A DNA stretch of 35,804 nt. It comes from Phycisphaerae bacterium. Its GTDB lineage: Bacteria > Planctomycetota > Phycisphaerae > Phycisphaerales > SM1A02. A program made the translations under genes and the position numbers. The DNA is taken from contig VGXO01000032.1 in the NCBI GenBank assembly GCA_016873275.1, positions 1-35,804 on the forward strand, given 5' to 3'. How positions within the stretch are numbered: the first letter of the stretch is position 1; each line of letters begins with the position of its first letter. Positions 1-35,804 of this stretch are shown in pieces. Below the pieces are notes generated by a model. It saw nothing but the letters and a program-made list of their open reading frames with translations, was not told the origin of the DNA and searched no databases.

Positions 1-146
1 AGCCAGCGAGACGGAGGGGAGGTCCGACCAACGGATTGCTCGCCTCGCGCAGCGCTCGCGCACGCAACCCGTCGAAGTTGGTCCCCTCCGTCGCCTCGCT
101 GCGCGAGGCGACACCTCCCCACGGCAGCGCCGTGGGGAGGAGTTCC
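1..146. repeat. Palindromic dispersed repeat block, left-end copy
   Basis: This block matches 35486-35633 near the right end in the same orientation, with scattered substitutions and a 2-nt length difference. It contains perfect hairpins: TCGCCTCGC/GCGAGGCGA with a TGC loop (91-111), and CCTCCCCACGGC/GCCGTGGGGAGG with an AGC loop (114-140). The right-hand copy keeps the 12-bp stem of the second hairpin but has a GAA loop. No gene is supported here: reading frames cross the block but consist of Arg/Ser/Pro-rich shadow translation. Confidence 0.85.
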
Positions 147-296
147 CGAGGTCGCGAGCGTGCGATCGCGCGATCCGAAACTCCGAAACTCCGGAACTCC
201 TCCTCGACCGAGCGCCGCGACGTCGGGGAGGCGTGCACGAGAGTCAACGCCTCCCCCGCGAGTCGCCGCGCGACGAGCCGGAGAGTTCTGGAAGAC
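147..296. repeat. Degenerate hairpin repeats downstream of the NHL lipoprotein gene
   Basis: The stretch holds further diverged members of the repeat family. One is a CTCCTCGACC...GTCGGGGAG stem near 196-225. Another is a unit beginning GAGTCAACGCC at 241, which resembles the next unit beginning GACTCAACGCC at 294. The second unit runs into the 3' end of the lipoprotein gene. No protein-coding gene is seen. Confidence 0.6.
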
Positions 297-1406
297 TCAA
301 CGCCTCTCCCGCTCGCCGCGCGACGAGCGGGAGCCGGTCCGCTCACCTCGGGCGTCGCCGCCCGAGGATGCCTTCGAGCGATGGGTCGCGTCGGCGTAGA
401 GAAACTCCGGCGGATCCGGCAGCCCGCCCACGAAGACCTCCGGCTCTGCGCCGGGAGTCCGCAGGTCGAGCCGCAGGATCGCCTTCGCCTTGCGGTCGCC
501 GAGGTAGAGCCAGTCGTCGGCGATCGCGAGGCAGGAGGGAAGACCCGGTCGCGACTTCAGTCCCTCGAAGAGGTCCTTCACCGTGCCGTCCACCTCGCGC
601 ACGAACACCGACCTCGCCTCGCGGTCGCTCACGAAGATGCGCCCCGCCTCGTCGCAGAGGACCTGGATCGGCTTCTTCAAGCCATGCGAGCGGTCGAGCA
701 CGGTCTCGACGCGACGCCCCGTCGCCGCGTCGTAGGCGAGGACCGCGGGGGCATCGCGATCGACGACGAGGAGCCGACCGGTCGCGTCGAACGCGAGCCC
801 GCGCACGCAGCGGAGCCCGTCGCGCTGCTCGCCGATCGATCCGATGAAGATCCCATCGCGCGGCGGCGTCGGCGGGATCCAGTTCGCCCGGGTGCCCGCG
901 GGCGCCGGAATCGGCGCGCCCGCGACCGGCGCGTCGAGCCCGGCGTAGCGGGTCACGATGTTCCCGTCCTGGCAGCTCACGAAGACGGTGCCGTCCGGAG
1001 CGACCACCACCGCGTAGGGATGCACCCGCGCCGCGATCTCCTTGCCGAGGTCCGCGAAGGTGCCGACGAAGGGACGCCGCCCCTGCGCATCGATCGATCC
1101 GAAGCGGAGGATCGCCGGATCATCGCTCCACGCCGTCGCGACGAGGAGCGTGCCGTCCGGCAGCGCCGCCAGTCCCCGCGGATCGCGCATCTCGACGCCG
1201 GCGGGCACGCTCCGCGGTCCCGCGACGACCACCGTCGCGCCGCCCTGCTCGTCGAGCCCGATGACCGACTCGCCTCCGCCCGCGCCGTGAAGGGTGAGGA
1301 GCCACGCGGTCTCGCCCGCCGCGCCCGAGGAGGACCCCTCGCGACCGCAGGAGACGAGCGCCGCGAGGGCGAGAGGCAGCAGCAGCACCGTCATGGAGGC
1401 TCGCAT
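297..1406 (-). CDS. NHL/SMP-30-type beta-propeller lipoprotein
   Basis: The 369-residue product starts with a short charged segment, a hydrophobic stretch and a lipobox ending LVSC (Cys20), so it is a predicted lipoprotein. The body has repeated short blocks such as GLAALPDGTLLVAT, VVAPDGTVFVS, GLAFDATGRLLVVDRD and VLCDEAGRIFVSDRE, the pattern of NHL or SMP-30-like six-bladed propellers. The substrate or ligand is unknown. The start at 1406 is preceded by TACCAT only 6 nt upstream; a second ATG at 1394 is possible. The last 15-20 residues (Arg/Ser/Gly/Glu-rich) and the stop codon lie in a copy of the palindromic repeat, so the native C-terminus has probably been replaced. Divergent from the MgtC-like gene. 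Confidence 0.75.
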   Translation of the reverse strand: MRASMTVLLLPLALAALVSCGREGSSSGAAGETAWLLTLHGAGGGESVIGLDEQGGATVVVAGPRSVPAGVEMRDPRGLAALPDGTLLVATAWSDDPAILRFGSIDAQGRRPFVGTFADLGKEIAARVHPYAVVVAPDGTVFVSCQDGNIVTRYAGLDAPVAGAPIPAPAGTRANWIPPTPPRDGIFIGSIGEQRDGLRCVRGLAFDATGRLLVVDRDAPAVLAYDAATGRRVETVLDRSHGLKKPIQVLCDEAGRIFVSDREARSVFVREVDGTVKDLFEGLKSRPGLPSCLAIADDWLYLGDRKAKAILRLDLRTPGAEPEVFVGGLPDPPEFLYADATHRSKASSGGDARGERTGSRSSRGERERR

Positions 1407-1412
1407 GGGGGC

Positions 1413-1422
1413 ATGGTAACTT
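1413..1422. promoter_or_regulatory. Overlapping divergent -10-like boxes
   Basis: Minus strand TACCAT (1418-1413) lies 6 nt before the lipoprotein ATG. Plus strand TAACTT (1417-1422) lies 34 nt before the MgtC-like start. No clear -35 box is seen for either, so this is an inference from the AT-containing hexamer in GC-rich DNA. Confidence 0.35.
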
Positions 1423-1456
1423 CCGCCGAGAAGTCCTCGCCCCGCCGGACGAACCC

Positions 1457-2224
1457 ATGAGCCTGCTCGGAACGCACCTTCCCCCCGCCCTCCTCGCCTC
1501 CGGGAAGAGCGTCGCCGACCTGCTCGGCGGAACCGGCAGCGTGCCGCCCTCGAGCTACGAGCGCCTGGTCAAGCCGCTGCATGAGATCGCCAACGGCTGG
1601 CTGCTCCTCGACCTCACCCTCGGCATCGTCTTCGCCCTCGCCTGCGCGGCGGCGCTCGCGTGGCATCCGCACCGCCTCCGCACCGGTCACACCCTCGAGC
1701 GGCTCTCCGAGCGGCGGATCCTCCTCGTGATCTCCCTAATCGGCGTCCTCGTCGCGGAGCTCGTCGCGGTCGAGCCGTCGATGGCGCTCGTGATCTTCGG
1801 GATCGGCGGGCTCATCCGCTTCCGCACCGTGCTCGAGAGCCCCGAGATCACCGCGAAGGGGATCATCGTGGTGGTGATCGGTCTCGCCTGCGGGCTGAGC
1901 CTCTTCCCGCTCGCGATCTTCCTGACCGCGGCGTCGTGGCTGCTCCTCTGGTTCATCGACCGCACCGTCGGCGTGCGGCTGCGGCTCGACTTCCGCGACC
2001 ACGGTCCGAACGTCGACGCGGTGGAGCTGGCGCTGCGGGCGAACTGCGCCCACCGCGGATACCGGCTGCTCTCGCTCACCGAGCAGCGCGAGGGGCGCCG
2101 CCTCGAGGTCGAGCTGATGGCGCCGGTCCATCGCTCGCCGGAGACGGTGGTCGCCGACGTGCGCAGCATGCTGCCCCCCGAGCACCAGGACTCGCGGATC
2201 ACCACCCGCGAGCGGACGATCTGA
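1457..2224 (+). CDS. MgtC/DUF4956-like multi-helix membrane protein
   Basis: The 255-residue product has an N-terminal soluble segment, then about four hydrophobic helices (roughly residues 47-68, 87-106, 108-116 running into a loop, and 135-170). It ends in a soluble alpha/beta domain of about 80 residues. The loop GIGGLIRFRTVLESPEITAKG resembles the conserved G-x-IRFR segment of DUF4956 and MgtC/SapB-type proteins, whose biochemical role is poorly defined. The C-terminal soluble domain recalls the ACT-like cytoplasmic domain of some MgtC proteins, but that is only an impression. It is followed after 4 bp by a thioredoxin-like gene and is probably co-transcribed with it. Family assignment is moderate; no transport substrate can be read from the sequence. 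Confidence 0.65.
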   Translation: MSLLGTHLPPALLASGKSVADLLGGTGSVPPSSYERLVKPLHEIANGWLLLDLTLGIVFALACAAALAWHPHRLRTGHTLERLSERRILLVISLIGVLVAELVAVEPSMALVIFGIGGLIRFRTVLESPEITAKGIIVVVIGLACGLSLFPLAIFLTAASWLLLWFIDRTVGVRLRLDFRDHGPNVDAVELALRANCAHRGYRLLSLTEQREGRRLEVELMAPVHRSPETVVADVRSMLPPEHQDSRITTRERTI

Positions 2225-2228
2225 CGCG

Positions 2229-2807
2229 ATGCCCGGGACGCCCTCCCTCGATGCCACGTTCCTCTCGGAGAAGTTCGAGGCGGCGCTCGACTGGGACGCC
2301 TACCTCGCGACCGACACGGACCGCGCGACCCGCTGGCGCGAGGTGCTCGACCGCACCGCGCTGACCGCGGCGCAGCAGGCGCTGCTCGCGGGCTTCTCCC
2401 GGGAGATGCACGTCCTCGTCCTCTCCGGGATCTGGTGCGGCGACTGCATCCAGCAGGGTCCGATGCTGGAGCGGATCGCCCGCGGCAGCCCGCGGATCCG
2501 CCTGCGGTACCTCGACCGCGACGAGCACGCCGACCTCTCGAACCTCGTCCGCCTCAACGGCGGGCAGCGGGTGCCGACGGTGCTCCTGCTCGCCGAGGAC
2601 TTCGAGCTCGCCGGGCTCTACGGGGACCGCACGCTCTCCCGCTACCGCGCGCTCGGCGCGCGGACGCTTGGTCCCGCCTGCCCGATGCCCACGCCGCTCC
2701 CGCCAGACGAGGCGGCGACCACGCTGGAGGAATGGCTCGACGAGTTCGAGCGCTGCCAGTGGATGCTGCGGCTCTCCGCGCGGCTTCGGCACCGCCACGG
2801 GGACTAG
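2229..2807 (+). CDS. Thioredoxin-family protein with WCGDC active site
   Basis: The 192-residue product has a redox motif W69-C70-G-D-C73 in a typical strand-helix context, preceded by the hydrophobic strand MHVLVLSGI. A cis-proline candidate, P116 in RVPTV, follows at about the right distance. There is no signal peptide, so it is probably cytosolic. The family is the thioredoxin-like group with CGDC-type motifs (Thioredoxin_9-like); such proteins act as thiol-disulfide reductases, but the partner is unknown. The 60-residue N-terminal helical extension and the C-terminal helical tail (EEWLDEFERCQWMLRLSARL) are outside the core fold. It lies 4 bp after the MgtC-like gene, suggesting an operon. 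Confidence 0.75.
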   Translation: MPGTPSLDATFLSEKFEAALDWDAYLATDTDRATRWREVLDRTALTAAQQALLAGFSREMHVLVLSGIWCGDCIQQGPMLERIARGSPRIRLRYLDRDEHADLSNLVRLNGGQRVPTVLLLAEDFELAGLYGDRTLSRYRALGARTLGPACPMPTPLPPDEAATTLEEWLDEFERCQWMLRLSARLRHRHGD

Positions 2808-2837
2808 CGCCTCCCCGAACCTCCGGGATCGATCGGT

Positions 2838-4715
2838 CTACTTCGACGTCCAGTTCGCGAGGAGCCGCGCGAGGTCGGCGCCCCCCACCTCCCCGTCGAG
2901 GTCGAGGTCGGCGGTGCTTCCCGACGCTCCCCACGCCGCGAGGATCATCGCGAGGTCCGCCCCGCCGACCACGCCGTCCCCGTCGAGGTCCCCGCACGCG
3001 ACGACCGAGCGGAGCCAGAAGAGCTCGACGTCCGCAGCACCGAGCTCGCCGTCGCCATCGAGGTCGAGCATCTCCCGACCCGGCACGAGCGGTCCACGTC
3101 CCCACGCGACGAACTGGGTCCAGTCCGACCCATCGACCACGCCGTCTCCGCCGACGTCGCCGAGGCGCGAGGGCGGATAGGCGGTCCAGAGCTGTCCGGC
3201 GGGAAGGTCGCGCAGCGTCCGCACCGGACCGCCGGCGGGCCAGCGGATCGTCGCCTCGTCGATCGACTCCGCGTCGCCGATCCCGACGTGGAGCCACGGC
3301 TCGTTCTGCCCGAGGTAGTTGTTCCCGCCGACGAGCACCTCCGCCCACTGCGTGACCTCGCCGACCCGCACCGTCGCGCTCGCGCCCACCGCGAGGCGGT
3401 TCGGTCCCTCGCCCACCACGCGAAGGCGGAAGGACCGCCGTCGGCTGCCCTCGTGGTTGATGTACACCCGCACGTTGCCGGAGTGGTTGTTCTGGACGAG
3501 GTCGAGGTCGCCGTCCGCGTCGAGGTCGCCGACGATCGAGACGTAGGAGACACCCGCGGTGCCCGCGAGCGCCGCCATCATCGTCACGTCCTGCATCGGC
3601 GGCGCCTCGCGCTGGCGGTAGAGCGTGTTCGGCGCGAACTGGTTGTTCACGTAGAGGTCGAGTCGTCCGTCGTTGTCGAAGTCCCAGAAGATGGACGCCC
3701 AGCTCAGGACGTGATGGGCGATCCCCCACGCCTGCTGCGCCTCGACGAAGGTGCCGTCGCCTTGGTTGAGCAGCAGCGGATTCGCCCCCATCAGCGGCGG
3801 GACCGGGTCCGCGATGTTGGTGAGGTAGAAGTCGGGGAAGCCATTGCGGTCGAGGTCGCCCGCGGCGATCCCCATCGAGAAGAGGCTCACGTCCGCGCCG
3901 GACCCCGCGCCGGCCTCGACGAGCACGCCGTCGTCGTTCCGCCAGAGCTGGTTGGGTCCGAGGAAGGGGCCGCGGTCGTTGCTGAGGTAGAGGTCCGGCC
4001 AGCCGTCGAGGTCGAGGTCGCTCCAGACGCTCTGCAGGCTCGGACGGGTGCTCTCGAGGTCCGAGCCAGGCGCGACCCGCTCGAAGGTGCCGTCGCCGCG
4101 GTTGCGGTAGAGGCGGTTGCGGGTCTGGTCGACGTTCCCCGGCACCACGTAGTTGCAGAGATAGAGGTCGAGCCAGCCGTCGCCGTCGAAGTCCGCGACC
4201 GAGGCGCCCTTCGTCGGGAGCACGTGCCGCAGACCCGCGGCAAGGGAGACGTCCACGAACTGCCACGGCGCGACCTGCCGAACCAGGCGGTTGCCGCCAC
4301 CCATGTACTGACCGAGGAAGAGGTCCATCGCGCCATCGGCGTCATAGTCGAAGGCGAGGACGACGCTCGCCGAGGTGAGCTGCGGAATGCCGCTTCCCCA
4401 GCTTCGGTTGGTGAAGTGCCCGGTGCCGTCGTTCTCGAAGAGACCGACGAGCCCGTTCGCGCCGCCAAGGAGGACGAGGTCGAGGTCGAGATCGCCGTCC
4501 ATGTCGATCATCGACATCCCGAAGCCGGAGTACCCGCTCGAGGGCGGATAGCCCTGCACGAGATACTGGACGCCGCGCTGGACCGCCTCGGAGGTGAAGG
4601 GAAGGATCTCCGCGGTCGCCCGCCCGCCCCACTCGGCGGCGCCAAGCGCGACGATCACCGTGGCGCGCGGAGCCCGCCCGATGGCTCGAAGGAAGATGGA
4701 CGACGCCGCCGTCAC
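2838..4715 (-). CDS. Secreted FG-GAP/VCBS repeat protein with ASPIC/UnbV and dockerin-like tail
   Basis: The product is 625 residues from the GTG at 4715. That start is chosen because AGGGAGG (4722-4728) sits 6 nt upstream, a promoter-like pair lies just beyond it, and the N-terminus then looks like a signal peptide. An ATG at 4820 in frame would overlap the divergent gene. Seven FG-GAP/VCBS-type repeats follow, each with a D-x-D-x-D-G-x-x-D-L calcium loop (for example DYDADGAMDLFLG, DFDGDGWLDLYL, DFDNDGRLDLYV). Then comes an ASPIC/UnbV-like domain (about 420-512, with ATIRWPAGG). The tail (about 514-625) has four dockerin-like loops such as GDLDGDGVVGGADL. Likely exported and calcium-stabilised; a surface or adhesive role is inferred from the family, and the partner of the dockerin-like tail is unknown. 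Confidence 0.85.
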   Translation of the reverse strand: MTAASSIFLRAIGRAPRATVIVALGAAEWGGRATAEILPFTSEAVQRGVQYLVQGYPPSSGYSGFGMSMIDMDGDLDLDLVLLGGANGLVGLFENDGTGHFTNRSWGSGIPQLTSASVVLAFDYDADGAMDLFLGQYMGGGNRLVRQVAPWQFVDVSLAAGLRHVLPTKGASVADFDGDGWLDLYLCNYVVPGNVDQTRNRLYRNRGDGTFERVAPGSDLESTRPSLQSVWSDLDLDGWPDLYLSNDRGPFLGPNQLWRNDDGVLVEAGAGSGADVSLFSMGIAAGDLDRNGFPDFYLTNIADPVPPLMGANPLLLNQGDGTFVEAQQAWGIAHHVLSWASIFWDFDNDGRLDLYVNNQFAPNTLYRQREAPPMQDVTMMAALAGTAGVSYVSIVGDLDADGDLDLVQNNHSGNVRVYINHEGSRRRSFRLRVVGEGPNRLAVGASATVRVGEVTQWAEVLVGGNNYLGQNEPWLHVGIGDAESIDEATIRWPAGGPVRTLRDLPAGQLWTAYPPSRLGDVGGDGVVDGSDWTQFVAWGRGPLVPGREMLDLDGDGELGAADVELFWLRSVVACGDLDGDGVVGGADLAMILAAWGASGSTADLDLDGEVGGADLARLLANWTSK

Positions 4716-4732
4716 GCTCGACCTCCCTGCGG

Positions 4733-4760
4733 AACCTACCCTGCGAGTCGGATTGATCAA
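4733..4760 (-). promoter_or_regulatory. Promoter-like TTGATC-16-TAGGTT before the FG-GAP gene
   Basis: On the minus strand, TTGATC (4760-4755) and TAGGTT (4738-4733) are separated by 16 bp, with the Shine-Dalgarno AGGGAGG and GTG start just downstream. This geometry fits a housekeeping sigma promoter. TTGATCAA (4753-4760) is itself palindromic. Confidence 0.5.
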
Positions 4761-4785
4761 CGGTCCGTCCGCTTCCAGACGCGAA

Positions 4786-6267
4786 ATGCCCTCCCGGACG
4801 CTGAGATTCCTTGCGGTCATCCCCCTGCTGACCGCCCTGCATGCGGCGCCGGGCGGACTGGATCCGCCCCGACCTGCGGCGGATGGGTCGCCCCCGTCCC
4901 CTGCCGCCCCCGCCGCGGGCACCGAGTCCGCAGGTCTCGACGAGCTGCTGCGTGCCGGAGGCTGGTGCCGCCGCGCGGTCGCCGCGATGCGGCTCGAGTC
5001 CGCGCCGGAGGCGGTGGCTGCGCCGCGGCTGGCGCGGCTCCTCGGCGATCCCGCGTGGCAAGTGCGGGCGTTCGCGGTGGCGGTCATCGCCCGCCGCCGC
5101 CTCGACCTCGACGTCGCCGCGCTCCTCGCGGAGGAGGCGGAGCCGCGGGTCATCCGCGCGATGCTGCGCTCGCGGGTCTCCTACGACGCGGCGCGGCTTC
5201 ATCGCGGAGTCGAGCGGCTCCTTCGCTCGGGCGCGAGCGCCGACCGCCTCCTCGGGATCGAGCTCGCGCTTGCCTCCGGCGACGAGGCGCTCCGCAAGGA
5301 CGCGGAGGACGCCTTCGTCTCGGTGGTGATGCGGCTCGACGCGGTCGAGGGCGGCACGCTCTCGCCGCGGCTCGCGGCGATCTCGAACGCCCCCGACCTG
5401 CGACGCGACTGGCGCTGGCGCACCTGGGTCCGCAAGCACCGCGGGAACCTCGGGCTCCATGGGGCGTTCCTCGTCCCCGCGGGCGCGGAGGATCCCGGCT
5501 GGGCGACGCTTCCGCCGAACGCGGTCGCCACGCTCTCCGAGCGGGAGTTCCTGCGGCTCGTCGACTACCTGCGCGAGCTCGCCCTCTCTCCGCTTGATCT
5601 CGGGCTCGCGATCGACGCGACCGCGAGCATGAGCGGCGAGCTCGCCGAGGTGCAGGGCGGGCTCGACGACCTGATGCTCTTCCTCGGGGACGCGACCGCC
5701 GGGATCCGCGTGGGCCTCGTCGCCTACCGCGATCGGCAGGACCGCTTCGAGGTCGTCGCCCTCGACCTCACCCCCTCGATCCCCGAGGCGCGGCGCTGGC
5801 TCTGGCAGCTGAGCGCCGAAGGGGGCGGCGATCATCCCGAGTCGGTGCTGCCGGCGCTGCGGGCGCTCCTCGGCGACCTCTCATGGGGTCCCGATCGCCG
5901 GCGGGTCGCGATCCTCGTGGGCGACGCGCCGCCGCATCCGGGCTTCGGAGCCGCCTGCGTCGAGCTTGCCCGCCGCGCGGCGGCGGATGGTCGCGTGGTG
6001 CACGTCATCTCGGCGGCGCCGCCGCGACCCGAGGAGCAGGATGACGATGACGAGGACGCGGCGGACGCCACGCCGCGACCACGCCGCGACGATCGGCGCG
6101 GACCGCCCGAGCACTTCCCGGAGATCGCGGAGGCCGGCGGCGGGCGGCTCGTCGAGCTCGCCGATGGCGACTCGCTCGTCGCGGAGCTCGTGGGACTCTC
6201 GGTCGGCGGCGGCTTCGACGAGGCGATCCGCGGCTTCTTCGACGCCTACCTCGCGGTCTGCCGCTGA
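4786..6267 (+). CDS. Exported VWA-domain protein with HEAT-like N-terminus
   Basis: The start at 4786 gives 493 residues beginning with a signal peptide (MPSRTLRFLAVIPLLTALHAA). Residues about 60-170 are helical repeats of HEAT-like character (LARLLGDPAWQVRAFAVAVI, LRSRVSYDAARLHRGVERLL). A von Willebrand factor A domain occupies about 270-460, with the metal-site motif D277-A-T279-A-S281-M and the later GLVAYRDR and VAILVGDAPPH strands. An acidic linker (EEQDDDDEDAAD) and an Arg-rich patch follow near 420-440. VWA proteins bind ligands through a Mg2+ ion; the ligand here is unknown. It is divergent from the FG-GAP gene. Its last 22 bp overlap convergently with the 3' end of obgE. No strong Shine-Dalgarno is visible. 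Confidence 0.75.
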   Translation: MPSRTLRFLAVIPLLTALHAAPGGLDPPRPAADGSPPSPAAPAAGTESAGLDELLRAGGWCRRAVAAMRLESAPEAVAAPRLARLLGDPAWQVRAFAVAVIARRRLDLDVAALLAEEAEPRVIRAMLRSRVSYDAARLHRGVERLLRSGASADRLLGIELALASGDEALRKDAEDAFVSVVMRLDAVEGGTLSPRLAAISNAPDLRRDWRWRTWVRKHRGNLGLHGAFLVPAGAEDPGWATLPPNAVATLSEREFLRLVDYLRELALSPLDLGLAIDATASMSGELAEVQGGLDDLMLFLGDATAGIRVGLVAYRDRQDRFEVVALDLTPSIPEARRWLWQLSAEGGGDHPESVLPALRALLGDLSWGPDRRRVAILVGDAPPHPGFGAACVELARRAAADGRVVHVISAAPPRPEEQDDDDEDAADATPRPRRDDRRGPPEHFPEIAEAGGGRLVELADGDSLVAELVGLSVGGGFDEAIRGFFDAYLAVCR

Positions 6268-7325
6268 TCGGGGGGATCCGCGGAGGTCCAGCCGGGCATG
6301 TCGGCGGACTTGGGTCGCTGCTGTTCCACCAGCCGCCACGCCGCCTCGAGGAGTGCGGGCACGCCCTCGCCGGTCGCGCCGCTCGTCGCGAACGCATCGA
6401 CGCCGAGACGGCGATCGAACGCCGCCGCGAGCTCGGCGAGGCGAGGCGCCCGCTCGTCCTCGGCGAGCAGGTCGATCTTGTTGAGGACGAGGATCTCCGG
6501 CTTCGCCCCGAGCGCCGGCGCGAACGCCTCGAGCTCGCCGCGGACGACCCGGTGGTCCTCGAGCGGATCGCGTCCGTCGAGGGGCGCCACGTCGACGAGA
6601 TGAATCAGGACGCCCGTCCGCTCGACGTGCCGCAGGAAGTCATGCCCGAGCCCGGCGCCCTCTGCGGCGCCCTCGACGAGCCCCGGGATGTCCGCGACGA
6701 GCAGGCGCCGATCGCCGGGCAGCTCGGCGAGCCCGAGCTGCGGCGAGAGCGTGGTGAACGGATAGTCGGCGACCTTCGGGGTCGCCCGGCTGATCGCCCG
6801 CAGGAACGTGCTCTTCCCCGCATTGGGCAGCCCGACGAGTCCGGCGTCCGCGAGGAGCTTCAGCTCAAGCCGAAGCCGCCGCTCGATCGCCGGCTCGCCG
6901 GGGGTCGTCTTCACCGGTGCCTGCTGGATCGAGGTCTTGAAGTGGTCGTTCCCGAGACCGCCCCGCCCGCCCGCGGCGATGACGATCGACTCCCCCGCGC
7001 GGGTGAGGTCGGCGACGAGCTCCTCGGTCTCGGCGTCGTAGATCAGGCAGCCGACCGGCACCGGGATTCGGCAGGAAGCTCCATCCGCTCCATGGCGGTG
7101 ACTGCCGCCGCCCCGCTCGCCATCCTCCGCGGCGAAGCGCCGACGATGGACGAAGCCCTGCAGCGTGTCGAGATGGGGATCCGCGACGATGACGACATCC
7201 CCGCCACGACCGCCGTCGCCGCCGTCGGGACCACCCTTCGGCACGAACTTCTCGCGGCGGAAGCTGCTCTTGCCATCGCCCCCCTTGCCGGAGCGGATGA
7301 CGATGTCGGCTTGATCGATGAACAT
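6246..7325 (-). CDS. obgE: Obg-family GTPase (ribosome-associated)
   Basis: The 359-residue product has the full Obg architecture. The Gly-rich Obg fold (1-158) contains KGGPDGGDGGRGGDVV. The G domain has G1 GLPNAGKS (165-172), the ADYPFTT switch, G3 DIPG (212-215), G4 NKID (282-285) and a G5-like ATSG near 312. Obg proteins bind the large ribosomal subunit and act in 50S maturation and stress signalling in the cytosol. No C-terminal OCT domain is present, only a short hydrophilic tail. GAGG lies 5 nt before the ATG. It follows rpmA by 153 bp on the same strand, the usual rpmA-obg order. Its 3' end overlaps the convergent VWA gene by 22 bp. Confidence 0.97.
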   Translation of the reverse strand: MFIDQADIVIRSGKGGDGKSSFRREKFVPKGGPDGGDGGRGGDVVIVADPHLDTLQGFVHRRRFAAEDGERGGGSHRHGADGASCRIPVPVGCLIYDAETEELVADLTRAGESIVIAAGGRGGLGNDHFKTSIQQAPVKTTPGEPAIERRLRLELKLLADAGLVGLPNAGKSTFLRAISRATPKVADYPFTTLSPQLGLAELPGDRRLLVADIPGLVEGAAEGAGLGHDFLRHVERTGVLIHLVDVAPLDGRDPLEDHRVVRGELEAFAPALGAKPEILVLNKIDLLAEDERAPRLAELAAAFDRRLGVDAFATSGATGEGVPALLEAAWRLVEQQRPKSADMPGWTSADPPDQRQTAR

Positions 7326-7478
7326 GACGGCCTCGCCGAGCAGGAAACGACTGAAGAATCGGCGGGCGGTCGAGCTCGAGCGTCGCAGGCCCTTCGACCG
7401 CGGGGACGCCCGCGGCAGCCGCGCGGCTCAGTCCCTCGTGCCGGTCAGACCCGAGTGCAGGTCAGTCCCGGCGGCGGC

Positions 7479-7754
7479 TCATCCCTTGGTGCAGGTCATT
7501 CGGGGAATCGACGGATCCGAGGGGATCACGTCGACGGTCCGACCGCGGAAGCGGACCTCGCCCGCGGCGAGCGCCATGAGCGAGTCATCCTTCGCCCGCA
7601 TCACCAGATAGCCGGGGCGAAAGGGCGTCCCGCACTGCTTGACGATGATCGAGCCCGCCTTCGCGATCTCCCCGCCGTAGAGCTTGATCCCGCGGAACTG
7701 CGCGTTCGAGTCGCGACCGTTCTTGGTGGAGCCCTGACCCTTCTTGTGCGCCAC
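7479..7754 (-). CDS. rpmA: 50S ribosomal protein L27
   Basis: The product starts at the GTG at 7754 and gives (M)[18 protein letters not shown]..., the nearly invariant L27 N-terminus that reaches the peptidyl-transferase centre. It continues with [20 protein letters not shown] and FRPGYLV. Length is 91 residues, normal for the family. GGAGA about 7 nt upstream of the GTG supports this start over a longer frame beginning at 7790, which would add twelve residues unlike L27. The C-terminal segment ([18 protein letters not shown]) is less conserved. rplU (L21), which normally precedes rpmA, is absent; a conserved secreted-protein gene lies upstream instead. Downstream is obgE. Confidence 0.95.
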
Positions 7755-7840
7755 GACGACTCTCCGAGGGGGACCTCCGCGGACGGGCATGGAAGCCCTC
7801 GCGGTCGCCCCGGACCGACAGGGTCCCGAGCGAGCCCCGC

Positions 7841-7846
7841 ATGATA
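7841..7846 (-). promoter_or_regulatory. -10-like TATCAT upstream of rpmA
   Basis: TATCAT on the minus strand, in the context GGTATCATG, lies 86 nt before the rpmA GTG. It suggests that rpmA-obgE has its own promoter in the 135-bp gap. No clear -35 box is seen. Confidence 0.35.
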
Positions 7847-7889
7847 CCGCGAGCCCTGCTGGAATCCAGCCCCGGAGGAACGTGGGAGG

Positions 7890-8567
7890 TCAGCGGACGA
7901 TCCAGTCCTGGGAGAGCACCACGAGATCCTGCCCCTGCAGCATCCCATGGTCACCGGGAGTCTGGAACTGGAGCCGCCGGGTCTGGCGCAGCTCCACCGC
8001 CTCCCCGGTCTGGGGGTGCTCGACCGTCTCGCGGCGGTTGCTCAGTCCCGACACATAGATGGTCAGCTCGGTGATCCGGTCGTCCTCGATCGGCCAGATG
8101 ACCACGCCCTCCCGGGCATGCTCCCGTCCCGAGGCGATGGGGCCGATCACCTGGTTCTGGTCGAGGATCGGCGGGAGCTTGTCCGCGTTCCTCGGGTTCT
8201 GCAGGATCCGCTGGATGTCGGTGACGACGATCGTCGGCACCTCGCGTCCGGAAGTCTGCACCTTGCCGGCATCCGACTGCAGCTCGAAGCGAGGCGCCCA
8301 CGTCCGGGTCTTGCCCGAACGGTTCACCACCTCATAGGTCATGAACCAGTAGCGCTGACCATCGGCGGGATCGACGTGGACGCGGAGCGGTCCGGGCTTG
8401 AGCTGAAGCTCCCACGACTCGGCGACCGGCACCCGCTCGGTCGGAGGCGGGGTGACGCCGTCCGTCGCCGGCGGCGTCGCGATGGCGAGGCTCGTGCCGC
8501 CGACGGCGACCACGACGCTCAGGAGTGCGTGAAGGCTGGTTGGGCTCGATGCAGCACGGTTCGGCAC
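7890..8567 (-). CDS. Conserved exported protein of unknown function
   Basis: The product is 225 residues from the GTG at 8567. From there an Arg-containing n-region and a hydrophobic core (LHALLSVVVAVGGTSLAIA) form a signal peptide. An upstream in-frame ATG at 8615 is less likely because TACACT (8598-8593), a -10-like box, lies between the two. The mature part is beta-rich: SWELQLKPGPLRVHVD, YWFMTYEVVNRSGKTRTWAPRFEL, then a conserved-looking segment with VIGPIASGREHAREGVVIWP and YVSGLSNRRETVEHP. I do not recognise a named family. The pattern of a periplasmic beta-sandwich protein comparing a state with a 'reference' is only a structural impression. It is upstream of and co-directional with rpmA-obgE. 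Confidence 0.6.
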   Translation of the reverse strand: MPNRAASSPTSLHALLSVVVAVGGTSLAIATPPATDGVTPPPTERVPVAESWELQLKPGPLRVHVDPADGQRYWFMTYEVVNRSGKTRTWAPRFELQSDAGKVQTSGREVPTIVVTDIQRILQNPRNADKLPPILDQNQVIGPIASGREHAREGVVIWPIEDDRITELTIYVSGLSNRRETVEHPQTGEAVELRQTRRLQFQTPGDHGMLQGQDLVVLSQDWIVR

Positions 8568-8592
8568 GGGGGTTCTCGCCGGGGAAGGGCGG

Positions 8593-8598
8593 AGTGTA
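8593..8598 (-). promoter_or_regulatory. -10-like TACACT before the exported-protein gene
   Basis: TACACT on the minus strand ends 25 nt before the GTG at 8567, with a weak GAGA Shine-Dalgarno between. It supports the shorter reading of this gene. The -35 region is not recognisable. Confidence 0.35.
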
Positions 8599-8662
8599 GC
8601 GACGGCGACCGCCATTCGCGGCGGGGTTCGACCGCCCGACTCGCCTCGCCGCGAACCGAGAC

Positions 8663-8668
8663 TACGCT
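8663..8668 (+). promoter_or_regulatory. -10-like TACGCT, near-leaderless, before the GNAT gene
   Basis: TACGCT ends 6 nt before the ATG at 8675, so transcription would begin at or next to the start codon. No Shine-Dalgarno is present, which fits a leaderless mRNA. No -35 box is seen. Confidence 0.35.
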
Positions 8669-8674
8669 CGGGTC

Positions 8675-9673
8675 ATGACGCCGGATGCCGCCGCTCGCGC
8701 CACCGCGACGCCCCAGGACCGCCGGGTCGTCGAGTGGTCGATCGCGTCCGACGATCCGACGACCGCGGCGCCGATGGCGGTCGAGGTCCCGCGGTCGGAG
8801 CGAGCCACCGCCATCCGCCGGCTCGTCGGAGGTGACCCCGGGGCGACGCGTCGGGTCCTCGACCGGATCGACCAAGGCGACCTCCCGCTCGCGGGGCTCT
8901 GGATCGCGGGACGCGACCTGGTCCGTCGCCCCCCCGTGCTGCTCGCGGTGCTGGGGGCGGGTCGAACCGTCAGCCTCGTCCTCTCCCCGATCGCGGACGA
9001 CCGCGAGCAAGCCGTGGCGACGCGGATGATCCGCGAGGTCATCGCCGGTCTGAAGGTTCCCGCCGACATCGCCCAGGTCATGCTCGAGGCAGGGCGGTCC
9101 CGCGAGTCGAGGTCGCTCCTCGAGGCAGGCTTCGGGCGCCTCGCGACGCTTCGATTCATGGATCGCCTCGTCGACTCGCGCGAGCGGACGGAGCCTCTGC
9201 CCGCCGGCGTCGCCATCCGATCCTGCGGGCATGACGATCCGATCGAGCTCGCCGCGCTCCTCGGTCGCACCTACGAGGACACCCTCGACTGCCCCGGGCT
9301 CGCCGGGCTTCGCCGAGTCGAGGACGTGCTCGCCGGGCACCGCGCCGCCGGTCGATTCGATCCCGAGTCGTGGACCATCCTCGAGGTCGATGGCGCCGGG
9401 GTGGGGGTCTCCTTCGCGAATCCGAACCCCGAGGTCGGCTGCGTCGAGCTCGTCTACTTCGGGCTGGTGAAGCAGGCTCGCGGACGCGGACTCGCGCGGC
9501 GGCTCCTCGGCCACGCGATCGCGGACGCGGGTCGGCACGGGCTCCGGCGACTCACGCTCGCGGTCGACGAGCGAAATCTCCCGGCGATCACGCTGTATCG
9601 GCGCCTCGGCTTCACGCCGGGCGGCGTGCGCGAGGCGTTCATTCGACCGCTCGACGCGCCCTGCCGCGCCTGA
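8675..9673 (+). CDS. GNAT-family N-acetyltransferase, two-lobed
   Basis: The 332-residue product carries a clear C-terminal GNAT domain. It has the acetyl-CoA loop Q267-A-R-G-R-G-L-A, the motif A helix (RRLLGHAIADAGRHG), and the motif B block TLAVDERNLPAITLYRRLGF, followed by R-E-A-F-I-R-P-L. The N-terminal half (about 40-190) looks like a degenerate second GNAT lobe without an acetyl-CoA loop, as in mycothiol-synthase-like tandem GNATs. Such enzymes transfer an acetyl group to an amine; the substrate here cannot be told. It is cytosolic, and is followed by a 381-bp gap before dnaA. Confidence 0.8.
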   Translation: MTPDAAARATATPQDRRVVEWSIASDDPTTAAPMAVEVPRSERATAIRRLVGGDPGATRRVLDRIDQGDLPLAGLWIAGRDLVRRPPVLLAVLGAGRTVSLVLSPIADDREQAVATRMIREVIAGLKVPADIAQVMLEAGRSRESRSLLEAGFGRLATLRFMDRLVDSRERTEPLPAGVAIRSCGHDDPIELAALLGRTYEDTLDCPGLAGLRRVEDVLAGHRAAGRFDPESWTILEVDGAGVGVSFANPNPEVGCVELVYFGLVKQARGRGLARRLLGHAIADAGRHGLRRLTLAVDERNLPAITLYRRLGFTPGGVREAFIRPLDAPCRA

Positions 9674-9696
9674 GTCGTTCCTGCAAGTTGGCGAAG

Positions 9697-9705
9697 TTGT
9701 CCACA
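9697..9705 (+). promoter_or_regulatory. DnaA box TTGTCCACA
   Basis: TTGTCCACA matches the DnaA box consensus TTWTNCACA except for G at position 3, the form favoured in high-GC actinobacteria. It sits within the near-palindrome GTTGTCCACAAC, 358 bp upstream of the dnaA start. No second good match was found in the gap, so autoregulation of dnaA is more likely than a full origin. Confidence 0.5.
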
Positions 9706-10054
9706 ACCGGCGCACACCCGCGGGCTCGTCGCGTGGACATCTCGCTTCCTCCGAGGAGTTCCGGGAGTTGCGTCACCTTCCGCAGGAACTTCGCCGGGGG
9801 ACGGCTTGAGGTCGCGCGACCCGCCGATACCTTCCCCCGCGACCCACGGACGGGTGCCCGCGTCGTCGTGCCGCTCCTCGGCGCCCCGCCGCTCCGTCTC
9901 GCCGGAGCGCCGGAGCATGAGCGAGGGAGGACGTGGGGTCCGCGCGGTCGCCGCCACGGCGGCGATGCAGCGCTCGAAGGAATCGGAGCCCGACCGCGTG
10001 CCGCCCTCCTCGGGGCGGGTTCCTCTCCTCCCCTCCGACTCTCCCCCCCACTTC
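9706..10054 (+). other. dnaA leader region without a supported gene
   Basis: Apart from the DnaA box and the promoter at 9806-9833, this stretch has no gene I can support. Two in-frame ATGs (9917 and 9965) could extend DnaA by 46 or 30 residues of Arg/Ser/Pro-rich sequence, but the DnaA domain I homology begins only at 10055. The stretch is not AT-rich, so a DNA-unwinding element is not evident. Confidence 0.5.
9806..9833 (+). promoter_or_regulatory. Promoter-like TTGAGG-16-TACCTT upstream of dnaA
   Basis: TTGAGG (9806-9811) and TACCTT (9828-9833) are spaced by 16 bp. Transcription would start near 9840, leaving a leader of about 215 nt if DnaA starts at 10055. The spacing equals that seen upstream of the FG-GAP gene and coxB. 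Confidence 0.45.
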
Positions 10055-11479
10055 ATGACCGTCCCCACCCGACCGGAACTTCGCGACCTTCCCGCGGAAC
10101 TTGCGCGGCGGGTCGGCGAGCGACGCTTCGACATGTGGTTCGGTGACTCCACCCGCTTCGAGGTCCGCGACGGCACGCTCGAGGTGATCGCCCCGAGCCC
10201 CTACGCCGCCGACTGGATCGGTCGGCACTTCCGGGATGCCCTCCGCGGCGTCGCCCGGGAGTCGCTCGGGCTCGGCGAGGACGCCCGCGTCGAGATCCGC
10301 AGCGCCTCCCCCGCCGCCGCGCCGACCGAACTGCCGCGGACCACCCGCGGCATGCTCGGCGACGAGCCGCGCACGGTCGAGGCACGGCTCGCCGACGCGG
10401 ACCTCCCGGGCGGTCGCCCGGCCCGTCGCCCGGTGCCCGCCACGGCGAGGTGGCGCGACCTCTCGGAGTTCGTCGTCGGTCCATCGAACCGGCTCGCCTT
10501 CGACTCCGCGCGGCGGCTCGGGCACGCCGAGTCCGAGCAGGAGCGCATGCTCTTCCTGCACGGCGACTGCGGCGTCGGCAAGACCCACCTCCTGCAGGGC
10601 GCCTGCCGTCGACGACGGGACCGCTTCCCGGGGCAGCGGATCCGATACACGACCGGCGAGCAGTTCACCAACGAGTTCATCGGGGCGGTGCGGGGAGGAT
10701 CGGTCGAGGCGTTCCGGCGGCGGTTCCGCGGCGTCGACCTGCTTGCGATCGACGACGTCCACTTCCTCTCGAACAAGACCGCGACGCAGGCGGAGTTCCT
10801 GCACACCCTCGACGCGATCGCCCTCGGCGGCGCACGGGTGGTGCTCGCCTCCGACGAGCATCCGCGGCAGATCGCCCGCTTCAGCCGCTCCCTCGTGAGC
10901 CGCTTCCTCGCGGGCATGGTGGTCCGGATCGAGTCGCCCGACCGCGAGACCCGCCGGCTCCTGCTGCATCGCCTCGCGGCGGGTCGCGGACTCGAGCTGG
11001 CGCCGTCGGCGGAGGAGGCGATCGTCGGTCGGTTCGCGGGATCCGCCCGCGAGCTCGAGGGCGCCGTCGCCAAGCTCGCCGCGATGCGGTCGATCGACGG
11101 CTCGGCCGATCCGGCGATCGGCATGGTGCTGGTCGACCGCATGCTGCGCGACGAGGACTCGTCGCCGCGGGCCCCGGTCCGCTTCGCCCGGATCGTCGAG
11201 GTCGTGGCGGAGAGGCTCGGCGTCGAACGAGGCGAGATCCTCGGTCACTCGAAGCTCAAGCGGACCAGCGAGGCGCGGGGCGTGGTGGTCCACCTCGCCC
11301 GCCGCCTCACCACCCTCAGCTATCCGGAGATCGCCCGCGCCTTCGGGCGTCGGAACCACTCCTCCCTCCACGGGGCGGAGACCCGCATCCGGGAGTCGCT
11401 CGATCGCCCCGGCGACGAGTCGCTCGAGCGGCGCGAGCTGATCGACCGCCTCGCGCACGAGATCCTGCGGGGCGAGTGA
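10055..11479 (+). CDS. dnaA: Chromosomal replication initiator DnaA
   Basis: The 474-residue product has the four DnaA domains. Domain I (1-75) contains FDMWFGDSTRF and the APSPYAADWI block. A variable linker runs to about residue 140. The AAA+ domain III has Walker A GDCGVGKT (170-177) and Walker B with D233-D234 in AIDDVHFL, plus sensor and box VII segments around ARFSRSLVSRFLAGM. DNA-binding domain IV near the C-terminus has RGVVVHLARRLT, SYPEIARAFG and a signature reading GRRNHSSLHGAETRI, which has Asn where Asp is usual. It binds DnaA boxes and opens oriC with ATP. dnaN does not follow; a HEAT-like protein gene does. No clear Shine-Dalgarno precedes the ATG. Confidence 0.95.
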   Translation: MTVPTRPELRDLPAELARRVGERRFDMWFGDSTRFEVRDGTLEVIAPSPYAADWIGRHFRDALRGVARESLGLGEDARVEIRSASPAAAPTELPRTTRGMLGDEPRTVEARLADADLPGGRPARRPVPATARWRDLSEFVVGPSNRLAFDSARRLGHAESEQERMLFLHGDCGVGKTHLLQGACRRRRDRFPGQRIRYTTGEQFTNEFIGAVRGGSVEAFRRRFRGVDLLAIDDVHFLSNKTATQAEFLHTLDAIALGGARVVLASDEHPRQIARFSRSLVSRFLAGMVVRIESPDRETRRLLLHRLAAGRGLELAPSAEEAIVGRFAGSARELEGAVAKLAAMRSIDGSADPAIGMVLVDRMLRDEDSSPRAPVRFARIVEVVAERLGVERGEILGHSKLKRTSEARGVVVHLARRLTTLSYPEIARAFGRRNHSSLHGAETRIRESLDRPGDESLERRELIDRLAHEILRGE

Positions 11480-11489
11480 GGTCCGCCGC

Positions 11490-11495
11490 TACACT
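11490..11495 (+). promoter_or_regulatory. -10-like TACACT, near-leaderless, before the HEAT-like gene
   Basis: TACACT ends 6 nt before the GTG at 11502, the same spacing as at 8663-8668 and 1413-1418. No Shine-Dalgarno lies in this spacing. A leaderless start is inferred. Confidence 0.35.
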
Positions 11496-11501
11496 CCGAC
11501 C

Positions 11502-13016
11502 GTGCCGCGGACCACGACCCTCGTCGCCACGATCCTGCTCCTCGCCGTCGCGCCGGCTTCGCTCGGCGCGGGGTGGCCGCAGCAGCCGAGTCGATACGGT
11601 CCGATCGATCCGGTCGAGTCCGCGCGGGGTCAGGTCCGCCTCGCGGTCACTCGTCAGTCCGACGGCTCGCAGCATGCGCTCCTGACCGCGCTCCGCCAGC
11701 TGAAGGACCCCGCGCTCAAGCCGCTCTTCCAGTCGCTCGTGCAGGCGGACGACTGGACGATGCAGCTCGACGGGATCCTCGGGCTCGCGGAGATCGAGCA
11801 TCGCTCGGTCGAGCCGTTCCTCCTCGAGCAGATCCGGGATCCGCGCGACCGCTCCTCGGCGATCCGCGCGGCGGTCGGGCTCGAGCTCCTCGGTCCCGAC
11901 GAGGCGACGGCGGTCCTGCAGTGGAAGTCGATCTCGCCGGAGGATCGTCTCGTGGTGCTCGCGGAGCGGATGCGCCGCGGCGGTCCCGCCGACCTCGACC
12001 TCCTCCGCTCGCTCGTCGACCACGAGTCGCCCTCGGTCGCGGCGGTCGCGGCGATGCTGCTCGCCGAGGAGGGCGACTCCGTCGCGCTCGACAAGTTCCC
12101 CGCCCGGCTCGATCGCCTCGAGGGGGAGACGCGGCTCCTCACGATCATGGACTTCGCCCGCGCCGCGGAGCGGCATCGCGCACGGTCGATGCTGCCGCTC
12201 CTCGCCCAGATCGCCTCCGACGCCGATGGCGACCGCAACGCGGCGCTCGCGTGCCTCTCCGCGGCGTTCGCGATCGACGCGTCGGTCGCGCTCGACCTCT
12301 GGAGCGACTGCTACGCCCGAGAGACCTCGAACGCCGGTCGCATCCGCGCCGCGATCCTGCTGCTCGCCTCGGAGACCGAGGTGCCCCCCGCCACCTTCGA
12401 CATGATGAATGGCGGCGGTCCCGTGCTCGAGTCGCTCGGCGCCGCCGGGCGGGCGATCGCGACCGGAGAAGGAGCACCGGAGGCGCTTCGCGCGGTGATC
12501 GACGGCGGGCACCGCCTGTCGATCACGTGGGCGATGACCGCGCTCCTCGATCAGCCGCCGGAGGTCGCGGCGCCGCTCCACGAGTCGCTCGTCCGCTCGC
12601 TCATCGAGTCGCGGATCCCGCCGCCGATGATCCCGGTCGCCATCGAGGCGTGCTCTCGCCTCGTCACCGCCGATCCCTCGCGGCTCCGCACCCTCCTCGA
12701 GGAGGCGGCGGCGGTCGACGAGTCGATGCTCGAGGCGCTCCTCGTGGGCGTCCTCGCGAGCGAGTCGCGCACCGCGGCGGCGGAGGTCGCGGCGCCGCTC
12801 CTCGGGCGAGGCGGACGCCGCTGCGACTCGCTCGTCGTGCTCGCGATCGCCCGGACGGACGCGGAGCTCGACCCCGCGCAGCGCGAGGTGCTCGAGACTG
12901 CCGCCGCGGGCGGCGGCAAGCTCGATCCATCGCTTCGGGTGCAGGCGGCGTGGCTCCTGCTCCGCCGAGGCGGACGACTCGAGCAGGAGCTCGCCGCCGT
13001 CTTCGCCGCGCCTTGA
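11502..13016 (+). CDS. Exported HEAT-repeat-like protein
   Basis: The 504-residue product starts at GTG with a signal peptide (TTLVATILLLAVAPASLGAG). The rest is almost wholly helical pairs with Leu/Ala/Glu periodicity. Examples are LKPLFQSLVQADDWTMQLDG, SVEPFLLEQIRDPRDRSSAI, VAAVAAMLLAEEGDSVALDK and EVAAPLLGRGGRRCDSLVVL. Together they look like 10-12 degenerate HEAT/ARM-type repeats filling the chain. Such proteins are scaffolds; no catalytic motif is seen. The product is probably periplasmic. It begins 22 bp after dnaA and is followed after 25 bp by the DegT-like gene. No named family is recognised beyond the repeat type. Confidence 0.65.
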   Translation: MPRTTTLVATILLLAVAPASLGAGWPQQPSRYGPIDPVESARGQVRLAVTRQSDGSQHALLTALRQLKDPALKPLFQSLVQADDWTMQLDGILGLAEIEHRSVEPFLLEQIRDPRDRSSAIRAAVGLELLGPDEATAVLQWKSISPEDRLVVLAERMRRGGPADLDLLRSLVDHESPSVAAVAAMLLAEEGDSVALDKFPARLDRLEGETRLLTIMDFARAAERHRARSMLPLLAQIASDADGDRNAALACLSAAFAIDASVALDLWSDCYARETSNAGRIRAAILLLASETEVPPATFDMMNGGGPVLESLGAAGRAIATGEGAPEALRAVIDGGHRLSITWAMTALLDQPPEVAAPLHESLVRSLIESRIPPPMIPVAIEACSRLVTADPSRLRTLLEEAAAVDESMLEALLVGVLASESRTAAAEVAAPLLGRGGRRCDSLVVLAIARTDAELDPAQREVLETAAAGGGKLDPSLRVQAAWLLLRRGGRLEQELAAVFAAP

Positions 13017-13041
13017 TCGCCGTCCCCGGAGCGAGCCCGTC

Positions 13042-14187
13042 GTGGCGCACGCGATTCCCCTGCAGCTTCCGATGGTGACCGACCTCGACGCCGACGCGCT
13101 CGCGGCGGCGCTCCGCGCGGGTCCCGGCACGATCGTGAAGGAGCTCGAGGCGAGGATCGCCGAGGTCGCGCGGCGGCCCTACGGCGTCGCGGTCGGCTCG
13201 CCCGGCGCCGGGCTCGAGGTCGCGCTGCGGGCGCTCTCGATCGGCGCGGGAGACGAGGTGATCCTGCCCGCGCTCGGCTCGCTCGAGGCGGCGGACGCGG
13301 TCGTCCGCGTCGGCGCCTCGCCGGTCTTCGCCGACGTCGATCCCCGCACGCTCGTCCTCTCGGCGACCGCCGCGGACTCGCTCGTCACCGACCGCACGCG
13401 GGCGATCCTCGCCTTCAGCCTGCTCGGCGACGCGGGATCGCTCGCCGAGCTCGCCCACCTCTGCACGAAGCACGAGATCCCCCTCGTCGAGGACGCGAGC
13501 GACGCGCTCGGCGGCGAGATCTCGGGGCAGCCGGTCGGTCGCTTCGGCCGCATCGCGGTCTTCGCCCTCACCGACGAGCGTCCGGTGCCCGCCTCCGGCG
13601 CCACCATCCTCGTCACCCACGACGACCGCCTCGCCGCCCGCGCCCGCGGCTTCCGCGAGGGGTCGGCGCGGCTCCCCCACGAGGTGCCGCCGGCGCTCGG
13701 GGACCTCGCGGAGCGGTTCGGCGTCGACAGCCCGCTCGACGAGTTCCGCGCGGCGCTCGCGACGAGCCGGCTCGGTCGGCTCGAGGAGGCGCTCGAGCGC
13801 CGCCGCCGCCGCGCCGACGCCTACGTCCGGCGGCTCTCCGCGCATCCCGACCTGATCCTGCCGGCGCCCCGCGGCGATGGCGGCGCGTGCTGGTCGCGAT
13901 TCTGCGTGCGGCTCTCCGACCGCTTCGGCGAGCATGACCGGGACGAGGTCCTCGCGGGGCTCCGCCGCCACGAGGTGCTCGCGTCGCGCGGTCCCCTCTC
14001 GGCGCCGAGCCTTCCCCGCCACGGGCACCGCGTCGGGCACGCCGCGGGCGCCTTCCCCGTCTCCGAGCGGGCGGCGGCGCGCTCGATCTGCCTGCCCTTC
14101 TTCGAGTCGATCACCGACCGCGAGGTCGACCTCGTCTGCCAGACGCTCGACCTGATGATCCAGCGGACGACCTTCCGGCGCGAGTAG
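13042..14187 (+). CDS. DegT/DnrJ/EryC1/StrS-fold protein lacking the PLP lysine
   Basis: The 381-residue product follows the DegT aminotransferase fold throughout. It has an N-terminal GPGTIVKELEARIAE helix, the PLP phosphate-site analogue GSPGAGLEVALRAL, and GDEVILPALGSLEAADAV. The block VEDASDALGG supplies the Asp (D151) that normally contacts the PLP ring nitrogen, and the C-terminal ICLPFFESITDREVDLV is typical. At the place of the Schiff-base lysine (family pattern FSF-x-x-x-K-x-x-x-x-GEGG) the sequence reads FALTDERPVPASGAT, putting Arg180 where Lys is expected and losing the GEGG. It may be non-catalytic, may bind PLP without a covalent link, or may have a changed chemistry. The family usually acts on nucleotide-sugar ketones. 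No sugar-biosynthesis genes are nearby. Confidence 0.8.
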   Translation: MAHAIPLQLPMVTDLDADALAAALRAGPGTIVKELEARIAEVARRPYGVAVGSPGAGLEVALRALSIGAGDEVILPALGSLEAADAVVRVGASPVFADVDPRTLVLSATAADSLVTDRTRAILAFSLLGDAGSLAELAHLCTKHEIPLVEDASDALGGEISGQPVGRFGRIAVFALTDERPVPASGATILVTHDDRLAARARGFREGSARLPHEVPPALGDLAERFGVDSPLDEFRAALATSRLGRLEEALERRRRRADAYVRRLSAHPDLILPAPRGDGGACWSRFCVRLSDRFGEHDRDEVLAGLRRHEVLASRGPLSAPSLPRHGHRVGHAAGAFPVSERAAARSICLPFFESITDREVDLVCQTLDLMIQRTTFRRE

Positions 14188-14238
14188 GGCGGTCCGACGC
14201 GGCGGAGGCGCCGCCCCGCCGCCTTCGGGCGACCTCGC

Positions 14239-15807
14239 TCACTCCCACTCGATCGTCGCAGGCGGCTTCGTCGAGATGTCGTAGACCACGCGGTTCACCC
14301 CGCGCACCTCGTTGATGATCCGGTTGCTGATCGTCGCGAGGACGTCGTGGGGGATCCTCGCCCAGTCGGCGGTCATGAAGTCCTGCGTCTCGACCGCGCG
14401 GATCGCGACCACCGAGTCGTAGGTCCGCCCGTCGCCCATCACGCCGACCGAGCGGACCGGCAGCAGCACCGCGAAGGTCTGGTCGGTGCTGCGGTAGAGG
14501 TTGTGGGAGACGATCTCCTCGAGCAGGATCTCGTCGCACTGCCGCAGGAGCGCGAGCTTCTCGCGGGTCACCTCGCCGAGCACCCGCACCGCGAGCCCCG
14601 GTCCCGGGAAGGGATGCCGCCAGACGACCTGGCTGGGCAGCCCCAGCACCTCGCCGAGCGCCCGCACCTCGTCCTTGAAGAGGTCGCGCAGCGGCTCCAC
14701 CAGGTCGAAGCCAAGCTGCTCGGGAAGCCCGCCCACGTTGTGGTGGAGCTTGATCCCCGCCGCGGTGCCCGCGTGACCGTGACCGCTCTCGATGACGTCG
14801 GGGTAGAGCGTGCCCTGGGCGAGGAACCTCGCGCCGCCGACTCCCTTCGCCGCCTCGCGGAAGACCTCGATGAAGCGGTGCCCGATGCGCCGCCGCTTCT
14901 CCTGCGGATCGACCACGCCCGCGAGGTCGGCGAGGAACGCCTCCGACGCGTCGACCACGCGGAGGTCCGCCTCGAAGTGATCGCGGAAGGTCGCCTCCAC
15001 GAGCGCCCGCTCGTTGGTCCGAAGCAGCCCGTTGTCCACGAAGATGCAGGTGAGCTGGTCGCCGATCGCCTTCTGCAGCAGCGCCGCCACCACCGAGCTG
15101 TCCACGCCTCCCGAGAGCCCGCAGATCACCCGGTCGCGACCGACCTGCGCCCGCACCCGCTCCGCCGCGAGGTCGGCGAAGTCCCGCATCCGCCACGTGC
15201 CCTGGCACCGGCAGATCGCGTAGAGGAAGTTGCGGAGGAGGTCGGTGCCGTGCGGCGTGTGGGTCACCTCGGGGTGGAACTGCACGCCGAAGAAGCGACC
15301 GCCCCGATGCCGCACCGCCGCGTGGGGACAGGTCTCCGAGGAGGCAAGCACGTCGAACGCGCCGCCGAGGTCCGCGACCTGGTCGCCGTGGCTCATCCAG
15401 ACGCTGGTGCGGTCCGGCAGTCCCGCGAGCAGGTCGCCCGCGTCCTGGATGCGGAGCGCGGTGCGGCCGAACTCGCGCCGCGCCGCCGCCTCGACCCGAC
15501 CACCGAGGATCTGGCAGCCAAGCTGCATGCCGTAGCAGATGCCGAGGATGGGGACGCCGAGCTCGAAGATCCGGGGATCAGCGCGCGGCGAGCCCTGCTC
15601 GGTGACCGAGGCGGGTCCGCCCGAGAGGATCAGCCCCTTCGGCTTCATCGCGGCGAGCTCCGCGGCGGGGCGATCCGGCGCGACGAGGAGGCTGAAGACG
15701 CCCGCCTCGCGGATCCGCCGCGCGATCAACTGGGCGTACTGGCTGCCGAAGTCGAGGATCAGGATGGTGTCGACGCCGGGAGGCGGCGTCGGTGTCCGGG
15801 GCGGCAT
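14239..15807 (-). CDS. guaA: GMP synthase (glutamine-hydrolysing)
   Basis: The 522-residue product joins a class I glutamine amidotransferase domain to a PP-loop ATP pyrophosphatase and a dimerisation domain. The amidotransferase has C91 in GICYGMQLG, and H178 and E180 in VQFHPE. The pyrophosphatase has SGGVDSS at 232-238. The dimerisation domain ends with the family's typical ...[14 protein letters not shown]. It converts XMP, ATP and glutamine to GMP in the cytosol. Length is normal. The ATG at 15807 has GGAGGT four nt upstream, which fixes the start although the frame stays open far upstream. It is convergent with the DegT-like gene and divergent from coxB. All key catalytic residues are present. 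Confidence 0.98.
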
Positions 15808-15836
15808 GCAGACCTCCGCGCAGGGGAAAGCGGCGG

Positions 15837-15842
15837 AAGGTA
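15837..15842 (-). promoter_or_regulatory. -10-like TACCTT before guaA
   Basis: TACCTT on the minus strand ends 29 nt before the guaA ATG, with the strong GGAGGT Shine-Dalgarno between. No clear -35 box is seen. Confidence 0.35.
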
Positions 15843-15879
15843 GCAGGGCGACCGTTCGTGAAGTTCGCGTCCCGCCCAC

Positions 15880-15907
15880 TTGCGGGGGGGCAATCCTCCG
15901 GTACCGT
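15880..15907 (+). promoter_or_regulatory. Promoter-like TTGCGG-16-TACCGT for the respiratory operon
   Basis: TTGCGG (15880-15885) and TACCGT (15902-15907) have a 16-bp spacer. TACCGT ends 8 nt before the coxB ATG, and no Shine-Dalgarno lies between, so the operon mRNA is probably leaderless or nearly so. The promoter is divergent from that of guaA. Confidence 0.5.
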
Positions 15908-15915
15908 GCCCCGCC

Positions 15916-17013
15916 ATGCCGCAGGCGATCCCGCGATCGAGCGCCGTCCGCCGCTCGAGTTCGTCGTCCCGTGCCTCCCTCGCCTTCGCCGCGCTCTCGC
16001 TGCTTGCCGCCGCGACCTCGCTCGCGGCTCCGGACGCGCCCGCCGCCGCGGCGGAGATCTGCGATCCCTCCGCGGTGCCGATCCCGTCGATCTTCGATCC
16101 GGTGAGCCCGCCGGCCGCGGAGATCGAGACGCTGTCGTGGCTGCTGCTTGGGATCTGCGGCGCGATCTTCGTCGTCGTGCAGGGGGCGCTCGTCCACGCG
16201 ATCTGGAAGTACCGCGCGTCGCGGGCGCCCCAGACCAGCTCGGGCGAGCCGGTGCAGGTCTACGGAAGCAACCCGGTCGAGCTTGCGTGGACGGTGATCC
16301 CGGTCGTGATCGTCTTCGTGCTGACCCTCACCTCGGTGCGGCTGATCCGGGAGATCGAGCTCACCTCGCCGCCGGAGGGCTCGCTGAAGGTGGTGGTGAT
16401 CGGGCACCAGTGGTGGTGGGAGTACCGCTACCCCGACCAGGGCATCGTCACCGCGAACGAGCTCGTGGTGCCGGTGAACCAGCCGGTCTGGCTCGAGCTG
16501 CACTCCGCCGACGTGATCCACTCCTGGTGGGTGCCGCAGCTCGCGGGCAAGACCGACTGCATCCCGGGTCACCGCAACGCGACGTGGTTCGAGGCGCGGA
16601 AGACCGGCGTCTACGTCGGGCAGTGCGCGGAGTACTGCGGCAACCAGCACGCGAACATGCTCCTCCGCGTCGAGGTGCGCGACCAGGCGGGCTTCGACGC
16701 GTGGGTCGCGAACCAGCAGTCGTCGCCGGTCGACGATCCCGCGGTCCGCGCCGGTCGCGAGGTCTTCCTCGCCCTCGCCTGCCAGAGCTGCCATGACGTC
16801 GCGGGCGTGAGCGACGGCGCGTTCGGTCCGAACCTCACCCACCTCATGAGCCGGGCGACGATCGGCAGCGGCGTCGCGCCCCTCAACCTCGACACCCTCC
16901 GCTCGTGGGTGAACGACCCGCAGGTCCTCAAGCCCGGCTGCAACATGCCCTCGCTCAAGCTCGACGACGCGCAGCTCGACGCGGTCGTCGCCTACCTCGC
17001 CTCGCTCCGCTGA
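15916..17013 (+). CDS. coxB: Cytochrome c oxidase subunit II with fused cytochrome c (caa3 type)
   Basis: The 365-residue product has a signal-like N-terminus, two transmembrane helices (about 68-90 and 115-138), then a CuA cupredoxin domain. The aromatic patch is [11 protein letters not shown]. CuA ligands are H202 (in IHSWWVP) and the [13 protein letters not shown] block with C237, C241, H245 and M248. A C-terminal monohaem cytochrome c domain has C289-Q-S-C-H293 and the Met ligand candidate M344 in CNMPS. This makes it a caa3-type subunit II that takes electrons directly through its own haem. It is the first gene of a nine-gene operon; coxA follows after 8 bp. The start at 15916 fits the promoter just upstream. 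Confidence 0.97.
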
Positions 17014-17021
17014 TCCAGCCC

Positions 17022-18701
17022 ATGACGACCCTCAGCACGACCCCGGTGACGGAGCCCGCGGAGGCGGCGCGCGAGCCCCTCGCGACGCGGCTCCACCGCT
17101 GGGCGATCACCGTCGACCACAAGCGCCTCGGGATCATGTACATCGCCTCCGGGCTCGTCTTCTTCGTGATCGGCGGGCTCGAGGCGGCGGCGATGCGGGC
17201 GCAGCTCGCCCGCGCGGGCAACGACCTGATCAGCCCGCAGGTCTTCAACCAGCTCTTCACGATGCACGGCACCACCATGGTCTTCCTGGTGGGCATGCCG
17301 GTGCTGCTCGGCTTCGGGAACTACCTGATCCCGCTCATGATCGGGGCGCGGGACATGGCGTTTCCCCGGCTCAACGCCTTCGGGTTCTGGCTCTTCCTCT
17401 TCGGCGGGCTCCTCCTCTACTTCAGCTACATCGGGGCGCAGGGTCTCTACGGCGCGTCCGTCGCCCCCGACGTGGGGTGGTTCGCCTACGCCCCGCTCAC
17501 CGACCGCACCTTCAGCCGCGGCAACTCCACCGACTACTGGATCCTCGGGATCATGGTCAGCGGCTTCGGCAGCATCGCCACCGGCGCGAACCTCGTCACC
17601 ACCATCCTCTGCATGCGCTGCAAGGGCATGACGCTGCTGCGGATGCCCATGATGGCGTGGATGATGCTCGTCGTCGGGGTGCTGGTCCTCACCGCCCTCG
17701 GACCGCTCACCGCGGCGCAGGTGATGCTCCTCTTCGACCGCCACCTCGGGGCGCACTTCTTCGACCCGCAGCAGGGCGGCAGCGCCGTCCTCTGGCAGCA
17801 CTTCTTCTGGTTCTTCGGGCACCCCGAGGTCTACATCCTCATCCTGCCCGCCTTCGGCTTCGCGAGCGAGATCATCCCGACCTTCAGCCGCAAGGTGCTC
17901 TTCGGCTATCCGCTCATGGTCGCGGCGACGGTCGCGATCGGCTTCATCTCGCTGAGCGTCTGGGCGCACCACATGTTCGCGGTGGGGATGGGTCCCGCCC
18001 TCAACGCGTTCTTCAGCGCGATGACCTTCATCATCGCGGTGCCGACCGGCATCAAGATCTTCAACTGGATCGGCACCATGTGGGGCGGGCGGATCCGCTT
18101 CGAGCCGCCGATGCTCTTCGCCACCGGCTTCGTCGCGATGTTCGTGATCGGCGGGCTGACCGGGGTCATGCTCGCGATGGTGCCCTTCGACTGGCAGGTC
18201 AGCGACAGCTACTTCGTCGTCGGTCACTTCCACTACGTGCTCTTCGGCGGCACGGTCTTCGCGATCTTCGGGGCGATCCACTACTGGTATCCCAAGGCGA
18301 TCGGCCGCATGCTCGACCGCCGCGTCGGCGTCTGGTCCTTCTGGATCCTGTTCATCGGGTTCAACCTGACCTTCTTCCCGATGCACATCAGCGGTCTGCT
18401 CGGGATGCCGCGGCGGATCTACACCTACCAGCCCGACCGCGACCTCGAGCTGTGGAACCTCATCTCCTCGCTCGGCGTGCCGATCCAGATGCTCGGGGTG
18501 TCGCTGGTGATCTGGAACCTCGTCCGCTCCGCGTTCAAGGGCGCCCCCGCCGGTCCCGACCCGTGGGACGCGTGGACGCTCGAGTGGTCCACGAGCAGCC
18601 CGCCGCCCGAGCACAACTTCGACGCGTCGCCCGCGGTGGGCAGCGCGCGACCGCTGTGGGACCTGAAGCACCCGGAGGATCCCGATGGCCGCTACGAGTG
18701 A
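17022..18701 (+). CDS. coxA: Cytochrome c oxidase subunit I
   Basis: The 559-residue product has about twelve transmembrane helices and all haem-copper ligands. H82 (FTMHGTTM) and H404 are the low-spin haem a ligands. H267 (HPEVY, with Y271 for the His-Tyr crosslink), H316 and H317 (WAHHMF) bind CuB. H402 (VGHFHYV) binds the high-spin haem. The presence of the HPEVY tyrosine and the proton-channel-like sequences make it an A-type oxidase. It reduces O2 to water at the cytoplasmic membrane and pumps protons. The last 17 bp overlap the start of coxC, so translation is probably coupled. Confidence 0.98.
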
Positions 18702-19299
18702 TGCCCTGCTCGCGGCGGCGGATCCTGCCTGGCGGCCGTCCCGCGGCAAGACCGGCACCGCCTGCCTCATCGCGATGGAGTCCTTCTTCTTCGGGACCTT
18801 CGTCGTCGCGTACCTCTTCTACGTCGGGAAGGACGTCGCGGGACCGACCCCGAAGGAGTGCCTCGAGCTCGGTCCGGCGATCTTCTGCTCGATCTGCCTC
18901 TTCTCCTCGAGCGCGACGGTCGTCGCGGCGGTGAAGGCGCTTGCCCGCGGCTCCCGCGCGGGCTTCGAGTTCTGGATGGGCCTCACGCTCCTCCTCGGCG
19001 GCATCTTCCTCGCGGGCACCGCGATCGAGTGGAAGGGGCTCATCGAGGACCACTCCCTCACCATCTCGACGAACCTCTTCGGCACCACCTACTACAGCCT
19101 CGTCGGGTTCCACGCGGCGCACGTGACCGCGGGCGTGCTCGTGCTCGGGCTCCTCTGGACGCTCTCGAAGCTCGGCCACCTCACGCCGAGCGACGCGGAG
19201 CGCGTCGAGCTCGTGAGCTGGTACTGGCACTTCGTGGACGTGGTGTGGATCTTCGTCTTCACGTCGGTGTACCTCATCTCGACGGGAGTCCTCTCGTGA
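18685..19299 (+). CDS. coxC: Cytochrome c oxidase subunit III
   Basis: The 204-residue product has five predicted transmembrane helices. It carries the subunit III signatures: MESFFFGTFVVAYLF with its conserved Glu, EWKGLI, GFHAAHVTAGV, and the C-terminal SWYWHFVDVVWIFVFTSVYL. Length is typical of bacterial five-helix subunit III. It stabilises the oxidase core in the membrane. Its ATG lies 17 bp inside coxA, and its TGA overlaps the GTG of the next gene (GTGA). Confidence 0.95.
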   Translation: MAATSDALLAAADPAWRPSRGKTGTACLIAMESFFFGTFVVAYLFYVGKDVAGPTPKECLELGPAIFCSICLFSSSATVVAAVKALARGSRAGFEFWMGLTLLLGGIFLAGTAIEWKGLIEDHSLTISTNLFGTTYYSLVGFHAAHVTAGVLVLGLLWTLSKLGHLTPSDAERVELVSWYWHFVDVVWIFVFTSVYLISTGVLS

Positions 19300-20105
19300 G
19301 CGAGCGTCCCGAGCTCCCCTACTCCCGCGAGGTGCCGACGCCGACCGCCTGGCCGCTCGTCGCGGCGTTCGGCACGGCGCTCCTCTTCGCGGGGATCGTC
19401 ACCAACCTCTCCGCGAGCGTGGTGGGGCTCGTCCTCCTCGTCCTCGGCAGCGCCGGCTGGTTCCGCGTCGTCTTCCCGCGGGAGGAGTGCGAGCGGATCG
19501 AGCCGACCGGCGGGCAGATCCCCGTCCTCCCGGTGCCGCTCCCGCCGCGGGAGGCGCCGCGGAAGCGCCTCGTCCTGCCGGTCGAGATCCATCCCTACCG
19601 CGCGGGTCTCTTCGGCGGCATCGCGGGCGGGATCGCGATGGGCGTGGTCGCCGCGGCGTGGGGCGTGATGGAGCACCAGAGCCCGTGGCTTCCGCTCAAC
19701 CTGCTCGTCGGCGCGGTGAACCCGACGCTCGCGAGCGCCTCCGAGGCGGAGCTCGCGGCGTTCAACCCAGGGTGGCTCGCGATCGCGGGAGGCATCCATC
19801 TCGTCCTCTCGCTCCTCACCGGGCTCCTCTACGTGGTGTCGCTTCCGATGATGCCCCGCCGCCCGATCCTCTTCGGCGTGGTGGTGGTGCCGGTGATCCT
19901 CACCTCGATCTCCTGGTCGGTCATGGGCATCGTCAACCCCGCGATGGAGGAGTACCTCTCGTGGTGGTGGTTCATCGGGAGCCAGGTCGCCTTCGGCGCG
20001 GTCTGCGGCGTCGTGGTGAGCCGCTTCGCGAAGGTGTCGCTCATGAAGGACCTCGACCTCGCGACGCGGATGGGGATCGAGCGGAGCGAAGGAGGTCGAT
20101 CGTGA
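19296..20105 (+). CDS. Six-helix membrane protein of the oxidase operon (subunit IV-like N-terminus)
   Basis: The product is 269 residues from the GTG at 19296, which overlaps the coxC stop. Two N-terminal helices (WPLVAAFGTALLFAGIV and VVGLVLLVLGSAGWFRVVF) resemble the small subunit IV-like hairpin of caa3 oxidases. After a Pro-rich linker come four more helices, including GGIAGGIAMGVVAAAW, GGIHLVLSLLTGLLYVV and FIGSQVAFGAVCGVVV. No metal-binding or catalytic motif is seen. Its position between coxC and the cytochrome c gene suggests a structural or assembly subunit of the oxidase or of a III-IV supercomplex. This function is inferred from context only. It is coupled to the next gene by a GTGA overlap. 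Confidence 0.7.
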   Translation: MSERPELPYSREVPTPTAWPLVAAFGTALLFAGIVTNLSASVVGLVLLVLGSAGWFRVVFPREECERIEPTGGQIPVLPVPLPPREAPRKRLVLPVEIHPYRAGLFGGIAGGIAMGVVAAAWGVMEHQSPWLPLNLLVGAVNPTLASASEAELAAFNPGWLAIAGGIHLVLSLLTGLLYVVSLPMMPRRPILFGVVVVPVILTSISWSVMGIVNPAMEEYLSWWWFIGSQVAFGAVCGVVVSRFAKVSLMKDLDLATRMGIERSEGGRS

Positions 20106-20845
20106 TCCGCCTCGCGACGACCGCCTCGCCCGCGTCCCTCCTCGGTCTCGCCCTGCTCGCGACCCTCGCCGGCTGCGGACGCGGTCCCCTGCCGCCCGGC
20201 AGCGTCGAGGCGGCGATGCCCGCCGCGCCGGGACTCGACTCGCCCGAGGGTCTCTCGGCGTTCTGGGCGCAGAGCTGCGCCGGGTGCCACGGCGCCGACG
20301 GCACGCTCGGCGCCGCCCGTCCGCTCAACGATCCGCTCTGGTGGCGAACCATGCCCGACGCGCAGGTGATCGAGGCGACCGCGGTCGGTCTTGGTCGCCT
20401 CATGCCGGGCTTCTCGAAGCGGGCGAAGGGCGGTCCCTACGTCGCCTACGCCGACCTCGACGACGCGGACATCGCGGTCCTCGTGAAGGGTCTGCGGGCG
20501 AGGTGGGAGACCCCCGGCGCCCCCGCGCCCGCCGGCTCGACGGTCCGCCTCGGCGATCCCTCGCGGGGCGAGCAGGTCTTCGCCGCGAACTGCGCCGCAT
20601 GCCACGCGGCGGACGGACGCGAGAGCGTCTCCGATCCGCTCTTCCTCGCGAACATCACCGATCAGGGTCTCTGGAGCGCCGTGGTGTTCGGGCGCCCGGA
20701 CCTCGGCAAGCCCGCCTCCGATCTTTCCCCCGACTCGATCGCCGACGTGGTGGCGCATCTCGCGGCACGCCGCCCCTCGTGGGCGTCGCCCGCGGCGCTG
20801 GAACCCGCCCCGCCGTCGCCCGCGAGCCCCGGAGCCACGCCATGA
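20102..20845 (+). CDS. Dihaem cytochrome c lipoprotein
   Basis: The product is 247 residues from the GTG at 20102. The N-terminus is a signal with a lipobox (LAGC), so it is membrane-anchored by lipid on the periplasmic side. Two haem c sites are present: C59-A-G-C-H63 and C164-A-A-C-H168. Each opens a class I cytochrome c-like domain (MPGFSKRAKG is a Met-ligand candidate for the first). It probably carries electrons between the Rieske/cytochrome b pair and the oxidase. The C-terminus is Pro/Ala-rich. The gene overlaps both neighbours (GTGA upstream, ATGA downstream). Confidence 0.9.
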   Translation: MIRLATTASPASLLGLALLATLAGCGRGPLPPGSVEAAMPAAPGLDSPEGLSAFWAQSCAGCHGADGTLGAARPLNDPLWWRTMPDAQVIEATAVGLGRLMPGFSKRAKGGPYVAYADLDDADIAVLVKGLRARWETPGAPAPAGSTVRLGDPSRGEQVFAANCAACHAADGRESVSDPLFLANITDQGLWSAVVFGRPDLGKPASDLSPDSIADVVAHLAARRPSWASPAALEPAPPSPASPGATP

Positions 20846-21426
20846 GCGACGCTTCTCCCTCGACCCCCTGCGGCGGATGCGGCGGCTGCGGAGGCGATGC
20901 CGCCTCGGGCGGCGGTCGCCGACGCTTCCTCTACAAGGTCGGGCTCGGCTTGATGGGCGCCGGCTCGGTCGCCGCGGCGGCGCCGATCATCGCCGCCGCC
21001 ATGGGTCCGGCGATCACCGAGTACCCCGAGCAGTGGGTGGACCTCGGCGACGTCTCGCAGTTCCCCGCCGGCGAGACCCGCTACGCGACCTTCATGAACC
21101 CCTGGACCGCGCCGACCGACGGGCTCACCTCGAAGACCGGCTGCTGGGTGCGTCACGTCGCCGGCTCGAGCAGCGCGGCGACCGCCCCGGTCGCCGGGGA
21201 CTTCCAAGTCTTCGCGGTGAACTGCGCCCATCTCGGCTGCCCGGTGCGCTGGTTCCCGCAGTCGCGTCTCTTCATGTGCCCCTGCCACGGCGGCGTCTAC
21301 TACGAGGACGGCAGCCGCGCCAGCGGGCCGCCGCCCCGCGGGCTCTTCCCCTATCCGGTGAAGGTCGAGGGCGGTCACCTCTGGATCGACGCCGGTCGCC
21401 TGCCTGGTCTCGAGGAGGCGCCCTGA
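20842..21426 (+). CDS. Rieske [2Fe-2S] protein of complex III
   Basis: The 194-residue product has a Gly/Cys-rich N-terminal segment (CGGCGGCGGDAASGG), a RRRFLYKVGLG twin-Arg-like motif and one transmembrane anchor. The C-terminal Rieske fold has C128-A-H130-L-G-C133 and C146-P-C148-H149-G. C128, H130, C146 and H149 bind the cluster, and C133 and C148 would form the usual disulfide. It oxidises quinol together with cytochrome b. The Cys-rich stretch before the anchor is unusual. The gene overlaps the cytochrome c stop (ATGA) and is followed after 1 bp by cytochrome b. Confidence 0.95.
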   Translation: MSDASPSTPCGGCGGCGGDAASGGGRRRFLYKVGLGLMGAGSVAAAAPIIAAAMGPAITEYPEQWVDLGDVSQFPAGETRYATFMNPWTAPTDGLTSKTGCWVRHVAGSSSAATAPVAGDFQVFAVNCAHLGCPVRWFPQSRLFMCPCHGGVYYEDGSRASGPPPRGLFPYPVKVEGGHLWIDAGRLPGLEEAP

Positions 21427-21427
21427 G

Positions 21428-22966
21428 ATGAGCGGAGCGTCTCCCACTCCCGCGGGTACTCCCGCCCCCACCCCGCCCCCCGCCGGCGGGATCCGAGGCG
21501 CCGTGCGGGCGGTCGGCGGGTGGCTCGAGGACCGCACCGGTCTCGTCTCGATGCTCGCGCCGATCATGACCCACCGCGTGCCGCGAAGCGCGACGTGGTG
21601 GTACGTCTTCGGCAGCGCCACGCTGATGTTCTTCAGCCTGCAGGTCGTGACGGGCATCCTGCTCGCGACGCTCTACGCGCCGAGCGCCTCGAACGCCTGG
21701 CAGAACCTCGTCTACATCGACACGCAGGTCCCCTACGGCTGGATGCTGCGGGCGCTGCACGGATGGTCGAGCAACGCGATGGTCGTGATGATGCTCCTCC
21801 ACATGGGGCAGGTGTTCCTCCACGCGACCTACAAGTTCCCGCGGGAGATGACCTGGATCGTCGGGGTGTTCCTCTGCCTCCTGACGCTCGCCCTCGCGTT
21901 CACCGGGCAGGTCCTCCGCTGGGACCAGGACGCGTATTGGGGCGTCGGCATCGGCGCCGCGATCGCCGACCGCATCCCGCTCGTCGGGAACCAGGTGCGG
22001 GCGCTCCTCCTCGGCGGACCGATCATCAGCGGCGAGACGCTGAGCCGCTTCTTCGCGCTGCACGTCTTCGTCCTGCCGGGACTCACCATCGCCCTCGTCG
22101 GCTTCCACCTGATGCTGGTGCTGCGGCACGGGATCAGCGAGATGCCGAAGGTCGGCGAGCCGGTCGATCCGGCGACCTACCGAGAGGCGTACGAGGCGCG
22201 GGTTCACAAGACCGGCGTCCCCTTCTGGCCGGACGCCGCGCAGCGGGACCTCGTCTTCTGCGGGCTCGCGCTCCTCTCGCTGGTGGCGATCGCCCTGATC
22301 ATGGGTCCGATCGGACCCGGCGGCTTCCCCGACCCGACCGACATCGAGACCAATCCGCGCCCGGATCTTCCCTTCCTCTGGATCTTCGGGCTCGTCTCGC
22401 TGATCCCGCCCGCGAGCGAGACGATCGTGATGCTCGTCGCGCCCGGCGTCCTGATCCTCGGGCTGGTGCTCCTTCCGCTCATCTCCAACGGCGGCGAGCG
22501 GGCGCCGAGCCGCCGTCCCTTCATGGTGCTCGGCGTGGTGCTCGCCGCGACGGCGCTCGGCATCCTCACCTGGGAGGGCGCGACCAGCCCGTGGAGCCCG
22601 GTGATGGACGCGTGGAGCGCCTCGCCCACGCCGGTCAAGTACGTGAAGGACCGGAGTCCCTTCGAGCTGCAGGGCGCCGTCGTCCTGCAGAACGCCCAGT
22701 GCCGCAACTGCCACTCGCTCGGCGGCGAGGGCGGCGTCCGCGGTCCCGCGCTCGACGACGTGGCGACGCGGCTCTCCTACGACCAGCTCGTGCGGCAGAT
22801 CCAGCAGGGCGACGGCAACATGCCCGCGTTCGGCAAGAGCCTCACCGCCGCGGAGACCGAGGCGGTCGCCCGCTTCCTGCTGACGATGCACCCGGCGAAC
22901 GAGCGCACCTCGGACCCGCCCGGCGCCCTGCTGCCGATCCCGCCGCAGCAGGCGGAGCGACCGTAG
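21428..22966 (+). CDS. Cytochrome b of complex III with C-terminal cytochrome c domain
   Basis: The 512-residue product has four core helices with two bis-His haem pairs: H111/H125 (13 residues between) and H212/H227 (14 between). The 14-residue second gap is the b6-type spacing. Further helices follow (about 240-400). A C-terminal monohaem cytochrome c domain has C425-R-N-C-H429 and M465 in NMPAFG. In the position of the Qo-site PEWY motif the chain reads PDLPFLW. The start is directly after the Rieske gene (1-bp gap). Together with the Rieske protein it forms a quinol:cytochrome c reductase with its own covalently attached acceptor haem. Confidence 0.93.
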   Translation: MSGASPTPAGTPAPTPPPAGGIRGAVRAVGGWLEDRTGLVSMLAPIMTHRVPRSATWWYVFGSATLMFFSLQVVTGILLATLYAPSASNAWQNLVYIDTQVPYGWMLRALHGWSSNAMVVMMLLHMGQVFLHATYKFPREMTWIVGVFLCLLTLALAFTGQVLRWDQDAYWGVGIGAAIADRIPLVGNQVRALLLGGPIISGETLSRFFALHVFVLPGLTIALVGFHLMLVLRHGISEMPKVGEPVDPATYREAYEARVHKTGVPFWPDAAQRDLVFCGLALLSLVAIALIMGPIGPGGFPDPTDIETNPRPDLPFLWIFGLVSLIPPASETIVMLVAPGVLILGLVLLPLISNGGERAPSRRPFMVLGVVLAATALGILTWEGATSPWSPVMDAWSASPTPVKYVKDRSPFELQGAVVLQNAQCRNCHSLGGEGGVRGPALDDVATRLSYDQLVRQIQQGDGNMPAFGKSLTAAETEAVARFLLTMHPANERTSDPPGALLPIPPQQAERP

Positions 22967-23006
22967 CGGTCGCCGACCGATCGCGGTCCCGGGAGGAGAG
23001 GACGGC

Positions 23007-25277
23007 ATGAGCGTGCCCTGGATCTTCGCCCCCTGGACGACGCTCATCGTCCTTGTCCTCGCGGCGGGCTACCTCCGCGGTCGGCGAGGGCTCTCGGCGC
23101 GGTTCTCGCTCGGGCGGGCGGGCTGCTTCCTCGCCGGGCTCCTCGTCCTATGGGCGGCGCTCGCCTCGCCGATCGATCACTTCGCGCGATACGCGCTCTC
23201 GCCGCACATGCTGCAGCACGTGCTGCTCACGCTCGTCGCGGCGCCGCTCATCGTCCTCGGCGCCCCGGGCGTGCCGCTCTTCCGGTCGCTCCCCCGATCG
23301 GTGCGGGAGATCCTCGGACCCTTCCTCGCGGCGCCCGCGGTGCGCGGCGGCTGGCGGCGGCTCACCCATCCCCTCACCGCGGGGATCCTCCTCTCCGCCT
23401 CGAACTGGATCTGGCACGTGCCGGTCCTCTACCAGCTCGCGGTCGAGGATCCGTGGTGGCACCTCGTCGAGCACGCCTGCTTCCTCGGCTCGGCGATGCT
23501 CCTCTGGTGGAACGTGATCGAGCCGCCCCCCTTCCGCTCGGCGTGGGGACCGCTGCCGCGGGTCCTCCTCCTCCTCGCGATCGACCTCCAGAACACCGTC
23601 TTCTGCGGGATCCTCGCCTTCGCGGGACGAGCGCTCTATCCGGTCTACGAGACGACCGCGCCGATCCTCGGCGTCGATCCGGTGCGCGATCAGGAGATCG
23701 CCGCCGGTCTCATGTGGTTCGCGAGCCAGGCGATCTTCCTTCCCTTCGCCGCGTGGCTCGTCTCGAGGGGACTGCGTGCCCCGCGGCGCCCCGCGCCCTC
23801 CGCGCGGGCGCCCCGCGCCCGCCGCGATCCGACGCCCCTCCTCGCGGCGTGGCTCGTCGCGCCGGTCCTGCGCTCGCGGCGGCTCCGCGCGGTGCTCCGC
23901 GGCGCGGCGTTCCTCGCGATGAGCCTCGTGATCCTCGACGGGCTCCTCGGTCCCGCCGAGGCGCCCGCGAACCTCGCGGGCACGCTTCCCTGGACCCACG
24001 CCCGCGGCTTCATCGTGCTCGGCGTGATCCTCGCGGGGAACCTCGCCTGCATGGGCTGCCCCTTCATGGCGCCCCGGGGACTCATGCGGCGATGGATCCG
24101 CCCGACCCGTCCCTTCCCGCGGTGGCTCCGCTCGAAGTGGCTCGCGGTCGGGCTCGTCGCGCTCTGGCTCGCCTTCTACGAGGCGTTCGACCTGTGGGCG
24201 AGCCCGTGGGCGACCGCGTGGGTGCTCGTCGGCTACGTCGCGGCGATCCTCCTCGTCGATGCCTTCTTCGCGGGCGCCTCCTTCTGCAAGTGGGTCTGCC
24301 CGCTCGGGCAGCTGCATGGAAGCCTCGCCGAGGTCGCCCCGGTCGAGGTCGGCGTGCGGAGCGCCGGAGTCTGCGCGACCTGCACCACCATGGAGTGCAT
24401 CCGCGGGACGGAGGCGGCGCGCCTGCCGTCGCGGCGCGCCGCGTCGCGTGCGGCGACCGCGACCGGCGACGCGGATCTGCTCCCGAGCCTCGCGCTCCCG
24501 CAGCTTCGTCCGGCGGTCGCGGCGATCCCCGGCTGCGAGCTCCACCTCGCGCAGCCCCGCAAGCGCGGCAACCTCGACTGCACCTTCTGCATGGACTGCG
24601 CCCACGCCTGCCCGCACGACAACGTGACGCTGCTCCATCGCCGGGTCGTCCGCGACCTCGCCGAGGACCCGCCGCGCTCGAGCATCGGTCGCACCTCGCG
24701 GCGCCTCGACCTCGCGGCGCTCTGGGGCGTCCTCGTCTTCGGGGCGTTCGCGAACGCGGTCGGCATGACCGAGCCGGTCTCGCGGTGGCTCCTCGCCACG
24801 TCGGCGCGGCTCGGGCTCGAGACCGACCGTCTCCTCGCGTTCGTCCTGACGATCCTCGCCTCGACGGCGCTGCCGCTTGGCGTGGGCTACCTCGCCGCCG
24901 CCGGCTCGCGCGAGCGCCTCGCCCGCGGGCTGCGGGGACTTCTCCCCGTCGGCGCAAGCATGTGGCTCGTCCACTTCGGCTTCCACCTCGTCACCGGCTT
25001 CGGCGCCGGCTGGGCGAGCCTGCAGCGGGCGGCGGGCGATGTCGGTCTCTTCCTCGGCACGCCGCGATGGGCGGCGGCGTGCTGCGCCGAGGTCCCCGCG
25101 TGGCTCGTCCCCGCGGAGATCCTCGTGCTGCAGGTCGGCGGGCTCGCCTCGGCGGCGGCGCTCCTTCGGAGCCTCGGTCCGCGGGCGTTCCCGTGGATCG
25201 TGATCACCGCCGCCCTCGTCGCGCTTGGCTTCTGGATCGTGCAGGTCCCGATGGACATGCGGGGGGCGGTCGCATGA
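23007..25277 (+). CDS. CtaG-like assembly factor fused to a 4Fe-4S polyferredoxin-type membrane module
   Basis: The 756-residue product begins with a caa3-type CtaG domain (about 1-260) of several helices. It has conserved His residues in LSPHMLQHVLLTL, NWIWHVPVLYQLA and WWHLVEHACF. A NapH/CcoG-like part follows (about 300-640), with CMGCPF (348-351), CKWVCPLG (427-431), C456-A-T-C459-x4-C464 and the full 4Fe-4S motif C525-x2-C528-x2-C531-x3-C535-P. Three or four more helices close the chain, one with LVHFGFHLVTGFG. CtaG proteins deliver copper to the oxidase; the iron-sulfur half suggests electron transfer for metal reduction. Strong GGAGGAGAGG precedes the ATG. No break or stop divides the halves. 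The fusion's role is inferred from operon context. Confidence 0.85.
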   Translation: MSVPWIFAPWTTLIVLVLAAGYLRGRRGLSARFSLGRAGCFLAGLLVLWAALASPIDHFARYALSPHMLQHVLLTLVAAPLIVLGAPGVPLFRSLPRSVREILGPFLAAPAVRGGWRRLTHPLTAGILLSASNWIWHVPVLYQLAVEDPWWHLVEHACFLGSAMLLWWNVIEPPPFRSAWGPLPRVLLLLAIDLQNTVFCGILAFAGRALYPVYETTAPILGVDPVRDQEIAAGLMWFASQAIFLPFAAWLVSRGLRAPRRPAPSARAPRARRDPTPLLAAWLVAPVLRSRRLRAVLRGAAFLAMSLVILDGLLGPAEAPANLAGTLPWTHARGFIVLGVILAGNLACMGCPFMAPRGLMRRWIRPTRPFPRWLRSKWLAVGLVALWLAFYEAFDLWASPWATAWVLVGYVAAILLVDAFFAGASFCKWVCPLGQLHGSLAEVAPVEVGVRSAGVCATCTTMECIRGTEAARLPSRRAASRAATATGDADLLPSLALPQLRPAVAAIPGCELHLAQPRKRGNLDCTFCMDCAHACPHDNVTLLHRRVVRDLAEDPPRSSIGRTSRRLDLAALWGVLVFGAFANAVGMTEPVSRWLLATSARLGLETDRLLAFVLTILASTALPLGVGYLAAAGSRERLARGLRGLLPVGASMWLVHFGFHLVTGFGAGWASLQRAAGDVGLFLGTPRWAAACCAEVPAWLVPAEILVLQVGGLASAAALLRSLGPRAFPWIVITAALVALGFWIVQVPMDMRGAVA

Positions 25278-25774
25278 CGCGCCTGCTCCGCCGTCCCGCG
25301 GCGATCGCGATCCTCGCCCTCCTCCTCGCGCGGCTCGACCACGCCGCGCTCGCCGATGGCGGGGCGCTCGTCGCGCGAGGACGCCTCCTCGACGGATCCC
25401 CCGCGGCGGTCTTCATCGCCCCGGTGCCGCCGCGGGTCGGGCTCGTGCAGGTCGAGGCGGTGGCGGAGGTCTGGCGCCGCGTGCCCCCGACGATCCGCCT
25501 CGAGCGGGCGGGCGTCGTGCTCGAGGCGACCGCCTCGCCCTCGGAGATCGATCCCCTCGCCGCGGTCGCCGACCTCGAGGTGCCCGAGCCGGGCGAGTGG
25601 CATCTCGTCGTCGAGAGCGCGGCGGGTCGTCTCGAGGCGACCGTGCCGATCGCCGGCGTCCCGCCCGCGTGGCAGGCGCGGCTCCCGTGGATGCTCGCGT
25701 GGGTGCCGGTCGCGGCGATCCTCCTCCTTCGAGGTCGCCTCGTCGCGGCGCGATCGACGCCCGAGTCCGCCTGA
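25274..25774 (+). CDS. Small exported protein with C-terminal membrane anchor, end of respiratory operon
   Basis: The 166-residue product overlaps the CtaG-fusion stop (ATGA), so it is translationally coupled. It has a signal peptide (LLRRPAAIAILALLLARLDHAALA), a beta-rich middle (PTIRLERAGVVLEATA, GEWHLVVESAAGRLEATVPI) and a C-terminal helix (LPWMLAWVPVAAILLLRGRL). The layout resembles FixH/YtkA-like proteins that sit beside oxidase and copper genes, but I cannot confirm the family. A role in oxidase maturation is inferred from position only. Confidence 0.65.
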   Translation: MTRLLRRPAAIAILALLLARLDHAALADGGALVARGRLLDGSPAAVFIAPVPPRVGLVQVEAVAEVWRRVPPTIRLERAGVVLEATASPSEIDPLAAVADLEVPEPGEWHLVVESAAGRLEATVPIAGVPPAWQARLPWMLAWVPVAAILLLRGRLVAARSTPESA

Positions 25775-25833
25775 AGGTCGGCGTCCCTCGCGCGATCCGC
25801 GCCGCTGCGTGCGTCGCCTCACGTCGCCACGGC

Positions 25834-26130
25834 TCAGATCGCCGCGGCGATCCGGCGGTCCGCGTCGGGCGCGAGCCGCCGCGCCCAGCACGCGTCGAGC
25901 CGCGCCGGCAGCGGGGTCAGCTGCGGGCACGCGGCGAGGAAGCGGAAGACCGCCGCCGCGACGCGCTTCGGCGAGGCGTCGCCGCCGGGCGAGAAGAGGT
26001 CGTAGTCGCTCCACGCGAGGCGCAGGCGGTGGAGGGGCGAACCATCGCCGCCCGCGCGGATCGAGAAGATCCAGCAGCCGGGCAACTCCTCCTCGGCGAC
26101 GATCTCGACCTCGGGCGTGGGGTCGCTCAC
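25834..26130 (-). CDS. Small hypothetical protein
   Basis: The product is 98 residues from the GTG at 26130; a second in-frame GTG at 26142 would add four. The later start is preferred because the -10-like TACCGT (26146-26141) overlaps the first GTG. The chain is a short alpha/beta protein (VEIVAEEELPGCWIFSIRAG, RVAAAVFRFLAACPQL) with no known motif. It has normal codon usage for the window. It is convergent with the respiratory operon and divergent from the permease gene. I do not recognise a family. Confidence 0.55.
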   Translation of the reverse strand: MSDPTPEVEIVAEEELPGCWIFSIRAGGDGSPLHRLRLAWSDYDLFSPGGDASPKRVAAAVFRFLAACPQLTPLPARLDACWARRLAPDADRRIAAAI

Positions 26131-26140
26131 GATGGGCGGC

Positions 26141-26150
26141 ACGGTAGCAT
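26141..26150. promoter_or_regulatory. Overlapping divergent -10-like boxes
   Basis: Plus strand TAGCAT (26145-26150) lies 73 nt before the permease ATG. Minus strand TACCGT (26146-26141) lies 10 nt before the small hypothetical gene's GTG. No clear -35 boxes. Confidence 0.3.
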
Positions 26151-26223
26151 CCGACCGCGGGTCGTCTCCCCCCTCGGCGAACCCCCGCGTCTAGACCGCC
26201 CGACCGCCCGACCGCCCCAGCGC

Positions 26224-27552
26224 ATGGTCTTCCTCGTCGAGACGCTTCGCCTCGGGCTCAACAACCTGAGGCTCCATGCGCTCCGCTCGGTGCTGACGAG
26301 CCTCGGGATCATCCTCGGGGTCGCCGCGGTGATCGTGGTGGTCGCGATCGGCGAGGGGAACAAGCGCGCCGCCCTCCGCGACATCGAGTCGCTCGGCGCG
26401 ACCAACATCATCGTCCGCTCCTCGACGCCGCCCGCCACGCAGAACGCCTCCGCGACGACGAGCTTCGTCATCTCCTACGGGCTCCGCTACGAGGACCTGC
26501 GGCGCCTCGACCACTGGATGGGCGACGCCCGGCAGATCGTGCCGCTCAAGTCGGTGGGCGCGGAGATCCGCCGCGGTCCCTCCCGCACCATCAGCCAGAC
26601 CTTCGGCACCCTGCCCGAGCTGCAGCGCACCGCGAACCTCCGGGTGAAGCCCCGCGGTCGCTACCTCTCCGCGGAGGACGAGCAGTCCGTGGCGCCGGTC
26701 GCGGTGATCGGCGCCGAGGTCGCGGCGCAGTTCTTCCCGCTCGAGGACCCGCTCGGGCAGGACCTCCGGATCGACGAGGAGGTCTTCCGCGTGGTGGGCG
26801 TCCTCGAGCCGGTCGGCTTCGCGGGCGGCGCGGGGGCGGCGCTCGTGAACCGCGACCTCAACAAGGACGTGCACATTCCCCTCTCGACCGCGCGGCAGCG
26901 CTTCGGCGACATCGTGGTGCGCCGCCAGAGCGGCTCCTTCTCCGGCGAGCAGGTCGAGCTGCACGAGGTCTACCTCTCCGCGCCGGACACCGCGGCGGTG
27001 CTCGACATGGCGGAGCGGGTGCGGCGGGTCGTCGAGACCGGGCACCCGGGGCTCGAGGACGTCCAGCTCATCGTCCCCTGGGAGCTCCTCGAGAACGCGA
27101 AGAAGGCGCTCGTCGTCTGGAACATCATGCTCGTCTCGATCGCCGCGATCAGCCTGCTCGTCGGCGGCATCGGGATCATGAACATCATGCTCGCCTCGAT
27201 CACCGAGCGGACCCGCGAGATCGGGATCCGCCGCGCCCTCGGGGCGACCCGCCGGCACATCGTGAGCCAGTTCCTCGTCGAGACCGGCACGCTCTCGACG
27301 GTCGGGGGCGTGCTCGGGATCCTGCTGGGGATCGGCGTGGCGCTCGGGCTCCGCACGCTGGTCCCGTGGCTCCTGAGCCTGCCGGTCTTCCGGGGCATCG
27401 CCGAGGGGCAGTTCTCCCTCGAGCCGCAGGTGACCGCGTGGTCGATCCTCGCAAGCTTCCTCGTCGCGGCGGGGGTCGGGCTCATCTTCGGGATCTACCC
27501 CGCGGTCGTCGCGAGCCGCAAGGACCCGATCGAGGCGCTCCGCCACGACTGA
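26224..27552 (+). CDS. MacB-type ABC transporter permease
   Basis: The 442-residue product has the MacB/FtsX layout. An N-terminal helix (LRSVLTSLGIILGVAAVIVVV) is followed by a periplasmic MacB-type domain of about 220 residues (EQSVAPVAVIGAEVAAQFFP, GQDLRIDEEVFRVVGVLE). Three C-terminal helices carry the conserved coupling segment ITERTREIGIRRALGATRR. MacB permeases move substrates or drive mechanotransmission from the inner membrane, using a separate or fused ATPase. No ATPase or membrane-fusion gene is within this window beside it. The gene stands alone between divergent and convergent neighbours. The substrate is unknown. Confidence 0.9.
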   Translation: MVFLVETLRLGLNNLRLHALRSVLTSLGIILGVAAVIVVVAIGEGNKRAALRDIESLGATNIIVRSSTPPATQNASATTSFVISYGLRYEDLRRLDHWMGDARQIVPLKSVGAEIRRGPSRTISQTFGTLPELQRTANLRVKPRGRYLSAEDEQSVAPVAVIGAEVAAQFFPLEDPLGQDLRIDEEVFRVVGVLEPVGFAGGAGAALVNRDLNKDVHIPLSTARQRFGDIVVRRQSGSFSGEQVELHEVYLSAPDTAAVLDMAERVRRVVETGHPGLEDVQLIVPWELLENAKKALVVWNIMLVSIAAISLLVGGIGIMNIMLASITERTREIGIRRALGATRRHIVSQFLVETGTLSTVGGVLGILLGIGVALGLRTLVPWLLSLPVFRGIAEGQFSLEPQVTAWSILASFLVAAGVGLIFGIYPAVVASRKDPIEALRHD

Positions 27553-27594
27553 TGCCGCGGCGTCCGCGCCCCGCCCCGACCGAGGAGCGCGACC

Positions 27595-29163
27595 TCACGT
27601 GCTCGGCATGAGCGGCGCCGCCGGCACCGCGCTGAAGGCAAGCGGCAGCTCGACCGCGAAGGTCGATCCGCGACCAGGCTCGGAGACCACCGAGACCGAC
27701 GCGCCGAGGCGGTCGGCAAGCTCGCGGCAGATCGCGAGCCCGAGCCCGGTGCCGCCGTGCGTGCGGGTGTGGCTCGCGTCCACCTGCCGGAACTTCTCGA
27801 AGATCCGGTCCTGCATGTCGTAGGGGATGCCCGGTCCCTCGTCGGCGACGGCGAGGCGGACGCCGCCCGAGCGGTCCGGGCGGGTCACCCGGTCGGCGGA
27901 GATGGTGATCGTGCCGCCCTCGGGGGAGAACTTCACGGCGTTCGAGAGGAAGTTGAAGAGGATCTGCTGCAGCTTGCCGGCGTCGGTCTCGACGAGGGGA
28001 AGCTCCGCCGCGACCTTCGTCGCGAGCCGAAGCGCCCGCGCGTCCGCCTGCGGTCGGAGGATGGTCACGAGCCCCTCGACGAGCGAGGAGACGCTCGTCG
28101 GCTCGATCGCGAGCTCCACCCGACCCGCCTCGATCTTCGCCATCTCGAGGAGCTCGTTGATCATCTCGAGGAGCCGCCGGGCGCTGGTCAGGATGTTCCC
28201 GATGTAGCGCATCCGCTTGGGATCCGCGGCGGGATCGGTGCGGGCGAGCTCGGAGAGCAGGTCGGCGAAGCCGATGATCGAGTTGAGCGGCGTGCGGAGC
28301 TCGTGGCTGACGTTCGCGACGAACTCGCTCTTGAGGCGGTTCGACTCGTAGAGCCCGATGTTCGCCTCGGAGAGCTCGCCCACCTTGAGGTCGAGCGACT
28401 GGTTGATCGCCTCGAGCCGCTTCCGGGTCTCCTCGATCTGGTCGAGCATCCCGTTGAGCCCGACCGCGAGCCGCTCGAAGTCGTCGCCCGTGCGGATCCC
28501 CGAGCGCGCCGCGAGGTCGCCCTTCTCGACCCGCGCGACGGTGTCCCGCAGGTCCCGCACCGGCGAGAGGATCAGCGTGGTGAGGATCGCGTGGAAGACG
28601 AGGATCGCCAGCACCCCCGCCGCAAGACCGCTCGCCACGATCCAGACCCGGTTGCGGGCGAGCTGCCCCGCCGCCACCGGGCTGGTGCGGTCGATGACGA
28701 GGATCGCCCGCAGCGGGTTGCTCACCGAGGGCACCGAGACCCGCGGCGAGAAGTCGATGATCCACGCGTCGCGGAGTCGGCTCCACTCGCTCTCGCGGAT
28801 CGCCCGGGCGTAGCGGTAGAGCGTGCGGGTCGAGGACTCCTCCACCTCGAACTCGTCGACGACCGCGGGGTCCTCCTCGAACGCCCGGATCGAGCGGGAG
28901 AGGAAGGGATCCTCCTCGTCGTCCGGATCGAGCGTCGAGACATCGATGAGCCGCATCGGGATGGCGAGCCCCTCGGAGCGACCGAGGCTGAAGCCGTTCT
29001 CGAGCCAGGTCTCCGCGAGCTGCCGGGAGACCTCGAGCTGGTTCTCCCGCACGAGCCGCTGGGTGCGGATCCACGGGACGCTGAGCGCCGCGGCGAGGAT
29101 CAGGATCACCGCCGCGGAGAAGATCAGCTGGCACTTGTTGGCAAGCGAGAGTCCGCGGTTCAT
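27595..29163 (-). CDS. Membrane sensor histidine kinase
   Basis: The 522-residue product has one N-terminal helix (14-31), a periplasmic sensor domain of about 140 residues and a second helix (about 172-195). A HAMP domain (198-250) and a short coiled coil lead to a HisKA domain with phospho-acceptor H287 in VSHELRTPLNS. The HATPase has an N-box with N404 and N408 (NFLSNAVKFS), then ADEGPGIPYD and GTGLGLAICREL. It autophosphorylates H287 in response to an unknown periplasmic signal. No response regulator gene is adjacent, so it is an orphan kinase here. It is convergent with the permease and divergent from the zinc-ribbon gene. Confidence 0.95.
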   Translation of the reverse strand: MNRGLSLANKCQLIFSAAVILILAAALSVPWIRTQRLVRENQLEVSRQLAETWLENGFSLGRSEGLAIPMRLIDVSTLDPDDEEDPFLSRSIRAFEEDPAVVDEFEVEESSTRTLYRYARAIRESEWSRLRDAWIIDFSPRVSVPSVSNPLRAILVIDRTSPVAAGQLARNRVWIVASGLAAGVLAILVFHAILTTLILSPVRDLRDTVARVEKGDLAARSGIRTGDDFERLAVGLNGMLDQIEETRKRLEAINQSLDLKVGELSEANIGLYESNRLKSEFVANVSHELRTPLNSIIGFADLLSELARTDPAADPKRMRYIGNILTSARRLLEMINELLEMAKIEAGRVELAIEPTSVSSLVEGLVTILRPQADARALRLATKVAAELPLVETDAGKLQQILFNFLSNAVKFSPEGGTITISADRVTRPDRSGGVRLAVADEGPGIPYDMQDRIFEKFRQVDASHTRTHGGTGLGLAICRELADRLGASVSVVSEPGRGSTFAVELPLAFSAVPAAPLMPST

Positions 29164-29203
29164 CGTGGGTCCGGCGGTCGGTGCCGAGGATCGACCTTCG
29201 ACT

Positions 29204-29210
29204 TAGCATA
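29204..29210. promoter_or_regulatory. Overlapping divergent -10-like boxes (TAGCAT/TATGCT)
   Basis: TAGCATA reads as TAGCAT on the plus strand (toward 29264) and TATGCT on the minus strand (toward the histidine kinase, 41 nt to its ATG). It lies next to a perfect palindrome at 29216-29240. No -35 boxes are clear. Confidence 0.35.
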
Positions 29211-29215
29211 CGGAC

Positions 29216-29240
29216 CGCGCCGCCGGCGTCCGGCGGCGCG
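29216..29240. promoter_or_regulatory. Perfect 25-bp palindrome between divergent genes
   Basis: The arms CGCGCCGCCGG and CCGGCGGCGCG (11 bp each) flank the loop CGT. It sits 24 bp upstream of the zinc-ribbon gene start and 53 bp from the kinase start, beside the divergent -10 boxes. It could be an operator or an RNA hairpin in the leader of the plus gene. Confidence 0.45.
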
Positions 29241-29263
29241 ATCGTCTTCCTCGGAGGTCGCGC

Positions 29264-29614
29264 GTGCGGAAGCCAGGCACGGATCCCCTCGACGTCCAGA
29301 TGACCGACGTCCTCTGCGACTTCTGCCACCGCGAGTGGAGCGAGGCGGTCCCGATGATCGAGGGGCACCACGGCTCCTGCCTCTGCGCCCGCTGCCTCTC
29401 GACCGCCTACGCCTCGGTGGTCCACGCCGGGCTCGACGACGGCGGCGGTCGCGCCGGCTGCCGCATGTGCCTCGAGACCCGCGAGGATCCCGCCTGGCGA
29501 AGCCCGCTGGATCCGGAGGCGCTGGTGTGCCTGCGGTGCCTCAAGCTCGCGGCGCGGGCGCTCGAGAAGGACCCCGACTCGGGGTGGCGCCGACCGGAGG
29601 CGTCCGCGTCGTGA
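29264..29614 (+). CDS. Small protein with tandem ClpX-type C4 zinc ribbons
   Basis: The product is 116 residues from the GTG at 29264, which has GGAGGT 6 nt upstream. Four CxxC pairs form two zinc sites: CDFC with CARC in the first half, and CRMC with CLRC in the second. The spacing and the sequence LCDFCHREWSEAVPMIEG...CLCARCLSTAYASVV recall the ClpX zinc-binding domain. The second half looks like a shorter, diverged copy. ClpX-type ribbons dimerise and bind adaptor or substrate peptides; no AAA+ domain is attached. A role as a stand-alone adaptor is speculative. It is followed after 64 bp by a tiny membrane protein gene. Confidence 0.7.
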   Translation: MRKPGTDPLDVQMTDVLCDFCHREWSEAVPMIEGHHGSCLCARCLSTAYASVVHAGLDDGGGRAGCRMCLETREDPAWRSPLDPEALVCLRCLKLAARALEKDPDSGWRRPEASAS

Positions 29615-29647
29615 CCACGGCGGCGGATCGCGCCGCGACCCCGCTGG

Positions 29648-29653
29648 TAGCAT
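29648..29653 (+). promoter_or_regulatory. -10-like TAGCAT before the His-rich small protein
   Basis: TAGCAT (context GGTAGCATCC, as at 26143-26152) ends 25 nt before the ATG at 29679. AAGGAA (29662-29667), a Shine-Dalgarno, lies in between. Confidence 0.4.
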
Positions 29654-29678
29654 CCGGCACGAAGGAACAGCAACGCCC

Positions 29679-29873
29679 ATGAGCACGCACGGACACGATC
29701 GAAATCACCCCCACCACCACGGTCACGGCGGCACGCCGACCGCCCGCCGTCGGAAGACGCTCCTGATCGTCGGGGTGATCCTGATGCTCATCGCCATGGC
29801 GGCGTACGTCCTCTCGATGGACGAGGCGCTCGCGCCGGGCGAGGAGGGTCAGGCGGTCCCGGCGGCGCCCTGA
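29679..29873 (+). CDS. Tiny His-rich single-pass membrane protein
   Basis: The 64-residue product has six His among the first sixteen residues (MSTHGHDRNHPHHHGH), then a basic stretch (TARRRK), one transmembrane helix (LLIVGVILMLIAMAAYVLSM) and a short acidic tail. A Shine-Dalgarno and -10-like box are present upstream. The His cluster could bind Cu, Ni or Zn. The basic residues before the helix place the His-rich end in the cytoplasm by the positive-inside rule. No named family is recognised. Confidence 0.65.
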   Translation: MSTHGHDRNHPHHHGHGGTPTARRRKTLLIVGVILMLIAMAAYVLSMDEALAPGEEGQAVPAAP

Positions 29874-29887
29874 CCAGCGCGCGACCC

Positions 29888-29976
29888 TTCACCTCTCCCG
29901 CGAGGAGCGCCGCGACGAGCGGGAGAGGTCGCCTCGCGAACGCAGTTCGCGAGGCGGGTGAGGGTGGTACGACTCG
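29888..29976 (+). repeat. 89-bp hairpin repeat, copy 1
   Basis: It matches 30563-30651 at a constant 675-bp offset with only a few differences. It contains CTCTCCCGC...GCGGGAGAG and the perfect hairpin CGCCTCGCGAAC/GTTCGCGAGGCG with a GCA loop (29930-29956), ending GGTGAGGGTGGTACGACTCG. Confidence 0.9.
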
Positions 29977-30120
29977 AAGCAAGCGTCGCGGGGCCCACGC
30001 GTGACGACGACGCCGGTCTCCGAGCATCGTGCTTCGGACCACCCCCACCGGGCTTCTCGCTGCGCTCGGATCCCGACTCCCCCGCGTCGCTCCGCGCGCG
30101 GGAGCGTGACGGGCTCATGC

Positions 30121-30333
30121 GGGTCCGCCACGAACCTCGACGGTGCGGGCGGGACGCCCGCGGTCCACCTTCGGAATCAGCTGCCGTCCTCCAGTCGGAC
30201 CTCCTCCGCGGGCTCCGCGCTCTCCGCGCGAGGAGGTTCGTCGGTGGGCGTGCGGCGACCATCCGACGATCGGGTTCTCGCGCAGAGAGCGCGGCGGACG
30301 CGGGGGACTCCTTCACCTCTCCCGCGAGGAGCG
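30121..30333 (+). repeat. 213-bp direct repeat, left copy flanking the BACON gene
   Basis: It matches 35157-35369 in the same orientation without gaps and with about four substitutions. It includes the hairpin GCGGGCG/CGCCCGC with a GGA loop (30145-30161). The two copies bracket the minus-strand gene at 30671-34918. Confidence 0.92.
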
Positions 30334-30581
30334 GGAGTTCTCACGCAGAGACCGCGGCGGACGCGGGGGACTCCTTCACCTCTCCCGCGAGGAGCGGGAG
30401 TTCTCACGCAGAGACCGCGGCGGACGCGGGGGACTCCTTCACCTCTCCCGCGAGGAGCGGGAGTTCTCACGCAGAGACCGCGGCGGACGCGGGGGACTCC
30501 TTCACCTCTCCCGCGAGGAGCGGGAGTTCTCACGCAGAGACCGCGGCGGACGCGGGGGACTCCTTCACCTCTCCCGCGAGG
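30275..30581 (+). repeat. 63-bp tandem repeat, about 4.9 copies
   Basis: Units begin at 30275, 30338, 30401, 30464 and 30527. Units 2, 3 and 4 look identical; unit 1 differs by a few bases and unit 5 breaks off into the hairpin repeat. Each unit contains the hairpin CTCCCGC-GAGGA-GCGGGAG. The 63-bp period is a multiple of three, so frames stay open through it, giving false long reading frames. Confidence 0.95.
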
Positions 30582-30651
30582 CGTGCCGCGACGAGCGGGA
30601 GAGGTCGCCTCGCGAACGCAGTTCGCGAGGCGGGTGAGGGTGGTACGACTC
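30563..30651 (+). repeat. 89-bp hairpin repeat, copy 2
   Basis: It is the second copy of the 29888-29976 element, with the same hairpin at 30606-30632. It ends 19 bp before the stop codon of the BACON gene on the opposite strand and could act as a 3' hairpin for its mRNA. Confidence 0.9.
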
Positions 30652-30670
30652 GCGACGATCGTCGATTCGA

Positions 30671-33600
30671 TCAGCAGTCCTCGCCCCACGCCGACAGCAG
30701 TTCGGAGAGGTCCGCGCCATCGACGAGACCGTCGAGGTTCAGGTCCGCCCCGCACTCGACGCAGGCACCCCACGAGCCGAGCAGCAGCGTGAGGTCCACG
30801 CCATCCACGCGACCGTCGAAGTTCAGGTCGCCCGGGCAGACCTTCATCGCCGCGTCGGGCGGCAAGGGCGGCGAGGGCGGCAGACCCAACTCCCACGTCA
30901 CCGTGCACCCCGACGGCACCGAGCAGTGCGGGGACATGGCACCGAAGCGATCGCCGTAGGTCGAGACGTAGAGCGGCGTCGAGTAGAGCGAGGTGCCGGG
31001 GATTTGTCCGAGGTCCTGCGAGTTCCACAGCGTGTTCGTCCACGTGTCCCAGTTCGACGATCCAGCCTGGAAGAACGAGTTCGACGGCGTCACGCCGTAG
31101 GCGGGAAATGTCCCGCAGGTGACGGTGGTCCCGGAGGCGGTGATGTTTTTGAAGAGGAACGACGATCCTTCGCCGCCAGGCTGGGGACTCCAGGTTGGCG
31201 TGAGCATGCCGTAGATCATCGCGGTCGAGATCGACCCGATCATCGACTTCAGGATCTCCTGATAGGAGCCGCCCGGTCCCGTGTAGGTCGCGATCCCGCC
31301 CGGCCCCAGTCCCGCCGCATCGAGCGTGCTCACCGGTCCAATCCCGTAGTCCGGCAGCCCGCCCGCCGCGATGCAGTTGAAGGGATCCCCCGTCACGATC
31401 ACTCGTGAGGTAAAGAGCCCGTAGAGATTCTGCGTGGGTCCGCCGGCACAGTTCAGGTCGTCGTTCAGCAGCGGATCGCCGTCGGGCAGGATCGTGAGCG
31501 TCCCCTGATAGAGGGTACCGGCGGAGGGTGTCGCGTAGAACGGGCAGCGGACGGTAGAGTTCGTGTCGAGCTTGAAGTTCGTGAGCTTCAAGCCGTATCC
31601 GGTGTTCGGAACGCCCGTCGGACCCACGTACGTCGACTTGTAGACGTGCATCGTGAACGAGAAGCCGTTGTTGCCGCTGTAGTCGAGGTAGTAGCCCTGC
31701 GTGTTCTGCGCGCTCTGGTAGAGCGTCTGGAGATAGGACTGGAACGACTGACCGTACAGCTGAAGCATCTGGTTGGGCTCGCCACTCGTGATCGTCACCA
31801 GGCTCGTGCCGTTGCTTCCCGCGAAGCGATAGGGGTGTTGACCGTCGATCGCGGGGACGCCGGTCGAGACGAGGACCTTGGGCGATCCGTGGCCGTAGGT
31901 GCAGTTGTTCGTCACGTAGTCCGCCGGCACTCCGCTGCAGTTCTGCGACGAGGCGCCGGGGCTGCATCCGATCGGTGGTCCGTAGATCGCCGGATCCGGG
32001 TAGCTTGCCGTGGTCCCGTACGCCGTGGCGAGGGAATGCAGGATCGTCTCCGCCACCACGCCCTCCTTGAAGCCGCTGCGGGCCGTGATCACGCCGCTGT
32101 TCGCGATGGTGATTCGGCAGGGATAGGAGAACTGGTCGATGTTCTGGAGGTCGCAGTTGGGATCGTTCGCGGAGAAGGTCCACTCGAAGGCCGCGTAGGC
32201 GAGGTCGGTGGCATAGCAGGTTCCGGCGCTCGACGCCGGGTGCGGCTTCGGAGCACTTGGCGGCTGGCATCCGCTGATCACCGCGTAGATCGCCCCGTTG
32301 GCGGCGTTCTGCTGCGCGAAGACCTGCCCCCCCCGCACGTCGCAGAGCTTCAGGTAGGTGCCCTCCGACCACGTCGTCGGGCTCCCGCAGCCGCTGCTCG
32401 AGGGGTAGTACTGCACCGTGCCCCCGGCGCCGGCGTTGAGGTAGAGCCAGATGTCGTCGGAGCAGACGTTCTGCCCGAAGTACTCGGTGAGGTGCTCGAA
32501 GTTGTTCTGGATCTGGATGGTCGCGTAGGTGCCGGCGGGCGCCGGGCAGGCCGATACGACGCAGGGCGTGCACGGGACGCTGCCCTCCGCCTGATGGACC
32601 GTGATCGTCGACTGCACCGAGCCGCCCTGACTGACCGCGATCGTCGCGCTCCGCGTGGCGCCAGAGTTCGTGGCAACGCTGTAGTTGATGGTGCCGTTGC
32701 CGGTCCCGCTTGATGATCCATTGCTGATCGTCAGCCACGCGTCGCTCGCCTGCGCCGACCACCCGCAGGTCGCGTCGGTCGAGACGCCCACCGAGCCGCA
32801 CCCGCCACCCGCGTCGACCAGCACGGTCGTGCCGTTCGGGGGCGCAGTCGTCAGCGGGCACGCGACGCTGCCCGCCGCCTGCTGGACCGTGATCGTCGAC
32901 TGCACCGAGCCGCCCTGACTGACCGCGATCGTCGCGCTCCGCGTGGCGCCAGAGTTCGCGGCGGCGGTGTAGTTGATGGTGCCGGCGCCGGTCCCGCTTG
33001 ATCCAGAGGTGATCGTCAGCCACGTGTCGCTCGCCTGCGCCGACCACACGCAGGTCGCGCCGGTCGAGACGCCCACCGAGCCGCTCTCGCCACCCGCGGC
33101 GACCTGCACGGTCGTGCCGTCGGGGGGCGTCGTCGTCAGCGTGCACGGGACGCTGCCCGCCGCCTGCTGGACCGTGATCGTCGACTGCACCGAGCCGCCC
33201 TGACTGACCGCGATCGTCGCGCTTCGCGCGGCGCCAGAGTTCGCGGCGGCGCTGTAGTTGATGGTGCCGGCGCCGGTCCCGCTTGATCCAGAGGTGATCG
33301 TCAGCCACGCGTCGCTCGCCTGCGCCGACCACCCGCAGGTCGCGCCGGTCGAGACCTGCACGGTGCTGGTTCCCCCTGCCGCGACGACCTGCACGGTCGT
33401 GCCGTCCGGGGGCGTCGTCGTCAGCGTGCACGGGACGCTGCCCGCCGCCTGCTGGACCGTGATCGTCGACTGCACCGAGCCGCCCTCCGGTCCCTGACTG
33501 ACCGTGATCGTCGCGCTCCGCGCGGCGCCGGTGTTCCGGCGGATCCGGATCCCGATCGTCTCGGTGCCCGTGCCGAGCACGGCCGTTCCCGTGCCGCTCT

Positions 33601-34918
33601 GCGAGCGAAGGGCGATCCAGTCGTCGGGATCGCCCGGCGGGTCCGTGGAGGCGATGACTGCCGACCACGCGCAGGTCGCGCCGGTCGAGATCTGCACGGT
33701 GCTGGATCCCCCTGCCGCGGCGACCTGCACGGTCGCGCCGTCCGGGGGCGTCGTCGTCAGCGTGCAGGGGACGCTGCCCGCCGCCTGCTGGACCGTGATC
33801 TGCGACTGCACCGAGCCGCCCTGACTGACCGCGATCGTCGCGCTCCGCGTGGCGCCAGAGTTCGCGGCGGCGGTGTAGTTGATGGTGCCGGCGCCGGTCC
33901 CGCTTGATCCAGAGGTGATCGTCAGCCACGTGTCGCTCGCCTGCGCCGACCACACGCAGGTCGCGCCGGTCGAGACCTGCACGGTGCTGGTTCCCCCTGC
34001 CGCGACGATCGGCACGGTCGTGCCGTTGGTGGGCGCAGTCGCAAGCGAGCAGCCGCCACTGATCCCCTCAAGCGAGAGCGAGATCGAGCAGAATCGCGCC
34101 GCGGAGCCACGCTTATCGTCGCACGGATTGATCCAGCAGTTGCCGATCGTGGTGCCCGACGGGACGTTCCCGAGACCGCTCGGCCAGGCGGCGGGAAACT
34201 GCGTGCAGTTTCCAGCGCTCGTGGGAACGCCCGGTCCCGCATTGGCGGCGGGGATCCAGGCTATGGCAATCCGCACCGAGGAGTCGATCACGAGCGATCC
34301 GCCTCCCGCCGTGGTCGAGCTGAAGTTGGAGTCGCCGCCCGGCAACGGACCCGTGCAGGCGTCGAAGTCGCCGGGCGTGCCGCCCGCGCAGCCCGCGAGC
34401 AGCGATCCCGTCGAGCTGGTGGGCCCGCACGTGCCGGGGACTCCCGCCTGATCGCTCGACGCGAGCCACGGGAACGGTTGATCGTTGTGCTTGGGCCAAG
34501 GCTCGCTTCCGCCGATCTGGAGGAGCACCGTGACCTGCTCGCCCACCTCGCGATAGAAGAGCACCGCGAGGTCCTTCGCCTTCGGCTGGATCGCGCAGCC
34601 TCCGGTCTGCCACCCGGGGTACAAGCCTTCATTGCAGAAGTTGCCCCTCCAGAAGCAGGTGGTCGCGCTGAGCATGACCTGCTGCAGAGTGCCCTCAACC
34701 TGGATGGTGTTGGAACTGACGGGGCCGTTCGCGACGACCAGCGGTTCGGAGCCCATCTGAACCGCCTCGCACGCGTCGCCGAGGAGGGGGATGAGTCCGA
34801 TCTGGAGGTTCGGCACGTCGGTCGAGTCGCCGACGGGAACGACCACGTCCGCCGCGAGCGGCGACGCCGTGGCGATGGCGACGAGGAACGTCGAGGCAAG
34901 ATGGCGCATGTGCTGCAT
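30671..34918 (-). CDS. Very large secreted protein: five BACON repeats, GH64-like region, dockerin-like tail
   Basis: The product is 1,415 residues from the ATG at 34918 (GGAG 6 nt upstream). An ATG at 34945 with GGAGG four nt upstream is an alternative adding nine residues. A signal peptide (RHLASTFLVAIATASPLAA) is followed by a unique Cys-rich domain (to about 285). Five BACON-like repeats of 95-112 residues (about 290-780) share CVWSAQASDTWLTITSG, RSATIAVSQGG and TVQQAAGSVPC. A large region (785-1340) contains YAAFEWTFSAND and NIDQFSYPC (near 925), resembling the VDQFG-P segment of GH64 beta-1,3-glucanases and their thaumatin-like relatives. The tail (about 1360-1415) has two dockerin-like loops (GDLNFDGRVDGVDL, ADLNLDGLVDGADL). 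A secreted polysaccharide-binding or cleaving role is inferred; catalytic residues were not identified. Confidence 0.85.
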   Translation of the reverse strand: MQHMRHLASTFLVAIATASPLAADVVVPVGDSTDVPNLQIGLIPLLGDACEAVQMGSEPLVVANGPVSSNTIQVEGTLQQVMLSATTCFWRGNFCNEGLYPGWQTGGCAIQPKAKDLAVLFYREVGEQVTVLLQIGGSEPWPKHNDQPFPWLASSDQAGVPGTCGPTSSTGSLLAGCAGGTPGDFDACTGPLPGGDSNFSSTTAGGGSLVIDSSVRIAIAWIPAANAGPGVPTSAGNCTQFPAAWPSGLGNVPSGTTIGNCWINPCDDKRGSAARFCSISLSLEGISGGCSLATAPTNGTTVPIVAAGGTSTVQVSTGATCVWSAQASDTWLTITSGSSGTGAGTINYTAAANSGATRSATIAVSQGGSVQSQITVQQAAGSVPCTLTTTPPDGATVQVAAAGGSSTVQISTGATCAWSAVIASTDPPGDPDDWIALRSQSGTGTAVLGTGTETIGIRIRRNTGAARSATITVSQGPEGGSVQSTITVQQAAGSVPCTLTTTPPDGTTVQVVAAGGTSTVQVSTGATCGWSAQASDAWLTITSGSSGTGAGTINYSAAANSGAARSATIAVSQGGSVQSTITVQQAAGSVPCTLTTTPPDGTTVQVAAGGESGSVGVSTGATCVWSAQASDTWLTITSGSSGTGAGTINYTAAANSGATRSATIAVSQGGSVQSTITVQQAAGSVACPLTTAPPNGTTVLVDAGGGCGSVGVSTDATCGWSAQASDAWLTISNGSSSGTGNGTINYSVATNSGATRSATIAVSQGGSVQSTITVHQAEGSVPCTPCVVSACPAPAGTYATIQIQNNFEHLTEYFGQNVCSDDIWLYLNAGAGGTVQYYPSSSGCGSPTTWSEGTYLKLCDVRGGQVFAQQNAANGAIYAVISGCQPPSAPKPHPASSAGTCYATDLAYAAFEWTFSANDPNCDLQNIDQFSYPCRITIANSGVITARSGFKEGVVAETILHSLATAYGTTASYPDPAIYGPPIGCSPGASSQNCSGVPADYVTNNCTYGHGSPKVLVSTGVPAIDGQHPYRFAGSNGTSLVTITSGEPNQMLQLYGQSFQSYLQTLYQSAQNTQGYYLDYSGNNGFSFTMHVYKSTYVGPTGVPNTGYGLKLTNFKLDTNSTVRCPFYATPSAGTLYQGTLTILPDGDPLLNDDLNCAGGPTQNLYGLFTSRVIVTGDPFNCIAAGGLPDYGIGPVSTLDAAGLGPGGIATYTGPGGSYQEILKSMIGSISTAMIYGMLTPTWSPQPGGEGSSFLFKNITASGTTVTCGTFPAYGVTPSNSFFQAGSSNWDTWTNTLWNSQDLGQIPGTSLYSTPLYVSTYGDRFGAMSPHCSVPSGCTVTWELGLPPSPPLPPDAAMKVCPGDLNFDGRVDGVDLTLLLGSWGACVECGADLNLDGLVDGADLSELLSAWGEDC
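32573..34050 (-). repeat. In-gene DNA repeats encoding five BACON-like domains
   Basis: Corresponding points recur at 32601, 32889, 33174, 33459 and 33795, giving periods of 288, 285, 285 and 336 bp. Repeats 1, 3, 4 and 5 are almost identical at the DNA level over long stretches; repeat 2 (about 33433-33760) has a 17-residue insertion and a diverged middle. The high DNA identity suggests recent duplication or gene conversion. Confidence 0.9.
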
Positions 34919-35156
34919 GAGCGGCTCCGGCGAGAGAGGTTGCATGCCGCCTCCGGTCAGGCTGAACGACGGCACCAAGGAACATACCTCCAGAGACCGT
35001 TTGAACCACCACGCCGCGGAATTTTTTGAGCCAGTTTGAACCAATTCTGACCCGATAGTGGGAGCGGGGGACCACGTCGAAGGCGGCGGGTCAGCTCGAA
35101 CCACGCCGCTGATCGAAGACGTCGCTCGGATTGACCGCCGACATCCTGCCCGCATC
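34919..35156. promoter_or_regulatory. Upstream region of the BACON gene with a direct repeat
   Basis: This region is unusually AT-containing for the window (including TTTTTT near 35022). The 10-mer GTTTGAACCA occurs at 34999-35008 and 35034-35043, exactly 35 bp apart in the same orientation. It could be a pair of operator half-sites for the minus-strand gene. No clear -10/-35 pair was assigned. Confidence 0.4.
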
Positions 35157-35369
35157 GGGTCCGCCTCGAACCTCGACGGTGCGGGCGGGACGCCCGCGGT
35201 CCACCTTCGGAATCAGCTGCCGTCCTCCAGTCGGACCTCCTCCGCGGGCTCCGCGCTCTCCGCGCGAGGAGGTTCGTCGGTGGGCGTGCGGCGACCACCC
35301 GACGATCGGGTTCTCGCGCAGAGACCGCGGCGGACGCGAGGGACTCCTTCACCTCTCCCGCGAGGAGCG
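35157..35369 (+). repeat. 213-bp direct repeat, right copy flanking the BACON gene
   Basis: It is the partner of 30121-30333, offset by exactly 5,036 bp. The copy is followed by one partial 63-bp-type unit and then the right-end palindromic repeats. Confidence 0.92.
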
Positions 35370-35380
35370 CCGCGAGGCGC

Positions 35381-35804
35381 ACTCCGGAACTCCTCCTCGA
35401 CCGAGCGCCGCGAGGTCGGGGAGTCGTGTTCCGGAACTCCTCCCTGACGGAGCGAAGCGACGTCGGGGAGGTGGCTCGCTGGCGAAGCCAGCGAGACGGA
35501 GGGGAGGTCCGATCAACGGATTGCTCGCCTCGCGGAGCGCACGCAAGCACGCAACCCGTCGGAGTTGGTCCCCTCCGTCGCCTCGCTCCGCGAGGCGACA
35601 CCTCCCCACGGCGAAGCCGTGGGGAGGAGTTCCAAAGCGCACCACGTCGAGATCGCGCAGTCCGGAACTGCTGAACCCCGGAACTCCGGAACTCCTCCTC
35701 GACCGAGCGCCGCGAGGTCGGGGAGTCGTGTTCCGGAACTCCTCCCTGACGGAGCGAAGCGACGTCGGGGAGGTGGCTCGCTGGCGAAGCCAGCGAGACG
35801 GAGG
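35381..35804. repeat. Right-end palindromic repeat cluster with 302-bp periodicity
   Basis: 35381-35502 recurs at 35683-35804 with no visible difference (122 bp, offset 302). Between them lies the partner of the left-end block (35486-35633). Hairpins include CTCGCTGGC/GCCAGCGAG (35475-35495, and again at 35777-35797) and CCTCCCCACGGC/GCCGTGGGGAGG (35601-35627), each with a GAA loop. The last 17 bases of the window equal the first 17. No gene is supported in this stretch. Confidence 0.9.

Follow-up and report, generated by a model that had tools for sequence, protein, structure and literature searches.

A BACON-domain protein gene among dispersed intergenic repeats of a Phycisphaerae bacterium, and its probable entry outside a dedicated mobile cassette

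A large gene encoding a BACON-domain protein probably landed in dispersed intergenic repeats, and not in a dedicated mobile cassette, in the genome of an uncultured Phycisphaerae bacterium (assembly GCA_016873275.1; the window, i.e., the whole analyzed stretch of DNA, comprised 35,804 nt of contig VGXO01000032.1). The direct repeats flanking this gene represent one composite, REP-like intergenic repeat, present here in two copies, which has expanded in the source species. Judging by gene order, and subject to the assembly, the BACON gene is an insertion between genes that are adjacent in sister species. The case illustrates that a gene landing among dispersed intergenic repeats can give rise to a conspicuous "cassette" geometry.

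Structure of the repeat blocks and of the gene between them

The direct repeats belong to a 214-nt family (D4), with copies at 30120–30333 and 35156–35369 in the same orientation (98% identity, 4 mismatches, exact run in common of at most 131 bp, start-to-start distance of 5,036 bp). The second copy was matched with an E-value of 2.3 × 10−102, far past chance expectation, and just these two copies gave a full-length match among 40 scored places (277 candidates). The interval between them contained one large gene, that of the BACON-domain protein. The initial annotation, which described near-identical 213-bp direct repeats 5,036 bp apart around a single large gene, was thereby confirmed, with the limits accurate to within one base; the further repeats that it mentioned nearby were also present, namely, a 63-bp tandem array, a 103-bp repeat (29886–29988 and 30562–30664, 93% identity) and a 122-bp exact repeat (35381–35502 and 35683–35804). 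The repeat blocks proved longer than the limits given there, occupying 29877–30664 and about 35110–35804 (contig end). The features are as follows:

1–288, + strand: E module at the opposite contig end, the same repeat closing the contig on both sides
29679–29873, + strand: small conserved ORF (64 aa), left neighbor; its counterpart lies directly 5' of a methyltransferase gene in two congeners
29877–30119, + strand: modules D (29882–29976, strong hairpin) and x (29977–30119), the start of the left block
30120–30333, + strand: left 214-bp repeat copy, composed of modules A, B and the first C
30274–30588, + strand: 63-bp tandem array of module C, five units, with a 229-bp exact run at offset 63
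30562–30664, + strand: second D module, ending 6 bp from the stop codon of the BACON gene
30671–34918 (end approximate), − strand: gene of the secreted-looking BACON protein
35110–35155, + strand: module u, found 5' of A in several of the other genomic copies
35156–35369, + strand: right 214-bp repeat copy
35376–35804, + strand: hairpin-rich E modules reaching the contig end

The left block begins 3 bp past the stop codon of the 64-aa ORF, for which the Pfam scan gave no match. By eye, the genes are convergent at the left block and codirectional at the right block. Modules D (29886–29988), B and E folded far better than shuffled sequences (z = −4.65, −3.97 and −4.67, respectively), and modules A and C were unexceptional relative to shuffles (z = −0.11 and −0.69).

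The protein comprises a signal-peptide-like N-terminus (identified by eye), an N-terminal region without assignment, five BACON stretches, a rare central domain (about 30860–32560) and a C-terminal dockerin-like domain. Of the "BACON/GH64-like/dockerin" description given initially, the BACON part was supported by Pfam (PF13004, 141.6 bits against a cut-off of 25, five stretches), whereas both other parts remained below the cut-offs: the dockerin scored 14.9 of 22.9 bits in Pfam and 20.9 of 29 in NCBIfam (dockerin_GC), the window protein had no GH64 match in Pfam at E-values up to 1, and its homologue in genome G042 scored 17.6 bits against PF16483 (cut-off 27). The AlphaFold2 model made with a view to a GH64 fold, built from a two-row alignment, was poor (mean pLDDT of 33), and sequence searches of the PDB returned just weak dockerin and chance matches. 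The homologue in G042 was the only one found for the central region among 200 other genomes of the order, and an alignment search of genome contigs likewise gave a single match, G042 contig VGXR01000067.1; the search across the phylum, in which two candidates were scored per genome, was dominated by the G042 dockerin and added little to this result. The window protein was matched in 23 of 24 other family members, mostly, among the matches listed, through its C-terminal domain. Judging from the BACON, weak GH64 and dockerin-like matches, export of the product is probable, as is its binding to polysaccharides or their degradation.

Dispersal of the repeat family and gene order in related species

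Parts of the repeat were matched at 40 scored places in the source genome (G000), 33 of them outside the contig of the window. The E module had 135 matches in G000 versus five and one in the two congeners (sister species G001 and G002, respectively), and the D-x module had 110 versus one and one, these counts including pieces and opposite-strand palindromic matches, and the matches in the congeners being short. In 1.18 Mb of G001, no N-free 24-mer recurred in at least five 2-kb bins, although N runs in this sample (13 bins) could mask repeats there. In the stretches examined, most blocks are located in spacers, and some overlap predicted ORFs. The repeat had no match in the plasmid search, and its best Rfam match was below the threshold (20.4 of 50 bits). 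No account of this family was found among the titles and abstract openings listed for planctomycete repeats, REPINs and related subjects.

Pairs of copies with at least 97% identity on the same contig numbered 39, of which 38 had a spacing of 63–946 bp and only the pair around the BACON gene a spacing of 5,036 bp; in this count, the overlapping modules D and D-x are entered separately, and far pairs beyond the fetched stretches are missed. The next-best A-B match to either 214-bp copy had 85% identity. Near-identical copies thus follow a pattern of local tandem duplication, by which the family would mostly have multiplied. Copies with at least 97% identity also occurred across different contigs (13 pairs for E and seven for D); together with the missed far pairs, this means that near-identity alone does not prove past tandem adjacency. 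REP-like repeats are heavily expanded in one species and nearly absent in two congeners, with no recognized REP transposase.

In both congeners, the genes of a zinc-finger protein, the small ORF and the methyltransferase adjoin one another, with 77 and 173 bp separating the small ORF from the methyltransferase gene. Neither the BACON gene nor a repeat module was found in this spacer in G001 and G002. In the source genome, the methyltransferase gene opens contig C116, the first 95 bp of which are identical to the last 95 bp of the window. The proposal of cassette insertion therefore holds as regards addition of the gene at this site, since the flanking genes are adjacent in both congeners, but finds no support as regards a dedicated cassette; the suggested search for an empty site with a single repeat revealed, in these two congeners, a site free of the gene and of any repeat copy.

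Genes adjacent to repeats matched the G001 sample as often as other genes (16/71 versus 19/84, P = 1.0); the values were 12/71 versus 17/84 after removal of L039, the locus fetched for the BACON-gene site, and 12/65 versus 7/66 after removal of both L039 and the BACON-locus genes, although the comparison is weak, the sample covering about 37% of G001 and being non-random (several contigs were chosen from prior matches). That repeat-adjacent genes are not rarer in the congener sample is evidence against a dedicated cassette system. Other bracketed genes, a search for which was recommended in the initial annotation, were also found. A large gene on contig C54 (1323 aa, AMP-binding), chosen for its direct E-repeat brackets, had full-length relatives in G013 and G007 and none in either congener, which favors the initial proposal, and large accessory genes may on this basis be associated with repeat brackets. 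Syntenic genes, for instance a methyltransferase–hydrolase pair, are bracketed by the repeats as well, and at C8:57020 and C15:22902, the two genes that flank the block stand next to each other in G001. The circumstance named there as refuting a cassette combined repeats scattered genome-wide with no relation to accessory genes and presence of the gene at the same place in all relatives. The repeats are dispersed with no general link to gene gain, and the BACON gene is absent from this site in both congeners.

Origin of the repeat-flanked arrangement

Since 38 of the 39 near-identical pairs lie no more than 946 bp apart, the BACON gene probably arrived in a block of tandem repeats, by entering it or by recombination. 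This is the preferred reading. Judging by synteny, and subject to the assembly, a repeat block was acquired in the spacer that separates the small ORF from the methyltransferase gene, and the BACON gene was added there too. Most likely the gene slipped in where two tandem units met, or incoming DNA carried a repeat that recombined with a resident one by a RecA-type process; either route would leave near-identical direct repeats flanking the gene. The repeats most likely serve as a permissive or recombinogenic target and not as a mobility module of the BACON gene, and their hairpins may terminate transcripts of the preceding genes.

Excision or duplication between the 214-bp copies is geometrically possible, and the direct orientation, the 131-bp exact run common to the copies, the lack of the BACON gene at the congeners' site and the further large accessory gene that direct repeats enclose on C54 are consistent with a 5,036-bp unit that moves by homologous recombination between these copies, entering or leaving a one-copy site. 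Such a unit is nevertheless rather unlikely, since the congeners' site has no repeat copy, syntenic genes are bracketed as well, and the repeats have no general link to gene absence. The broader view that species-specific hairpin repeats act as recombination portals, through which large accessory genes (BACON, C54) come and go bounded by repeats and free of transposases, the traffic being carried by a REP-like family expanded in a single species, is considered doubtful; if the repeats were entry points for large genes, they would represent a transposase-free route of gene gain in planctomycetes.

The contigs break in repeats, so that a misassembly or an excised circle is possible. If the gene had been misjoined across a repeat, the true order would be the small ORF, the repeat block and the methyltransferase gene, with the BACON gene elsewhere. 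E repeats stand at both ends of the contig, a repeat lies within 100 bp at 20 of 26 contig ends (a set picked for repeats), exact repeats of 131, 166 and 229 bp occur inside, and the start of C116 has a further overlap, with the start of C26 in reverse (in a comparison covering part of the 136 contigs). Against this, the small ORF, the left block and the gene follow one another on the contig with no break, and its right end exactly overlaps C116, the contig predicted by synteny; an assembly artefact is judged unlikely.

Comparison with known mobility systems

The absence of transposases and integrases from the interval, as initially reported, was borne out for the BACON gene and for seven further long ORFs of 29849–35601, none of which had such a match in Pfam. 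The genome does contain an integron integrase (C10:4780–5733, 375.9 bits, cut-off 265), and a single gene amid species-specific hairpin repeats resembles a chromosomal integron cassette. However, no attC-type core pair was found in either repeat block or in two other tested blocks, whereas the same scan found one site in C10:1–6000, about 4 kb from the integrase; the tandem modules differ from attC, and the integrase is located on another contig beside an attC-like site of different sequence. The hypothesis that this integrase inserted the gene, with the repeats as attC sites, was rejected for lack of attC cores in the repeat blocks and retains next to no credence.

Two near-identical direct copies flanking one accessory gene are also reminiscent of a composite transposon or a MITE pair, but no transposase was found in the scanned ORFs, and the copies belong to a dispersed family. 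The spacer of the congeners has diverged too far to mark the ends of the insertion. Transposition of the REPIN/RAYT or MITE type, carrying the gene between two elements, would accord with REP-like hairpins in many, mostly intergenic, copies; it is very improbable, as the source genome had no match to PF01797 (Y1 transposase/RAYT), the one transposase family searched genome-wide, while the control was positive in five of 14 genomes. The repeat family was not assigned to REPINs for this reason.

The protein itself is similar to secreted BACON proteins with a C-terminal dockerin-like (GC-type) domain in its BACON array, which exceeds the cut-off, and differs from them in the dockerin match below the cut-off and in the central domain, which a single one of the 200 other genomes of the order also encodes. 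With REPs and REPINs, the repeats share the features of being hairpin-forming, extragenic, high-copy, lineage-specific and often clustered (PMC3116915, PMC3733652). The relevant passages of PMC3733652 describe REP families lacking a tag, a class (CGTC) that has no transposase of its own, the occurrence of REPs in Planctomycetes and a REP length of 20–40 bp. In comparison with these, no Y1 transposase was found here, the units are longer composites (about 50–240 bp) arranged in tandem arrays, and one block holds a 4.2-kb gene.

Repeat pair, large gene and the site in congeners

The direct repeats on either side of the large gene, initially annotated as near-identical, about 213 bp long and 5,036 bp apart, proved real: two 214-bp copies (30120-30333 and 35156-35369) lie in the same orientation at a spacing of 5,036 bp and have an identity of 98%, with four mismatches and a longest exact run of 131 bp. 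The left copy comprises modules A, B and the first C of a REP-like intergenic repeat, whose modules (A, B, C, D, x and E) were assigned their letters in the present analysis. The left block is longer than the repeat first recognized, starting 3 bp past the stop of a small ORF (29679-29873, plus strand) and ending 6 bp short of the large gene's stop codon.

29877-30664: left block, with module order D, x, A-B-C, a 63-bp tandem array of C, second D
about 34918 (start) to 30671 (stop), minus strand: large gene, one ORF, with a signal-peptide-like start judged by eye
about 35110 to the contig end: right block, continuing as E modules

The description of this gene as BACON/GH64-like/dockerin held for BACON, found in five stretches of the protein (141.6 bits, cut-off 25), and less so for the other two parts: the C-terminal end was dockerin-like below the cut-off, and the GH64 match, of a homologous protein from G042, reached 17.6 bits, under the cut-off of 27. 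This homologue of the central region (37% identity; contig VGXR01000067.1, "Planctomycetota bacterium") was the only one in 200 further genomes belonging to the order. The predicted structure model used to look at the fold was of poor quality. The DNA for the BACON domains consists of near-identical units, each about 285 bp long (32466-34086, with a 174-bp exact repeat at 32897/33803), which suggests recent intragenic domain duplication. The C-terminal dockerin-like domain recurs across many proteins of family f1 genomes; matches to the large-gene protein were present in 23 of the 24 other family members, and most of those listed were to this domain.

In both congeners, G001 and G002, the gene order is zinc-finger protein, small ORF and methyltransferase gene (which we take to be trmB), with gaps of 77 and 173 bp, respectively, between the last two; neither locus contains a large gene in this gap or a match to any repeat module. 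The window's zinc-finger copy scored 27.4 bits for PF06689 (cut-off 27), and the methyltransferase copy on contig C116 of the genome studied (G000) scored 138 bits for PF02390. Among the other family members examined, these two genes are no more than 700 bp apart in G004, G005, G008, G009 and G014, in varying orientation; the G011 stretch examined had no methyltransferase match. In G000 (a draft of 3.23 Mb in 136 contigs, the window being all of C32), the methyltransferase gene is at the very start of C116, whose first 95 bases are the last 95 of the window. Since the congener spacer is short and these ends match, about 6 kb (repeats and one gene) occupies the spacer position in G000. Insertion of the gene at this site, as had been proposed, is borne out by the adjoining flanking genes of both congeners; the empty site with a single repeat was not recovered, as the congener site lacks any repeat module as well as the gene.

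The end of C14 and the start of C5 overlap similarly by 117 bp. A second overlap, of 100 bp, joins the start of C116 to the C26 start in reverse complement; therefore, the C32/C116 junction rests equally on synteny and on sequence, as judged from a subset of contig ends. Repeats occupy window positions 1-288 and 35381-35804 and likewise the ends of C116, C26, C5, C14 and others; a repeat was found within 100 bp in 20 of 26 contig ends examined, a set chosen for repeats. Because contigs break inside these same repeats, the placement of the large gene is provisional.

Dispersal of the repeat family

The 213-bp repeat had 40 scored matches in G000 (of 277 candidates), seven of them on C32, whereas in 24 relatives it gave one weak 52-bp match, in G015 (with up to 32 candidates scored in each genome). 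Counts that include pieces and opposite-strand palindromic matches were 135 for the E module in G000 versus five in G001 and one in G002, and 110 versus one and one for D-x; E was not found in G015, nor D-x in G042. Stretches of G000 chosen for repeats (266 kb) contained 402 24-mers present in at least five 2-kb bins; in a 1.18-Mb sample of G001, where N runs in 13 bins could hide some repeats, the only such 24-mers were those of N runs. Modules D, B and E folded into hairpins well past shuffled sequences, and A and C did not. In the C15:22602-23146 block (L057), A units follow one another in tandem about every 46-49 bp, which shows expansion of the modules in the form of small arrays.

Gene calls, made with a simple caller that missed some genes, flanked both sides in 32 of 53 blocks (13 convergent, 13 codirectional and 6 divergent), compared with 25, 71 and 21, respectively, when all neighbouring calls across the same stretches were counted (Fisher test, convergent versus rest, P = 0.04; convergent versus divergent, P = 0.41). 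For gene 3' ends, a block edge lay within 60 bp in 19 of 52 cases; for 5' ends, the figure was 6 of 32.

Origin of the bracketed gene

In the stretches examined, 38 of 39 same-contig copy pairs with at least 97% identity were spaced 63-946 bp apart (overlapping modules being counted separately), and the sole exception was the pair around the large gene; the closest other copy to either A-B copy of the window was 85% identical. On the simplest reading of these sequences, the copies were once tandem neighbours between which the gene would have come, or an incoming gene bearing its own repeat would have recombined into a resident one. Pairs of at least 97% identity on different contigs (13 E and 7 D) count against such local pairing of near-identical copies. 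The repeat-gene-repeat geometry most likely reflects, in the main, insertion of the gene into a spacer rich in dispersed repeats.

A broader role, with hairpin repeats acting as recombination portals for large accessory genes without a dedicated transposase, is given a low probability. When 155 gene calls from the G000 stretches were compared with the G001 sample (about 37% of that genome, non-random; presence taken as at least 55% identity over half the gene length), 16 of 71 repeat-adjacent genes and 19 of 84 others were found (P = 1.0). Without the stretch taken for this locus (L039), the values were 12/71 and 17/84 (P = 0.68), and without the genes of this locus as well, 12/65 and 7/66 (P = 0.22). 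Both neighbours lay on one G001 stretch for 2 of 50 blocks, C8:57020 and C15:22902, and adjoin there, 85 and about 256 bp apart; thus, these blocks arrived without a gene. The search for other genes between repeats gave a divided answer. An LPMO gene with an E block on one side and a D-x block on the other (C7:77732) has a G001 relative (77.6%), and the methyltransferase gene and its hydrolase neighbour, with E blocks on either side on C116, are syntenic in the congeners, whereas a 1323-aa AMP-binding/PP-binding/hexapeptide protein gene on C54 (L084:445-4416), the single further large gene, picked for its bracketing direct E repeats, has a full-length relative in neither congener (relatives: G013, 48%; G007, 41%). 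As both large bracketed single genes examined (2/2) are absent from both congeners, the portal idea stays alive.

Mobility enzymes and known repeat classes

In agreement with the initial annotation, neither the large gene nor any of seven further long ORFs within the interval or close to it matched a transposase or integrase in Pfam; a Y1 transposase was not found in G000 by PF01797. An integron integrase well over the curated cut-off is encoded at C10:4780-5733 (L077), and an attC scan placed an attC-like site some 4 kb away (C10:644-725); together they are a chromosomal integron in this planctomycete. Applied to four repeat blocks, both of those in the window and two others, the same scan gave no site.

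REPs and REPINs are described as hairpin, extragenic, lineage-specific repeats, with REP classes that include one without a dedicated transposase and with REPs occurring in Planctomycetes (PMC3116915, PMC3733652). The G000 repeats resemble REPs, but no RAYT was found in G000, and they are therefore termed REP-like and not REPINs.
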